In this document: positions 1 to 64,000 of the stretch, piece after piece
Layout of the letters: each line of letters begins with the position of its first letter
How positions within the stretch are numbered: position 1 is the first letter of the stretch
From: Terracoccus sp. 273MFTsu3.1
Lineage (GTDB): Bacteria; Actinomycetota; Actinomycetes; Actinomycetales; Dermatophilaceae
Reading direction: 5' to 3'
NCBI RefSeq assembly: GCF_000383675.1
Contig: NZ_KB911823.1
Location: forward strand, 187,095 to 251,094
DNA length: 64,000 nt
Program-made: the position numbers and the translations under genes
Notes under the pieces: model-generated
What the model was told of the DNA's origin: nothing
Databases searched by the model: none
Seen by the model: only the letters and a program-made list of their open reading frames with translations

Positions 1-360
1 ATGTCGTTCGGCTTCAAGTACGGCCTGCCGCTCGACGCCGACGTCGTCTTCGACATGCGCTTCCTGCCCAACCCCTACTGGGTGCCCGAGCTGCGGGCGC
101 TGACCGGGCGCGACACTCCCGTCAGCGAGTTCGTCATGAAGCAGGAGGGCGCCGACGAGTTCCTCGACCGCGCCGGCGACCTGCTCGACACGATGATCGA
201 CGGCTACGTCCGCGAGGGTCGCCGCTACGTCACCGTGGCCGTCGGCTGCACCGGCGGCAAGCACCGGTCCGTCGCGATCGCGGAGGCGCTGAGCGAGCGG
301 CTCGGCGGCCGCGACCGTGTCGACACGTTCGTCGTCCACCGCGACCTGGGTCGGGAGTGA
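1..360 (+). CDS. rapZ: RapZ/YvcJ-type nucleotide-binding protein, C-terminal part (5' end outside window)
   Basis: These are the last 119 codons of the RapZ (YvcJ) family. Full-length members are near 290 residues, with an N-terminal P-loop that is missing here, so the ATG at base 1 is an internal Met and not the start. The family signatures SFGFKYGLP and RFLPNPYW and the late [10 protein letters not shown] motif, part of the RNA/metabolite-binding C-terminal domain, are clear. In E. coli RapZ is an RNase E adaptor sensing glucosamine-6-phosphate; the role in actinobacteria is less defined. The stop overlaps the next start as GTGA, and the rapZ-yvcK-whiA order is the classic Gram-positive cluster. 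Confidence 0.95.
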
Positions 361-1343
361 CCGGGACGACCGCGGTGACGACCCAGCGACTACCCCTCGG
401 CTCCTCGCACCACCGGCGCATCGTCGCGCTCGGCGGAGGTCACGGCCTGGCCGCGGCGCTGACCGCGCTCCGGCTGCTCACCGACAACGTCACCGCCGTC
501 GTCACGGTCGCCGATGACGGCGGGTCGAGCGGGCGGCTGCGCGAGGAGTTCGACGTGCTGCCCCCGGGCGACCTGCGGATGGCGCTCTCGGCGCTGTGCG
601 ACGACAGCGACTGGGGCCACACCTGGCGCGACGTGCTCCAGCACCGCTTCGCCGGCACGGGGGACCTCAGGGGCCACGCCCTCGGCAACCTCATGATCGT
701 CTCGATCTGGGAGCTGCTCGGCGACACCGTGCAGGGCCTCGACCTCGTGGGGCGCCTGCTCGGCGCTCGGGGCCGGGTGCTGCCGATGGCGGCCGAGCCG
801 CTCGAGATCGTGGCCGAGATCCGCGGCCACGACCCCGCCCGCCCCGATGCCACGGTCGACGTGCGCGGGCAGCACCGCGTCGCGTCGTCACCGGGCATCG
901 TGTCGTCCATCGGCATCGTGCCGACGTGCCCGGAGCCCTGCCACGAGGCGCTGTCCGCCGTCCGCGACGCCGACTGGGTCATGCTCGGACCCGGGTCGTG
1001 GTTCACGTCCGTCATGCCGCACCTGCTCGTCCCCGACCTCGTCGACGCGCTCGTCTCGACGCCGGCCAAGCGACTGCTCAACCTCAACCTCGAGGTGCAC
1101 AAGGGCGAGACCCGCGACTTCCGGGCCGAGGACCACCTCGCGTCCTTCGCCGCCAACGCGCCGGACCTCCGGCTCGACGTCGTGCTCGCCGACCCGAGCG
1201 TCGTCCCCGACGGTGCGTCCCTGCGGGCGGCAGCCGCCGAGCTCGGGGCCGAGCTCGTCGTTGCGCCAGTGGCGGCGCGTGGCGAGCCCGGGGTCCACGA
1301 CCCGCTGCGGCTCGCGGCGGCGCTGCGCGACGTCATCTCCTGA
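357..1343 (+). CDS. yvcK: Gluconeogenesis factor YvcK / CofD-like protein
   Basis: A 328-residue protein of the YvcK family (CofD-like fold; in Bacillus it binds UDP-sugars and is needed for growth on gluconeogenic carbon and for cell-wall homeostasis). The glycine-rich [10 protein letters not shown] near residues 22-31, followed by [12 protein letters not shown] and [10 protein letters not shown], is the family's nucleotide-sugar binding signature. [14 protein letters not shown] and the late [11 protein letters not shown] segment also fit. The GTG start overlaps the rapZ stop by 4 bp (GTGA), so translation is probably coupled. It is cytoplasmic. Confidence 0.95.
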
Positions 1344-1421
1344 GCCCGTCGCGCCGCCGCTCGCCGTGCCGGCCGGGGCTCCGGCGCGAGGGTGCTTGAT
1401 CAGGGTGGCAGGATGTCGCCC

Positions 1422-2402
1422 ATGGCCATGACAGCAAAGGTGAAGGACGAGCTCTCACGCCTCGAGGTGACCAAACCCTGCTGCCGCAAGGCCGAGGTCT
1501 CGACGATGCTCCGCTTTGCCGGCGGGCTGCACATCATCGGGGGACAGATCGTCGTCGAGGCCGAGCTCGACACCGCGAACGCCGCCCGCCGCCTGCGCCG
1601 CAACATCGCCGAGGTCTACGGGCACAAGAGCGACGTGCTCGTCCTCGCCGCGGGTGGTCTGCGTCGTGGCTCCCGCTACGTCGTCCGGGTCGTCGAGGAG
1701 GGCGCCACGCTCGCCCGGCAGACCGGGCTCATCGACACGCGTGGACGTCCCGTCCGCGGCCTGCCGCCCAAGGTGGTCAGCGCCGCGACGTGCGACTCCG
1801 AGGCTGCCTGGCGGGGCGCGTTCCTCGCGCACGGCTCGCTCACCGAGCCCGGGCGCTCGTCGGCGCTCGAGGTGACGTGCCCCGGGCCCGAGGCCGCTCT
1901 CGCCCTCGTCGGTGCCGCACGTCGCCTCGGCATCCAGGCCAAGGCCCGCGAGGTCCGCGGCGTCGACCGGGTCGTCATCCGCGACGGCGACGCCATCGGC
2001 GCGATGCTGACGCGTCTCGGGGCCCACGACGCCGTCATGGCCTGGGAGGAGCGGCGGATGCGCCGCGAGGTGCGGGCCACGGCCAACCGTCTGGCCAACT
2101 TCGACGACGCCAACCTGCGCCGCTCCGCGCGGGCCGCCGTCGCCGCCGGGGCCCGGGTCGAGCGCGCCATGGAGCTGCTCGGCGAGGAGATCCCCGACCA
2201 CCTGCGTGAGGCCGGTGTGCTCCGCCTCGAGCACAAGCAGGCCAGCCTCGAGGAGCTCGGCCAGCTGGCCAAGCCCCCGATGACCAAGGACGCCGTGGCC
2301 GGTCGCATCCGTCGCCTGCTCGCCATGGCCGACAAGCGGGCCGAGGAGCTCGGGGTCGCCGGCACCGACGCCAACCTCACGGCCGACATGCTCGAGAGCT
2401 GA
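1422..2402 (+). CDS. whiA: WhiA-type DNA-binding regulator
   Basis: WhiA combines a degenerate LAGLIDADG homing-endonuclease fold with a C-terminal helix-turn-helix; in Streptomyces it acts with WhiB on sporulation and cell-division genes. The product is 326 residues from the ATG at 1422, which gives the conserved N-terminus [13 protein letters not shown]. In-frame starts at 1392 (GTG) and 1413 (ATG) would only add residues the family lacks. Conserved blocks are RFAGGLHI, the repeated [13 protein letters not shown] type segment, [15 protein letters not shown] and the C-terminal HTH around [16 protein letters not shown]. An AGG at 1409-1411 gives a usable ribosome site. Confidence 0.96.
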
Positions 2403-2490
2403 ACCGGAGCCGCCCGACCCGTCGCCCGGGTGCCTGCCCGGCGGTGCTGCGCGTGCTGAGCGCGTGCTCACCAAGCCCTGAGACTGCCGC

Positions 2491-2518
2491 TTCGGCGTCG
2501 GAGGCGACGCACTAGGGT
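2491..2518 (+). promoter_or_regulatory. Candidate promoter of gap
   Basis: TTCGGC (2491-2496) and TAGGGT (2513-2518) are separated by 16 bp in the 200-bp gap between whiA and gap, leaving a leader of about 75 nt. TAGGGT matches the actinobacterial principal-sigma -10 pattern TAnnnT; the -35 is only moderate. Assigned by eye. Confidence 0.45.
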
Positions 2519-2527
2519 GTGGTGTGA

Positions 2528-3607
<1,080 letters not shown>

Positions 3608-3614
3608 GCCACTC

Positions 3615-3658
3615 GGCCACCGCCCTCGGTGCTCTCGTGAGCACCCCGGGCGGTGGCC
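3615..3658 (+). terminator. Nested hairpin between gap and pgk
   Basis: An 11-bp outer stem (3615-3625 with 3648-3658) encloses a second perfect stem, GGTGCTC/GAGCACC (3628-3634 with 3639-3645). There is no U tract. It lies 7 bp after the gap stop and 55 bp before pgk, so it could be a terminator, a partial attenuator, or a stabiliser of the gap transcript. Confidence 0.6.
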
Positions 3659-3713
3659 GCACCCTTGTCACCCGTGTCCGCCCCATTCCCCAACTGACGA
3701 AGAGGCATCCCGC

Positions 3714-4922
3714 GTGAAGACCACCAGCGACCTCGGGGACCTGCGCGGCAAGCGCGTCCTCGTCCGGTCCGACCTCAACGTGCCGCTCGACGGCTCGACG
3801 ATCACCGACGACGGCCGCATCCGCGCCTCGGCCCCGACGATCAAGGGCCTGGCCGACGCCGGGGCCCGCGTCATCGTCTGCGCCCACCTCGGACGCCCCA
3901 AGGGCGCGCCCGAGGCCAGGTACTCCCTCGCCCCCGTCGCGAAGCGGCTCAGCGAGGTGCTCGGCACCGACGTCGTCTTCGCCGACGACACCGTCGGTGA
4001 CGACGCCAGGGCCAAGGCCGCAGCGCTCGAGGACGGCCAGGTGCTGCTCCTCGAGAACCTCCGCTTCAACGCGGGCGAGACCGCCAAGACCGACGACGAG
4101 CGTGCCGGCTTCGCGGGCGAGCTCGCCTCTCTCGCAGACGTCTTCGTCTCCGACGGCTTCGGGGTCGTGCACCGCAAGCAGGCCTCCGTCTACGACGTCG
4201 CGCGTCTCCTGCCGCACGCCACGGGCGACCTCGTCTCCACCGAGGTCGACGTCCTGCGCCGCCTGACGAAGGACCCCGAGCGTCCCTATGCCGTCGTCCT
4301 CGGTGGCGCGAAGGTGTCCGACAAGCTCGGTGTCATCGGCAACCTCCTCGGCACGGCGGACCGCCTCCTCATCGGTGGCGGCATGGTCTTCACCTTCCTC
4401 GCCGCGCAGGGCCACGAGGTCGGCAAGAGCCTGCTCGAGTCCGACCAGATCGACACGGTCAAGGGCTACCTCGAGCGGGCCGAGAAGGAGGGCGTGGAGA
4501 TCGTGCTCCCGGTCGACGTCGTCGCCGCCGACGCGTTCAGCGCCGACGCGGCGCACGAGGTCGTCTCGGCCGACGCCATCCCGGCCGACCGGATGGGCCT
4601 CGACATCGGGCCCGCGTCCAGCGCGCTCTTCGCCGAGAAGCTCGCCGACTGCCGCACGGTCTTCTGGAACGGCCCGATGGGTGCCTTCGAGATGGAGCCC
4701 TACGCCGCCGGCACCAAGGCGCTGGCCCAGGCGCTCGTCGAGATCACCGCCCAGGGCGCGCTCACCGTCGTCGGCGGCGGGGACTCCGCTGCGGCGGTGC
4801 GCCAGCTCGGCTTCGCCGACTCCGACTTCGGGCACATCTCCACCGGTGGCGGTGCCAGTCTCGAGTACCTCGAGGGCAAGGAGCTGCCCGGACTCACCGT
4901 GCTCGAGGAGGGCGACGCCTGA
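3714..4922 (+). CDS. pgk: Phosphoglycerate kinase
   Basis: A 402-residue phosphoglycerate kinase that makes ATP and 3-phosphoglycerate from 1,3-bisphosphoglycerate. The substrate-binding [12 protein letters not shown] near the N-terminus, HLGRPKG, the [12 protein letters not shown] block and the late nucleotide-binding [10 protein letters not shown] and GGGDSAAAV motifs are all present, and length is typical. The GTG start at 3714 follows GAAGAGG at good spacing. The stop overlaps the tpiA ATG (TGATG), so the two are translationally coupled, while the hairpin before pgk may give it partly separate expression from gap. Confidence 0.98.
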
Positions 4923-5734
4923 TGGCCAAGGACACCAAGCAGGTCGGGCGCGTCCCGCTCATGGCCGGCAACTGGAAGATGAACCTCGACCACCTCCAGG
5001 CGACGCACCTCGTGCAGAAGCTCGACTGGACGCTGCGCGACGCGAAGCACGACCACGCGGCCGTCGAGGTCGCCGTGCTGCCGCCCTTCACCGACCTGCG
5101 CTCGGTCCAGACGCTCGTCGAGGGCGACAAGCTCGACCTCAGGTACGGCGCGCAGGACCTGTCGCCGCACACGTCGGGTGCCTACACCGGTGACATCTCG
5201 GGCGCCTTCCTCGCCAAGCTCGGCTGCACGTACGTCGCCGTCGGGCACAGCGAGCGGCGCGAGGGCCACGGCGAGACCGACGCCGTCGTCAACGCCAAGG
5301 TCAAGGCGGCCTACGCCCACGGCCTGACGCCGATCCTCTGCTGCGGCGAGGCGCTCGACGTGCGCAAGGAGGGCCGCCAGGTCGAGCACGTCGTCGCCCA
5401 GCTGCGCGAGAACCTCGACGGGGTGACCAAGGAGCAGGCGGCGTCGGTCGTCATCGCCTACGAGCCGATCTGGGCCATCGGCACCGGTGAGGTCGCCACG
5501 CCCGACGATGCGCAGGAGGTCTGCGCGGCCATCCGCACGCTGCTCGCCGAGCTCTACAGCGGCGATGTCGCCGACGGCGTACGCGTCCTCTACGGCGGCA
5601 GCGTCAAGTCGGGCAACGTCGCGGCGATCATGGCCCAGGAGGACGTCGACGGCGCCCTCGTCGGCGGTGCGTCGATCGACCCGACGGAGTTCGCGTCGAT
5701 CTGTCGCTACCGCGACCACGTCGGCACGTCCTGA
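4922..5734 (+). CDS. tpiA: Triosephosphate isomerase
   Basis: A 270-residue triosephosphate isomerase interconverting dihydroxyacetone phosphate and glyceraldehyde-3-phosphate. The substrate lysine lies in [13 protein letters not shown], the catalytic histidine in VGHSERRE, and the catalytic glutamate with the flexible loop in [22 protein letters not shown]; the phosphate-binding [11 protein letters not shown] follows. It is slightly longer than E. coli TpiA (255) because of a short N-terminal extension. The ATG overlaps the pgk stop by one base. Confidence 0.98.
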
Positions 5735-5786
5735 TACGTTCCAGTCGGCCGGACGCGTCCCCACGGGGCCGTTCGGCCGATGGGCC

Positions 5787-5810
5787 CTCGGGCAGGTATC
5801 CTTGCCCGAG
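5787..5810 (+). promoter_or_regulatory. Hairpin with embedded -10-like element upstream of secG
   Basis: CTCGGGCA (5787-5794) pairs with TGCCCGAG (5803-5810) around a loop containing TATCCT, a good actinobacterial -10. It could be the end of the glycolytic transcript, the secG promoter, or both; the sequence does not decide. Confidence 0.35.
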
Positions 5811-5882
5811 CCCCGGAACAACGCGGGGGAGTGGCCGTCCGGCCCGACGACCCCCGAGATCCCGACGATTTGGAGTGACCAC

Positions 5883-6128
5883 GTGGATGCGGTTCGCATC
5901 GTGCTTCAGGTCCTGCTGGTGCTGTCCAGCATGGTCCTGACCCTCTTCATCCTGCTGCACAAGGGCAAGGGTGGCGGCCTGTCCGACATGTTCGGCGGGG
6001 GCATGTCCACGTCGCTCGGTGGCTCATCGGTCGCCGAGCGCAACCTCGACCGCTTCACGGTGGCCGTGGCGCTCGTGTGGGCGACGGCGATCATCGGTCT
6101 GGGCCTCCTGGCCCGTTTCGCGAGCTGA
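5883..6128 (+). CDS. secG: Preprotein translocase subunit SecG
   Basis: An 81-residue SecG, the accessory membrane subunit of the SecYEG channel. It has two transmembrane helices (about residues 3-23 and 57-78) joined by a Gly/Ser-rich loop containing KGKGGGLSDMFGG, the family hallmark. The GTG at 5883 is chosen because GGAG at 5872-5875 sits 7 nt upstream and the protein then begins at the first helix; the longer in-frame ORF upstream crosses tpiA in another frame. The tpi-secG neighbourhood is conserved across actinobacteria. Confidence 0.93.
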   Translation: MDAVRIVLQVLLVLSSMVLTLFILLHKGKGGGLSDMFGGGMSTSLGGSSVAERNLDRFTVAVALVWATAIIGLGLLARFAS

Positions 6129-6140
6129 GAGAAGGAACAG

Positions 6141-6491
6141 ATGGCCAGCGGTAACGCCATTCGTGGAAGCAGGGTCGGCGCCGGCCCGATGGGCGAGGCG
6201 GAGCGCGGCGACGCCGCCCCTCGCGTCCACATCTCCTACTGGTGCTCCAACGGGCACGAGACGCGTCCGAGCTTCGCCGAGGAGCCCGGCATGGTCCTGC
6301 CCGAGACGTGGGACTGCCCGCGCTGCGGGTTCCCGGCCGGCCAGGACAAGGACAACCCGCCGGCCCCGCCGAAGGTCGAGCCCTACAAGACACACCTCGC
6401 CTATGTGAAGGAGCGTCGCAGCGACGCCGACGGCGCCGCGATCCTCGACGAGGCCCTCAGCACGCTGCGCGAGCGCGGCCTCATCCAGTGA
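6141..6491 (+). CDS. rbpA: RNA polymerase-binding protein RbpA
   Basis: A 116-residue RbpA, an actinobacterial protein that binds RNA polymerase and group 1/2 sigma factors and stabilises the open promoter complex. The N-terminal GNAIRGSRVG tail, a zinc-type core with WCSNGH and WDCPRCGFPA, and the basic linker and sigma-interacting C-terminus (KTHLAYVKERRSD...EALSTLRERG) are in the expected order. It starts 12 bp after secG, so co-transcription is likely. Full length; conserved context in many Micrococcales. Confidence 0.95.
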   Translation: MASGNAIRGSRVGAGPMGEAERGDAAPRVHISYWCSNGHETRPSFAEEPGMVLPETWDCPRCGFPAGQDKDNPPAPPKVEPYKTHLAYVKERRSDADGAAILDEALSTLRERGLIQ

Positions 6492-6521
6492 CCTCACCGG
6501 TCACCCTCGGGTGACTCTGAC

Positions 6522-6558
6522 GACGCAGGGCCCGGGAGATCCTCCCGGGCCCTGCGTC
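6522..6558. terminator. Bidirectional rho-independent-like terminator
   Basis: A perfect 17-bp GC-rich stem (6522-6538 with 6542-6558) with a 3-nt ATC loop lies between the converging rbpA (+) and pgl (-). There is no clear U tract, as is common in high-GC actinobacteria. It probably serves both directions. Confidence 0.85.
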
Positions 6559-6600
6559 GTGTCGTATGCCGTCCGGTGCCGCGAGGGTCGCCCGCGTCGG

Positions 6601-7335
6601 TCAGTCGAGGGCCGAGGCCGCGTCCGCATCGACGAGCCAGACGGTCGCGTCGGTGCCCGCCGGTCCGGCCGCGGGGACGTCCCAGCGGTCCGTGCCGGGG
6701 ACGAGCGCAGCCTTGACCGCCTCCGCCTTGTCGGCTCCGGACACGAGGAACCACACCTCGTGGGAGCGCTCGAAGCACTCGAAGGTGAGGCTCACCCGGT
6801 CCGGTGGGGGCTTCGGCGAGTCGTGCACGGCGACCGCGATGGCGTCGGTCACCCGCTGGGCCTGGTGGTGCGGGAAGAGCGAGGCGACGTGACCGTCCGG
6901 GCCGACGCCGAAGAGCACGACGTCCCACGCCTTCTGGCCGTGCTCGCGGATCGTGCGGGCGTAGGCCTCGGCGCTGGCCTCGGCGCTGTCCGAGGCGTCG
7001 GGACCGGCCACCCGGTGCACCTTCGCGGGGTCGAGACCCAGCGCGCTGAGACCCGCCTCGTCGTTCTGGGTGTCGTTGCGGTCGGGGTCACCCGCGGGCA
7101 GGTAGCGCTCGTCGCCCCACCACACCCGCACCCGTGACCAGTCGACGGCCGAGCGGCCCGGCGTCGTCAGGACGGAGGCGATGATCGCCGATCCCATGGA
7201 CCCGCCGGTGAGAGCCACCTGGGCCTCGGGGTTGCGGGTCTGGGCGTCGATGACGGCGGTGACGAACCGGGCTGCGGCGGCGTCGGCCAGCGACTGCTTG
7301 TCCGGGTGTACGACGACGCGCGGCTCGGCGGTCAC
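6601..7335 (-). CDS. pgl: 6-phosphogluconolactonase
   Basis: A 244-residue lactonase of the NagB/SOL family that hydrolyses 6-phosphogluconolactone in the oxidative pentose phosphate pathway. VALTGGSMG near residue 40, VRVWWGDERYLPAGDPDRN and LFGVGPDGHVASLFPHH are the family's active-site blocks. The GTG start overlaps the opcA stop as GTGA. It is the last gene of the tkt-tal-pgi-zwf-opcA-pgl operon, directly downstream of the enzyme that makes its substrate. Confidence 0.95.
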   Translation of the reverse strand: MTAEPRVVVHPDKQSLADAAAARFVTAVIDAQTRNPEAQVALTGGSMGSAIIASVLTTPGRSAVDWSRVRVWWGDERYLPAGDPDRNDTQNDEAGLSALGLDPAKVHRVAGPDASDSAEASAEAYARTIREHGQKAWDVVLFGVGPDGHVASLFPHHQAQRVTDAIAVAVHDSPKPPPDRVSLTFECFERSHEVWFLVSGADKAEAVKAALVPGTDRWDVPAAGPAGTDATVWLVDADAASALD

Positions 7336-8798
7336 GAGGTCGCCGTCCCGCTCGCCGCCTTCGTGGCCGTGGTGGCCTTGCGGGCCGTCGCCTTGCGCGT
7401 GCCCGCCGTCGTGCGCGACGCGGTCTTCGTCGTGCTCTTGGCCGCGGCGCCCGTCTTCGACGCACTCTTCGTCGCTGCCCCCCGGGTGGCCGACGTCGCG
7501 GCCGCCTTCGTCGTCGCCCGCTTGGCGGTGGCTCCCTTGGCGGTGGCTCGCTTCGCAGTGGCTCGCTTCGCAGTGGCCCGCTTGGCGGTGGTCCGCTCGG
7601 GCGTGGCCGCCGTCGTGGCCGGGGTCGACGACTCGGTCCCGGACGCCTTCTTCCGGTTCTTCGCCGCCTGCTTCTCGCGCGGCGTCCGCTTGCCCGCGAG
7701 CTTGCGGACCGTGGCCGCGTGCACGTCGGCGGTCTCGGCGTGCTCGGGCGCCGGGGGAGCCGTGATCATCGCGCTGGCCTCCTGCGCCGACTCGTCACGG
7801 CCGAGGCGGGCGGCCAGGCGACGCGACTCGGCGGGGTCCGGAGCCTTGCCCGCCTTGGCCGCAGCGGCTGCGGTGAGACGCACCGGCTGGAGCGCCCCGA
7901 GGCCGTGCAGCAGCGCGTCCTCGTAGGCGTCGTCCGGGTCGAGGCGACGCAGCTCGTCGGCCAGGCACTCCGGCAGCTCGCGCCGGGGCAGGCTGATCCG
8001 GCGGTCGGGCTGACCGGTCTGCGAGAGCGTCGCGACGACGTCGCCGGGACGCACCAGGTCGATGGGACCGCTCTTGCGCTCGAGGCGGACCGAGCTGATG
8101 CCCGAGCCGCGCGGGGTCGAGACCCGGTGCACGGGCACCCGGAGCCGCCGCGAGAGCCAGCCGGCGAGCAGGTCGCTCGACGGGGAGTCGGGCGCGCCGC
8201 TGACGACGGCACCGGTGATCGGCTCGTAGGGCGGCTGGTCGAGCGCGGCTGCGAGCAGGCCGCGCCAGCGGGTCAGTCGGGTCCACGCGAGGTCGGTGTC
8301 GCCCGGCGCGTAGTTCGCCGCGCGCTTCTTGAGCATGAGCCGCGGGTTGCGGTGCTCGGCCGCGTCGGTGATGCGTCGCTGGGCCATCGCGCCGATGGGG
8401 TCCTTGGCGACGTCCGCCGGTGCCTCGCCGGGCCACCAGGCCACGATGGGGGAGTCGGGCAGCAGGAGCGGCACGACGACGCTCGGGCCGTGGTTGGCCA
8501 GCGCGCCGTAGAGCCGGAGCACGACGATCTCGCTCGCACCGGCGTCGCCGCCGAGACGGATCTGTGCGTCGAGGCGGTTCTTGCCGCGACGGTCACCGGC
8601 GATGACGACGATGATGCGGCAGGGGTGCTGGCGACTCGCCTGGTTGGCGATCTCGATGGCGTTGCCGGCGTCGCTGTCCTCGACGACGACGACGAGCGTC
8701 AGCACGCGGCCGAGAGCCATCGCACCGACCTCGTTGCGCAGACGCACCAGCGTCTTGCTGATCCCGGTGGTCGTGGTGTCGGTCAGGTCGCGGATCAC
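7332..8798 (-). CDS. opcA: Glucose-6-phosphate dehydrogenase assembly protein OpcA with a Lys/Ala/Thr-rich C-terminal tail
   Basis: A 488-residue OpcA, an allosteric/assembly partner of Zwf. The GTG at 8798 is chosen because GGAGG precedes it and the zwf stop overlaps it (GTGA); it gives the family N-terminus VIRDLTDTTT. The first ~320 residues are the OpcA core (VVVEDSDAGNAIEIANQASR, PDSPIVAWWPGE, TRLTRWRGLLAAALDQ). Beyond it lies a long low-complexity tail of Lys, Ala, Thr and Arg with near-perfect AKRAT pentads. Most OpcA proteins end soon after the core, so the tail is an addition resembling histone H1-like or nucleoid-protein tails; its role is unknown. Confidence 0.93.
   Translation of the reverse strand: MIRDLTDTTTTGISKTLVRLRNEVGAMALGRVLTLVVVVEDSDAGNAIEIANQASRQHPCRIIVVIAGDRRGKNRLDAQIRLGGDAGASEIVVLRLYGALANHGPSVVVPLLLPDSPIVAWWPGEAPADVAKDPIGAMAQRRITDAAEHRNPRLMLKKRAANYAPGDTDLAWTRLTRWRGLLAAALDQPPYEPITGAVVSGAPDSPSSDLLAGWLSRRLRVPVHRVSTPRGSGISSVRLERKSGPIDLVRPGDVVATLSQTGQPDRRISLPRRELPECLADELRRLDPDDAYEDALLHGLGALQPVRLTAAAAAKAGKAPDPAESRRLAARLGRDESAQEASAMITAPPAPEHAETADVHAATVRKLAGKRTPREKQAAKNRKKASGTESSTPATTAATPERTTAKRATAKRATAKRATAKGATAKRATTKAAATSATRGAATKSASKTGAAAKSTTKTASRTTAGTRKATARKATTATKAASGTATS
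7512..7601 (-). repeat. 15-bp tandem repeat inside opcA (encodes AKRAT-type pentads)
   Basis: Six consecutive 15-bp units (boundaries 7512, 7527, 7542, 7557, 7572, 7587) of the form (g/a)gtggctcgcttcgc on the + strand. The central units at 7542 and 7557 differ at one base. In-frame slippage would change tail length without breaking the gene. Confidence 0.9.
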
Positions 8799-10336
8799 GG
8801 CATCCTCCACGTACGTCCGTCGCGTTCGAGCATCTCGTCCGCCGAGGGCGGTCCCCACGTCCCCGCGGGGTACTGCTGGGGCTTGCCCGACTTGGCCCAG
8901 TGCTTCATGAGCGGGTCGAGGATCCGCCAGGACGACTCGACCTCCTCGTGCCGCGGGAAGAGGGGCGGGTCACCGAGCAGCACGTCGAGGATGAGGCGTT
9001 CGTACGCCTCGGGCGACGCCTCGGTGAACGACGAGCCGTAGCCGAAGTCCATCGTGACGTCGCGGACCTCCATCTGCGCACCGGGCACCTTGGAGCCGAA
9101 GCGGATGGTGACGCCCTCGTCGGGCTGCACGCGGATGACGATGGCGTTCTGCCCGAGCTCCTCCGTGGCGGTGTGCTCGAAGGGCAGGTGTGGCGCCCGC
9201 TTGAAGACGACCGCGATCTCGGTGACGCGCTTGCCGAGACGCTTGCCGGTGCGCAGGTAGAAGGGGACGCCCGCCCAGCGGCGGGTGTCGACCTCGAGCG
9301 TCACCGCGGCGAAGGTCTCGGTGACCGACGTCGGGTCGACGCCGTCCTCCTCGAGGTAGCCGACGACCTCCTCGGCGCCCTGCCAGCCACCGGCGTACTG
9401 CCCGCGTGCGGCGCCCTTGTCGAGGTCCGCAGGGAGGCGGACGGCCGAGAGCACCTTCTCCTTCTCGGCGCGAAGGTCCTTGGCGTCGAAGGAGACCGGC
9501 TCCTCCATCGCCGTGAGCGCGAGGAGCTGGAGCAGGTGGTTCTGGATGACATCGCGTGCCGCACCGATGCCGTCGTAGTAGCCCGCGCGGCCGGCGATGC
9601 CGATGTCCTCGGCCATCGTGATCTGCACGTGGTCGACGTAGTTGGCGTTCCACACCGGCTCGAAGAGCTGGTTGGCGAAGCGGAGTGCCAAGAGGTTCTG
9701 GACCGTCTCCTTGCCGAGGTAGTGGTCGATGCGGAAGACGGAGTCCGGCGGGAAGACGCCCTCGACGATCTCGTTGAGCTCCTGGGCGCTCTTGAGGTCG
9801 TGGCCGAAGGGTTTCTCGATGATGACGCGTCGCCAGCTGTCGCCCTCGGCCTTGGTCAGGCCGCACCGCTCGAGCTGCTCGCACACGGTCGCGAAGAAGC
9901 CCGGCGGGATCGAGAGGTAGAAGGCGTGGTTGCCGCCTGTGCCGCGGTCCTGGTCGAGCTCGTCGACGGTCTTGGCGAGCAGGTCGAACGCCGCCGGGTC
10001 GTCGAACGTGCCGGGCACGAAACGGAAGCCCTCCGACAGGTTGCGCCACACGTCCTCGCTGAAGGGGGTGCGGGCGTGCTGCTTCACGGCATCGTGGACG
10101 ACCTGGCCGAAGTCCTGGGCCGCCCAGTCACGGCGGGCGAAGCCGACGAGCGAGAAGCCCGGCGGCAGCAGCCCGCGGTTGGCGAGGTCGTAGATCGCCG
10201 GCATGAGCTTCTTGCGCGCCAGGTCACCGGTCACGCCGAACAGGACGAGACCGCACGGTCCGGCGATGCGGGGGAGGCGCTTGTCCTCTGCGGTGCGCAG
10301 CGGGTTGTGCCCGTGCGAGATGCGCGCAGGACTCAT
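8795..10336 (-). CDS. zwf: Glucose-6-phosphate 1-dehydrogenase
   Basis: A 513-residue NADP-dependent glucose-6-phosphate dehydrogenase, first step of the oxidative pentose phosphate pathway. The N-terminal coenzyme motif FGVTGDLARKKLMPA, the EKPFGHD segment and the substrate-binding RIDHYLGKE with its catalytic His are intact. FANQLFEPVWN and the C-terminal RPDE-type region also fit. Its ATG overlaps the pgi stop (ATGA) and its stop overlaps the opcA GTG. Confidence 0.98.
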   Translation of the reverse strand: MSPARISHGHNPLRTAEDKRLPRIAGPCGLVLFGVTGDLARKKLMPAIYDLANRGLLPPGFSLVGFARRDWAAQDFGQVVHDAVKQHARTPFSEDVWRNLSEGFRFVPGTFDDPAAFDLLAKTVDELDQDRGTGGNHAFYLSIPPGFFATVCEQLERCGLTKAEGDSWRRVIIEKPFGHDLKSAQELNEIVEGVFPPDSVFRIDHYLGKETVQNLLALRFANQLFEPVWNANYVDHVQITMAEDIGIAGRAGYYDGIGAARDVIQNHLLQLLALTAMEEPVSFDAKDLRAEKEKVLSAVRLPADLDKGAARGQYAGGWQGAEEVVGYLEEDGVDPTSVTETFAAVTLEVDTRRWAGVPFYLRTGKRLGKRVTEIAVVFKRAPHLPFEHTATEELGQNAIVIRVQPDEGVTIRFGSKVPGAQMEVRDVTMDFGYGSSFTEASPEAYERLILDVLLGDPPLFPRHEEVESSWRILDPLMKHWAKSGKPQQYPAGTWGPPSADEMLERDGRTWRMP

Positions 10337-11973
10337 GCGCGGCCTCCTGCCAGCAGCGCCTCGCGCAGCTGCGCGAGACCTGCGTCGTGGTCGGTGAGGT
10401 GCAGCTGGAGGACGGGGCGACCGTGGTCCGCGAGGACCGCGGCGTCGCCGCCCGCCTGGGACGCGATGAAGTCACCGAAGGTGAACTCGCGTCCGGGAAT
10501 CGGGAGGTCCTCCTTGGGCTCCGTCGTGATCTGGAGGTAGACGCCGACCGCCGGGCCACCCTTGTGGAACTGGCCGGTCGAGTGCAGGAAGCGCGGGCCC
10601 CAGCCGAACGTCGTCGGACGCTCGGTGCGACGGGCCAGCGGGACGCGGCACGCGGCGAGGTCGGCGTCGGCCAGCCGGTCGAGGTAGGCCATGACGGCGA
10701 CGTAGCCGTGCTCCGGGTCGAGCTGCGCGAAGAGCGCGTCGAGGGCGGCGGGCACGGTCTGCGCGCCGCCGAGCCAGTCGCCCGACCCACCGAGCGTGCG
10801 GATCTCGATGGCGCCGTCCGTCGCGGCGGGATCCGTGCTCGCACCCGTCCCCTGGTCGAGCAGGGCGCGGGCGGCCTTCTTGGCGCTCTCGACGTCCGGC
10901 TGGTCGAAGGGGTTGATGCCGAGCAGGCGCCCGGCGACGGCGGTGGCCACCTCCCACAGGAGCAGCTGGGCACCGAGGGCGCCGCCCACGCGTACCTCCG
11001 AGGCGACGTCGTCGGCGGGGATCGCTTCGTCGTCCGCGGCGACGAGACGCGCCACGGTGACGTCGGCCGCGGGCCAGGCCACCTCGGGGTCCTCGTCGCC
11101 GCCGGCGACGACCGGCAGGACACCGGTGCCGTTCTTGCCGGTGGACTCCGCGATGAGCTGCTCGGCCCAGTCGGCGAACCCGATGATGCCGGAGCCGTCG
11201 TCGACGAGGACGAGCTTGTCACGCAGGGGGTCGGTGCCACCCATGGCGGCGCCGAGACGCAGGCCGGGGTTGGCGTCGTCGTCGGCGGCCAGCAGGTCCG
11301 CGACGGACTCGGCCTCGTCGAGGAGGGCCTCGACGTCGACGCCGGCGAGCCCGCTCGGCACGAGGCCGAAGGCGGTCAGCGCCGAGTAGCGGCCACCGAC
11401 GTCGGGGTCGGCGTTGACGACGCGGTAGCCCTTGGCGCGGGACTCCTCGTCGAGCGGGCTGCCGGGGTCGGTGACGATGACGATGCGCGACGCGGGGTCG
11501 ATGCCGGCGTCGGTGAACGCCTGCTCGTAGGCACGGCGCTGGGAGTCGGTCTCGACCGTGGAGCCGGACTTGCTCGAGACGACGACCACGGTGTGCTCGA
11601 GGTCGTCGCCGAGGGCGCGCCGGACGTAGTCGGGGTCGGACGAGTCGAGCACGACGAGCGGCTTGCCGGCCGTGGCGCAGATGACCTCGGGTGCGAGCGA
11701 GGAGCCGCCCATGCCGCAGAGGACGACATGCGTCAGGCCCTGCTCCGCGAAGGAGTCGCGCAGCGCGGCGATCTCGCCGACGAGGGGGCGCGACGACCGC
11801 GGGAGGCCCACCCAGGACAGGCGGATCCGCGACTCGGACTCGGCGTCGGGACCCCACAGCGTGGCGTCCCGGGCGAAGAGGCGGCTCGCGACGGAGTCGC
11901 CGACGAGGCTCGGTACGTGCCTCCCGATCGCGTCCGCCGCTGCTCCTGATGCGCTGACGGACAGCGAGCTCAT
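10333..11973 (-). CDS. pgi: Glucose-6-phosphate isomerase
   Basis: A 546-residue phosphoglucose isomerase of the actinobacterial type, with SIS-fold sugar-phosphate binding. [16 protein letters not shown] and [14 protein letters not shown] are the sugar-phosphate loops, and [18 protein letters not shown] follows. The ATG at 11973 overlaps the tal stop (ATGA); a longer in-frame start at 12024 would overlap tal deeply and adds non-conserved Arg/Gly. Pgi links the pentose phosphate operon back to glycolysis. Confidence 0.95.
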
Positions 11974-13091
11974 GCCGTCACCTTCTCCATCTCCGCGGTG
12001 ACGCCGTCCAACAACTCGCCCCACGCCTTCTCGAACTTGTCGACACCCTCGGTCTCGAGCAGGTCGACGACCTCGTTGTACGAGACCCCGACGCCCTCGA
12101 GGTCGTCGAGGACGTTGCCGGCCAGCTCGTAGCTGCCGGTCACCGTGTCGCCGTGGATGTCGCCGTGGTCGGCCGTCGCCTCGAGCGTCTTGCCGGGCAT
12201 CGTGTTGACGACGTCGGCGGCGACGAGCTCGTCGACGTACATCGTGTCGGGGTAGGCCGGGTCCTTGACGCCGGTGGACGCCCAGAGTGGGCGCTGCACG
12301 TTGGCACCGGCCTCGGCGAGCGAGCCCCAGCGCGGCGTCGAGAAGACCTCCTCGAAGGCCTGGTAGGCAAGGCGGGCGTTGGCGAGGCCGGCCTTGCCCT
12401 TGAGGGCGCGGGCCTCCTCGGTGCCGATGGCGTCGAGCCGCTTGTCGATCTCGGTGTCGACGCGCGAGACGAAGAACGAGGCGACCGAATGGATCGTCGA
12501 CAGGTCGTGCCCGTTGGCGTGCGCCTTCTCGAGGCCCTCGAGGTAGGCGTTCATGACGGCGCGGTAGCGCTCGAGGGAGAAGATCAGCGTCACGTTGACG
12601 CTGATGCCCTCGGCGATGGTGGCCGTGATGGCCGGGAGGCCGGCCTTCGTCGCGGGGATCTTGATGAGGACGTTCGGGCGGTCGACCGCGGCATACAGCT
12701 GCTTGGCCTGCTCGACGGTCTTGTCGGTGTCGTGGGCGAGGCGCGGGTCGACCTCGATCGAGACGCGGCCGTCGACACCCTTCGTCGACTCGTAGAGCGG
12801 GAGGAAGAGGTCACAGGCACGGCGCACGTCGGACGTGGTCAGCTCGAAGACGACGCTCTCGACGTCCTTGCCGTCCTTGGTCAGCGCGGCGAGGTCGTCG
12901 TTGTAGCGCTCACCCTTGGAGAGCGCGGCCTGGAAGATCGAGGGGTTCGACGTCAGGCCGACGACGTTGCGCTCCTCGATGAGCTCGGAGATCTTGCCGG
13001 TCTCGATGAGCTCGCGGGACAGGTCGTCGAGCCAGATGGAGACGCCTGCTTCTGAGAGGGCCTGGGTGTTCGGGTTGGTCATGCTGGTCAC
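11970..13091 (-). CDS. tal: Transaldolase
   Basis: A 373-residue transaldolase of the actinobacterial long subfamily (class 2), exchanging dihydroxyacetone units between sedoheptulose-7-phosphate and glyceraldehyde-3-phosphate. The Schiff-base lysine is in [28 protein letters not shown] near the N-terminus and [16 protein letters not shown] are family signatures. The GTG at 13091 overlaps the tkt stop (GTGA), but the ATG at 13082 has better spacing from the purine-rich AAGGGGAAG, so either may be the true start. Confidence 0.96.
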
Positions 13092-15451
13092 TTCCCCTTG
13101 CTCGTTGCGGATGCGGCTGCCGCGCTGGCGGCCTTGCCGCTGCCGGTCTGCGCGTCGCCACCCATGACATCGGTGGACGCGCTCTGGGCGGCGCGGGCCG
13201 GGTTGGTCTCGGTGACCCCCGGGGCCTTCGTCGCGGAGCCCTTGGCTGCCTTGATGGAGTCCTTCGCGGCCTTGACGACGGCGTCGGCGGTGATGCCGAA
13301 CTCACGGAACAGCGTGGCCTGGTCGGCGGAGGCGCCGAAGTGCTCGATGCTGACGATGCGCCCGGCGTCGCCGACGACGTCGTGCCAGCCCATCGAGATC
13401 CCCGCCTCGACGCTGACGCGGGCCCGGACTGCGGGCGGCAGGACCTTGTCCTGGTAGGAACGGGTCTGCTTCTCGAACCATTCCCGGCACGGCATCGACA
13501 CGACGCGCGTGGCGATCCGGGACTTCTCGAGGCGCTCCGCGGCCTGGACCGCGAGCTGCACCTCGGAGCCGGTCGCGACGATGACGACGTCGGGGTCACC
13601 GGCGCGCGACTCCTCGACGAGGACGTAGGCGCCCTTGGCGACGCCGCTGACCTTGCCGTACCTCGTGCGGTCCCACGTGGGGACCGGCTGGCGCGTCAGG
13701 CAGAGGGCGGCGGGCCCGTCACCGTTCGTCAGGATCTGCGCCCAGGCCGCGGCGGTCTCGTTGGCGTCCGCCGGGCGGACGACGTCGAGGCCGGGGATGG
13801 CGCGCAGGGCCGCGAGGTGCTCGATCGGCTGGTGGGTCGGGCCGTCCTCGCCGAGCCCGATGGAGTCGTGCGTCCACACGTAGGTGACCGGTGCCTGCTG
13901 GATCGCGGCGAGACGCACGGCCGGGCGCATGTAGTCGGAGAAGACGAGGAACGTGCCGCCGTAGGGACGGGTCAGGCCCTCGAGTGCGATCCCGTTGAGG
14001 ATCATGCCCATCCCGTTCTCGCGGATGCCGAAGTGCAGCGTGCGGCCGAACGGGCCGCCCTTCCACGTCGACGTCTGCTTCGAGGTGGGGATGAAGGACG
14101 GCTGGCCCTCCATCGTCGTGTTGTTGGACTCGGCGAGGTCGGCGGAGCCGCCCCAGAGCTCGGGCATGACGTCGGCGATGGCCGTGAGGACCTTGCCGGA
14201 GGCGGCACGGGTCGCGACGCCCTTCTCGTCGGCGGGGAAGGTCGGCATCGCCTTGGCGAGGCCAGCCGGGGCCTGGCCCGCGAGGATGCGGTCGAGCAGG
14301 GCCGCACGGTCCGGGTTGGCCCTGCGCCACGCCTTGTACGCCTTGTCCCACTCGCGGTGAGCGGCCTTGCCGCGCTTGACGACGTCGCGAGCGTGCTTGA
14401 GGACGGCGGGTTCGACGGCGAAGGTCTTCTTCGGGTCGAAGCCGAGCAGCTCCTTCGTCCCGCTGATCTCCTCGTCGCCGAGGGCCGAGCCGTGGGACTT
14501 GCCGGTGTTCTGCTTCGTCGGCGCGGGCCACGCGATGATCGTGTGCAGCACGACGAGGGTCGGCTTGTCCGTCACCGAGTCGCCGGAGCGGATCGCGGCG
14601 AGCAGCGCGTCGACGTCCTCGACGTAGGTCGCGCCGTCGGCGTCCTTGCGCCAGTCGACGCGCGCGACGTGCCAGCCGTAGGCCTCGAAGCGCGCCGCGA
14701 CGTCCTCGCTGAACGCGATGTCGGTGTCGTCCTCGATGGAGATCTGGTTGGCGTCGTAGACGACGGTGAGGTTGCCGAGCTCCTGGTGGCCGGCGAGGGC
14801 GCAGGCCTCGTGGGAGACGCCCTCCTGCATGTCACCGTCGGAGGCGATGACGTAGACGTGGTGGTCGAAGGGGCTCGTGCCCGGCTTGGCATCGGGGTCG
14901 AAGAGGCCGCGCTGGCGGCGCTGCGCCATGGCCATGCCGACGGCCGAGGCGAGACCCGAACCGAGCGGGCCGGTCGTGATCTCGACACCGGGGGTGTGGT
15001 GGACCTCGGGGTGGCCCGGCGTCAGCGAGCCCCACGTGCGCAGCGACTTGAGGTCGTCGAGCGAGAGGCCGTAGCCACTGAGGTAGAGCTGGATGTACTG
15101 CGTGAGGCTCGAGTGCCCGCAGGAGAGCACGAACCGGTCGCGTCCGAGCCAGGCCGGGTCGGACGGGTCGTGCGTCATGACGTTCTGGTAGAGCAGGTAC
15201 GCGAGCGGCGCGAGCGACATGGCCGTGCCCGGGTGGCCGTTGCCGACCTTCTGCACGGCGTCGGCGGCGAGCAGTCGCGTGGTGTCGACCGCGCGCACGT
15301 CGAGATCGCTCCAGCCGGCCTTCTTCGCCACGGGCAGCGGCAGACCCGGGTCGCGCTGTGCCAGCAGGCCCTTCGTCTTCGCGGTCCGCGTGGTGCTGGA
15401 TCGGGTGGGCTTCTTCGCCTTCGTGGCGGTGCTGGACGCAGCAGTGGGCAC
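13088..15451 (-). CDS. tkt: Transketolase with Lys/Ala/Thr-rich N- and C-terminal extensions
   Basis: A 787-residue thiamine-diphosphate transketolase, larger than the usual ~700. The conserved part begins near [38 protein letters not shown], the ThDP/metal motif [14 protein letters not shown] and [20 protein letters not shown] are intact. The GTG at 15451 is preferred because AAGGAG lies 9 nt upstream; the in-frame start at 15550 has no such site. Residues 1-32 and the last ~60 are low-complexity ([44 protein letters not shown]), echoing the OpcA tail encoded in the same operon. First gene of the operon. Confidence 0.96.
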
Positions 15452-15586
15452 GGAACGGGTCTCCTTCAACAAGGGTTGATCACGTACGGCCACGAGCCTA
15501 GTGCCCGCGCTGTGAGGGACGACACCTCGCCCGGCGGTCGGAACGGCCATCTGCCGGTGCGGTGCCGGCCGTCGGCGGCGACGGTC

Positions 15587-15592
15587 TAGACT
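15587..15592 (+). promoter_or_regulatory. Candidate -10 element of ctaB
   Basis: TAGACT in the tkt-ctaB divergent gap matches TAnnnT; transcription would begin near 15599, just before the ATG at 15602. Confidence 0.4.
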
Positions 15593-15652
15593 TGCGACGC
15601 AATGCTCACGTACCCAGCGGGTCGGAGCGACGTACCAGCGGTGAGGATCTCA

Positions 15653-16615
15653 GTGACAACGGTGGACCCCCGCGCCGACCTCTCGGCGCTGCACGGTCCC
15701 GACGGCAGTGGGCTGAAGTTCCTCCTCGGACAGTACGTCTCGCTGATGAAGCCGCGGATCATCGAGCTGCTCCTCATCACCACCATCCCCGTGATGTTCC
15801 TGGCGGAGCAGGGCGTGCCCGACCTGTGGCTCGTCGTCGTCACCGTCGTCGGTGGCACGCTGTCCGCCGGTGCGGCCAACACCCTCAACTGCTACATCGA
15901 CCGCGACATCGACGCCGTCATGCACCGCACGAGTCGTCGGCCGCTCGTCACCGGAACGGTCAGTCCCCGGGGCGCGCTCGTGTTCGGGGTGGCGCTGGCC
16001 GTCGGGTCGACCGTGTGGCTGGGCCTGCTCGTCAACTGGCTGAGCGCCTGGCTCGCCCTCGGGGCGCTGCTCTTCTACGTCTTCGGCTACACGCTGCTGC
16101 TCAAGCGCCGCACGGCCCAGAACATCGTCTGGGGCGGCGCCGCGGGCTGCATGCCGGTGCTCATCGGCTGGTCGGCGGTCACCGACTCGCTCAGCTGGTC
16201 GGCGTTCATCCTCTTCATGGTCATCTTCTTCTGGACGCCGCCGCACTACTGGCCGCTGTCGATGCGCTACAAGGACGACTACGCCACGGCGCACGTGCCG
16301 ATGCTGCCGGTCGTCGAGCGGTTCGTCGTCGTCGCGCGCCAGATCGTCGCCTACTCGTGGGCCATGGTGCTCACGTCGCTGGCGCTCGTGCCGGTCCAGC
16401 AGGTCGGCTGGGTCTACACCGCCGCTGCCGTGGTCGCCGGCGCGCTCTTCCTCACCGAGGCGCACCGTCTCCTCGCCAAGGCGAAGGCCGGTGCGGCCGA
16501 GGACGTCCTCAAGCCGATGCGCCTGTTCCACTTCTCGATCACGTACCTCACGATCCTCTTCGTGGGAGTCGCGCTCGACCCCATCTGGCACCTGCCGCTG
16601 CCGTTCTTCTCCTGA
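15653..16615 (+). CDS. ctaB: Heme o synthase (protoheme IX farnesyltransferase)
   Basis: A UbiA-family membrane prenyltransferase that adds a farnesyl group to heme b to give heme o for cytochrome aa3 oxidase. The Asp-rich motif [17 protein letters not shown] and the second conserved loop with [14 protein letters not shown] are present, with about nine hydrophobic helices. The GTG at 15653 has GAGG 6 nt upstream and gives 320 residues. An in-frame ATG at 15602 (337 residues) lies 10 nt after a TAGACT -10 and could be a near-leaderless start. Divergent from tkt and convergent with the GNAT-Nudix gene. Confidence 0.94.
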
Positions 16616-16622
16616 CCGGGGA

Positions 16623-16652
16623 CGCCACACCGAGGGCGTATGCCGTGTGGCG
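16623..16652. terminator. Hairpin between convergent ctaB and GNAT-Nudix gene
   Basis: CGCCACAC (16623-16630) pairs with GTGTGGCG (16645-16652); the flanks TGACC/GGTCA extend it partly. The loop carries the heptamer GTATGCC (16638-16644). It sits in the 40 bp between two converging stops. Confidence 0.6.
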
Positions 16653-16655
16653 CGG

Positions 16656-17669
16656 TCAGAGGGTCGGCGTGCCGTCCTCGAGGTAGAGCGTCCCGCCGTC
16701 GTGAGCGTGCAGCGCGTCGAGCAGCCGCTCGTTGTAGGGGGCGACCCGCCCCGTCCAGTCCCCTGGAGCGGCCCAGTGGACGCCGCGGATCTCGCGCTGC
16801 TGCAGGTGCGCCCGCTCGACGACGGCGGCGTCGACGGTGCCGAGGTCGAAGACGAAGACCGTCGCGTCGCCCCAGCCGTGCAGGGCTGGGAGCCAGTTGA
16901 CCGCGAGCAGCGGCCCGGCGGTGACGGCGAGGTCGAGCTCCTCACGGACCTCGCGGACGACGCACGCGGCGGGTGACTCGTGCCGGTCGACCACGCCGCC
17001 GGGGAGGTCCCACTCGCGCTTGTAGACGAGCTCGCACAGCAGCAGGTGCCCCGCGCCGGAGCGCAGGACGCCCTGGGCGATGGCGCGCTTGGTCGGAAGG
17101 GTCGAGTCGAGCATCGCCGTGAAGCCCTCACGGGTGTCCGGATGTGCGTCGTCGCGCCGCCGACCGAGCACGACCGTGTCCTGGCGCACGCCGGCGAGCG
17201 TCGCGTTCCCGCGCAGCCGTCCCTCCCGGCGGAGCCCGGCTCGCAGGGCGGTGCGCACGGATGCCCGGTTGTCGGGGTTGACGTGCGCCTCGACACGCTC
17301 GAGGTCGAGCGCCTCGAAGGCCCACTCGACGAGGAGGCGCACGGCCCGCCACGCGAGACCCTGACCGCGGTAGGGGGCGAAGACCGCCCAGGACAGGACG
17401 CCGACACCGGGGTCCTGCACGCGGACGTCGACCGTGCCGGCGGGTCGCCCACGCCACTGCACGAGGTAGGTCACCTTGGACCGGTCGGACCACTCGGCGT
17501 GGGTGCGCTCGATCCAGGTCCGGTGCTCGTCGGCCGGTGGTTCGACGGCGGGGAAGTCGAACCAGCGGGCGATCTCGCGGTCGTGGAGAGGGCGGGTCTC
17601 GTCGCTGTCGTCGATCGTCCACGGCCGCAGCACGAGCTCGCCCTCACGGAGCGTCGGCTGGTCGGTCAC
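16656..17669 (-). CDS. GNAT acetyltransferase - Nudix hydrolase fusion
   Basis: A 337-residue two-domain protein. Residues ~5-180 are a RimJ/RimL-type GNAT domain (acetyl-CoA loop around YRGQGLAWRAVR, then NPDNRASVRTALRAGL). Residues ~195-330 are a Nudix domain, starting LCELVYKREWDLPGG. The Nudix box follows Gx5Ex7REUxEExGU except that the last Gly is Asp (REVREELDL); the catalytic glutamates remain. The substrate is unknown: GNATs of this kind acetylate protein N-termini or small amines, Nudix enzymes cleave nucleoside-diphosphate derivatives. The GTG start is 9 bp after the histidine kinase stop, so they probably share a transcript. Confidence 0.88.
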   Translation of the reverse strand: MTDQPTLREGELVLRPWTIDDSDETRPLHDREIARWFDFPAVEPPADEHRTWIERTHAEWSDRSKVTYLVQWRGRPAGTVDVRVQDPGVGVLSWAVFAPYRGQGLAWRAVRLLVEWAFEALDLERVEAHVNPDNRASVRTALRAGLRREGRLRGNATLAGVRQDTVVLGRRRDDAHPDTREGFTAMLDSTLPTKRAIAQGVLRSGAGHLLLCELVYKREWDLPGGVVDRHESPAACVVREVREELDLAVTAGPLLAVNWLPALHGWGDATVFVFDLGTVDAAVVERAHLQQREIRGVHWAAPGDWTGRVAPYNERLLDALHAHDGGTLYLEDGTPTL

Positions 17670-17678
17670 CTCCCCAGC

Positions 17679-18731
17679 CTAGGGATGACCATCGGGCGCG
17701 GGCGCGCCGAGGGGGCCGGCGCCGGCGCCGGAGACGGGCAGGGCAAGCTCGAACCGGCAGCCGTGGCCGGCGTTGGCCACCGTCACGTCACCCCCGTGGG
17801 CCCGGGCGATCCCGCGCGCGACGGCGAGGCCGAGGCCGGCGCCCACGCCCGCGGCCGGCGTTCGCGCACTCGTGCCGCGCCAGCCCGGGTCGAAGAGCCG
17901 GTCGAGCTCGTCGGGAGGTATGCCGCCGCAGCCGTCCGCGACACTGACGCGGGCCACGTCGTCGTCGGCGGTGAGGGAGATGTCGACCCGGCCGCCGGGG
18001 TCCGTGTGGGTCAGCGCGTTCGTCACGAGGTTGGCGAGGGCGCGCGAGAGCTCACCCGCGTCGGCCGAGGCGGTGACGGACTCGACCGGGGCGGAGCCGC
18101 CCACGAGCACCCCTCGGCGATCCGCGAGGACCCGTGCCGATGCCAGGGCGTCGGAGACGAGGTCGCCGAAGTCGACGGGGGCGCGGTCGAGTCGCAGCGT
18201 GCCGGACTGCAGCCGCGACAGCGCGAGGAGCCCCCCGACCATGTCGGACATGCGGTCGGCCTCGGACCGGATGCGTGCCGGATAGCTGCCGTCGGCGGGG
18301 GCGTGGCCGTCCTCGATGGCCTCGGCCATCGCACGGATGCCGGCGAGCGGGGTGCGCAGGTCGTGCGACACCCAGGCGACGAGCTCCCGGCGGCTCTGCT
18401 CGACCTGTCGGTCGCGGTCGCGCTCGGCGGCCTCCTCGGCGGAGGCGCGCATCAGCTCCTGCACGCGCCGGGCGATGAGCCAGCCGAAGACGGCCGCGAT
18501 GGGCAGGGAGGTCGCCGTCACGACGAGGACCACGGCCTGGTCGTGCTCGTTGATGAACATCGCGTGCGCCGTGACGACCACGCCGAGTGCGACGCTGAGG
18601 ATGACGACGACAGGTGCCAGGACCGCGGCGGCGACGAGCGAGCGGGAGGCGAGGGCCCGGACGACGAGCGCCCCGACCGTCCCGACGGCGACCGCCGCGA
18701 GCGCGGCCAGCAGGGCCGCCTCGGCGATCAC
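17679..18731 (-). CDS. Two-component sensor histidine kinase
   Basis: A 350-residue membrane histidine kinase. Three hydrophobic segments (about 4-27, 31-60, 65-88) are followed by a short linker and a HisKA domain with the phospho-acceptor His123 in AWVSHDLRTPLAGI. The HATPase domain has the N box (NLVTNALTHT) and the G1 box (VADGCGGIPPDELDRLF). Only about 5 residues separate helices 2 and 3 on the outside, so it probably senses through the membrane or an inner ligand. The GTG overlaps the regulator stop (GTGA). The signal is not recognisable. Confidence 0.93.
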   Translation of the reverse strand: MIAEAALLAALAAVAVGTVGALVVRALASRSLVAAAVLAPVVVILSVALGVVVTAHAMFINEHDQAVVLVVTATSLPIAAVFGWLIARRVQELMRASAEEAAERDRDRQVEQSRRELVAWVSHDLRTPLAGIRAMAEAIEDGHAPADGSYPARIRSEADRMSDMVGGLLALSRLQSGTLRLDRAPVDFGDLVSDALASARVLADRRGVLVGGSAPVESVTASADAGELSRALANLVTNALTHTDPGGRVDISLTADDDVARVSVADGCGGIPPDELDRLFDPGWRGTSARTPAAGVGAGLGLAVARGIARAHGGDVTVANAGHGCRFELALPVSGAGAGPLGAPAPDGHP

Positions 18732-19438
18732 GTCCCGACCGCCGTGGCGGCGGCCGCGCCGTCCCACCGGTAGCCGACGCCCCACACGGTCTGGAGCCGG
18801 ACGGGCCGCGCCGGGTCGGTCTCCACCTTCTCGCGCACCCGGCGCACGTGGACGGTGACCGTCGACTCGTCGCCGTACTCCCAGCCCCACACCTGTTCCA
18901 TGAGCTCGCGTCTGGAGAACGCCGTGCCCGGGTGGGCCATGAGGTGGGCGAGAAGGTCGAACTCGCGGCTGGTCAGGGCGAGCGGACGGTCGGCGAGCCA
19001 GGCCTGGTGGCGTCGGATGTCGACACGCAGGTCGTCGTCGACGAGCGTCGTCGCGGCGGGCGGTGCGGCGGGCGGTGCGGCACGGCGCAGGATCGACTGG
19101 ATGCGCAGCACGAGCTCGCGGCTGCTGAACGGCTTGGTCACGTAGTCGTCCGCACCGATCTCGAGGCCGAGGACCCGGTCGGACTCCTCGCCCCGGGCGG
19201 TCAGCATGACGACCGGCAGGTCGCCGCGCTCGGCGCGCAGCGTGCGGAAGACCTCGAGGCCGTCGAGACCGGGGAGGGTGAGGTCGAGCACGACGAGGTC
19301 GGGGGAGCGGTCACGCGCCACGGACAGCGCCTCGCGGCCGTCCTGCGCCTCGAGGACGTCGAGCCCGGCACGGGTCAGGTAGCCGGAGACGACCTCGCGA
19401 AGCGTGGGGTCGTCGTCGACGACGAGGACGGTGGGCAC
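18728..19438 (-). CDS. OmpR/PhoB-family response regulator
   Basis: A 236-residue response regulator. The receiver domain (1-120) has the acidic pocket VVDDDP, phospho-acceptor Asp52 in VLDLTLPGLDG, and Lys102 in YVTKPF. The winged-helix output domain (~135-230) carries LTSREFDLLAHLMAHPG and VHVRRVREKVE, typical of OmpR/PhoB members. It starts GTG at 19438 and is coupled to the kinase. Targets cannot be read from the window; it lies just downstream of ctaA, so a respiratory or envelope role is possible but unproven. Confidence 0.95.
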   Translation of the reverse strand: MPTVLVVDDDPTLREVVSGYLTRAGLDVLEAQDGREALSVARDRSPDLVVLDLTLPGLDGLEVFRTLRAERGDLPVVMLTARGEESDRVLGLEIGADDYVTKPFSSRELVLRIQSILRRAAPPAAPPAATTLVDDDLRVDIRRHQAWLADRPLALTSREFDLLAHLMAHPGTAFSRRELMEQVWGWEYGDESTVTVHVRRVREKVETDPARPVRLQTVWGVGYRWDGAAAATAVGT

Positions 19439-19515
19439 GTCCCCAGCCTAGGCAGCGGCGGGCCGTCGGCGAGGGCGAAAGTCCTTGCGGTCCGGTGACG
19501 TCGGGCGGACGGTCG

Positions 19516-20481
19516 TCAGACCGGGTGCCGCCTCGTCGCGAGGACGCCGAAGGTCAGGGCGACCACGAGCAGGCTGGCCCCGAGCATGTGGAGCAGCACG
19601 AGCAGCTCGGGCAGCTTCGTGAAGTACTGGACGTAGCCGATGAGCCCCTGCGCCAGGGTGACGACGAGCACCATGGTCCACGCGCGGCGGGCCTCGTCGG
19701 TGGTCGCCGTGATGCGCACGGCGACGAGGGTCGCGATGACGAGACCGCAGAAGAGCATGACGGCGTCGGCGTGCATCCACGAGACGAACCGCGGGTCGAA
19801 GCCCGTGCGCGCAGGCCGGTCGGCGTCACCCGAGTGCGGCCCCGAGCCGGTGACGATCGTGCCGAGGAGCAGCACGACGGCACCGACGGCGCTCGTGCCG
19901 AGGGCGAGCGTCCGTGCGAGCGGGTGCACGACGAGCTCACCCGGGCCCGAGACGTCGTCGCGGGCGCCGCGCACGAGCATGGTCGACAAGGAGACGAGGA
20001 CCATCGAGAGCAGGAAGTGCGACATGACGGTCCACGGGTTGAGGCCCGTCAGGACGGTGATGCCGCCGAGCACGGCCTGTGCGGGGATGCCGGCGAGGAC
20101 GCCGATGGCGACCCGGTGCAGACGCCGGCGCTCCGGCCAGTGCGTGAGCACGACCCACAGCGAGGCGAGGGCGAGCACCGTGACGACGCTCGTCAACGTG
20201 CGGTTGCCGAACTCGACGAGGTCGTGGAACTCGCTCTCGGGCGTCCGGACGGGGGTGAACGAGCCGGGCTGGCACTCCGGCCAGGTGCTGCACCCGAGAC
20301 CGCTGCCCGTGAGGCGCACGATGCCGCCGGTGACGACGATGCCGACCTCGCCGACGAGGTTGGCGAGCAGCAGGGGCCGCACCCAGCCGGGCCGGACGGC
20401 GGGGAGGCGGCCGGTGGCCCGGGCGAGACGGCTCGGGCCGGTCACGGGGGCGTCATCGGTCACGGGAGGCGTGGAGGACAC
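19516..20481 (-). CDS. ctaA: Heme a synthase
   Basis: A 321-residue CtaA/Cox15 that oxidises heme o to heme a for cytochrome c oxidase. About eight transmembrane helices are visible, with conserved heme-ligand histidines in FHDLVEFGNR, VMSHFLLS, SWMHADAVM and VLLHMLGAS. The extracytoplasmic cysteine pair GCSTWPEC near residue 65 is typical of the Gram-positive class. It starts at GTG 20481. ctaB, which makes its substrate, lies about 3 kb away on the other strand, with SURF1 in the same window. Confidence 0.95.
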   Translation of the reverse strand: MSSTPPVTDDAPVTGPSRLARATGRLPAVRPGWVRPLLLANLVGEVGIVVTGGIVRLTGSGLGCSTWPECQPGSFTPVRTPESEFHDLVEFGNRTLTSVVTVLALASLWVVLTHWPERRRLHRVAIGVLAGIPAQAVLGGITVLTGLNPWTVMSHFLLSMVLVSLSTMLVRGARDDVSGPGELVVHPLARTLALGTSAVGAVVLLLGTIVTGSGPHSGDADRPARTGFDPRFVSWMHADAVMLFCGLVIATLVAVRITATTDEARRAWTMVLVVTLAQGLIGYVQYFTKLPELLVLLHMLGASLLVVALTFGVLATRRHPV

Positions 20482-20589
20482 CCCGCAAGGGTATGCCGCC
20501 GAGCGCGGTCGCCCCGCATCGCCCCGGTGTCGTCGGGACCCTGAGGACGGACCGTCCCCGGACGGGCGGCGGTGCCGTGCGGGGCCGGG

Positions 20590-21072
20590 TCAGGCCAGGC
20601 CGTTCCAGACCACGAGGGATCCCGCGTGACCGGCCAGCACGACGGTGATGATCGCGGCCACGGCGGACAGCACGACGAGCGTGCCGATGAGCACGTCGAA
20701 CGCATGCCCCTGCGGTGACTCCTCCTCCGGCGGTCGGACGAACCACAGGGCCAGGAGCGTGAGGACCATGAAGGCCAGGCAGATGAGCTTGGCGCGGTCG
20801 CCCCACTCGGTGTGGTTGCGCAGCAGGTCGAAGTCCGTCGTGCTCGCACGCACCCGTGCGACCCGGCGCTGCAGGGCCTCGCCGCTCTCGGCCGCGACGA
20901 ACGCCGAGACGCCCGAGATCACGGCGCCGGCAGCCGTCGGCCAGCGCAGCAGCCGCCGCCACCCCGGGCGCACGACGTAGGCGATCGCGCACAGCGCCGA
21001 GAGGGGGACGAGCACGACGACCGCGTGGATCACGAGGGCGTGCATCGGAAGACCGAAGATGTAGTCGAACAC
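20590..21072 (-). CDS. DUF2231 family membrane protein
   Basis: A 160-residue protein of the DUF2231 family. It has four transmembrane segments (about 12-33, 44-60, 95-112, 127-150) and the typical opening LPMHALVIHAVVVLVPLSAL, with a basic/charged soluble loop around RVRASTTDFDLLRNH. Members often sit near heme or copper oxidase genes, as here between ctaA and an ABC exporter, but no activity is established. The His residues in the first helix could bind heme or metal; that is inference. Confidence 0.85.
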   Translation of the reverse strand: MFDYIFGLPMHALVIHAVVVLVPLSALCAIAYVVRPGWRRLLRWPTAAGAVISGVSAFVAAESGEALQRRVARVRASTTDFDLLRNHTEWGDRAKLICLAFMVLTLLALWFVRPPEEESPQGHAFDVLIGTLVVLSAVAAIITVVLAGHAGSLVVWNGLA

Positions 21073-21172
21073 GTCGCCTCCAGGCCGGTCGGGGTCGTGG
21101 GGTGTGGTGCGGCTTCGTCGTGCGGTCGTGCGGTCGAGCGGTCGTGCGCGTGCTGCGGCCAGTCTCGTCCGC

Positions 21173-21952
21173 TCAGTCGTCGAAGCGGAAGAGACGCGCC
21201 GCGAGGACCGTTGCGACCAGTCCCCACGCGAGGACGACCGCGAGCGCGAGAAGGTTCAGCTGCCCGTCCACGAGGGCCGAGCGGAGCCCGTCCGCGAGGC
21301 CCGCCGACGGCAGCAGGGCCACGACGTGCGACACCCCCGCCGGCAGCTCGCTCCGGGGGACGACGACACCCCCGACCGCGAGGAGCAGCACCCACACGAG
21401 GTTCGCGATGGCGAGCACGGCCTCAGCACGCAGGGTCCCGGCGAGCAGGAGCGCGAGGGCCACGAAGGCCCACGTGCCGAGGACGACGAAGAGGACGGCA
21501 TACGCGATCCCGGCGACCTCCGGTCGCCACCCGAGCACGAGGCCGAGCACGGCGATGACGCCGATCTGGATCGCCTCGACGGCCAGCGTCGCCGCCACCT
21601 TGGCCGCGACGAGCCCACCGCGCCCGAGCGGGGTGACGCCGAGGTAGCGCAGGACGGCGTAGCGGCGGTCGAAGCCGGTCGAGATCGCCTGGGAGGTGAA
21701 CGCGGCCGAGATGACGCAGAGGGCGATGACGCCCGGTGTCGCCACGTCGATGCGCGTGCCCGGGCCGAGCGACGGCGACGTCGTGGCACTGAGGCCGACG
21801 AGCGCCAGTGCGGGCAGGACGAGCGAGACGAGCAGCTGCTCGCCGTTCCGGAGCAGGCTGCCGACCTCGAAGCGGGCCTGGGCGAGGACCCGGCGGCGAG
21901 GAGCAGCCGCTCCAGCGGCCGTCGGCGTCGTCGGGGTGGCTGAGGTGTTCAC
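21173..21952 (-). CDS. ABC-2 type transporter permease
   Basis: A 259-residue permease with six predicted helices after a Pro/Ala-rich N-terminal stretch, matching ABC-2 exporters (RRYAVLRYLGVTPLGRGGL is the typical cytoplasmic coupling segment). The GTG at 21952 overlaps the ATPase stop (GTGA); a longer in-frame ORF runs back through the ATPase gene and is not used. In mycobacteria the equivalent pair (Rv1457c/Rv1458c) lies beside ctaA. The substrate is unknown; heme-related or drug export has been suggested for the family. Confidence 0.9.
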   Translation of the reverse strand: MNTSATPTTPTAAGAAAPRRRVLAQARFEVGSLLRNGEQLLVSLVLPALALVGLSATTSPSLGPGTRIDVATPGVIALCVISAAFTSQAISTGFDRRYAVLRYLGVTPLGRGGLVAAKVAATLAVEAIQIGVIAVLGLVLGWRPEVAGIAYAVLFVVLGTWAFVALALLLAGTLRAEAVLAIANLVWVLLLAVGGVVVPRSELPAGVSHVVALLPSAGLADGLRSALVDGQLNLLALAVVLAWGLVATVLAARLFRFDD

Positions 21953-22659
21953 GCGGCTCCCTTGCGGGTCAGGCTGAAGTAGACGTCCTCGAGGGAGCGG
22001 CCGCCGGTCACCGAGGCCGGAGTCCCCTCGGCGACGGTGCGTCCCGCGTTCATGATGACGAGGTGGTCCGCGAGGCGCTCGGCCTCCTCGAACGAGTGGG
22101 TCGTCACGACGACGGTCGTCCCGGCCTCGCGCTGCTCGGCCACGAGCTCCCACACGTCGAGCCGTCCGTGCGGGTCGAGCCCGGCCGCCGGCTCGTCGAG
22201 GAAGAGCACCTCGGGACGCCCGAGCAACGAGGCCGCCAGGGCGAGGCGCTGCTTCTGGCCACCCGAGAGGCGGCGCACGGTCGTCGAGGCGAAGTCCGTG
22301 ACGCCGAGTCGTCGCGCCACGGCATCGACGTCGAGCGGGTCGGCGTAGAGGCGGGAGAGGTGGTGGAGCAGACGCAGCGGCTTCGTGCCGTTGGGCAGGC
22401 CGCCGGCCTGGAGCATGACGCCGACGCGGGCCCGGTGGTCGGCGTCCGCCTGCCACGGGTCTGTGCCGAGGACACGCACCGTGCCACCGTCCGGTCGCCC
22501 GAGGCCGACGGCACACTCGATGGCGGTCGTCTTGCCCGCGCCGTTGGGCCCGAGGACCGCGGTGATGCGGCCGGCCGGGGCCGTCCACGTCAGCCCGTCG
22601 AGGGCGGACACCTGACCGAAGGTGCGGCGAAGGTCGGACAGTGTCACCGCATCGGTCAT
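21949..22659 (-). CDS. ABC transporter ATP-binding protein
   Basis: A 236-residue ATPase partner of the downstream permease. The Walker A motif is GPNGAGKTT, the signature RRLSGGQKQRLALA, Walker B VLFLDEPAAGLD, and the switch His in TTHSFEEAE. It matches the DrrA/CcmA-like branch that pairs with ABC-2 permeases. The start is ATG 22659, with a TAGACT-like -10 (minus strand, around 22672) very close upstream. It is divergent from psd. Confidence 0.93.
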   Translation of the reverse strand: MTDAVTLSDLRRTFGQVSALDGLTWTAPAGRITAVLGPNGAGKTTAIECAVGLGRPDGGTVRVLGTDPWQADADHRARVGVMLQAGGLPNGTKPLRLLHHLSRLYADPLDVDAVARRLGVTDFASTTVRRLSGGQKQRLALAASLLGRPEVLFLDEPAAGLDPHGRLDVWELVAEQREAGTTVVVTTHSFEEAERLADHLVIMNAGRTVAEGTPASVTGGRSLEDVYFSLTRKGAA

Positions 22660-22798
22660 GGCTCATGAGTCTAGGCTCGGTGCCGACGACCCCGGTCACC
22701 GCACCTCGGTCGCCACCGGCGTACCCCTCCGCCGTCCTCGCTCCGCCCGCCCCACTCGACCCGCTCACCACACTCGACCCTGACGGAGACCCCGACCC

Positions 22799-23464
22799 GT
22801 GAAGATCGACCCAGCCGCCAAGCCCTTCACCGCGATGGCCGCCGTGCCCACGGTGATCGCCGCGCTGGCCCGCCGACCGCGCACGACCGCCGCCCTCGGC
22901 CTGCTGACCGCGGGGGTGACCCTCTTCTTCCGCGACCCCGACCGCACCCCGGACCGCTCACCCGTGTCCGACCCCGACGTCGTGCTGGCCCCGGCCGACG
23001 GGATCGTCATGCACGTGGGGGAGCCGCAGCCGGGCATCGCCCCGCCGGGTGAGTGGCAGCAGGTCAGCATCTTCCTGTCGCTGCTCGACGTGCACATGAA
23101 CCGCTCGCCCTACGGCGGCCGCGTCATCGACGTCACCCACACGCCGGGCCGCTTCCTCGCCGCCTACCGCGCCGAGAGCGCCACGAAGAACGAGCGCAGC
23201 GAGATCATCGTCGAGCGCGTCGTCGCGGGCCGACCGCGCCGCATCGTCTACCGCCAGCTCGTCGGCCAGCTCGCGCGCCGCATCGTCACCCGCATCGAGC
23301 CCGGTGACGAGATCGCCACCGGCGAGCGCATGGGGCTGATGAAGTTCGGCTCGCGCATGGACGTCTTCGTGCCGCCGGAGGTGCAGCTCGAGGTCACCAA
23401 GGGCAAGCGCGCCATCGGTGGCGAGACCGTGCTGGGCCGCTTCCCGGCGGCGGCCGCCTCGTGA
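22799..23464 (+). CDS. psd: Phosphatidylserine decarboxylase proenzyme
   Basis: A 221-residue, short-type Psd that decarboxylates phosphatidylserine to phosphatidylethanolamine at the membrane. The serine-dependent self-cleavage site that creates the pyruvoyl cofactor is at FGSR near residue 180, replacing LGST of the enterobacterial form. LAPADGIVMHVGE and FLSLLDVHMNRSP are family blocks. The N-terminus has one hydrophobic segment (about 10-45). It is coupled to pssA by GTGA. Confidence 0.95.
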   Translation: MKIDPAAKPFTAMAAVPTVIAALARRPRTTAALGLLTAGVTLFFRDPDRTPDRSPVSDPDVVLAPADGIVMHVGEPQPGIAPPGEWQQVSIFLSLLDVHMNRSPYGGRVIDVTHTPGRFLAAYRAESATKNERSEIIVERVVAGRPRRIVYRQLVGQLARRIVTRIEPGDEIATGERMGLMKFGSRMDVFVPPEVQLEVTKGKRAIGGETVLGRFPAAAAS

Positions 23465-24405
23465 GCGGCGACGCGGCCTCCACCTCCGACGACCGCCCCC
23501 GCCGGCGCGACCGGGTGAGCCGGCGCATCCGGCTCGTGTCGGCCACCGGCGCGCGGGTCATCCCGCTCGACCGGCTCAACCCGCGCGTCCGTGCCCGGGC
23601 GACCCTGCCGAGCCTCTTCACGCTCGGCAACATGCTGTGCGGCTTCTCGTCGGTGCTCCTCTCGTTCCAGGGGCACTTCCGCGCGGCCGCGGTGCTCGTC
23701 GGCATCTCGATCGTCCTCGACATCTGCGACGGGGCGGTGGCCCGCGCCGTCGGTGCCATCACACCGTTCGGCCTGCAGTTCGACTCGCTCGCCGACCTCA
23801 TCTCGTTCGGGATCGCACCCGCCGTGCTCGTCTACACGTGGGCGCTGCCGGCCTACCCGGTCTGGGCGTGGGCCGGGGCGATGTTCTGGCTGGCCTGCGC
23901 GGCCTATCGTCTGGCCCGCTTCAACGTCACCATCGACCCCCTCGCCGACAAGCGCTACTTCGTCGGACTCGCGAGCCCGGGCGCCGCAGGCGTCGTCATC
24001 TCGACGGTGCTCGCCATCGGCGAGCCGCTCTACGACTGGGCGCCCCTCGTGCCGGTCGCGGCCGGCGTGGTCCCGGCCGCGCTCATGGCCTCGTCGTACC
24101 GCTTCCGCTCCTTCCGCGACCTCCTCTCGCCGCGCCACCTGCGGATCACGGTCCCGCTCGGGATCGTCATCGCGCTGGGACTGGCGCTCTTCCCCGGCGC
24201 GACGGGCATGGCGCTCGCGTACGGCTACGTGCTGACCTGCCCGTTGGGCTGGGTCACGGCCCCGCTGCGGAGGCGCTGGTTCGGGGAGGACGCCGTCGCG
24301 CCCCCGCGCACGCGGATGCCGTCGGTCATCATGCCGCCGGACCCGGACGACGACGACGACGATGACGACGGGGACGACGACGCTGAGCGCGCGCCGTGGC
24401 GGTAA
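23461..24405 (+). CDS. pssA: CDP-diacylglycerol-serine O-phosphatidyltransferase
   Basis: A 314-residue CDP-alcohol phosphatidyltransferase that makes phosphatidylserine from CDP-diacylglycerol and serine, feeding Psd. The diagnostic DGx2ARx8Gx3Dx3D motif runs from CDGAVARA to FDSLADL without change. Several hydrophobic helices follow. The C-terminus ends in a poly-Asp/Glu tail that is not part of the catalytic fold. The GTG start overlaps the psd stop by 4 bp, so the two steps are co-expressed. Confidence 0.95.
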   Translation: MSGDAASTSDDRPRRRDRVSRRIRLVSATGARVIPLDRLNPRVRARATLPSLFTLGNMLCGFSSVLLSFQGHFRAAAVLVGISIVLDICDGAVARAVGAITPFGLQFDSLADLISFGIAPAVLVYTWALPAYPVWAWAGAMFWLACAAYRLARFNVTIDPLADKRYFVGLASPGAAGVVISTVLAIGEPLYDWAPLVPVAAGVVPAALMASSYRFRSFRDLLSPRHLRITVPLGIVIALGLALFPGATGMALAYGYVLTCPLGWVTAPLRRRWFGEDAVAPPRTRMPSVIMPPDPDDDDDDDDGDDDAERAPWR

Positions 24406-24435
24406 GGAAGACCTAACTGGAGTCGCGGCCCCAAT

Positions 24436-24452
24436 TACGTCACAATGGTGTG
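24436..24452 (+). promoter_or_regulatory. Candidate promoter/operator overlapping the sufR start
   Basis: TCACAAT (24440-24446) resembles a -10 placed for a leaderless or nearly leaderless sufR transcript, and CACA (24441-24444) with TGTG (24449-24452) forms a small palindrome spaced by 4 bp over the start codon. Mycobacterial SufR is known to bind an inverted repeat in its own promoter; autoregulation here is inference. Confidence 0.4.
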
Positions 24453-25274
24453 GTGTTTATCGGAGCGCATGCCCCGCGTGAGACGAAGAACGGCGAGGAC
24501 GGCCAGCACGTCTCGCCGCTCGAGTCGCGCACGCGCTCGCGGGTGCTCCACATGGTCTCCGCCGACGGCCCGATCTCGGCGGCCGAGCTCGGGCGTCATC
24601 TCGACCTGACCCCGGCAGCCGTGCGTCGTCACCTCGACGCGCTCGTCGAGCAGGGCGCCGTCGTCCCGCACGAGCCCACCGGTGGCCGCCGCGGTCGTGG
24701 ACGCCCCGCTCGCGCCTACGTCGTGTCCGACGCCGGCCACAGCGCCCTCGAGGCCGACTACGACTCGCTCGCGGTCGAGGTGCTCCGCTACCTCGAGGAG
24801 CACGCGGGACCCGCGGCCGTCGGCGACTTCGCCCGCAGCCGCGTCGGCGCGCTCGAGGAGCGGTATGCCGCCCGGCTCGCAGCCGCCGGCGACGACCCCG
24901 CCGCCCGCACCGAGGCGCTCGTCGAGGCGCTGAGCGAGGACGGCTTCGCCGCGACCGCCCGGCCCGTCGGCGCGGGGGGCCTGACCGGCGTCCAGCTGTG
25001 CCAGGGCCACTGCCCGGTGCAGCACGTCGCCACCGAGTTCCCGGCCTTCTGCGAGGCCGAGACCGACGCGTTCTCCCGGTTGCTCGGGGTGCACGTCCAG
25101 CGCCTCGCGACCCTCGCGGGCGGACACCACGTCTGCACGACGTTCGTCCCGACCGGTGGGATCGGCTCCCGCCCCCGGAAGACCACGCAGCCCTCGGGTG
25201 TTGACCCGGAGGCTGCCCCACCTCGTTCGAGTACCACCGACACGCTCACGCACGTCAAGGAAGGTTCCTCATGA
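24450..25274 (+). CDS. sufR: SufR-type Fe-S cluster repressor of the SUF operon
   Basis: A 274-residue regulator with an N-terminal winged helix ([27 protein letters not shown], split around residues 40-65). A wing with [18 protein letters not shown] follows. The C-terminal cluster-binding region has [10 protein letters not shown], then FCEAE and HHVCTTF, giving the four cysteines expected for a [4Fe-4S] sensor. SufR homologues repress suf genes when the cluster is loaded. The stop overlaps the sufB start (ATGA). The Pro/Ser-rich final ~45 residues are not conserved. Confidence 0.93.
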
Positions 25275-26691
25275 CCACCCACATCGAAGAGCTGAACCCC
25301 GGCCTCAAGGGCATCGGCACCTACGAGTACGGCTGGGCCGACAGCGACGTGGCCGGGTCCACGGCGCGTCGAGGGCTCAACGAGGACGTCGTGCGCGACA
25401 TCTCGGCCCGCAAGAGCGAGCCGGAGTGGATGACGAAGCTGCGCCTGAAGAGCCTCAGCCTCTTCGGCAAGAAGCCCATGCCCTCGTGGGGCTCGGACCT
25501 CACCGGCATCGACTTCCAGAACATCAAGTACTTCGTGAAGTCCACCGAGAAGCAGGCCGCCACGTGGGACGACCTGCCCGAGGACATCAAGAACACCTAC
25601 GACCGTCTGGGCATCCCGGAGGCCGAGAAGCAGCGCCTCGTCTCGGGTGTCGCAGCCCAGTACGAGTCGGAGGTCGTCTACCACCAGATCCGTGAGGACC
25701 TCGAGGCCCAGGGCGTCATCTTCCTCGACACCGACACGGCCCTGAAGGAGCACGAGGACCTCTTCCGCGAGCACTTCGCGACCGTCATCCCGGCCGGCGA
25801 CAACAAGTTCGCCGCGCTCAACACCGCCGTGTGGTCGGGTGGCTCGTTCATCTACGTCCCCAAGGGTGTCCACGTCGACATCCCGCTCCAGGCGTACTTC
25901 CGCATCAACACCGAGAACATGGGCCAGTTCGAGCGGACGCTGATCATCGCCGACGAGGGCTCGTACGTGCACTACGTCGAGGGTTGCACCGCTCCGATCT
26001 ACAAGTCGGACTCGCTCCACTCGGCCGTCGTCGAGATCATCGTCAAGAAGAACGCCCGCGTGCGCTACACGACGATCCAGAACTGGTCCAACAACGTCTA
26101 CAACCTCGTCACGAAGCGCGCGACCTGTGAGGCCGGCGCGACGATGGAGTGGGTCGACGGCAACATCGGCTCCAAGGTGACGATGAAGTACCCCGCCGTC
26201 TTCCTCATGGGCGAGCACGCCAAGGGCGAGACGCTCTCCATCGCCTTCGCCGGCGAGGGCCAGCACCAGGACACCGGCTCCAAGATGGTCCACGCGGCTC
26301 CCAACACGAAGAGCTCGATCATCAGCAAGTCGGTCGCCCGTGGCGGCGGTCGTGCGAGCTACCGCGGCCTCGTGCAGGTGCTCGAGGGCGCGTCGCACTC
26401 GGCCTCGACCGTGCGGTGCGACGCCCTGCTCGTCGACACGATCAGCCGATCCGACACCTACCCCTACGTCGACATCCGCGAGGACGACGTGTCGATGGGT
26501 CACGAGGCCACGGTCTCGAAGGTGTCCGAGGACCAGCTCTTCTACCTCATGTCGCGCGGCATGGCCGAGGACGAGGCCATGGCGATGATCGTGCGCGGCT
26601 TCATCGAGCCGATCGCGCGTGAGCTGCCCATGGAGTACGCCCTCGAGCTCAACCGCCTCATCGAGCTGCAGATGGAAGGAGCCGTCGGCTG

Positions 26692-26692
<1 letters not shown>
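25271..26692 (+). CDS. sufB: Fe-S cluster assembly protein SufB
   Basis: A 473-residue SufB, the scaffold subunit of SufBC2D on which Fe-S clusters are built. The N-terminal helical region is followed by the parallel beta-helix core with [33 protein letters not shown] (a conserved Cys) and [17 protein letters not shown]. The C-terminal [17 protein letters not shown]-type block holds the SufC contact site. Full length. It is translationally coupled at both ends (ATGA with sufR, TGATG with sufD). Confidence 0.97.
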
Positions 26693-30073
<3,381 letters not shown>

Positions 30074-30074
<1 letters not shown>

Positions 30075-30556
30075 TGGACCTCTACCAGGAGCTCATCCTC
30101 GAGCACTCCAAGCGCCCGCACCACGCGGGCCTGCGCGCCCCGTTCGACGCCGAGGTGCACCACATCAACCCGACGTGCGGCGACGAGGTGACCCTTCGGG
30201 TCGACGTCTCCGGCACGGGTGCCGAGGCCGTCGTGACCGACGTCTCCTACGAGGCGCAGGGCTGCTCGATCTCCGTCGCCAGCGCGTCCGTCCTCGCCGA
30301 GGAGGTCATCGGCCACCGGGTCGACGAGGCCCTCGAGACCTTCGAGGCGATGCGCGCCATGCTGACCTCCCGCGGCCAGGTGGCCGGCGACGAGGCCGTC
30401 ATCGGGGACGGCGTCGCGTTCGCCGGCGTCTCGAAGTACCCCGCGCGCGTCAAGTGCGCCCTGCTCGGCTGGACCGCGTTCACCGATGCCCTCGCCCGAG
30501 CGGGTGTCGACATCACTTCCACGAGTTCCGCCTCCCCCCAAGGAGTTTCGTCATGA
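30074..30556 (+). CDS. sufU: Fe-S scaffold / sulfurtransferase SufU
   Basis: A 160-residue zinc-dependent SufU of the IscU fold that accepts sulfur from SufS. Conserved residues are Cys35 and Asp37 in NPTCGDEV, Cys64 in QGCSIS, and Cys128 in RVKCALL. The insertion between the second and third cysteines is typical of SufU rather than IscU. The C-terminal Ser/Thr-rich tail is variable. It is coupled to sufS upstream and, by ATGA, to sufT downstream. Confidence 0.96.
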
Positions 30557-30879
30557 CCCAGACCACCACCCCGCCCAACGTGGCCGACGTCGAGGAGGCC
30601 ATGCGCGACGTCGTCGACCCTGAGCTCGGCATCAACGTCGTCGACCTCGGCCTCGTCTACGGCATCACCGTCGACGCGCAGTCGCACGCCGTCATCGACA
30701 TGACGCTGACGTCCGCGGCGTGCCCCCTCACCGACGTCATCGAGGACCAGACGGCGCAGGCGCTCGAGGGCCTCGTCACGACGCACCGGATCAACTGGGT
30801 GTGGATGCCGCCGTGGGGACCCGACAAGATCACCGAGGACGGCCGCGAGCAGCTGCGCGCCCTCGGCTTCAACCTCTGA
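30553..30879 (+). CDS. sufT: SufT / DUF59 (MIP18-type) Fe-S maturation protein
   Basis: A 108-residue MIP18-family (DUF59) protein. The hallmarks are VVDPELGINVVDLGLVYG at residues ~20-37 and the TSAACPLTDVI motif with its conserved Cys. It is the usual last gene of actinobacterial suf operons (Rv1466 equivalent) and assists Fe-S maturation. The ATG overlaps the sufU stop (ATGA). Full length. Confidence 0.95.
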   Translation: MTQTTTPPNVADVEEAMRDVVDPELGINVVDLGLVYGITVDAQSHAVIDMTLTSAACPLTDVIEDQTAQALEGLVTTHRINWVWMPPWGPDKITEDGREQLRALGFNL

Positions 30880-30898
30880 GCCTGCACCACCCGCGCTC

Positions 30899-31525
30899 GT
30901 GACGACGCGCGTCATCGAGGTCGACCCCGGGCGGTTCGACCGCTGGATGGCGGGCTTCGCCGAGCGGCACGGCACCTACGACGCCGCCGGGGAGACCACT
31001 CCCGGCGGCGTCGTCGTGTCCGCGCGCGCGGCCGACGGATCCACCGTCGTGGCGACGCCGTTCGCCCACGAGCCCCTCGGCGTCATCCTCGTCAGGCGCG
31101 GTGGGTATGCCGTGGGGCTGGCTTCCGGCGGCGCCTTCACCGCCTCGAAGGTCGGGACCCGCCACGTGCAGTCGCGCACCGCGGCGGGCGGCTGGTCGCA
31201 GCAGCGCTTCACCCGCCGACGCGGCAAGCAGGCCGACGAGCTCGTCGATGCCGTCGTCGGCCACGCGCGACGGGTGCTCCTCGGGGACGACGAGTCACCG
31301 GCGACGGGAGCGGACGGCATACCTCATGGTCTGGTCGTCGGCGGGGACCGCACGCTCGTGCGCGAGGTCCTCGACGCCGGGGCCCTGCGCGCCCTGGCGG
31401 GGCTGCCGATGCGTGAGCTCTACGACCTGCCCGACCCGAAGCGCGACGTGCTCGAGAGGGCGCTGCGCCGTGGTCGAGCCGTGCGCATCGAGCTGGACGA
31501 GGCGGCGCCGGGCGCCGTCAGCTGA
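30899..31525 (+). CDS. acVLRF1-family peptidyl-tRNA hydrolase (Vms1-like release factor)
   Basis: A 208-residue protein of the actinobacterial VLRF1 group, related to the eRF1/Vms1 domain that releases nascent chains from peptidyl-tRNA on stalled ribosomes. The catalytic loop is at residues 97-104, GGWSQQRF, followed by a basic RRRGK stretch as in VLRF1 proteins. The GTG start lies 19 bp after sufT, so it may ride on the suf transcript. Its 3' end overlaps the convergent metallopeptidase gene by 8 bp. The family assignment rests on the motif and fold-like spacing, not on a search. Confidence 0.8.
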   Translation: MTTRVIEVDPGRFDRWMAGFAERHGTYDAAGETTPGGVVVSARAADGSTVVATPFAHEPLGVILVRRGGYAVGLASGGAFTASKVGTRHVQSRTAAGGWSQQRFTRRRGKQADELVDAVVGHARRVLLGDDESPATGADGIPHGLVVGGDRTLVREVLDAGALRALAGLPMRELYDLPDPKRDVLERALRRGRAVRIELDEAAPGAVS

Positions 31526-32471
31526 CGGTGTCGACGCCGAAGGTGTTGCACTGGTTGAGGTCGCCGGTCTGGTAGCCCTGCAGGAACCACTTCTGGCGGG
31601 CCTCCGACGAGCCGTGCGTCCAGTTCTCTGGAGTGACGCGGCCCTGCATCTTCTTCTGGATGCGGTCGTCCCCGACGGCTGACGCGGCCGAGAGCGCGGA
31701 CGTGATGTCCTGCTCGGTGATGGGCTTGAGCAGTGGGGTGCCGCTGGCGTCGGTCGTCTCGGTCGCGTGCTTGACCCACGTGCCGGCGAGGCAGTCGGCC
31801 ATGAGCTCGATGCGAACGGCGCCGGAGTTGGGGCCCTGCGGGTCCTGCTGCGCCCGGTCGAGGATGCCGAGCAGGTCCTGCACGTGGTGGCCGTACTCGT
31901 GCGCGATGACGTACTCCTTGGCCAGCTGGCCGCCGTCGGCGCCGAACTTGCTCTGCAGCTCCTCGAAGAAGCTCGCGTCGACGTAGACCTTGGCGTCGAG
32001 CGGGCAGTAGAACGGACCGACCTGCGAGTTGGCGGTGCCGCAGCCCGACGGGGTCTGGCCCTGGTAGATGACGGTCTTCACCGGCTCGTAGTTCATCTGG
32101 TACTTCGGCAGCGTCTTGCCCCAGTAGTCCTGGACGCTGTTGACCGTCGCGATGATGAGGCAGACGTCGTTCTTGTTGGCGTCGGCTCCGGTCTTGCACT
32201 GGGAGAACTCGCCCTGATCGACCTGGCCCGCGGCCGCGACCTGGCTGCTCTCGAGCTGCTGGGACGGGAGGCCACCGGCACCCGTGCCGGAGTCACCGCC
32301 GCCACCGAGGATCTTGCCTCCGCCGAAGATGAGCATGAGCACGAGCAGGATGAGGCCGCCGATGCCTCCGCCGACCTGGATGCCGCCGGGGAAGCCTCCG
32401 CCGCCGCCACCACCGCTGCCGCCGCTCTGCACCTGGGAGGTGTCGAGCTGGGCGCTGTCGTTGAAGCTCAT
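31518..32471 (-). CDS. Neutral zinc metallopeptidase, YpfJ/KPN_02809 family
   Basis: A 317-residue membrane-anchored protease-like protein. A Gly-rich N-terminus leads into one transmembrane helix (about 34-52, LILLVLMLIFGGG). The external domain has the zinc motif HEYGHHVQD and a downstream ELMADCLAG segment that supplies the third ligand. Cysteine pairs (FSQCK/NDVCL, SGCG/FYCPL) suggest extracytoplasmic disulfides. The ATG has GAGGAG upstream. YpfJ-type function is poorly known; proteolysis is inferred from the zinc site. Confidence 0.88.
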   Translation of the reverse strand: MSFNDSAQLDTSQVQSGGSGGGGGGGFPGGIQVGGGIGGLILLVLMLIFGGGKILGGGGDSGTGAGGLPSQQLESSQVAAAGQVDQGEFSQCKTGADANKNDVCLIIATVNSVQDYWGKTLPKYQMNYEPVKTVIYQGQTPSGCGTANSQVGPFYCPLDAKVYVDASFFEELQSKFGADGGQLAKEYVIAHEYGHHVQDLLGILDRAQQDPQGPNSGAVRIELMADCLAGTWVKHATETTDASGTPLLKPITEQDITSALSAASAVGDDRIQKKMQGRVTPENWTHGSSEARQKWFLQGYQTGDLNQCNTFGVDTVS

Positions 32472-32598
32472 CTGCCGCTCCTCGGGTCGGGACCGGGGGC
32501 CTCCCCGGTCCGGTCGAGATCACCCTAGTGCGCGGGGACCTGTGGACGTCGGCCGCTGCCGCAGCTGCCGTGACGGTGTCGTACCCGGTGGGGCCGGG

Positions 32599-33582
32599 TC
32601 AGCGATGGGCGGGGCGGTCTCGGGTGGCGTCGGCGGCGCCCGCCGACTTCACGAGCCGCGCGGCGAGGTCCTCGGTGGCCTGGACGAGCGCGGGAGACCC
32701 GACCACCTCGAAGGTCAGCGGGGTCACGGCGAGCTGGCGGGCGTACCACTCGGGCTCGTCGGTCGTGGCGCGCAGCCGGACCCCGCCATCGACCGGCTCG
32801 AGCCGCCCGAGGCTGCGCGGGATCCAGCGCGTGGCCTCGTCGAGGTCGGCGCGAAGGAGGACGTCGACGTCGTGGCGCCAGCCCTGGGAGAGGTGCTCCT
32901 CCAGCGTCCGGAGGGCGTCGAGGTCGTCCGGCGGGTCGAAGGTCACCGACGTCGTGAAGACCGACCGGACCCGGTCGACGCGCAGGGCGCGTCGGGCGTC
33001 GCTCGTGTGCGACCAGCCGAGGAGGTACCAGCGGCCGTGGCGCAGGACGACGGCCCAGGGGTCGATCTCCATGGGCCGCTCCCGGCCGTCCTCGAGGCGG
33101 TAGTCGAGACGCACCCGGCGCGACCTCGTGCACGCCTCCACGAGCTGGGCCGTCAGCGCCGGGTCGACGCGCAGGCTCGGGTCCGGAGGTGGCCCGGTGA
33201 CGCGACGGACCGCCCGCACCGGTTCGGCGACCTGCTGGGGGAGCACGCGCAGGATCTTGGACAGGGCGGCCCCGACGAGCTCGGTCGGGTCGGCGGCGCC
33301 GCGGTGGCCCTCGAGCACCGCCATGACGAGGCCGAGCGCCTCGGCGGCCGTGAACATCAGCGGAGGCAGACGGAGCCCACGGCCGACGCGGTAGCCGCCG
33401 TGCGGGCCGGTGACCGACTCGATGGGCAGGTCGGCCTCGCGGAGGATCGCGACGTAGCGGCGGGCGGCGCGCTCCGAGACGCCGAGGTGGGCGCCGAGCC
33501 GCTCCGCCGTGATGCCGGGGCAGTCCTGGATGGCCTCGAGGGCGAGAAGCGCCCGTGCCGTGGGACTCGTGTCGTACCGCAT
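32599..33582 (-). CDS. WYL-domain transcriptional regulator
   Basis: A 327-residue regulator with an N-terminal HTH (residues ~8-60; GITAERLGAHLGVSERAARRY split by the turn) and a WYL domain around residues 140-220 (PWAVVLRHGRWYLLGW), followed by the WCX extension. WYL domains bind ligands such as nucleic acids and control defence, stress or metabolic genes. It is divergent from the DinB gene, which is a plausible target. No ligand can be named. Confidence 0.9.
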   Translation of the reverse strand: MRYDTSPTARALLALEAIQDCPGITAERLGAHLGVSERAARRYVAILREADLPIESVTGPHGGYRVGRGLRLPPLMFTAAEALGLVMAVLEGHRGAADPTELVGAALSKILRVLPQQVAEPVRAVRRVTGPPPDPSLRVDPALTAQLVEACTRSRRVRLDYRLEDGRERPMEIDPWAVVLRHGRWYLLGWSHTSDARRALRVDRVRSVFTTSVTFDPPDDLDALRTLEEHLSQGWRHDVDVLLRADLDEATRWIPRSLGRLEPVDGGVRLRATTDEPEWYARQLAVTPLTFEVVGSPALVQATEDLAARLVKSAGAADATRDRPAHR

Positions 33583-33734
33583 ACCTCTCTCACCTCCCGG
33601 ACGCCGACCGTCCGGGACGACGGTATCGCTCGGCGGCGACGGTCGAGCCCGTCGACTGACCTCCGATGTCGGGCCGGATCCGTGCTGGGTGGGTAGTCTG
33701 GGTCGTCCTGTGGGGCGTACGACGAGGAGGCTTC

Positions 33735-34493
33735 ATGGCAACCTTCGGCCCGACCGACGACCTGCACGGAGCGGAGTTCGTCGACACGGACCTCCGCGGT
33801 GCCCGCTTCGTCGGCGCCGACCTCTCCGGCGTGGTCATGCGCGGTGTGCAAGTGGAGGGCCTGGAGATCGAGGCGCCCTGGCTGTTCGACGGCGAGACCT
33901 TCCTGCTCGTCGACGGCGTCGACGTGATCCCGCTCGTCGACGCCGAGCTGAACCGTCGTTTCCCGGGACGCGCCGACCGGCGCGCCACCGATCCGGAGAG
34001 ACTCGCCACCGCCTGGGACGCGCTGGAGCGCACCTGGGCCGCAACGCTGGCGCGTGTCGACACCATGCCGGCCGGCACCGTGGACGTGTCGGTCGCCGGC
34101 GAGTGGTCCTTCGCCCAGACGCTGCGGCACCTCGTGCTGGCCACGGACACGTGGCTGCGCAAGGCGATCCTCCACGAGGAGCAGCCCTACCACCCCTACG
34201 GGTTGATCGACGCTGCGACCGCGGACGACGGCTTCGACGTGTCCGTGCTCGCACGGGACGCACCGTCCTACGTCGACATCCTCGAGGTGCGGGCGGGCCG
34301 CGTCGCGATGGTGCGAGACGTCATCGCGGGCGTCACGCCCGAGCTGCTCGCGTCGGCCCGACCGAACCCGCACGACCCGGCCTACCCCGAGACGGTGCTC
34401 TCGTGCCTGCACACGATCCTCGAGGAGGAGTGGGAGCACCACCGCTACGCCGTGCGCGACCTCGACGTCATCGAGGGGGGCACCGGCGCCTGA
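33735..34493 (+). CDS. DinB-like protein with N-terminal pentapeptide repeats
   Basis: A 252-residue protein. Residues ~9-45 form about six pentapeptide repeats (GAEFVDTDLRGARFVGADL); residues ~90-245 are a DinB/YfiT-type four-helix bundle with histidines positioned for metal binding (TLRHLVLATDTW; EEEWEHHRYA). DinB proteins are typically thiol-dependent transferases or hydrolases. The ATG at 33735 is chosen because GAGGAGG (33724-33730) sits 4 nt upstream; an earlier ATG at 33666 lies in a non-conserved stretch. The substrate is unknown. Confidence 0.85.
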   Translation: MATFGPTDDLHGAEFVDTDLRGARFVGADLSGVVMRGVQVEGLEIEAPWLFDGETFLLVDGVDVIPLVDAELNRRFPGRADRRATDPERLATAWDALERTWAATLARVDTMPAGTVDVSVAGEWSFAQTLRHLVLATDTWLRKAILHEEQPYHPYGLIDAATADDGFDVSVLARDAPSYVDILEVRAGRVAMVRDVIAGVTPELLASARPNPHDPAYPETVLSCLHTILEEEWEHHRYAVRDLDVIEGGTGA

Positions 34494-34512
34494 CCGCTCG
34501 CCGGAGCCGTCG

Positions 34513-34866
34513 TCAGCTGGGCTGCCACAGCTCGATCCGGTTGCCCTCCGGGTCCGTGACCCAGCCGAACCGCCCGACGCCGGGCATGTCCTGGCTCTCG
34601 GCGTCGACCTCAGCCCCGGCGGCGCGCAGCTGCGCGAGCATGGCGTCCAGGTCGCCGACCCGGACGTTGAGCATCGACTGCTGGGTGCGGACGCCGAGGT
34701 AGTCCGTGTCGGCGGGAAACGCGGCGAACACGGTCGGCCCGGCCTCCTGCTGCCACAGGCCGTTGGCGTCGAAGTCCAGTCCCAGGGCCTCGCGGTACCA
34801 GGCGCTGAGGGCCGCGGGGTCGGCTGCCCTGAGGAAGTAGCCGCCGATGCCGAGGACGTGTTCCAT
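34513..34866 (-). CDS. VOC (glyoxalase/bleomycin resistance) family protein
   Basis: A 117-residue VOC-fold protein with the two-module pattern: an N-terminal DPAALSAWYREALGL and a C-terminal GRFGWVTDPEGNRIELWQP, the latter carrying the metal-site Glu. Typical members act on glyoxalase-type substrates or bind drugs; the substrate cannot be read here. The ATG at 34866 starts the conserved region. It is convergent with the DinB gene and 41 bp downstream of the XRE regulator. Confidence 0.88.
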   Translation of the reverse strand: MEHVLGIGGYFLRAADPAALSAWYREALGLDFDANGLWQQEAGPTVFAAFPADTDYLGVRTQQSMLNVRVGDLDAMLAQLRAAGAEVDAESQDMPGVGRFGWVTDPEGNRIELWQPS

Positions 34867-34907
34867 GCCGACAGCATGGCAGGGCGCGCGCTCGTCCGTC
34901 GGACGTC

Positions 34908-35210
34908 CTACGAGGCGATGCGCTCCCGACGGTCGGGGCCGGAGCCCCGTGGGGTGGCGCCGGCCCCGGGCGGGCTGATCTCGGCCCACACCGCATCGAG
35001 CGAGAGGCCGAGGACCTCGGCGATCGCGGCGATCGTCGGGAAGGCCGGGGTGGCCACGCGGCCTGACTCGATCTTGCGCAGGGTCTCGGGGGAGATCCCT
35101 GCCTCGAGGGCGGTCTCGAGCATCGTGCGGTCCCCACGGGCCCGACGCAACAGGGCGCCGAGACGCTGTCCGCGCTCGACCTCCGCGGGTGTGAGCGGCA
35201 ACCTGACCAT
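34908..35210 (-). CDS. XRE-family helix-turn-helix regulator
   Basis: About 100 residues with a Cro/C1 HTH at residues ~15-75 (ETALEAGISPETLRKIESGR, then FPTIAAIAEVLGLSLDAVW). The ATG at 35210 is favoured; an in-frame GTG or ATG start at 35237 would add nine residues and overlap the divergent promoter region. It is divergent from the methionine aminopeptidase gene. The two CCGGGATA copies in the shared gap are candidate binding sites. Downstream comes the VOC gene. Confidence 0.87.
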   Translation of the reverse strand: MVRLPLTPAEVERGQRLGALLRRARGDRTMLETALEAGISPETLRKIESGRVATPAFPTIAAIAEVLGLSLDAVWAEISPPGAGATPRGSGPDRRERIAS

Positions 35211-35225
35211 GATCTCGATCCTAGA

Positions 35226-35247
35226 CCGGGATACCATGGCCGGGATA
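35226..35247. promoter_or_regulatory. Direct repeat CCGGGATA in the XRE/map divergent gap
   Basis: CCGGGATA occurs at 35226-35233 and 35240-35247, 14 bp centre to centre, in the gap between the XRE regulator and the aminopeptidase gene. A -10-like TAGTTAT follows at 35246-35252. It is a likely operator for the XRE protein; inferred from position only. Confidence 0.4.
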
Positions 35248-35284
35248 GTTATTGGTGGGACGCAGCCGCATCGAAAGGCGCCGC

Positions 35285-36067
35285 ATGATCGAGATCCTCA
35301 GCCCCTCCCAGCTGCCCCGCGCGAGGGATGCGGGAGCTCTCGTCGCCGACGTCCTGCAGGCCCTGAAGGGCCGCGCCGTCGTGGGCACCAACCTCCTGGA
35401 CATCGACGGTTGGGCGAAGGCCATGATCCTCGAGGCGGGAGCCGCCTCCTGCTACGTCGACTACGCACCCGCTTTCGGACGCGGCCCGTTCGGCCACTAC
35501 ATCTGCACCTCGGTCAACGACGCCGTGCTCCACGGGCTGCCCCACGACCGGGCGCTCGCCGACGGCGACCTGCTGTCGCTCGACCTCGCCGTGAACCTGG
35601 GCGGGGTGGTCGCCGACTCGGCGATCAGCTTCGTCGTGGGCGAGTCCCGCCCTCCCGAGAGCGTCGCGATGATCGAGGCCACCGAGCGGGCGCTCGCGGC
35701 CGGCGTCGCCGCGGCCGGGCCGGGCGCCCGCGTCGGAGACCTCTCGTATGCCATCGGCTCGGTCCTCTCGGACGCGGGCTACCCGATCAACACGCAGTTC
35801 GGTGGCCACGGCGTCGGGTCGACGATGCACCAGGACCCGCACGTGGCGAACACCGGCCGGCCGGGACGCGGCTACACGCTGCGCCCCGGGCTCCTGCTCG
35901 CCCTCGAGCCGTGGGTCATGGCCGGCACCGCCGAGCTCGTGACCGATGCCGACGGGTGGACGCTCCGGAGCGCCACCGGCAGCCACACGGCCCACAGCGA
36001 GCACACGATCGCCATCACCGACGACGGCGCCGAGATCCTCACCCTCCCGACGACGGCGCGGCCCTAG
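35285..36067 (+). CDS. map: Type I methionine aminopeptidase
   Basis: A 260-residue metallopeptidase that removes N-terminal Met. The pita-bread fold metal ligands are visible: the two Asp in SLDLAVNLGGVVADSAISF-type blocks, His in GGHGVGST, Glu in LALEPWVM and Glu in HSEHTIAI. The ATG at 35285 is chosen as the conserved start after a GCCGC gap; an in-frame GTG at 35252 adds 11 residues. It is divergent from an XRE regulator, so it may be an accessory Map rather than the housekeeping copy; that is inference. Confidence 0.9.
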   Translation: MIEILSPSQLPRARDAGALVADVLQALKGRAVVGTNLLDIDGWAKAMILEAGAASCYVDYAPAFGRGPFGHYICTSVNDAVLHGLPHDRALADGDLLSLDLAVNLGGVVADSAISFVVGESRPPESVAMIEATERALAAGVAAAGPGARVGDLSYAIGSVLSDAGYPINTQFGGHGVGSTMHQDPHVANTGRPGRGYTLRPGLLLALEPWVMAGTAELVTDADGWTLRSATGSHTAHSEHTIAITDDGAEILTLPTTARP

Positions 36068-36068
36068 C

Positions 36069-36128
36069 GCCGACCCGCGCCGACCCGCAGCGACCCGCAC
36101 CGACACGCACCGACCCGCACCGACACGG
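36069..36128. repeat. 10-bp tandem repeat between map and alanine racemase-like gene
   Basis: Six 10-bp units of the type cgaccc/acgcac (units at 36071, 36081, 36091, 36101, 36111, 36121) fill most of the gap between two converging genes. Copies differ at one or two bases. No coding frame uses it. Confidence 0.85.
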
Positions 36129-36169
36129 CGCTGTCGCGGGTCGTCCGGCCAGGCCGTCGCCGGGCCGTG

Positions 36170-37186
36170 TCAGGAGACGACGACGGCGTCCGGGGTCGTC
36201 GTCGTCAGGCGCATCCGGACCGGGACGACGTCGCCGATGCGTGGGGGAGCGACGCCGGCCGGCAGCACGAGGAGGCTGCACTGCATGTGCGGCGGCTCGG
36301 CGAAACGCGGCATGACGCCCGACACGGTGAAGGGCGAACGGACCCGGTGGGCCGCCTCGAGCACACCCTCGGTGACGGCGATGGCACGCGACCGCGCGGT
36401 CGCGGCCGAGGAGGGGCTCTCCATGGCGACGCCGTGCGACGTGCCGCCGCTGACGACGACGAGGTGGCCCGCGGCGACCGCCCGCTGTCGATAACCGACC
36501 CGTGTGCCCTTGGTGACGGGTCGCACGTCGAGCACGTGCGCGCGCACCTCGTAGGAGCCCTTGTCGGCGTACCAGAGGTCGGTGCCGATGCGCGGCCGGA
36601 ACTCGTGGTCCGGGAAACGCGCTGCGAGAGTGGCGAGCTCGGCGGGAGAGACGTGCGAGACGAACCAGGTCCGCACGCCAGGGACGGCGGCGATGAAGCG
36701 CGAGATCTCCTCGACGTGGCCCGTGCCGAGCGGGAGGTGCAGGGTGACCCCGACGGCGTCGGCGACGCCGGCCAGAGCGGCCACGTCGGCGACCGGCGTC
36801 CCGTAGCGGTTCATCGAGGTGAGCCCCTCGACCACGACCCGCGCGTCCGCCAGCACCTCGCGAAGGCTCACGAGGTCTGGCTCGGTCGTCACGGTGTGCA
36901 CGACGCGCCGGTTCGCGAGGTCGGGCAGGTCGGCGTGGACGGCCGCGCGGTAGGGCTCCATGACGAGCACCTCACCGCCGAACGCGCCCAGCGCAGAAGG
37001 CAGCTCGGCGTAGGTGCCGATCGCGACCATCGACACCCCGAGGCGAGCGGCCTCTCCACAGAGCAGGTCGCGGCCGAAGCCGTAGCCGTTGCCCTTGACG
37101 ACGGGGACCACGCCGGGGTGCTCGGCGACAAAACGGTCGTGGCCGGCGCGCCAGCGCTCACCGTCGACGTGGAGGACGAAGCTCAC
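36170..37186 (-). CDS. Alanine racemase-like PLP enzyme
   Basis: A 338-residue protein with an alanine racemase N-terminal TIM barrel. The PLP lysine is in PVVKGNGYGFG (Lys30 region), and TRVGYRQR with its Tyr in the C-terminal part fits the second catalytic base, although this part is diverged from Alr. GTDLWYADKGS and MPRFAEPPHMQC are unlike housekeeping Alr. Its GTG lies 6 bp after the FemX-like gene, so the two probably work together on peptidoglycan amino acids (for example making a D-amino acid); substrate unproven. Confidence 0.85.
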   Translation of the reverse strand: MSFVLHVDGERWRAGHDRFVAEHPGVVPVVKGNGYGFGRDLLCGEAARLGVSMVAIGTYAELPSALGAFGGEVLVMEPYRAAVHADLPDLANRRVVHTVTTEPDLVSLREVLADARVVVEGLTSMNRYGTPVADVAALAGVADAVGVTLHLPLGTGHVEEISRFIAAVPGVRTWFVSHVSPAELATLAARFPDHEFRPRIGTDLWYADKGSYEVRAHVLDVRPVTKGTRVGYRQRAVAAGHLVVVSGGTSHGVAMESPSSAATARSRAIAVTEGVLEAAHRVRSPFTVSGVMPRFAEPPHMQCSLLVLPAGVAPPRIGDVVPVRMRLTTTTPDAVVVS

Positions 37187-37192
37187 GGCCGA

Positions 37193-38311
37193 TCACCGCC
37201 GCTTCATGTAGAGGTCGAATGCCTTGTAGAGCAAGCGGTTCAGGGGAAGATCCCACTCGCCGGCGAGCCGCACGGCCTCGCCGCCGGTCCCGACCTTGAA
37301 GCGGATGAGCCCGATGTGCGGGTTGGACTCGTCGACCGTGTTGGTGATGCCGCGCAGGTCGTAGACACCGGCGCCGGCTGCGATCGAGTCCTGCATCATC
37401 CGCCACTGGATGGCCGTCGAGCCCTGCAGCTCGCGCTTGGCGGACGTCGACGCGCCGTAGGAGTACCAGGCGTGCTCGCCGACGCGGATGAAGATCGTCG
37501 CCGCGAGGACGTCGCCCTCGTGCTCGGCGAGGTAGACGCGGATCCGCTCGGGGTCCTCGGCGGACAGCGCGGCGTACATCTGCTCGAAGTAGGCGAGCCC
37601 ACGTGGCGTGAAGCGGTCGCGCTCGGCGGTCTCGACGTACGTGCGGTGGAAGGCGGGCAGGTCGGAGGCGTCCCCGACCCGGACCGTGACGCCGTTCTTC
37701 GCGGTCTTCTTGATGTTGCGGCGCCACAGCTGGTTCATGCCGGCGAGCACGTCGGCCTCGGTGCGGCCGGCGAGCGGCACCTGGAAGACGTACTCCGGCT
37801 GACCGGCGGCGAAGCCGTCGTCGGGGCTGAGGTGGCGGAAGCCGAGCCGCTGCAGCTCGGCGACGACCGCCGTGCCCAACGGCTCGACGACGTCGGGCGT
37901 CGCGTCGTCGTAGCGGCGGACGGCCGGGTCGCCGATGGCGGCCTTGATCGTGGCGGTGCGCCAGCGGTGCGTCGCCACGGGCGGCCCGAGCCGCAGCGCG
38001 AAGGCGCCCTTGGACGTGAGGTGGTCACGGAGCGCCCGGAGCAGCTCGACGAGCCGCGGTGACGCCCAGTCGATGCACGGACCCTCGGGCACGTAGGCCA
38101 GCGACCGCTTGAGGCGCGGCAGGGAACGATGCAGCACGAGCGCGGCGCCGACCATCTCCTCGCCCTCGAACCAGCCGACCGACTCGGCGCGCCACTCCTT
38201 CTTGACGTCGGCCCAGGCCGGCGTCTGGAGGAAGCTCGCCGAGGGCTGGGACCGCAGCCAGGCGAGGTGCTCGGCTGCGGAGATGTCACGAACGGAGATG
38301 GGCGCGTTCAC
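37193..38311 (-). CDS. FemX/FemAB-family peptidoglycan bridge formation protein
   Basis: A 372-residue GNAT-like Fem transferase that adds amino acids from aminoacyl-tRNA to lipid II. FLQTPAWADVKKEWRAE near the N-terminus, LAYVPEGPCIDW, the central NIKKTAKNGV and the late YSYGASTSAKRELQGSTAIQW-type blocks are the family motifs. Cytoplasmic. The GTG is at 38311. Pairing with an alanine racemase-like gene on one transcript suggests a shared role in interpeptide bridge chemistry. The added residue cannot be told. Confidence 0.9.
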   Translation of the reverse strand: MNAPISVRDISAAEHLAWLRSQPSASFLQTPAWADVKKEWRAESVGWFEGEEMVGAALVLHRSLPRLKRSLAYVPEGPCIDWASPRLVELLRALRDHLTSKGAFALRLGPPVATHRWRTATIKAAIGDPAVRRYDDATPDVVEPLGTAVVAELQRLGFRHLSPDDGFAAGQPEYVFQVPLAGRTEADVLAGMNQLWRRNIKKTAKNGVTVRVGDASDLPAFHRTYVETAERDRFTPRGLAYFEQMYAALSAEDPERIRVYLAEHEGDVLAATIFIRVGEHAWYSYGASTSAKRELQGSTAIQWRMMQDSIAAGAGVYDLRGITNTVDESNPHIGLIRFKVGTGGEAVRLAGEWDLPLNRLLYKAFDLYMKRR

Positions 38312-38430
38312 GCTGGCTCACGCTACCCGAGCGCGACGGGTCACCCGACACGCCTCGCCCGCAGGACGGCATACGCCCTCTGTGACCTGCCCGGCACGGC
38401 TGGGCCGACCGAGGACGGGTGCCGTGTCGC

Positions 38431-41133
<2,703 letters not shown>

Positions 41134-41169
41134 CGTGCTGCATCGATGTGTCTCCCGCGTTACGCCCCC

Positions 41170-41685
41170 TCACTCGCGCAGCGGCGCCAGCAGGCGGTGG
41201 GGCTCCCGGAGCCTCGCGGACAGCGGGTTGGTGGGCGGGTCCGTGCCGGCTCCCGGCCCCGGCCGGGTCTCGAGCTCGGCCGCCGGCGGTGTCGCTCGGC
41301 ACACGGGGCAGCGCCCGGACACGTCGACGTCGACGTCGCAGGGCAAGTGGCGGAAGAGGCGCCGCGGACCCCGGGTGGACGTCGTGGCGTCCCCCCAGCG
41401 CATGAGCGCGTACACGGCCGGCCAGAGCGCCTCACCAGAGGGGGTGAGGACGTACGCGTCGTGGCCCCCGTGCATCCGGCGCTCGAGGACGCCCGCCTCG
41501 ACGAGCGAGCCGAGCCGTTGGGTGAGGACCGCCTTGGAGATGTCGAGGCGGCGCCGGAAGTCGCTGAACCGGGTGACGCCGAGGAAGGCGTCGCGCACGA
41601 GCAGCAGCGACCACCGCTCGCCGACGACCTCGAGTGCCTTGGCGAGCGAGCAGTCCTGTCCGCTGTAGTCCGTCCCGAGTGCCAT
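41170..41685 (-). CDS. HxlR-family transcriptional regulator
   Basis: A 171-residue HxlR winged-helix regulator. CSLAKALEVVGERWSLLLVRDAF (split across residues 12-34) and FSDFRRRLDISKAVLTQRL are hallmarks; a Cys near the N-terminus fits redox- or electrophile-sensing members. The C-terminus has an additional CDVDVDVSGRCPVCR stretch with a CxxC pair. It is divergent from the MFS efflux gene across a 57-bp gap holding the palindrome, so it is very likely its repressor. Confidence 0.9.
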   Translation of the reverse strand: MALGTDYSGQDCSLAKALEVVGERWSLLLVRDAFLGVTRFSDFRRRLDISKAVLTQRLGSLVEAGVLERRMHGGHDAYVLTPSGEALWPAVYALMRWGDATTSTRGPRRLFRHLPCDVDVDVSGRCPVCRATPPAAELETRPGPGAGTDPPTNPLSARLREPHRLLAPLRE

Positions 41686-41700
41686 GGAATGAATGTACGT

Positions 41701-41733
41701 CGTGGTCTGTTCAACAGACCAATCGAGACCACG
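41701..41733. promoter_or_regulatory. Palindromic operator between HxlR regulator and MFS exporter
   Basis: TGGTCTGTT-C-AACAGACCA (41703-41721) is a 19-bp palindrome with 9-bp arms. CGTGGTCT (41701-41708) also pairs with AGACCACG (41726-41733), giving three GTGGTCT/AGACC-type half-sites. It sits between the two divergent start codons. Confidence 0.75.
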
Positions 41734-41742
41734 GAGGACGTC

Positions 41743-43233
41743 ATGAGCCGCACCCGGCAGGCAGCACCCCGGACGACCCGCGGGACGGCCGCGCCCCCGA
41801 CCGCCGCGCCCCCGACCGCCGCGCCCTCGGCCGGCGAGCAGGCCCGCCGGGCGCTCGCCGTGGCCGCGGTGGGCACGGTCCTGGCCCTCGTCGCATTCAC
41901 GGCCCCGTTGGCCACGGTCGGATCGGTCACAGCGGCGCTGGGGTCGGACGTCGCCGGGCGCACGTGGATCCTCAGCTCGATGGGCATCGGGCTCGGAGCG
42001 GCTCTGCTCACGGCAGGGACCCTGGCCGACGACCGCGGTCGGCGTCGCGTCCTCGTGGGCGGGCTGGCCGTCCTCGCCGTGTCGAGCCTCGCCGCAGCCC
42101 TCGCCGGGGGCACGCTCGTGTTCGTCCTCGCCCGGGTCGCGCAGGGCATCGGCGCCGCGGCGGTCATCGCGGCGAGCCTCGGCCTCGTCGCTCACTGGTT
42201 CGAGCCCGGCCCGGCCCGGGCGGCCGCGAGCGGGGTGTGGGGTGCGAGCGTCGGAGGCGGCATCGCGCTCGGGCCGCTCGTCGCGAGCGCCTTCGACCGC
42301 TGGGCGTCGTGGCGCGACACGTATGTCGTCCTCGCCGTCGCGGCGCTCGTGCTGGCCGCGGTCGCGCGACGCCGGCTGGACGAGATCCGTTCGCACGAGC
42401 GTCGACCGCTCGACGCGCTGGGCGCGACGCTTCTCGCCGTCGCCACCTCGGCCTTCCTCGCGGCACTCGTCGAGGGTCGCAGCGGGTGGGGCCGGCCGGA
42501 GGTCCTAGTCCTGCTCGGTGTGGGCGCGGTCTCGACGGCCGGCTTCGTCGTCACCGAGCGGCGGACGTCCTTCCCGATGGTCGAGCCGTCCCTCTTCCGG
42601 GACGGCCGCTTCGTCGCCGCGAGTGCTGCTGCGCTGGCGACCGGTGCGGGCGCGATCGGCCTGCTCTCGTTCCTGCCCGGCTTCCTCGCCCTGGCGCTCG
42701 GTCTGCCTGCGACGACCTCCGCCGTCCTCTTCCTCGCCTGGTCCGGGACGAGCGTCGTGGCCGCCCTCGTGGCCCGCCGGCTCCCCGCCTCCTGGTCCGG
42801 CAGGGCGCAGCTGGCGGGTGGGCTCGTCGTCGTCGCCGCAGGTCAGCTGGCGCTGTCGGGGATCACGCCCGGGTCCTCGTGGACCCGGTTCCTGCCGGGC
42901 CTGCTCGTCGCCGGGGTGGGCAGCGGCGTCCTCAACGCGGCTCTCGGGCGTGAGGCCGTCGCGAGCGTGCCGGCGGGACGGGGCGGGATGGGAAGCGGCG
43001 CGAACAACTCGGCCCGCTACCTCGGGTCGTCCATCGGGGTCACGGTGGTCGCCGTCGTCGTCGCGGCGCACGCGGGGCCCGGTCCGGGAGCGTCCGGACT
43101 CGTGGCCGGCTGGAACGTCGCCGCCTGGGTGACCGCCGCCATCTCGCTCGTCGGGGCCGTCGTCGTGTGGGCCACGACCGTGACGGATCGACGACGGGCC
43201 GCCACGGACGCCGTCGGCGACCCGAGCCACTGA
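41743..43233 (+). CDS. MFS efflux transporter (DHA2-type, 14-TM)
   Basis: A 496-residue major facilitator with about 14 hydrophobic helices after a Pro/Ala-rich N-terminus of ~35 residues. GTLADDRGRRRVLVGG matches the loop between helices 2 and 3, and GVWGASVGGGIALGPLVAS matches motif C of drug/proton antiporters. The ATG at 41743 has GGAGG at 41733-41737. Control by the divergent HxlR regulator suggests a drug or electrophile exporter; the substrate is unknown. Confidence 0.9.
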   Translation: MSRTRQAAPRTTRGTAAPPTAAPPTAAPSAGEQARRALAVAAVGTVLALVAFTAPLATVGSVTAALGSDVAGRTWILSSMGIGLGAALLTAGTLADDRGRRRVLVGGLAVLAVSSLAAALAGGTLVFVLARVAQGIGAAAVIAASLGLVAHWFEPGPARAAASGVWGASVGGGIALGPLVASAFDRWASWRDTYVVLAVAALVLAAVARRRLDEIRSHERRPLDALGATLLAVATSAFLAALVEGRSGWGRPEVLVLLGVGAVSTAGFVVTERRTSFPMVEPSLFRDGRFVAASAAALATGAGAIGLLSFLPGFLALALGLPATTSAVLFLAWSGTSVVAALVARRLPASWSGRAQLAGGLVVVAAGQLALSGITPGSSWTRFLPGLLVAGVGSGVLNAALGREAVASVPAGRGGMGSGANNSARYLGSSIGVTVVAVVVAAHAGPGPGASGLVAGWNVAAWVTAAISLVGAVVVWATTVTDRRRAATDAVGDPSH

Positions 43234-43275
43234 CCGCTTGACCTTCGACCCGGTCGAGGGCCCAGTCTTCTCGTC

Positions 43276-44391
43276 ATGCCCGCCGACCCCGAGCCCGCTG
43301 CCGACACCCGCCTCCTGACGATCGGGGAGGTCGCCCGTCGGAGCGGCCTCACCGCCAGCGCCCTGCGCTTCTACGACCGTGAGGGCATGCTCGTGCCGGC
43401 AGACGTCGACGCCCTGACGGGCTACCGGAGGTATGCCGTCGCGCAGGTCCGCGCCGCCCGTCTCCTCGCGTCACTGCGCCGAGTCGGTATGCCGCTCGCC
43501 GAGGTCGCGCTCGTGCTCGACGAGGACGCGCGCGGTGCGTCCGGCACGGCCGCTGACGTCGTCACCGCCCACGAGCAGCGCCTCGTCGACGGGTTGGCGG
43601 ACGCCAGGCGCGAGATCGTGCGCACCCTGGCCCTCCTCGCAGAGCGCGAGCATGCTGGCTCGGAGGCCTGTCGGGTCGCGGTCCGTGCCGGAGAGCTCGC
43701 GGCGGCGCTGGCGTCCGTCCGGTTCGCCGTGGCGCCGGGGGAGCCGGCCGCGGGCGCCCCGGACGGGGTGGACCTGCGGGTGCTCACCGGCATCCTCGTC
43801 GAGGTGTGCGGGGAGGAGCTGCGGTGCGTCGCCACCGACCGCTACCGACTCGCGGTGGGCTGGGCTGCAATCGTCGGACTCCCGGCGGCCTCGCCGGACG
43901 CACCGCTGGCCGCGGTCGTCCCGATCGCGTGGGCTGACCGGGTCACCGACGCGTGCGCCGCCGTCGGTGCCGACTCCGAGGTCGTGCTCGAGCTGCGGCC
44001 GGGTCGGGTGGGCGCGACCGTGGACGGCGGACTGGTCGCGACACCGGTGCTCCCGGGCTCCTTCCCCGACTACCGGAGCATCGTGACCGCCGACGCGGGT
44101 CGCGAGGGGGTCGACGCCGCGGGCCTGCTGGCGCTCCTGCCGGTCGAGAGGCAGACGGTCGGGCTCGTCGTCCGCGACGGTTCCGTCCATGTGGCCGCCA
44201 GGGACGACGCAGGTGCCGACGACGTCGCCGACGTCCTCGTCGACCCGGAGTTCCTCCACGAGGCGCTCTCCGTCGCCGGTGCCCGGCCGACGCTCGTCCT
44301 CGACGGCCCGCACCGCCCCCTCGCCGTCCGCGGCGAGGGTGCCGGCACCTCGGTCCTCATGCCCGTCGCGGCCGAGTCCTCGGGTCCGTGA
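43276..44391 (+). CDS. MerR-type regulator fused to DNA sliding-clamp (DnaN-like) domains
   Basis: A 371-residue fusion. Residues ~13-80 are a MerR winged HTH (TIGEVARRSGLTASALRFYD, then TGYRRYAV), and ~95-128 a helical dimerisation arm. From ~133 the sequence resembles sliding-clamp domain 2: LTGILVEVCGEELRCVATDRYRLAV, split at 170-194. Domain 3 follows: LPGSFPDYRSIV (259-270), DPEFLHEAL (323-331) and the C-terminal DGPHRPLAVR...SVLMPV. Clamp domain 1 is absent. It may act as a DNA-bound regulator that docks clamp partners or senses replication; this is inference. The stop overlaps the next gene (GTGA). Confidence 0.85.
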   Translation: MPADPEPAADTRLLTIGEVARRSGLTASALRFYDREGMLVPADVDALTGYRRYAVAQVRAARLLASLRRVGMPLAEVALVLDEDARGASGTAADVVTAHEQRLVDGLADARREIVRTLALLAEREHAGSEACRVAVRAGELAAALASVRFAVAPGEPAAGAPDGVDLRVLTGILVEVCGEELRCVATDRYRLAVGWAAIVGLPAASPDAPLAAVVPIAWADRVTDACAAVGADSEVVLELRPGRVGATVDGGLVATPVLPGSFPDYRSIVTADAGREGVDAAGLLALLPVERQTVGLVVRDGSVHVAARDDAGADDVADVLVDPEFLHEALSVAGARPTLVLDGPHRPLAVRGEGAGTSVLMPVAAESSGP

Positions 44392-44726
44392 GCGTCCTCG
44401 TCCACGGGTGCCGCCGCTGCGGACACCAGCAGGCGTGGCACGAGTCCGGCAACGGCGGCTACACGCCGTGCCGGTGCTGCCGTGCGGGGACGTCCGACCC
44501 CGACCCGGCACCCACGCTGCTACCGACGTGGAGCTCGCCGGACGGCATACGCGAGCGGCTCTGGGAGCCCGGCAGCCGTCGCAACGCGGGCACGATGCAC
44601 GCGACGACGACGTGCGGGTGCGACGCCTGCCACGCGGCGTTCCGCGCGGAGCGCGTCGCCACGGACGGTGCGTCGGGCGGCGCGGCCCCGAGCTCGCAGA
44701 GCGGCCAGGCGCGGGCGGCGGGATGA
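44388..44726 (+). CDS. Cysteine-rich small protein coupled to the MerR-clamp fusion
   Basis: A 112-residue protein starting at GTG 44388, overlapping the fusion gene stop. Cysteines at 8, 11, 28, 30, 31, 76, 78 and 81 form CxxC, CxCC and CxCxxC groups, suggesting one or two zinc ribbons. Otherwise it is polar, with no membrane segment and a Gly/Ala/Ser-rich end. I do not recognise the family. The tight coupling suggests it acts with the MerR-clamp protein, perhaps as a zinc-bound partner. Confidence 0.65.
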   Translation: MSVLVHGCRRCGHQQAWHESGNGGYTPCRCCRAGTSDPDPAPTLLPTWSSPDGIRERLWEPGSRRNAGTMHATTTCGCDACHAAFRAERVATDGASGGAAPSSQSGQARAAG

Positions 44727-44811
44727 CGCGTCGAGAGCACCCCTTCGCGGCTCCTAGACTGGAGGGGTTGTCCGGCCGCTGACGTAGTGCGGCACCGATA
44801 GGAGGAATGCC

Positions 44812-46410
44812 GTGATCGTCGCCACCGGGATCGAGCTGCGTGCCGGGGCGCGCCTGCTCGTCGAGGACGCCAGCTTCAGGATCGACGCGGGTGACCGCAT
44901 CGGGCTCGTGGGACGCAACGGTGCCGGCAAGACGACCCTGACCAAGGTGCTCGCCGGGGAAGGCCAGCCGGCCGCCGGGACCGTGACCCGCACGGGCGCC
45001 GTCGGCTACCTGCCGCAGGACCCCCGCACGGGCGACCTCGACATGCTCGCCCGCGACCGCATCCTCTCCGCCCGCGGGTTGGACGCCATCGTGCGCCAGC
45101 GGTCCGAGGCCGAGGCGCGGATGGGCAGCGACGACGAGCTGGTGCGGGACAAGGCGATGCGCGCCTACACCCGTCTCGAGGTGGAGTTCGAGGCTCAGGG
45201 CGGGTATGCCGCCGAGTCCGAGGCCGCGTCCATCGCGAGCGCCCTCAACCTCGAGGAGCGCATCCTCGGCCAACCGCTCGGCACCCTCTCGGGTGGCCAG
45301 CGTCGCCGCGTCGAGCTGTCACGGATCCTCTTCTCCGGCAACGAGACCCTGCTCCTCGACGAGCCGACCAACCACCTCGACGCCGACTCGATCATCTGGC
45401 TGAGGGAGTACCTCCGCGCCTACAAGGGCGGGCTCATCATCATCAGCCACGACGCCGAGATGCTCGATGCCGTCGTCAACAAGGTCTACCACCTCGACGC
45501 GAACCGCTCGGCGCTCGACGTCTACAACGTCAGCTGGAAGACCTATCTCCAGGCGCGCGAGACGGATGAGAAGCGCCGCCGCCGCGAGCTGCAGAACGCC
45601 CAGAAGAAGGCCGGCGCGCTCATGGCGCAGGCCGACAAGATGCGCGCCAAGGCGACCAAGGCGACGGCGGCCCAGAACATGGCCAAACGCGCCGAGCGAC
45701 TCCTCGCCGGCGTCGAGGGCGAGCGGGTCCAGGACAAGGTGGCCAAGCTCCGCTTCCCCAAGCCGGCCGCCTGCGGCAAGACGCCCCTGCGGGCGTCCGG
45801 GCTCTCCCGCTCCTACGGCTCGCTCGAGGTCTTCACCGACGTGGACCTCGCCATCGACCGCGGCAGCAAGGTCGTGGTGCTCGGTCTCAACGGTGCCGGC
45901 AAGACGACGCTGCTGCGGATGCTCGCGGGCGTCGACACCCCCGACACCGGCGAGGTCGAGCCCGGTCACGGGCTGCGCCTCGGCTACTACGCCCAGGAGC
46001 ACGAGAACCTCGACGTCGGTCGCACGGTCCTCGAGAACATGAAGTCGGCCGCGCCGGAGCTCGGCGAGACCGAGGTGCGCAAGGTGCTCGGCTCCTTCCT
46101 CTTCTCGGGCGACGACGTGCACAAGCCCGCGGGCGTGCTCTCGGGCGGGGAGAAGACGCGGCTGTCGCTCGCCCTGCTCGTCGTCTCGGCGGCCAACGTG
46201 CTGCTCCTCGACGAGCCCACCAACAACCTCGACCCCGCCTCACGGGCCGAGATCCTCGGGGCCCTGTCGACCTTCGAGGGTGCCGTCGTGCTCGTCACCC
46301 ACGACGAAGGGGCCGTCGAGGCGCTCGAGCCCGAGCGCATCCTCCTGCTGCCCGATGGCGTCGAGGACCTCTGGGGCCCGGACTACCTGGACCTCATCTC
46401 GCTGGCCTGA
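44812..46410 (+). CDS. ABC-F family ATPase
   Basis: A 532-residue ABC-F protein (ribosome-bound translation factor or antibiotic-protection type; Rv1473 equivalent). It has two ATPase domains and no membrane region: Walker A sites GRNGAGKTT and GLNGAGKTT, signatures LSGGQRRR and LSGGEKTR, and the linker between them is rich in Lys/Arg (AQNMAKRAERLL). ABC-F proteins act at the ribosomal E site. The GTG start has AGGAGG 6 nt upstream and a TAGACT -10 at 44755-44760. No drug-specific signature can be assigned. Confidence 0.93.
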   Translation: MIVATGIELRAGARLLVEDASFRIDAGDRIGLVGRNGAGKTTLTKVLAGEGQPAAGTVTRTGAVGYLPQDPRTGDLDMLARDRILSARGLDAIVRQRSEAEARMGSDDELVRDKAMRAYTRLEVEFEAQGGYAAESEAASIASALNLEERILGQPLGTLSGGQRRRVELSRILFSGNETLLLDEPTNHLDADSIIWLREYLRAYKGGLIIISHDAEMLDAVVNKVYHLDANRSALDVYNVSWKTYLQARETDEKRRRRELQNAQKKAGALMAQADKMRAKATKATAAQNMAKRAERLLAGVEGERVQDKVAKLRFPKPAACGKTPLRASGLSRSYGSLEVFTDVDLAIDRGSKVVVLGLNGAGKTTLLRMLAGVDTPDTGEVEPGHGLRLGYYAQEHENLDVGRTVLENMKSAAPELGETEVRKVLGSFLFSGDDVHKPAGVLSGGEKTRLSLALLVVSAANVLLLDEPTNNLDPASRAEILGALSTFEGAVVLVTHDEGAVEALEPERILLLPDGVEDLWGPDYLDLISLA

Positions 46411-46431
46411 GCCTGTCGGCCCTCGTCGTGG

Positions 46432-46455
46432 GGCGCCAGTGGCTACGTTGGCGCC
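46432..46455 (+). promoter_or_regulatory. Inverted repeat and -10-like site before the 237-residue membrane protein
   Basis: GGCGCCA (46432-46438) pairs with TGGCGCC (46449-46455), directly before the ATG at 46456. TACGTT at 46444-46449 lies 7 nt before the ATG, as in leaderless actinobacterial genes. Confidence 0.35.
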
Positions 46456-47169
46456 ATGACATCGAGCGCGAGGCGACGACGGCGCCGTGAGCCGCGCTCG
46501 AGCGCCGGCGAGAACCGCCTGTGGCCGGCTCTCGCGGTCGTCGTGGCGGCGCTGGCGTACGCGGTGCTGCCGGAGAGCCTCCTCGTCGGCCCCCGGCTGG
46601 CCATCCCCGTGGTCGAGCTCGTGCTGCTGGGTGCCCTCGTCGCGACGAACCCGCGTCGCCTGGTCCGGCAGACGCGCTGGTCCCGGGTCGTCTCCATCGT
46701 TCTCGCGTGCCTGGTCATCGCGACGAACCTCTTTGCGCTCGGCATGCTCGTGCGGAGCCTCACCTCGTCCGAGCCGGGCGGGATGCCCCTGCTGCTCGCC
46801 GGGATGCAGGTGTGGCTGACCAACGTCATCGGCTTCGGCCTGCTCTTCTGGGAGATCGACCGTGGCGGACCGGTCGCACGGCACACGGTCGTGCGCGACC
46901 GGCTCCCGCCGGCCGACTGGCGCTTCTCGCAGGACGAGAACCAGGACGCGATCACCGAGGTCGCCGCGACCTCGAGCGCACGGAGCAACTGGCGGCCCGA
47001 GTTCATCGACTACCTCTACGTGTCCCTGACGAACTCGAGCGCGTTCAGCCCCACCGACACGATGCCGCTGTCGGCCCGGGCCAAGGCCCTCATGGGACTC
47101 GAGGCGACGGCTGCGTTGCTCACGTCGCTGCTCGTCGTGGCCCGAGCCGTGGGTGCCCTCGGGCAGTGA
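46456..47169 (+). CDS. Hypothetical membrane protein, DUF1345-like
   Basis: A 237-residue protein with a strongly basic N-terminus (TSSARRRRRREPR) and about five hydrophobic segments (near 24-40, 46-62, 76-98, 107-125, 210-232). The long polar stretch before the last helix (YLYVSLTNSSAFSPTDTMPLS, split) resembles the loop of DUF1345 proteins, but the match is loose. I cannot name a function. It is placed between an ABC-F ATPase and a zinc-ribbon miniprotein, with a 90-bp AT-rich gap after it. Confidence 0.7.
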   Translation: MTSSARRRRRREPRSSAGENRLWPALAVVVAALAYAVLPESLLVGPRLAIPVVELVLLGALVATNPRRLVRQTRWSRVVSIVLACLVIATNLFALGMLVRSLTSSEPGGMPLLLAGMQVWLTNVIGFGLLFWEIDRGGPVARHTVVRDRLPPADWRFSQDENQDAITEVAATSSARSNWRPEFIDYLYVSLTNSSAFSPTDTMPLSARAKALMGLEATAALLTSLLVVARAVGALGQ

Positions 47170-47180
47170 GCCCGCACCCG

Positions 47181-47230
47181 GGCATACATAAGCAAATAGT
47201 TGGGCTCACATAATGGACGGTTATTGTATC
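47181..47230 (+). promoter_or_regulatory. AT-rich promoter region of the zinc-ribbon miniprotein
   Basis: The stretch from 47185 to 47230 is clearly AT-richer than its surroundings (agcaaatagt, taatgg, ttattgtat). TTGGGC (47200-47205) and TATTGT (47222-47227) are spaced by 16 bp and form a plausible promoter. Confidence 0.5.
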
Positions 47231-47259
47231 TGCGTGGGTCGATCGAGACACTGTCTGCC

Positions 47260-47475
47260 ATGCCCACCGACCACCACCTCACCTGCCCGTACTGCTCGGG
47301 CGAGGACCTGACTCCGTTCCCGGACCCCACCTCTGCGTGGTCGTGCCTGGACTGTGCGCGGGTCTTCCGGGTCGAGCTGGTCCAGCCTGCGTCGGTGACC
47401 GGCTGGGGCGTCCTGCGCGTCGTCGTCCCGCGCTCGACGGTCGGTCAGGCGCCCGCTCCGGCGGTGGCGGCCTGA
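47260..47475 (+). CDS. Small zinc-ribbon protein
   Basis: A 71-residue protein starting at ATG 47260. CPYC (residues 9-12) and CLDC (29-32) form a classic zinc ribbon, followed by FRVELV and a hydrophobic-basic end. A longer in-frame ORF from 47200 would start inside the AT-rich promoter and is not favoured. It resembles small regulatory zinc-ribbon proteins of actinobacteria but I cannot name a role. The AT-rich upstream region suggests regulated expression. Confidence 0.65.
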   Translation: MPTDHHLTCPYCSGEDLTPFPDPTSAWSCLDCARVFRVELVQPASVTGWGVLRVVVPRSTVGQAPAPAVAA

Positions 47476-47503
47476 GCCCGGTGGCCTCGCCGTGACCCAC
47501 GGG

Positions 47504-47509
47504 TAGCCT
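47504..47509 (+). promoter_or_regulatory. -10 element of the enoyl-CoA hydratase gene
   Basis: TAGCCT lies 6 nt before the ATG at 47516, the spacing expected for a leaderless transcript. Confidence 0.4.
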
Positions 47510-47515
47510 GCGTCC

Positions 47516-48289
47516 ATGACGCATCCGCACCTCGTCGTCGAGACCGACGGACCGGTCCGCACCCTCACGCTCGACCACCCGGAGAAGCGCAACGCGCAGA
47601 CCCCGTCGCTGTGGGCGGCGCTCGCCGACGAGGCGCGGTCCGTCCCCGAGGACGTACGCGTCGTCGTCCTCCGCGGAGCCGGTGACGCCTTCTCCGCCGG
47701 CATCGACACCGCCATGTTCACCCCGGAGGGTGTGCCCGGGGAGGAGAGCGTCGCCCAGCTCGCCGCAGGAGGCCCCGAGGCCGTCCAGCGTGGGATCGCG
47801 GCCTACCAGGAGGGGTTCACCGCGTGGGCGGAGTGCCCGGCCGTCGTCGTGGCGCAGGTGCACGGCTACGCGATCGGCGCCGGCCTCCAGCTGGCGCTCG
47901 CGGCCGATCTGCGCGTCGCGGCGCTCGACGCCTGGTTCGCCATGCGTGAGACGAGCCTCGGTCTCGTGCCCGACCTCGGGGGCACCGGCCCCCTCGTCCA
48001 CCTCGTGGGCTATGCCCGGGCCCTCGAGATCTGTGCGACGGGGCGCAAGATCTCGGCGCCCGAGGCGCACAGCATCGGGCTCGTCGGCACGCTCGCACCG
48101 GCGGCGGACCTCGAGGACGTGACCGGCTCCCTCGTCGAGGCGCTGCTGGCGGCGCCGGCACCCGCCCTGAGAGCCCTCAAGCCGCTGTTGCGGGGCGCGA
48201 TGGACGCAGGCCGGGACGCGCAGCTCGCCCGCGAGCGGGAGGCCCAGACCGGGCTGCTCCAGGCGATGCTCGGCGGATTCGGCGCCTGA
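47516..48289 (+). CDS. echA: Enoyl-CoA hydratase/isomerase family protein
   Basis: A 257-residue crotonase-fold enzyme. VVVLRGAGDAFSAGIDTAM is the first oxyanion segment and HGYAIGAGLQLALAADLRVA the second, carrying the Glu/Asp region; ETSLGLVPDLGGTG follows. Enzymes of this kind hydrate enoyl-CoAs or run related CoA reactions; the precise substrate is unclear. In Mtb the matching echA12 lies next to the ABC-F gene, as here. Confidence 0.9.
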   Translation: MTHPHLVVETDGPVRTLTLDHPEKRNAQTPSLWAALADEARSVPEDVRVVVLRGAGDAFSAGIDTAMFTPEGVPGEESVAQLAAGGPEAVQRGIAAYQEGFTAWAECPAVVVAQVHGYAIGAGLQLALAADLRVAALDAWFAMRETSLGLVPDLGGTGPLVHLVGYARALEICATGRKISAPEAHSIGLVGTLAPAADLEDVTGSLVEALLAAPAPALRALKPLLRGAMDAGRDAQLAREREAQTGLLQAMLGGFGA

Positions 48290-48379
48290 GCCCCGCCCCG
48301 GACCCCGCTGATCTGGGGGTCGGGGGAATCGCTGTCGGTCCCTCGGGGTTGGATCAAGGGACTGAAGGAGGTCTGTGCC

Positions 48380-50308
48380 GTGGGCATGCAGCCGTGGATG
48401 GCGATGCGATCGATGTCGCGCGACTCGTCGGTGGCCGAGCGGAGCCTGTCGCCGGGCACGCGCCGCCGCGTCCTGACCTACGCCGCGCCGTACCGCCGGG
48501 CGATCATCGCCTTCCTGGCGGTGGTCGTCGTCGACTCGGTGCTCGTCGTCACGGTGCCGCTCCTCATCAAGAGCCTCGTCGACGACGGAGTCATCCCGAA
48601 GGACTCGTCCGTCGTCGTCCGGCTCTCGCTCGTCGTCGCGGTGATCGCCATCGCCGACGCCGTGCTGACCGTCATCTCTCGGTGGTACTCCTCCCGCATC
48701 GGTGAGGGTCTGATCAACGACCTGCGCACCCAGGTCTTCGCCCACGTGCTCCGCCAGCCGATCGCCTTCTTCACCCGCGCCCAGACCGGCTCGCTGGTCT
48801 CCCGGCTCAACAACGACGTCGTCGGCGCGCAGCAGGCGTTCACGTCCGTGCTGTCCAACGTCGTCTCCAACATCGTGTCGGTGGCGCTCGTCATCGCGGC
48901 GATGCTCGCCCTGTCGTGGCAGCTGACGCTGGGCTCGCTGCTGCTCGTGCCGCTCTTCCTCGTCCCGGCCAAGCTCATGGGCCAGCGGCTCGCGACCCTC
49001 GCGCACCGCCAGATGACGCTCAACGCCGACATGGGCACGCGGATGACCGAACGCTTCAACGTCGCGGGTGCCCTGCTCGTCAAGCTCTTCGGCCATCCCG
49101 CCCGTGAGGAGGCCGAGTACGCAGAGCGCGCCGGCCGGGTGCGTGACATCGGCATCCAGATCGCGCTCAACCGCACCATCTTCATGGCCGCCCTGACCCT
49201 CGTCGCGGCGCTGGCGACCGCGATGATCTACGGCTTCGGCGGTGTCATGGCCGTGAACGGCACGCTCTCCGTCGGCACGCTCCTGGCCCTGGCTGCTCTG
49301 CTCGCCCGCCTCTACGGTCCGCTCACGTCGCTGTCCAACGTGCGGGTCGACATCATGACGGCGCTCATCTCCTTCGAGCGCGTCTTCGAGGTGCTCGACC
49401 TCGAGCCGCTCGTCAAGGAACGCCCCGGTGCCGTCGACCTGCCCGACGGACCCCTGGGCGTCGAGCTCGACCACGTGGGGTTCCGCTACCCGTCCGCCGA
49501 CGAGGTGTCGCTCGCCTCACTCGAGTCCGTGGCGTCCGGTGACCGGCGCGGCAGCGGCGTCGTGCTCCACGACGTCACCGTCGCAGCTCCCTCCGGCCAC
49601 CTCGTCGCGCTCGTCGGACCCTCAGGTGCCGGCAAGACGACGCTCACCTCGCTCGTGTCCCGGCTCTACGACCCGAGCGAGGGCGCGGTGCGCATCGGTG
49701 GCGTCGACCTGCGCGACGTCACGATGACCTCTCTGCGCGACCGCGTCGGCGTCGTGACCCAGGAGGCCCACCTCTTCCACGACACGATCCGGGCCAACCT
49801 GCTCTACGCGCGGCCCGACGCCACCGACGACGAGATCCACGCTGCGCTGCGGGCCGCCCAGATCAGCGACCTCGTCGCCGAGCTCCCCGAGGGGCTCGAC
49901 ACCGTCGTCGGCGACCGCGGCCACCGGCTCAGCGGCGGTGAGAAGCAGCGGTTGGCCATCGCGCGGCTGCTCCTCAAGGCGCCCGACGTCGTCGTGCTCG
50001 ACGAGGCGACGGCGCACCTCGACTCCGAGTCGGAGGTCGCGGTGCAGCGCGCGCTCGACGCGGCCCTGGAGGGGCGCACCTCGATCGTCATCGCCCACCG
50101 GCTGTCGACGATCCGCCAGGCGGACCTCATCGTCGTGCTCGACCACGGTCGCGTCGTCGAGACCGGCCGGCACTCCGAGCTGCTTGCCGCTGGTGGCCTC
50201 TACGCAGACCTCCACGCGACCCAGTTCGACGACCAGACCGTCGAGCGGCCCGGGCGAGCCGACCGTGAGCTCACGGGGCTGGAGCGCGACGCGCTCGACC
50301 ACGTCTGA
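48380..50308 (+). CDS. ABC transporter, fused permease-ATPase (exporter)
   Basis: A 642-residue type I ABC exporter half-transporter. Residues ~1-330 are the membrane domain with six helices; residues ~365-610 are the ATPase domain with Walker A GPSGAGKTTLTS, the signature LSGGEKQRLAIA and Walker B VVVLDEATAHLD. The N-terminus (MGMQPWMAMRSMSRD) is not conserved. It probably works as a homodimer. Substrate unknown: lipid, peptide or drug. Converges closely on the SRPBCC gene (14 bp apart). Confidence 0.92.
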   Translation: MGMQPWMAMRSMSRDSSVAERSLSPGTRRRVLTYAAPYRRAIIAFLAVVVVDSVLVVTVPLLIKSLVDDGVIPKDSSVVVRLSLVVAVIAIADAVLTVISRWYSSRIGEGLINDLRTQVFAHVLRQPIAFFTRAQTGSLVSRLNNDVVGAQQAFTSVLSNVVSNIVSVALVIAAMLALSWQLTLGSLLLVPLFLVPAKLMGQRLATLAHRQMTLNADMGTRMTERFNVAGALLVKLFGHPAREEAEYAERAGRVRDIGIQIALNRTIFMAALTLVAALATAMIYGFGGVMAVNGTLSVGTLLALAALLARLYGPLTSLSNVRVDIMTALISFERVFEVLDLEPLVKERPGAVDLPDGPLGVELDHVGFRYPSADEVSLASLESVASGDRRGSGVVLHDVTVAAPSGHLVALVGPSGAGKTTLTSLVSRLYDPSEGAVRIGGVDLRDVTMTSLRDRVGVVTQEAHLFHDTIRANLLYARPDATDDEIHAALRAAQISDLVAELPEGLDTVVGDRGHRLSGGEKQRLAIARLLLKAPDVVVLDEATAHLDSESEVAVQRALDAALEGRTSIVIAHRLSTIRQADLIVVLDHGRVVETGRHSELLAAGGLYADLHATQFDDQTVERPGRADRELTGLERDALDHV

Positions 50309-50322
50309 GCACGGCCGTCGGG

Positions 50323-50892
50323 TCAGGCGCGACCGCGCTCCAGCCGCTCCTCGAGTCCGGCGGCGAGGCCGGCCACGGTGACGAGGTCCACGAGGCCGCC
50401 GAGGCTGTGGGCCAATCGCCGGTGACGGACCGGGCCGAGCCGCAGACGCAGGTGGACGCGCGTGCGGTCGCCGTCGGCCCGCTGCAGTCGGAGGCACCAC
50501 GTCAGGTCGGTGCGGCCCCGGGTGGAAGCGAAGAGCAGATGCGTGGCCGGTTCGAGCTCGACGACCGTGAAGGTCGCGTCCGCGCCGCCCCAGTCGGGGA
50601 TGACGTCCCCGACCGCGAGCCCCTGCAGGCCAGGGTCGAGGTGCCGCAGGGCGCGCCGCGATCGCGGGACGGCTCGCTCGACGGCCCGCGGGAGGTACCA
50701 GCCGGCGCGTCGCCTGCCGAGCTGGACGAGCCACGGCCAGACCCGCTCCGGCGAGCCCGACACGGTGAAGGCTCGGTCCATGACGACGTCGGCGGACACC
50801 AGGCTGTCGCCGGGCAGGTGGGCACGCTGCTCAGTGACGGTCGGTCGGACCAGTAGCCGGAGTCGGTCGGGCGCGGTGTCGCCGGTCGTCAT
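50323..50892 (-). CDS. SRPBCC-family lipid/polyketide-binding protein
   Basis: A 189-residue START/SRPBCC-like protein. The fold's opening VMDRAFTVSGSPERVWPWLVQLGRRRAGWYLP (long, about residues 37-70) and VGDVIPDWGGADATFTV fit polyketide cyclase-like binders with a hydrophobic cavity. The ATG at 50892 gives the conserved start; a longer in-frame ORF upstream adds non-conserved Ser/Arg. Convergent with the ABC exporter. Ligand unknown. Confidence 0.8.
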   Translation of the reverse strand: MTTGDTAPDRLRLLVRPTVTEQRAHLPGDSLVSADVVMDRAFTVSGSPERVWPWLVQLGRRRAGWYLPRAVERAVPRSRRALRHLDPGLQGLAVGDVIPDWGGADATFTVVELEPATHLLFASTRGRTDLTWCLRLQRADGDRTRVHLRLRLGPVRHRRLAHSLGGLVDLVTVAGLAAGLEERLERGRA

Positions 50893-50911
50893 CGTCGTGC
50901 CGAGGGCTCGC

Positions 50912-51277
50912 TCATCGCGAGAGCTGCTGGAGCGCCCACGTGTTGCCGTCCGGGTCGCTGAGGTGGGCGTACTTGACGCCACCCATGTCCTGGACCTCCG
51001 AGACGTCGACCCCGTTGCCGGTCAGCGTCTCCCGCGCCTCGACGATGTCGTCGACGACGAGATGCAGGTTCTGCACGCGGGGCGCGTCCGGTGCGCTCAT
51101 CCCGACGCCGATGACGATCGAGCAGCTCGACCCCGGCGGCGTCAGCTGCACGACGCGCATGCCGTTGCCCGGCTCGACGTCGTGGTCGAGGACGAAGCCC
51201 ATGCCCTGGGCGTAGAAGGCCAGGCTGGCGTCGACGTCGGTGGTCGGGAGGGGGACGAGTTCCAGGCGCATGTCCAT
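50912..51277 (-). CDS. VOC-family glyoxalase-like protein
   Basis: A 121-residue VOC protein. LVPLPTTDVDASLAFYAQGMG opens the fold and KYAHLSDPDGNTWALQQ ends it, with the Gly/Asp metal-site residues in place. The ATG at 51277 is preceded by AGAGGAGCC. It lies 19 bp upstream of the SRPBCC gene, so the two may be co-expressed. Function unknown. Confidence 0.87.
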   Translation of the reverse strand: MDMRLELVPLPTTDVDASLAFYAQGMGFVLDHDVEPGNGMRVVQLTPPGSSCSIVIGVGMSAPDAPRVQNLHLVVDDIVEARETLTGNGVDVSEVQDMGGVKYAHLSDPDGNTWALQQLSR

Positions 51278-51359
51278 GCGGGCTCCTCTGAAGGTGTGAC
51301 GGCGTGCTCGGACGTCGACCTTCTCACCCGGGAGGCTCCGCGCGGGGCAGGACTGGTCC

Positions 51360-52160
51360 TCAGGCGTCCTCCTCGTCCCAGATGCGCACCTTCTTCGGCC
51401 TGACGGGGGCCGCGTCGGGGCCGGCCGTCTCGGCACGCCGGGTGGCCGCCTCACGCCGGATGGCGAAGAAGATGAAGACGAGCCCGCCGGGCATGAAGAG
51501 CCACCACTGGTAGGCATACGCCTGGTGGGGCCCCAGGTCCTCCTCCGGGCGAGGCAGCAGGCGCAGCGGGTGATCGCCCGCGGCCGCGGTCGGCTCCTGC
51601 GCGCCGAGGACTAAGTACGCGTCCACCGGGCTCAGCGACGGCACCTGCGTCCGCGCGTCGGCGATGTTGATGCTCGCCATCTGTGGCCGAGGCAGGTCGC
51701 GGCCGAGGCTGACCTCGCCGGTGCGCAGCCACCCGGTGAGCTGCACCGGGCCGGATGGGGGCGGGTCGACGGGTGGACTGGTCTCGGCGTCGTCCGCGTT
51801 GGGCACCCAGCCCCGGTCGACGAGGAGCGTCAGGTCGCCCGTCTGCAGCGGCGTCAGCACCTCGAAGCCCACCGTCGCGTCGAGCGTCCGGTTGCGGACG
51901 AGCAGGTCCGCGCCGGCGGCATACGTGCCCGTCAGCGTCACCCGGGTCCACTGCCGCTCCGCCGGGATCGGCGTCTCGACCATGGCAGGAGCGAAGGCGA
52001 CCGGCGCAGCGCCGTAGTTGCGGGCGATGGCATCGACCTTGGTCCGCTGCTCGACATGGCGATGCCACTGCCACAGGCCGAGGTAGAAGCAGGCGACCCC
52101 GAAGAGGACCGCGACGAGGGTCCAGAGCAGCCAGCGCCGCGTCAGCCAGAGTCGAAGCAC
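51360..52160 (-). CDS. SURF1-family cytochrome oxidase assembly protein
   Basis: A 266-residue SURF1-like protein with a transmembrane helix at each end (residues ~9-27 and ~225-242). The first is preceded by LRLWLTRRWLLW, and QWHRHVEQRTK follows; VGFEVLTPLQTGDLTLLVDRGWVPN (long) is the family core. SURF1 helps heme a insertion into cytochrome c oxidase, consistent with ctaA/ctaB in this window. The GTG at 52160 starts the conserved region. It is not in an obvious operon with them. Confidence 0.9.
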   Translation of the reverse strand: MLRLWLTRRWLLWTLVAVLFGVACFYLGLWQWHRHVEQRTKVDAIARNYGAAPVAFAPAMVETPIPAERQWTRVTLTGTYAAGADLLVRNRTLDATVGFEVLTPLQTGDLTLLVDRGWVPNADDAETSPPVDPPPSGPVQLTGWLRTGEVSLGRDLPRPQMASINIADARTQVPSLSPVDAYLVLGAQEPTAAAGDHPLRLLPRPEEDLGPHQAYAYQWWLFMPGGLVFIFFAIRREAATRRAETAGPDAAPVRPKKVRIWDEEDA

Positions 52161-52583
52161 GGATCGACGGTACCCGGCCTCACGACGGACCCGGGTATCG
52201 CCCCGCCCCTGCCTGCGGTGACGTCGCGTGGTCGTTTCATCGGTCGGGCAGGGAGTTGCGGCCGGGTGGTGGCGGATCCGGCACACCCCGTGTCTTGCCA
52301 CCCCACGAGCGTGCCACCAGGGCGCTGGTCGAGGTGATGGCCGAGGCCCCGGAGCAGCAACGGCCGGTCCGGGGCCCCGCGACGACGGTGTAGGGGAGAG
52401 GGGAGTCACCGTCATCACTGTCGTAGACGCTCGAACGCGAGAGGCATGACGCGAGATCGTCGCCCCGTGGGTGGCGGTAGCATCGGAGGGGTGGTGGGCC
52501 GGCGCGTCCGAGTCGCTCCGCACGAGGCGCACGTGTAGACCGCGATGGCGTCGGTCGCCTCCTGGTACCGCGAGTCCTCCGTG
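52161..52583. other. 423-bp stretch with no gene
   Basis: No convincing coding sequence: the short ORFs here are of shadow type, with no recognisable motif or ribosome site. A weak inverted repeat (GTACCCGG near 52170 with CCGGGTAT near 52191) lies just upstream of the SURF1 start and may be part of its promoter. Confidence 0.6.
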
Positions 52584-53006
52584 CTAGAGCGCCAGGTCCG
52601 CTTGGCCGACCACGCGACGCATGTGAAGGCGTACGAGACACTCCCCGGGGGCGTCGTTGCGGGCACCGAACTCCTCAGCCCGTCCCGGCACGTACCTGGC
52701 TGCGATCAGCGTTGCCCAGTGCCGTAGGTCAGGTGCGGCGTCATCGAGGGTGACCGGACCGTGGGCGACCACGAACGCATAGGGGAACGCGTCGTCCTCC
52801 ACCGCAAGTCCTGCCCGCGGGTTCGCGTGCAGGTGCCGCCCCTTCACGCTCCTGGCTGACGTGATGAACACCAGGTCGTCACCGTCGACGATGAACCACA
52901 GCGGAGCCACGTGCGGGTCACCGTCGATGGACGCGGTCGCAACCTTTCCGGTCCGCGAGCCGGACGCGAGGAATGCTCGTGCCTCGATCGGATCCATGTC
53001 TCTCAT
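52584..53006 (-). CDS. PPOX-class F420-dependent oxidoreductase-like protein
   Basis: A 140-residue split-barrel flavin/F420-binding protein. GKVATASIDGDPHVAPLWFIVDGDDLVF (residues ~20-48) and SARSVKGRHLHANPRAGLAV are typical of actinobacterial PPOX-class enzymes that reduce substrates with F420 or flavin. The start is ATG 53006 or ATG 52997. No substrate can be inferred. It is downstream of the DUF6056 gene on the same strand. Confidence 0.83.
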   Translation of the reverse strand: MRDMDPIEARAFLASGSRTGKVATASIDGDPHVAPLWFIVDGDDLVFITSARSVKGRHLHANPRAGLAVEDDAFPYAFVVAHGPVTLDDAAPDLRHWATLIAARYVPGRAEEFGARNDAPGECLVRLHMRRVVGQADLAL

Positions 53007-53121
53007 CGGGCGCGCCCTTCGTCGACGTGGGGGAACTGACGATAGCGCCGTACGAACGTCGAGACCTCAGGCTGAGCAGACCGGATCTCGGCAGGACCGC
53101 TCGAACGGCTGGGCGCCGGGC

Positions 53122-54738
53122 TCACCGCGCCGCGGGGTGCAGCTCCCTCCAGTCCTCGGAGGCTGGTGTCGACAGCCATTCCTCGGAAGGGACCAACCGG
53201 TCGACGCCGTAGTAGACCGCGGCGCAGTTGCCGGCCCAGTCGGGCGTGGTGATGTAGCGGAAAGGCTCGGTCGACGCGGCGATCGGAGTCGGTGTGAACT
53301 GCACGACGCGCTTGCCCTCGAGGATCTGTCGCTGGACGGCTGCGGTGTTCTGGTCCCAGGCCTTCGCCCGGTCGGTCATCTCGTGGACGAGCGCGGTGTT
53401 CCGCGGCACGACGGACCCCAACGCCACCGTGCTGAACAGGGCCGACACCCCGAGCAACGCCGCCATGGCCGGAACGGCCACGTTGCGCTGCCAGGCGTGG
53501 ACACGGCGGCCCAGCCAGTAGCCGGCCGCGGCACCGTAGAGGGCGGCGGTCACGATGGCGGGGAGCAGGAAGCTCGTCCAGGCGCGCTGGTACCCCCAGC
53601 CGCTGGGTCCGTAGCCCTGCCGCAACCCGGCAATGACGCCGAACGACGCGATCCCCACCAGCACAGCCGGCAGCACCGCCACGAGCACCGTGCGCGGAAG
53701 GGTCCACGAGCCGCCGGCGAACGGCAGCGACGTCGCGCGCAGAGCCGCGCCGCTGGCGAGCAGACCGACGAGGAGCCCGGTGACGATCGCCACGTAGTAG
53801 GCGGGCTGGGAGAGGATGATCTCCCAGGAGCTGAGCCATCCGTGCACGGCCTCCGAGAAGCCCTGGGCCGACATGATCGACGACTGTGCCTGGTCGTAGG
53901 CAACTCGGGTCCGCACGCGCTGGCCGGGCGAGAAGTACAGGACCGCGAATCCGGCGAGCGTTCCCATGAGCCACACAGCGAGCCACGTGATCGGGAAGCG
54001 CGCCCGGGGGTCGCGCCACGCCAGCAGGGCAAACATCAGGGCCGCCGCCGCATAGACGCCGCCGACCACGAAGAACGCCTCTCCGAGCGATCCGATCACG
54101 AAGCCCATGAACAACGCGAGCACCACCGCCGTGACGCGCACCCACCGCCGCGGGCTGCGTGCCGCGACGATGAGGAGGACGACGTTCCAGACGCCGAGGA
54201 CCACCGGGAGCGTGTGCGTGACGGTGGCGGCCGACCAGAAGAGGATCTGGTACACCACGTTGCCGGCGAAGAACGTGAGCGCCGACACGACGACCGCCAG
54301 GAGCCCGGCCGCCGCTGCGGGCCATCGCCACCGCAGGTGGCGCAGTGCCAGGTACAACACGGTGAAGATCCCGACCGTCATGGTGACGATCAGGACGAAC
54401 GGCAGCACACGAGCCCCACGGAGCCCGTCGGCGAAGACCAGAACCTGGGCCACGTGGTAGGCCAGCCGGCCGTTCACCTTGGAGTAGTAGTAGTCGATGA
54501 ACCCCAGCGGGCCGAACGCGTGGACCCGTGCTGCCGCGCACCAGTCATCGGCTGACAGGCGAACGGCCGGGCTCGCGAACGCGGCCAGCGCGAGCAGGTG
54601 TACCGCGACGACGGCCGGCAGGAGCATCAAGAGTGCCCACAGCCACGGCCGCCGCCGGCTGTGGCCGGATGACCGTTCGTCGTGGGTGACAGACGTGTCC
54701 GTGGCGTGCTTTGCCGCTGCAGAGGCTGGAGAACTCAT
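53122..54738 (-). CDS. DUF6056-family polytopic membrane protein
   Basis: A 538-residue protein with about twelve hydrophobic helices. The external Asp-rich loop with SADDWCAAARVHAFG near residue 60 and KVNGRLAYHVAQVL matches the GT-C-like DUF6056 family, thought to be membrane glycosyltransferase-type. The C-terminal ~110 residues are soluble (FTPTPIAAS, WAGNCAAVYYGVDRL). The ATG at 54738 starts the conserved region; a longer in-frame ORF adds a low-complexity N-terminus. Its base composition looks slightly less GC-rich than the neighbours, hinting at acquisition. Confidence 0.75.
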   Translation of the reverse strand: MSSPASAAAKHATDTSVTHDERSSGHSRRRPWLWALLMLLPAVVAVHLLALAAFASPAVRLSADDWCAAARVHAFGPLGFIDYYYSKVNGRLAYHVAQVLVFADGLRGARVLPFVLIVTMTVGIFTVLYLALRHLRWRWPAAAAGLLAVVVSALTFFAGNVVYQILFWSAATVTHTLPVVLGVWNVVLLIVAARSPRRWVRVTAVVLALFMGFVIGSLGEAFFVVGGVYAAAALMFALLAWRDPRARFPITWLAVWLMGTLAGFAVLYFSPGQRVRTRVAYDQAQSSIMSAQGFSEAVHGWLSSWEIILSQPAYYVAIVTGLLVGLLASGAALRATSLPFAGGSWTLPRTVLVAVLPAVLVGIASFGVIAGLRQGYGPSGWGYQRAWTSFLLPAIVTAALYGAAAGYWLGRRVHAWQRNVAVPAMAALLGVSALFSTVALGSVVPRNTALVHEMTDRAKAWDQNTAAVQRQILEGKRVVQFTPTPIAASTEPFRYITTPDWAGNCAAVYYGVDRLVPSEEWLSTPASEDWRELHPAAR

Positions 54739-55046
54739 CAGATCGACCCATCGAACGGGACCTGCGGCATCGAGCACGACGTGACCGACGTCAATGGGCG
54801 CACACGCTACCCCACCGCGAAGCGGGCCACGTGCCAAATGGCACATAGCACCCACGACGGCAGCAGGACCCACCGGGCCCCTGTGCTCGGGCCCGTCCGC
54901 AGGCGGTTGCAGGAGCTCCGAGAGCGGTCGGGCACGCCGCCTGACCACCCAGCCAGACGTCAGATCACCGCAGGTCAGGGGCGTGGGACAACATCGGCAG
55001 CACCAGGACGCCGGGTCGCAGCAGTACCCGGCCTAGAGTGGAGGCC
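54739..55046. other. 308-bp gap between DUF6056 gene and moaA
   Basis: No gene seen. It holds a perfect 6-bp palindrome, GTGCCA-AA-TGGCAC (54831-54844), a candidate operator, and just before moaA a TAGAGT at 55034-55039. The two flanking genes diverge, so both promoters should lie here. Confidence 0.55.
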
Positions 55047-56069
55047 ATGACCCGCCTTCCCGACCCGAGCGTCCGACCGGCTGGGCTGGCCGACCAGTTC
55101 GGGCGCCGGGCCCGCGACCTGCGCGTGTCGGTCACCGACCGCTGCAACCTGCGCTGCACGTACTGCATGCCGGCCGAGGGCCTGCCGTGGATGCCCAAGA
55201 CCGAGATGCTGACGGACGAGGAGATGCTGCGGGTCATCGGCGTCTTCGTGCGCGACGGCATCACGCAGGTCCGCCTCACGGGCGGCGAACCCCTCCTGCG
55301 CCGATCGCTCGTCGAGCTCGTCGCCGGTATCGCGGCGCTCGATCCGCGTCCCAAGATCGCGATGACGACGAACGGCGTCGGTCTCGAGCGGGTCGCCATC
55401 GGCCTCAAGGAGGCCGGGCTCGACCGGGTCAACGTCAGCCTCGACACCATCGACTCGGAGACCTTCACCCAGCTGACCCGGCGCGACCGCCTCGCCGATG
55501 TCGAGGCGGGGCTCAAGGCCGCCTCGGACGCCGGGCTGACGCCCGTCAAGGTCAATGCCGTCGCCATGCGTGGCATCAACGACGACTCGGTCGCCGACGT
55601 TCTCGCGTGGTGCCTCGAGCGCGGCTACGAGCTGCGCTTCATCGAGCAGATGCCGCTCGACGCCCAGCACGCCTGGGATCGCACGCAGATGATCTCCGCC
55701 GACGAGATCCGCGAGCGCCTGTCGCAGCGCTGGGAGCTGACGCCACTGCCGGCCGCCGACCGGGGGAGTGCCCCCGCAGAGCGGTTCCTCGTCGACGGCG
55801 GTCCCGAGACCGTCGGCATCATCGCCAGCGTCAGTGCGCCGTTCTGCGCGGCCTGCGACCGCACGCGGCTCACGGCCGACGGACAGGTGCGGAACTGCCT
55901 CTTCTCGACGACCGAGACCGACCTGCGCGGGCCCCTACGCGAGGGCGCGACCGACGACGAGCTGCTCGGCCTCATCCGGGGCGAGATGTGGCGCAAGCGC
56001 CGCGGCCACGGCATCGGCGAGCCGGACTTCGTCCAGCCCGACCGGCCCATGTCCGCCATCGGCGGCTGA
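55047..56069 (+). CDS. moaA: GTP 3',8-cyclase (molybdopterin cofactor synthesis)
   Basis: A 340-residue radical SAM enzyme that starts molybdopterin synthesis from GTP. The first [4Fe-4S] site is C33xxxC37xxC40 (DRCNLRCTYCMP); the second cluster site uses Cys267, Cys270 and Cys284 (CAACDRTRL...RNC). LTGGEPLLRR is the SAM-binding GGE motif, and the C-terminal GG tail is present (AIGG). The ATG at 55047 is favoured: TAGAGT lies 7 nt upstream, so the mRNA may be leaderless. The GTG at 55038 adds three residues. No moaC or moaE is nearby. Confidence 0.95.
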   Translation: MTRLPDPSVRPAGLADQFGRRARDLRVSVTDRCNLRCTYCMPAEGLPWMPKTEMLTDEEMLRVIGVFVRDGITQVRLTGGEPLLRRSLVELVAGIAALDPRPKIAMTTNGVGLERVAIGLKEAGLDRVNVSLDTIDSETFTQLTRRDRLADVEAGLKAASDAGLTPVKVNAVAMRGINDDSVADVLAWCLERGYELRFIEQMPLDAQHAWDRTQMISADEIRERLSQRWELTPLPAADRGSAPAERFLVDGGPETVGIIASVSAPFCAACDRTRLTADGQVRNCLFSTTETDLRGPLREGATDDELLGLIRGEMWRKRRGHGIGEPDFVQPDRPMSAIGG

Positions 56070-56172
56070 CGCCGACTGCCCGTGCACGCCTGAGTCCCGA
56101 CCCAGGTGCCGGCCGCTGGCCGTCCTGGCACGTCCGTGCTCACGCCAGAACGGGGCCTGCCACGGCACCGAG

Positions 56173-56191
56173 CGCCCGCGGCGGACGGGCG
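56173..56191. terminator. Weak hairpin between moaA and the isochorismatase gene
   Basis: CGCCCG (56173-56178) pairs with CGGGCG (56186-56191) in the convergent gap. The stem is short and there is no U tract. Confidence 0.3.
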
Positions 56192-56201
56192 TCGAAGAGG
56201 A

Positions 56202-56765
56202 TCAGCGGAGCTCGTCAGCGGGTGGTGACACCACGTCCGCCGTCATCACCACGTCGGCGTAGGCGTCGCCGAGGGCGCGGATGAAGGCGGCGTGCACGGC
56301 GTGGCCCGCGACGTGCGTGCCGGCGAACTCGAGGTCCGGAGCGGCGCAGGCGTCGGCCACCACCGACACGTCGTACCCCAGATCTGACGCCGCGCGCACG
56401 GTGGCATCCACGCACATGCTCGTCATCATTCCGGCGACCACCAGTGACGCATCGGGGTGACGCTCGATCTCAGCCCGGAGATCGGTCTCGAGGAACGAGT
56501 TCGGATGGTGCTTGACGATCACTGCCTCACCGGCGCGCGGGATGACCCGAGAGTCGAACTCGGCACCCGGAGTCCCCGCGACGAGGAAGGTGGCGTCCGA
56601 CTCGAGGCTCTCGTGTCGGACGTGGATGACCGGCAGGCCTCGAGCGCGGAAGTGGCCGAGCAGGTTGCCGGCGCGCTCGGCCGCGTCGTCGGGGCCGACG
56701 AGCGGCATCCGTCCTCCCCGGAAGTAGTCGCGTTGGATGTCCACCAGGACCAGGACGTCTGCCAT
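56202..56765 (-). CDS. Isochorismatase-family cysteine hydrolase
   Basis: A 187-residue isochorismatase-like hydrolase. The catalytic triad appears as Asp in VDIQRDYF, Lys in VIVKHHPNSF and Cys in MTSMCVDATVRAA. Members hydrolyse amides or ester-like bonds (for example nicotinamide or isochorismate). The ATG at 56765 starts the conserved region. It is divergent from the DUF1272 gene across 100 bp. Substrate not determinable. Confidence 0.9.
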   Translation of the reverse strand: MADVLVLVDIQRDYFRGGRMPLVGPDDAAERAGNLLGHFRARGLPVIHVRHESLESDATFLVAGTPGAEFDSRVIPRAGEAVIVKHHPNSFLETDLRAEIERHPDASLVVAGMMTSMCVDATVRAASDLGYDVSVVADACAAPDLEFAGTHVAGHAVHAAFIRALGDAYADVVMTADVVSPPADELR

Positions 56766-56865
56766 GCCGAGAACGCTACCTGCGGATGACCTCCTCTCGG
56801 CCACAGGCGTCGCCGCATGCAGCCGAGGGGCAGCGTCCACGCGAGATCGCTGCGACACTGGCGAG

Positions 56866-57108
56866 GTGCTGGACCTGCGCCCGAGCTGCGAGTGCTGCGA
56901 CCGCGATCTACCGCCCGAGTCGACGGAGGCGATGATCTGCACCTTCGAGTGCACCTGGTGCGTGCGGTGCGTCAAGACGTGCCTCGGCGGCACCTGTCCG
57001 AACTGCGGCGGTGACCTCCAACCTCGGCCCGTTCGACCTGCTGACCGGCTCGCCGACCACCCGGCCTCGACCCGGCGCGTGGTGCAGACGGGCCTGCACC
57101 GGGCCTGA
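56866..57108 (+). CDS. DUF1272 cysteine-rich protein
   Basis: An 80-residue protein from GTG 56866, matching DUF1272: LRPSCECCDRDLPPES (residues 4-19), then ICTFECTWCVRC and TCPNCGGDLQ-type motifs, giving at least nine cysteines in CxxC pairs. It probably binds zinc. The family is small and uncharacterised; it may be a zinc-ribbon regulator. The C-terminal ~30 residues are basic. It is divergent from the isochorismatase gene. Confidence 0.8.
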   Translation: MLDLRPSCECCDRDLPPESTEAMICTFECTWCVRCVKTCLGGTCPNCGGDLQPRPVRPADRLADHPASTRRVVQTGLHRA

Positions 57109-57126
57109 CGGCGGTGGCTGTCGTGC

Positions 57127-57375
57127 TCAGCCGTCGGCGTCGGTGAGGGCCTCGACGGGGACGACCTCGATGAGGAAGCCACGCAGCGCGACGAAGTCGG
57201 CGAGAGACCTCTCGTGGTCGTCGCAGGCCAGCCACACCTTGCGCCGGTCCGGGGCGTGCAGCTTCGGGTTGTTCCAGATGACCGCGTGGACGCCCGTCGC
57301 GCGGCAGCCCTTGGCGCTGCAGACGTGCTCGACGTCAGGGTCGCCCGTGGGCGACAGGGAGAGCGGCCCGCTCAC
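57127..57375 (-). CDS. Uncharacterised Cys-containing small protein
   Basis: An 82-residue protein starting GTG 57375, whose start overlaps the stop of the DUF3099 gene (GTGA). HVCSAKGCRATGVHAVIWNNPK and KVWLACDDHERSL (residues ~16-53) form a conserved-looking core with three Cys and several His, perhaps a metal site. It often accompanies DUF3099 in actinobacteria; no function is known. Confidence 0.72.
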   Translation of the reverse strand: MSGPLSLSPTGDPDVEHVCSAKGCRATGVHAVIWNNPKLHAPDRRKVWLACDDHERSLADFVALRGFLIEVVPVEALTDADG

Positions 57376-57662
57376 TGCTCGAGGCGCTGCGTGTCGTCGC
57401 GGGGCACGACCGACTGGATGCTGCCCGGCTGTCGGGGGCTCACGGCATTCGCGAGCACGACGGCGACGTAGGGGATGAAGACCGCTGCCAGGACGGCCGT
57501 CCAGCGCAGCCAGCCCGAGGTGACGAAGACCAGACCGAAGCACACGATGCGGATGCCCATCATCGTGAGGTAACGGCGGACGCGCTGGTCCTGGTCGTCC
57601 GTCGTGGAGGTCGACGCCGAGGTGACGGAGTAGACGACCGGCTCGTTCTTGGCTCTTGGCAC
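57372..57662 (-). CDS. DUF3099 family membrane protein
   Basis: A 96-residue protein with two hydrophobic segments (about 33-50 and 55-72), after a polar N-terminus with TSASTSTTDDQDQRVRRYL. This matches the DUF3099 family, found next to fabG in many actinobacteria. It starts at GTG 57662. No function is established. It is divergent from fabG across 119 bp. Confidence 0.8.
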   Translation of the reverse strand: MPRAKNEPVVYSVTSASTSTTDDQDQRVRRYLTMMGIRIVCFGLVFVTSGWLRWTAVLAAVFIPYVAVVLANAVSPRQPGSIQSVVPRDDTQRLEQ

Positions 57663-57724
57663 CCTTCAACCATAAGCCCGTCCCACGCGGGCGGCACCGT
57701 GCTGTCTACCCTTCGGTAGTCCGT

Positions 57725-58501
<777 letters not shown>

Positions 58502-58511
58502 GCCCACCCCG

Positions 58512-58531
58512 CGGCATACGGTTGTATGCCG
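58512..58531. repeat. Hairpin of inverted GGCATAC/GTATGCC copies between fabG and fabI
   Basis: CGGCATAC (58512-58519) and GTATGCCG (58524-58531) form an 8-bp stem with a GGTT loop in the 81-bp gap. It could attenuate fabI or act as a processing site; no U tract follows. Confidence 0.7.
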
Positions 58532-58582
58532 TCACGAGCGTTGTGCAGCAAGCGTGCCCACCCACACGAGAAAGTCGCAGGC

Positions 58583-59344
58583 ATGGGAATCCTCGAAGGC
58601 AAGAAGCTCCTCATCACCGGTGTCCTCATGGACAGCTCGATCGCGTTCCACGTCGCGAAGATCGCCCAGCAGGAGGGTGCGACGGTCGTCCTCACCTCGT
58701 TCGGCCGGACGATGAAGATCACCCAGACCATCGCCAAGCGGCTGCCCGAGACGCCCGTCGTCATCGAGCTCGACGTCGCCGACCAGGAGCACCTGGACAC
58801 CCTCGCCGACCGTCTGCGTGAGCACGTGGACGGCCTCGACGGAGTGCTGCACTCGATCGGCTTCGCGCCGCAGGGCGCCTTCAACTTCCTCGAGGGCACG
58901 TGGGAGGACGTCTCGACGGCGCTCCAGATCTCGGCGTACAGCCTCAAGTCGCTCGCGGTCGCGACCCTGCCGCTCATGTCCGAGGGTGGCAGCGTCGTCG
59001 GGCTCACGTTCGACGCGAAGTTCGCGTGGCCGGTCTACGACTGGATGGGGGTCGCCAAGGCCGCCTTCGAGTCGACGAACCGCTACCTCGCCCGCGACCT
59101 CGGCCCCAAGGCGGTGCGCTGCAACCTCGTCGCCGCGGGGCCAATCCGCACGACGGCGGCCAAGTCCATCCCGGGCTTCGAGCAGTTCGAGAAGGTCTGG
59201 GACGACCGCGCGCCGCTGGGCTGGGACGTCAACGACCCGGAGCCCGCGGCGAAGGCCTGTGCGGCGCTGCTCTCCGACTGGTTCCCGGCCACGACCGGCG
59301 AGATCGTCCACGTCGACGGCGGCGTCCACGCGATGGGGCAGTGA
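58583..59344 (+). CDS. fabI: Enoyl-ACP reductase (InhA/FabI type)
   Basis: A 253-residue NADH-dependent enoyl-ACP reductase, last step of each fatty-acid elongation cycle. The N-terminal LLITGVLMDSSIAFHVA binds NADH, GFAPQGAFNF and the catalytic YDWMGVAKAAFES with its Tyr/Lys are typical of InhA-like enzymes, and AAGPIRTTAAKSIPGF forms the substrate loop. The ATG at 58583 starts the conserved region; an upstream in-frame ATG at 58526 begins inside the intergenic hairpin. It is close to InhA in motif detail. Confidence 0.95.
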   Translation: MGILEGKKLLITGVLMDSSIAFHVAKIAQQEGATVVLTSFGRTMKITQTIAKRLPETPVVIELDVADQEHLDTLADRLREHVDGLDGVLHSIGFAPQGAFNFLEGTWEDVSTALQISAYSLKSLAVATLPLMSEGGSVVGLTFDAKFAWPVYDWMGVAKAAFESTNRYLARDLGPKAVRCNLVAAGPIRTTAAKSIPGFEQFEKVWDDRAPLGWDVNDPEPAAKACAALLSDWFPATTGEIVHVDGGVHAMGQ

Positions 59345-59370
59345 GCGCGCAGGTCCACGGATCCTCTCGC

Positions 59371-59376
59371 TAGAGT
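59371..59376 (+). promoter_or_regulatory. -10 element of the Mur-ligase-TPR gene
   Basis: TAGAGT ends 7 nt before the ATG at 59384, leaderless-type spacing, like moaA. Confidence 0.45.
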
Positions 59377-59383
59377 CCTGCCC

Positions 59384-61645
59384 ATGCCTCACGCCGGGAC
59401 CGAGTCCAGCCCCCTGACGACGACCGACCCCGAGGTGGCGCCGGTGCCTGCCGAACCGGTGCGGGTCGACGAGGTCCGGGTGCTCGAGGGGCCCAACCTC
59501 TACTTCGCCCGGCCGGCGATCAAGGTCATCCTGCACGTGCCCGGCTTCCTCGAGCTCAAGCGCACCGACGCCGAGGCCCTGGCCCGTCGGCTGGGCATGC
59601 GCTCGGCCCGTCCGGGCAAGCGCGGCACCGCCCTGCGACAGCGGTTCGTCATGCGGGTGATCCGCACCGTGACGCGCCGCGTCGGCACCGAGATCGGCGC
59701 CGGGCGCCTCGGCGTACGCGTGCGGGCGGGTCAGACCGTCGACGACGTCGTGCTCGCCTTCCCGTGGGTGCATCGCACCCGCGGTCGCGTCGCGGGGGAG
59801 CAGTTCGGTGCCGTCATGGCTGGACTGCTCGACCGCTCCCGCAGCGCGGACGAGGTCATCGAGGCAGCCGCGGCCGTCATCCTGGCCGCGCCCGACGGTC
59901 CGGGTCCCAGCGTGCTGACGCCGACGGTGCCGGTCGCGTCGGTCACCGGCACCAACGGCAAGACGACGACGACCCGCCTCATGGCGCACATGTGCATGAG
60001 CGCGGGACTCAAGACCGCCTGGAGCTCGACCGATGGCGTCGTCGTCATGGGCGAGACGAAAGAGGAGGGCGACTTCTCCGGACCGGCCGGAGCGCGTGGG
60101 GTGCTCGAGACGCCCGGCCTCGAGATCGGGATCCTCGAGACCGCCCGTGGCGGCATGCTCCTCAAGGGCATGGGGGTCACCGCCAACGACGTCAGCGTCG
60201 TCACCAACGTCAGCGCCGACCACCTGGGCCTGCAGGGCATCGACACCCTCGACCAGCTGGCCGAGGTCAAGGCCATCGTCACGACCGTCACGAAGCCACA
60301 GGGCTGGGTCGTCCTCAACGGCGACGACCCCCGCGTGTGGGCCATGCGTTTCGGCATCAAGGCCAAGCCCTGGGCCTTCAGCCTGGACCCCGCATCGCCG
60401 GCGCTCTGGGAGTCGATCAACTCCGGTGGGCGCGGCATCACCGTCCTCGACGGCGAGATCGTCGTCCTGTCGCCCAACGGAGACCCGGACCGGCTCGTCA
60501 AGATCGTCGACGTCCCGATGACGCTGAGTGGACTGTCCCGCAACAACATCGCCAACGCGCTGGCCGGTGCTGCCGCCGCGCTGGGGCTCGGCGTCCCGCG
60601 CTCGGCCGTCGTCGAGGGGCTGCGGACCTTCGCGCCGGACCCCGAGCACAACTGGGGCCGGCTCAACACGTACTCGCTGCCGCTGCCGGGCGGCGGCAAG
60701 GCGACGGTCATCATGGACATGGCCCACAACGAGGCCGGCCTCGAGGCCCTGCTCGACGTCGCCCGTGGGCTCGCTGCGCCGGGCGGAGCCGTGCGCCTCG
60801 GCCTCGGCTGCGCGGGTGACCGCGCCGACGAGGCGATCGTCGCGATGGGCGAGATCGCCGGCCGCGGCGCCGAGGAGGTCGTCCTCAAGGTCGCGCGCCA
60901 CTACCTGCGCGGGCGCGAGCCGGAGGACCTGCTCGGTCTCTTCCGCGACGGCCTGGCCAAGGTCGGGGTCCTCGACGTGCCCGGCTACGACACCGAGCTC
61001 GAGTCCCTCGAGGCCCTCGTGCCGCACGCGCTCGACGGCGACGTCATCGCGCTCATGTGCCACGCCGAGCGCACCGAGGTCAACGGCTGGATCCGCGAGC
61101 ACGGCGGCAAGGTCGACGACGCGCGCTCGATCCGCCGCAAGGTCGTCGCCGCGCGCGGCGAGCACGAGCTCGAGGCGGAGATCGCGGGCCTGTGGGAGGG
61201 CGACGACGAGCCGGCGCGTCTCGCTGCCGCCCAGGAGCTCGTCGACGGCCACCCGGGCGACCCGCGCCTCGTCTTCGAGCTCGCCGGCGTCAAGGACGCG
61301 ATGGGCGACGAGCAGGGCGCCATCGGTCTCTACGAGGAGGCCCTGGCGGGCGGCCTGCGCGAGCCGCACCGGCACCGAGCGCAGCTCCAGCTGGCCTCCA
61401 GCCTGCGCGTCGTGGGCCGGACCGCCGAGGCGCAGGGCCTCGTTGCCGACGTCCTCGAGGCGCGGCCGCACAACACGGCGGCGCTCATGCTCAAGGCGCT
61501 CGTGCAGGCCGATCTCGGCCAGGAGCGACAGGCCCTCGCCGACCTCATCCGCGCGACGCTCGAGGCGACGACCGACGTCGACACCCAGGCCTACCGCCGT
61601 GCCCTGCGGGCCTATGCCGACGAGCTGGCCCCCGTCACCGACTGA
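59384..61645 (+). CDS. CphA-like Mur ligase with TPR tail, lacking ATP-grasp
   Basis: A 753-residue protein. Residues ~30-165 look like a shortened cyanophycin-synthetase N-terminal domain (VRVLEGPNLYFARPAIK). From about 180 comes a Mur-ligase module with P-loop GTNGKTTTTR at ~189, LETARGGMLLKG, NVSADHLGLQGI and DMAHNEAGLEALLD. From ~600 the C-terminus is helical with TPR-like repeats (RLVFELAGVKDAMGDEQGA, then ALAGGLREPHRHRAQL). No ATP-grasp domain exists, unlike CphA. It could add an amino acid to a polyamide or peptide; function unknown. Convergent with cphA. Confidence 0.85.
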   Translation: MPHAGTESSPLTTTDPEVAPVPAEPVRVDEVRVLEGPNLYFARPAIKVILHVPGFLELKRTDAEALARRLGMRSARPGKRGTALRQRFVMRVIRTVTRRVGTEIGAGRLGVRVRAGQTVDDVVLAFPWVHRTRGRVAGEQFGAVMAGLLDRSRSADEVIEAAAAVILAAPDGPGPSVLTPTVPVASVTGTNGKTTTTRLMAHMCMSAGLKTAWSSTDGVVVMGETKEEGDFSGPAGARGVLETPGLEIGILETARGGMLLKGMGVTANDVSVVTNVSADHLGLQGIDTLDQLAEVKAIVTTVTKPQGWVVLNGDDPRVWAMRFGIKAKPWAFSLDPASPALWESINSGGRGITVLDGEIVVLSPNGDPDRLVKIVDVPMTLSGLSRNNIANALAGAAAALGLGVPRSAVVEGLRTFAPDPEHNWGRLNTYSLPLPGGGKATVIMDMAHNEAGLEALLDVARGLAAPGGAVRLGLGCAGDRADEAIVAMGEIAGRGAEEVVLKVARHYLRGREPEDLLGLFRDGLAKVGVLDVPGYDTELESLEALVPHALDGDVIALMCHAERTEVNGWIREHGGKVDDARSIRRKVVAARGEHELEAEIAGLWEGDDEPARLAAAQELVDGHPGDPRLVFELAGVKDAMGDEQGAIGLYEEALAGGLREPHRHRAQLQLASSLRVVGRTAEAQGLVADVLEARPHNTAALMLKALVQADLGQERQALADLIRATLEATTDVDTQAYRRALRAYADELAPVTD

Positions 61646-61705
61646 CCCCCGTCACCGACTGGCCCCCGGGTCCGGCCGCAGCCCCGCCGCTGGGCTCCGC
61701 TCGTG

Positions 61706-61748
61706 AGAGGGCCCACTCGACCTGGTGCCGGTCGGGTGGGCCCTCTCG
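61706..61748. terminator. Bidirectional terminator between Mur-ligase-TPR and cphA
   Basis: An 18-bp stem (61706-61723 with 61731-61748) with one T-G wobble and a 7-nt loop lies in the convergent gap, with no U tract. Very stable, similar in kind to the one at 6522. Confidence 0.8.
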
Positions 61749-61757
61749 CGACCTGCG

Positions 61758-64000
61758 TCAGATGGCGGTGTCGTCGGCGTGGTCCGGCTGGGACTCCGAC
61801 GGGACGGCGCCGAGCGCCTCCTCCTCGGCCTCGTCGCCCTCGGCCTCGGCGGTCTCGGTGAGCGTGCTCGGGTCGAGGTCGGGGTCGCTCGTGGCCGCCG
61901 CTGCCGTCCCGATGCGGGCACCCGCCTGGGCGTGCTTGGTGCGCTCCTCGAGCTCGGCGACGACGAGGGCGTGCTGGTCGACGCACATGACGACGAGGTC
62001 GCCCGGGTTGGTGCGGGCGAGCACGTGCCGGGTGGCGTCGAGCTCGTCGAGGACGATCTCGACCTGACGGCAGCGGGCGCCCTCCTTCATCGCGGCGCGA
62101 GCACCCTCGGCCACGAGCTCGGCCGTCTCGCCGGGCTTGCGACCGCGCAGGCGCTCGTCCTCGCGGATGACGATGACGTCGAAGTGCTGGGCCGCCACCG
62201 CGCCGAGCTCGCGCATGTCGTCGTCGCGTCGGTCACCCGCAGCGCCGATCATGCCGATCCGCGAGGTCTTGCCGAGGTCGGCCTGCCGCTGCTTCTGGTC
62301 GGCGTAGCGGTCGACGAAGGCGCCGAGCTCCTTCATGCCGGCCGCGTTGTGGCAGTAGTCGACGAACACGTCGGCGTTGTTGACCTGGACGAGGTTGAGG
62401 CGGCCGGGGGAGAGGTAGTACGTCGTCGCGAAGGTGCGCAGGCCCTGTCGGATGTCGTGGAGCGGGGCTCCCGCTGCGAAGGCGGCGCCGGCGGCGGCGA
62501 GCGAGTTGGCGACGTTGAAGCGCGCCGCACCACCGAACGTCGACGGGAGCAGGTGGGTCCAGGCGAGCTGCATGCTGCGCCGACCGTGCTTGATGACGAT
62601 CATCTCGCCACGCTCGCTCGGCTCGAGCACGACCGCACGGCCGCCGCGGCGGCAGTAGTCGTCGACGAACTCACGCGTCTCGCTGCCGGGCTCGGCCATG
62701 GAGAACCAGACGATGCCGCCCGAGCACCGTCGGCGCATGTTGCGCACGTTCGGGTCGTCGGCGTTGAGTACCGCGAAGCCGTCACGCGGGACGGCCTCGA
62801 CGATGACGGCCTTGACGTCGGCGAGCTGGCGCAAGGTGTCGATCCCCTTGAGCCCCAGGTGATCCGGAGCGACATTGGTGACGACCGCGATGTCGTTGCG
62901 GTCGTAGCCGAGGCCCTCGCGGAGGATGCCGCCGCGGGCGACCTCCATGACGGCGAAGTCGACGCGGGGGTTCTGGAGCACCATCCGGGCCGAACGCGGG
63001 CCCGAGGCATCGGCCTTGATGACGAGCCGCTCGTCGATGACGACGCCGTCCGTCGACGTCATCCCGACCTTGCGGCCGAGGCCCTTGAAGATGTGGGCGA
63101 TCATGCGCGACGTCGTCGTCTTGCCGTTCGTCCCGGTGACGGCGACGATCGGTACGCGTGACTGAGCGCCCGGCGGGAAGAGCAGGTCGACGACGGGCTT
63201 GGCGATGAACTGAGGCTCGCCGATGGTCGGGTGCGTGTGCATGCGGAAGCCGGGGGCCGCGTTGACCTCGCAGATCGCGCCGCCCGTCTCCCGCACGGGG
63301 TAGGTGATGTCCGGGCAGATGAAGTCGATGCCGGCGACGTCGAGCCCGACCATGCGGGCGGCCTCCTCGGCGATCTCGACGTTGTCGGGGTGCGCGTCGA
63401 AGGTGCGGTCGATCGAGATGCCACCGGTCGACATGTTGCCCGTCAGGGCGAGCTTGACCATCTCGCCCTCGTCCGGCACCGACTCGGTCGTGTGGCCCTG
63501 TCCGGCGAGGATCTCGATCGCGTTGGCGTCGACCTTGATCTTCGTCAGCACCTTCTCGTGCCCGACGCCACGACGCGGGTCGGCGTTGGTGATCTCGACG
63601 AGCTCGGCGACCGTGTGCGTGCCGTCGCCGATGACGTGTGCGGGCACGCGCTCGGCGATCGCCTGCATCCGCCCACCGACGATGAGGCAGCGGTAGTCGC
63701 GACCGGTGACGAAGGACTCGACGATGATCGTGCCGCGACGCGACTCGGCCTTGGCGATGTCGTAGGCCTTCTCGACGTCCTCGTCGCTCATGAGGTTGAG
63801 GCACACGCCGCGGCCGTGGTTGCCGTCGAGCGGCTTGACGACGACGGGGAAGCCGATGCGGCGCGCGGCCTCGACCGCTCCTCGCAGGGTGCGCACGGCC
63901 TCCTGCTTGGGCACGGGGAGGCCGGCGGAGCCGAGGAGCTTGGTCGTGAGGTCCTTGTCGCTCGCGATGTCGACGGCGAGCGCACCCGTCTTGGAGGTCA
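61758..64000 (-). CDS. cphA: Cyanophycin synthetase, C-terminal part (5' end outside window)
   Basis: About 747 codons of CphA, which makes cyanophycin (poly-Asp with Arg side chains) from Asp, Arg and ATP. The right edge cuts the gene: the frame continues upstream of the first listed Met (IASDKDLTTKLLGSAGLPVP), so the N-terminal domain is missing. The ATP-grasp part shows VVVKPLDGNHGRGV and ICEVNAAPGFRMH; the Mur-ligase part has P-loop GTNGKTTTSRM (near 63130) and NVAPDHLGLKGI. A 50-residue acidic tail (EAEGDEAEEEALG) ends the protein. The conversion of reserve nitrogen is implied. Confidence 0.93.
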   Translation of the reverse strand, partial: TSKTGALAVDIASDKDLTTKLLGSAGLPVPKQEAVRTLRGAVEAARRIGFPVVVKPLDGNHGRGVCLNLMSDEDVEKAYDIAKAESRRGTIIVESFVTGRDYRCLIVGGRMQAIAERVPAHVIGDGTHTVAELVEITNADPRRGVGHEKVLTKIKVDANAIEILAGQGHTTESVPDEGEMVKLALTGNMSTGGISIDRTFDAHPDNVEIAEEAARMVGLDVAGIDFICPDITYPVRETGGAICEVNAAPGFRMHTHPTIGEPQFIAKPVVDLLFPPGAQSRVPIVAVTGTNGKTTTSRMIAHIFKGLGRKVGMTSTDGVVIDERLVIKADASGPRSARMVLQNPRVDFAVMEVARGGILREGLGYDRNDIAVVTNVAPDHLGLKGIDTLRQLADVKAVIVEAVPRDGFAVLNADDPNVRNMRRRCSGGIVWFSMAEPGSETREFVDDYCRRGGRAVVLEPSERGEMIVIKHGRRSMQLAWTHLLPSTFGGAARFNVANSLAAAGAAFAAGAPLHDIRQGLRTFATTYYLSPGRLNLVQVNNADVFVDYCHNAAGMKELGAFVDRYADQKQRQADLGKTSRIGMIGAAGDRRDDDMRELGAVAAQHFDVIVIREDERLRGRKPGETAELVAEGARAAMKEGARCRQVEIVLDELDATRHVLARTNPGDLVVMCVDQHALVVAELEERTKHAQAGARIGTAAAATSDPDLDPSTLTETAEAEGDEAEEEALGAVPSESQPDHADDTAI

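Follow-up and report, generated by a model that had tools for sequence, protein, structure and literature searches.

A MerR-type regulator fused to sliding-clamp domains 2 and 3 in Terracoccus and other actinobacteria, a possible sensor of clamp-binding compounds

Results

The fusion protein and its neighbours

The window analysed here, 64,000 nt from Terracoccus sp. 273MFTsu3.1, contains an ORF of 371 aa (43276..44391, + strand) encoding a MerR-type head joined to sliding-clamp domains 2 and 3. The winged-HTH head was assigned to residues 13-83 (43312..43524, +) from a Pfam MerR_1 match covering residues 15-83 (3e-14). It is followed by a long helix, residues 89-126 (43540..43653, +), observed in the secondary structure of the predicted monomer model and, by analogy with the MerR family, predicted to serve in dimerisation. 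Clamp domain 2 (residues 130-266; 43663..44073, +) and clamp domain 3 (residues 274-366; 44095..44373, +) make up the remainder, with borders set by eye from the alignment. The first-pass annotation, made from the sequence, had read a MerR head and clamp domains 2 and 3 in one frame, and this was confirmed by Pfam, phmmer and the structural model. Pfam placed the DnaN central domain on residues 167-265 (2.2e-9), phmmer matched the protein to solved DnaN chains (best 1.7e-9), and the predicted fold matched clamp domains 2 and 3. The same annotation had considered clamp domain 1 to be missing, which was borne out by the alignment of model residues 130-366 with residues 124-366 of E. coli DnaN: domain 3 is complete through its last strands, domain 1 is absent, and the three-domain subunit of DnaN is not present. 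The fusion is real.

The clamp part shares 28% identity with the organism's own DnaN and 18% with E. coli DnaN, and a normal dnaN (a 389-aa open frame) was the one match for the C-terminal clamp family in the genome of the window. The TipAS domain (PF07739) gave no Pfam match in the window fusion at E up to 1 and was absent from the Pfam table of the family members. A library of anti-phage defence proteins was matched through the MerR head only (mad1, 9.5e-11), and the charge of the clamp half was not informative.

The fusion stop codon is overlapped by 4 nt by a small Cys-rich ORF of 112 aa (44388..44726, +), which had no Pfam match at 0.01 and was found at the same place in six of nine relative loci searched (64-78% identity), the nine representing eight distinct genomes, as L007 and L032 come from the same one. 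Just downstream lies 44812-46410 (+), which encodes a putative ABC-F type ATPase. On the other side is an MFS transporter gene (41743-43233, +; Pfam MFS_1, 7.2e-38), and next to it, within 41170-42396 (-), a divergent ORF that presumably encodes an HxlR-like regulator; a palindrome-like stretch was seen by eye between the two. The MFS gene was considered as a target of the operator described below and dropped because it lies upstream of that operator and has the HxlR-like ORF divergent to it; the two probably form a separate efflux unit. The flanks of 74 fusion loci (those of the best 80 matches with the gene called) showed mostly genus-level synteny, with a serS-type gene adjoining the fusion in Micromonospora and a LysE-type gene in Actinoplanes, and the neighbourhood was for that reason rejected as a functional clue. 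The only partner shared across genera was a small TPR protein at +1, in 8 of the 74 loci.

Distribution of the family

Within the genus of the window, the fusion was present in six of nine genomes and was not found in G067, G136 and the 74% complete G148. Among named genomes, the best 80 matches came from Humibacillus (74% identity), Streptomyces, Kitasatospora, Micromonospora, Actinoplanes, Pseudonocardia, Blastococcus, Amycolatopsis, Nocardia and others. Of 394 genomes sampled across the class, 31 gave a match with an E value no higher than 2.7e-70, and one of these matches is partial. The protein is close to universal in Micromonospora (the genus of G549), where 56 of 61 genomes had a single full-length match. 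In the others, the fusion of G591 aligns through with an insertion, that of G621 reads in two frames, G599 has a divergent copy only, and no match was obtained in G624 and G632. Since the G632 assembly is also without a match to serS, the usual neighbour, G632 was not counted as a true absence.

Two alignments were used. A1 holds the window copy and 27 others from 149 genomes of the same taxonomic family; it omits L020, which is truncated at a contig end, and L029, which encodes a different MerR protein, and further full-length matches without a locus in those 149 genomes lie outside it. A2 (n = 90) combines the 28 sequences of A1 with 62 of the best 80 loci, the other 18 being near-duplicates, cut, frame-broken, of doubtful start or redundant. 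A MerR/MerR_1 match was obtained for all 90 members. A second subfamily (SALRFYDDC..., many members ending VRSADQG.FTT.VMPV) comprises L022, L025-L028, L030, L031, L095, L100, L107-L109 and L335 and carries the related operator TTGACCTTC... The excluded protein of L029 (811-1863, -) is a different MerR fusion, its C-terminal part probably resembling a Clp N-terminal domain.

Conservation of the clamp-motif pocket

The pocket of DnaN was located in the window fusion by alignment as T187-D188-R189 (43834..43842, +; E. coli T172-G174), P264 (44065..44067, +; E. coli P242) and M362-P363 (44359..44364, +; the same numbers in E. coli). These positions are nearly invariant in the family: the equivalents of E. 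coli T172, D173 and G174 are T in 87, D in 90 and R in 90 of the 90 members, and those of P242, M362 and P363 are P in 89, M in 88 and P in 90. An R at the G174 position is also present in the own DnaN of the window genome. An assumed set of 14 pocket residues had a mean column entropy of 0.69 (p = 5e-5). W occupies the E. coli R176 position in 7 of 90 aligned proteins.

Residues named as lining the pocket in one source are V247, P242, R152, R246, M362 and T172 (PMC3335792), and a second describes M362 of E. coli DnaN as a gate between subsites and R365 as a hydrogen-bonding contact of mycoplanecin A (PMC10817943). For the seven residues named in these two sources (M362 and R365 from the latter), the mean column entropy was 1.27 vs 2.12 for all columns (p = 0.008), although the fusion sequences are related and such family statistics make them look more independent than they are. 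The family does not retain E. coli R152 and R246, and the R365 position is Arg in 64 and Ala in 16 of 89 members, the window fusion and its closest relatives being among those with Ala. By alignment, the pocket is kept in outline, with one drug contact lost in the window clade. The binding of clamp-motif proteins, which the first-pass annotation had suggested, may fit such a conserved pocket.

The operator and the promoter of the fusion gene

MerR operators carry a dyad between the -35 and -10 elements, which are held apart by an over-long spacer of 19-20 bp. The promoter of the window fusion has this form as judged by sequence: a -35 element TTGACC (43238..43243, +) and a -10-like element CAGTCT (43263..43268, +) are separated by 19 bp that include a 9+1+9 dyad with eight of nine positions paired (43242..43260, +). 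The start codon lies 7 bp beyond the -10-like element, giving a leaderless-like arrangement. The same layout, a dyad framed by TTGACC-19 bp-CAnnnT and close to the start codon, was found at 104 of 108 fusion genes with up to 5 mismatches, compared with 1 of 108 for the reversed pattern and 0-1 for shuffles, and in 77 of the 104 the called start follows the TTGACC at a distance of 37-39 bp.

With up to 3 mismatches allowed, the single copy of the operator in the genome of the window is the one at the promoter of the fusion itself, as would be expected of an autoregulated gene of the TipA class. A looser pattern gave 221 matches in this genome vs 23 for its reversed control and was considered too loose to use. 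A single 3-mismatch match was found in G136, the genome of the genus that is without the fusion, and extra 3-mismatch matches were found in two other genomes of the genus. The fusion is predicted to bind this operator and to activate its own gene, and another MerR protein may share the same operator. Transcription from it would read the fusion and the small Cys-rich ORF, and, since the own genome has this one operator, what it controls is likely to be the fusion protein together with the coupled small ORF.

A candidate internal start

In 28 of 90 genes, a Shine-Dalgarno (SD) 5-mer followed by an in-frame ATG lies where the head meets the clamp, whereas each of 12 other 27-residue windows had this in 0-1 of 90. 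With slightly different window limits, 46 genes have an ATG in the linker, and an SD accompanies it in 29 of them vs 20.8 +- 2.3 when the codons before it were shuffled among synonyms (maximum 28 in 2000). When GTG was admitted, the 5-mer rule gave 34 in the 120-134 bin and no more than 14 in any other bin, and a looser SD rule gave 52 of 90 genes. It is predicted from these patterns that a clamp-only short form is made in many relatives; neither the window fusion nor its closest relatives have an SD with ATG in the linker.

Operator-linked genes in Micromonospora and other genera

Twenty-nine genomes of the Micromonospora genus were scanned with the pattern TTGACCCTCGANCNGGTNGAGNNNNCANNNT at up to 2 mismatches. 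This yielded 70 sites in 27 genomes, and the reversed pattern yielded none in any of the 29. The sites were assigned to 26 fusion genes (one per genome with a matching fusion), 19 MFS exporters, 17 copies of the oriC edge, 4 TPR genes, 3 YunG genes and 1 other. Assignment was by sequence for 50 sites, chosen mostly for lying away from the fusion: 18 fusion genes, 14 and 3 MFS exporters of two types, 4 TPR, 3 YunG, 7 oriC edge and 1 other. The other 20 comprise 8 fusion and 10 oriC-edge sites assigned by coordinates and 2 MFS exporters assigned by an earlier reading. For 4 of the 17 oriC-edge assignments (L293, L305, L308 and L331), the basis is DnaA-box words alone. The earlier reading of Micromonosporaceae sites had given the same gene classes. 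The two genomes free of sites are G624, which has no fusion, and G599, which has the divergent copy only. G632 keeps two sites, and its use as a genome with sites and without the fusion was dropped, its serS neighbour being missing too.

Pfam confirmed MFS_1, TPR and YunG for representatives of the operator-linked genes, with L333 the one tested among the six YunG-like loci. The main exporter type, one TPR type and two of the three YunG genes start about 37-40 bp after TTGACC, as the fusions do, and the other TPR type starts about 64 bp after it. All eight TPR proteins encoded directly after fusions in other genera matched the operator-linked TPR proteins (E 5e-56 to 2e-14 against L304), so that this gene order, seen in 8 of 74 loci, forms an independent link to the operator-linked TPR family. 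The eight loci are L060, L061, L087, L095, L100, L102, L103 and L108. Small TPR proteins with their own operator were seen at L208, L215, L285, L304, L316 and L319, and YunG-like proteins under the same or a similar operator at L206, L207, L218, L324, L332 and L333.

Outside the genus, a similar pattern was matched in 31 of 35 genomes. Of 39 such sites 30 were annotated, and 27 of these were self sites, with TPR, YunG and one unassigned site making up the remainder. Exporter sites outside Micromonosporaceae were seen neither among these 30 annotated sites nor in the operator scan of the window genome. A toxic ligand for the fusion is suggested by the Micromonospora exporters.

The site at the oriC edge is an operator-like promoter 688-705 bp before dnaN, located after the preceding gene (called dnaA by position) and before the DnaA boxes (L227). 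The L227 copy, about 690 bp before dnaN, has a MerR-type 19-bp spacer and reads through oriC towards dnaN. With up to 5 mismatches allowed, the promoter was found in 14 of 16 Micromonospora/Verrucosispora genomes, and with up to 6 in 28 of 34 other genomes; at the conserved place it was found in none of 11 Actinoplanes-type and Asanoa genomes, one of which had a 5-mismatch match elsewhere. The right half-site is decayed in many copies, including that of G632, and for this reason control of the oriC edge by the regulator, with an action of the fusion on this promoter, is only suggested.

Discussion

The architecture, fold, pocket conservation, operator, operator-linked genes and internal SD with ATG were obtained by computation. 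The operator, the apparent autoregulation, the exporter sites of Micromonospora and the internal start suggest a TipA-like sensor and sequestration system, and the combination of a MerR head and a clamp part with apparent switching of the own gene and, in Micromonospora, of exporters suggests that clamp-binding molecules or antibiotics may be what is sensed. The best explanation, to which we assign about an even chance, is an autoregulated one-component MerR sensor of the TipA/AlbA kind, whose ligand half consists of captured DnaN domains 2 and 3 and whose leading candidate ligand is a clamp-targeting antibiotic. A fusion dimer would sit on the 19-bp-spacer promoter; entry of the ligand into the clamp-motif pocket would then lead it to activate its own leaderless-like gene, and the additional clamp halves so produced would trap the ligand. 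In Micromonospora the fusion would also activate the MFS exporters as well as the TPR and YunG genes, and the promoter at the oriC/dnaN edge may be another of its targets; in many relatives outside the window clade the internal start would supply a clamp-only short form, as with TipAS and AlbAS. The DNA binding, the activation, the short form and the ligand are what we infer here. The fuller proposal of a target-mimic sensor, in which a decoy clamp traps clamp-directed antibiotics, amplifies itself and switches on the Micromonospora exporters and the oriC/dnaN-edge promoter, is offered tentatively as somewhat short of an even chance.

This assignment is supported by likeness to known systems. 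The TipA class (TipAL/TipAS, SkgA) combines a MerR head with a C-terminal ligand trap, self-activation and a second translation start that yields the trap alone; in the fusion family the operator at the own gene and, in relatives, the predicted internal start would correspond to these. BmrR-type MerR regulators have a MerR head and a drug-binding end, which in their case is a GyrI-like ligand domain and not a clamp. One source describes TipA as a minimal autoregulated system in which a long form regulates and a short form traps the ligand (PMC7762955), and another describes AlbA of Klebsiella as a MerR-like protein with long and short forms that sequesters a peptide antibiotic (PMC6078987). 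The trap of TipA is TipAS (PF07739) and that of AlbA is helical and TipAS-like, whereas that of the fusion has the sliding-clamp fold; moreover, the fusion's ligand is a candidate only, and the window copy is without the internal start. With DnaN the fusion shares domains 2 and 3 and the pocket motifs, but it has no domain 1 and carries a fused DNA-binding head. Griselimycin and mycoplanecin bind the DnaN pocket, and an additional dnaN is present in the gene clusters for both (PMC10817943); a peptide antibiotic of this type is therefore the leading candidate ligand, which is not a finding. The self-resistance clamps GriR and MypR resemble the fusion as extra clamp-type proteins linked to griselimycin and mycoplanecin, but they are described as DnaN-encoding genes within biosynthetic gene clusters (PMC10817943), and the fusion is a regulator.

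Several observations do not sit well with the TipA-like sensor. The window clade is without the internal start, the exporter sites and the drug-contact Arg365, and outside Micromonospora nearly all sites are self. The near-universal presence of the fusion in Micromonospora and the similar counts of oriC-edge and exporter sites could suit a housekeeping role. An endogenous input, in which the pocket binds the cell's own clamp-motif proteins or peptides so that the fusion reads the free clamp-binding proteins, and with them the state of replication or of DNA damage, and acts back on its own gene and on the Micromonospora oriC/dnaN edge, draws on that presence (56 of 61 genomes), on the conserved pocket and on the promoter before dnaN in 14 of 16 and 28 of 34 genomes. 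It is made all the more serious by the oriC edge accounting for 17 of the 44 non-self sites in Micromonospora, close to the number at exporters; we nevertheless consider it unlikely, as exporters form as large a class (19 of 44), many oriC copies have a degenerate right half-site, and almost every site sampled in other lineages is a self site. Replication status, named as an input in the first-pass annotation, may be one of several, and the oriC/dnaN-edge promoter of Micromonospora fits it.

Recruitment of the clamp fold as a generic domain for an unrelated small molecule, with the motifs kept for fold stability, would account for the exporters among the operator-linked genes and for the drift of polar residues in the pocket (R152, R246 and partly R365); it is quite unlikely given that the equivalents of T172, P242, M362 and P363 are near-invariant while most of the domain varies. 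The first-pass annotation had also raised a ring or half-ring with DnaN. A hetero-ring acting directly on replication would be served by a domain 3 that is present through its last strands, but domain 1 is absent, the window protein has a gap where it aligns with I272/L273 of E. coli DnaN, residues of the ring interface, and the features conserved are the promoter and the pocket; this idea found no support and is very improbable. That the fusion arose by chance or has decayed without function is hardly credible: it was not found in three of nine genomes of the window's genus, but the conservation of frame, pocket and operator across many actinobacterial genera already contradicts it. On balance, the earlier interpretation is partly supported.

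No description of a MerR-clamp fusion or regulator was found in the literature searched, namely titles and the beginnings of abstracts, mostly outside subscription journals; database entries may show the fusion architecture. The one-component MerR sensor is of a known kind, and the clamp as effector domain is new, as are the operator across the family, the operator-linked genes of Micromonospora and the internal start. If the TipA-like sensor is correct, actinobacteria would possess, widely spread among them, a sensor dedicated to ligands of the replication clamp, which is of interest as a tuberculosis drug target. Clamp-binding compounds would then be a common natural threat, the fusion would offer a ready reporter for finding them, and it would show how a sensor can arise as a copy of an essential target. 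With an endogenous input, the fusion would instead be a one-component switch that reads clamp-binding proteins.
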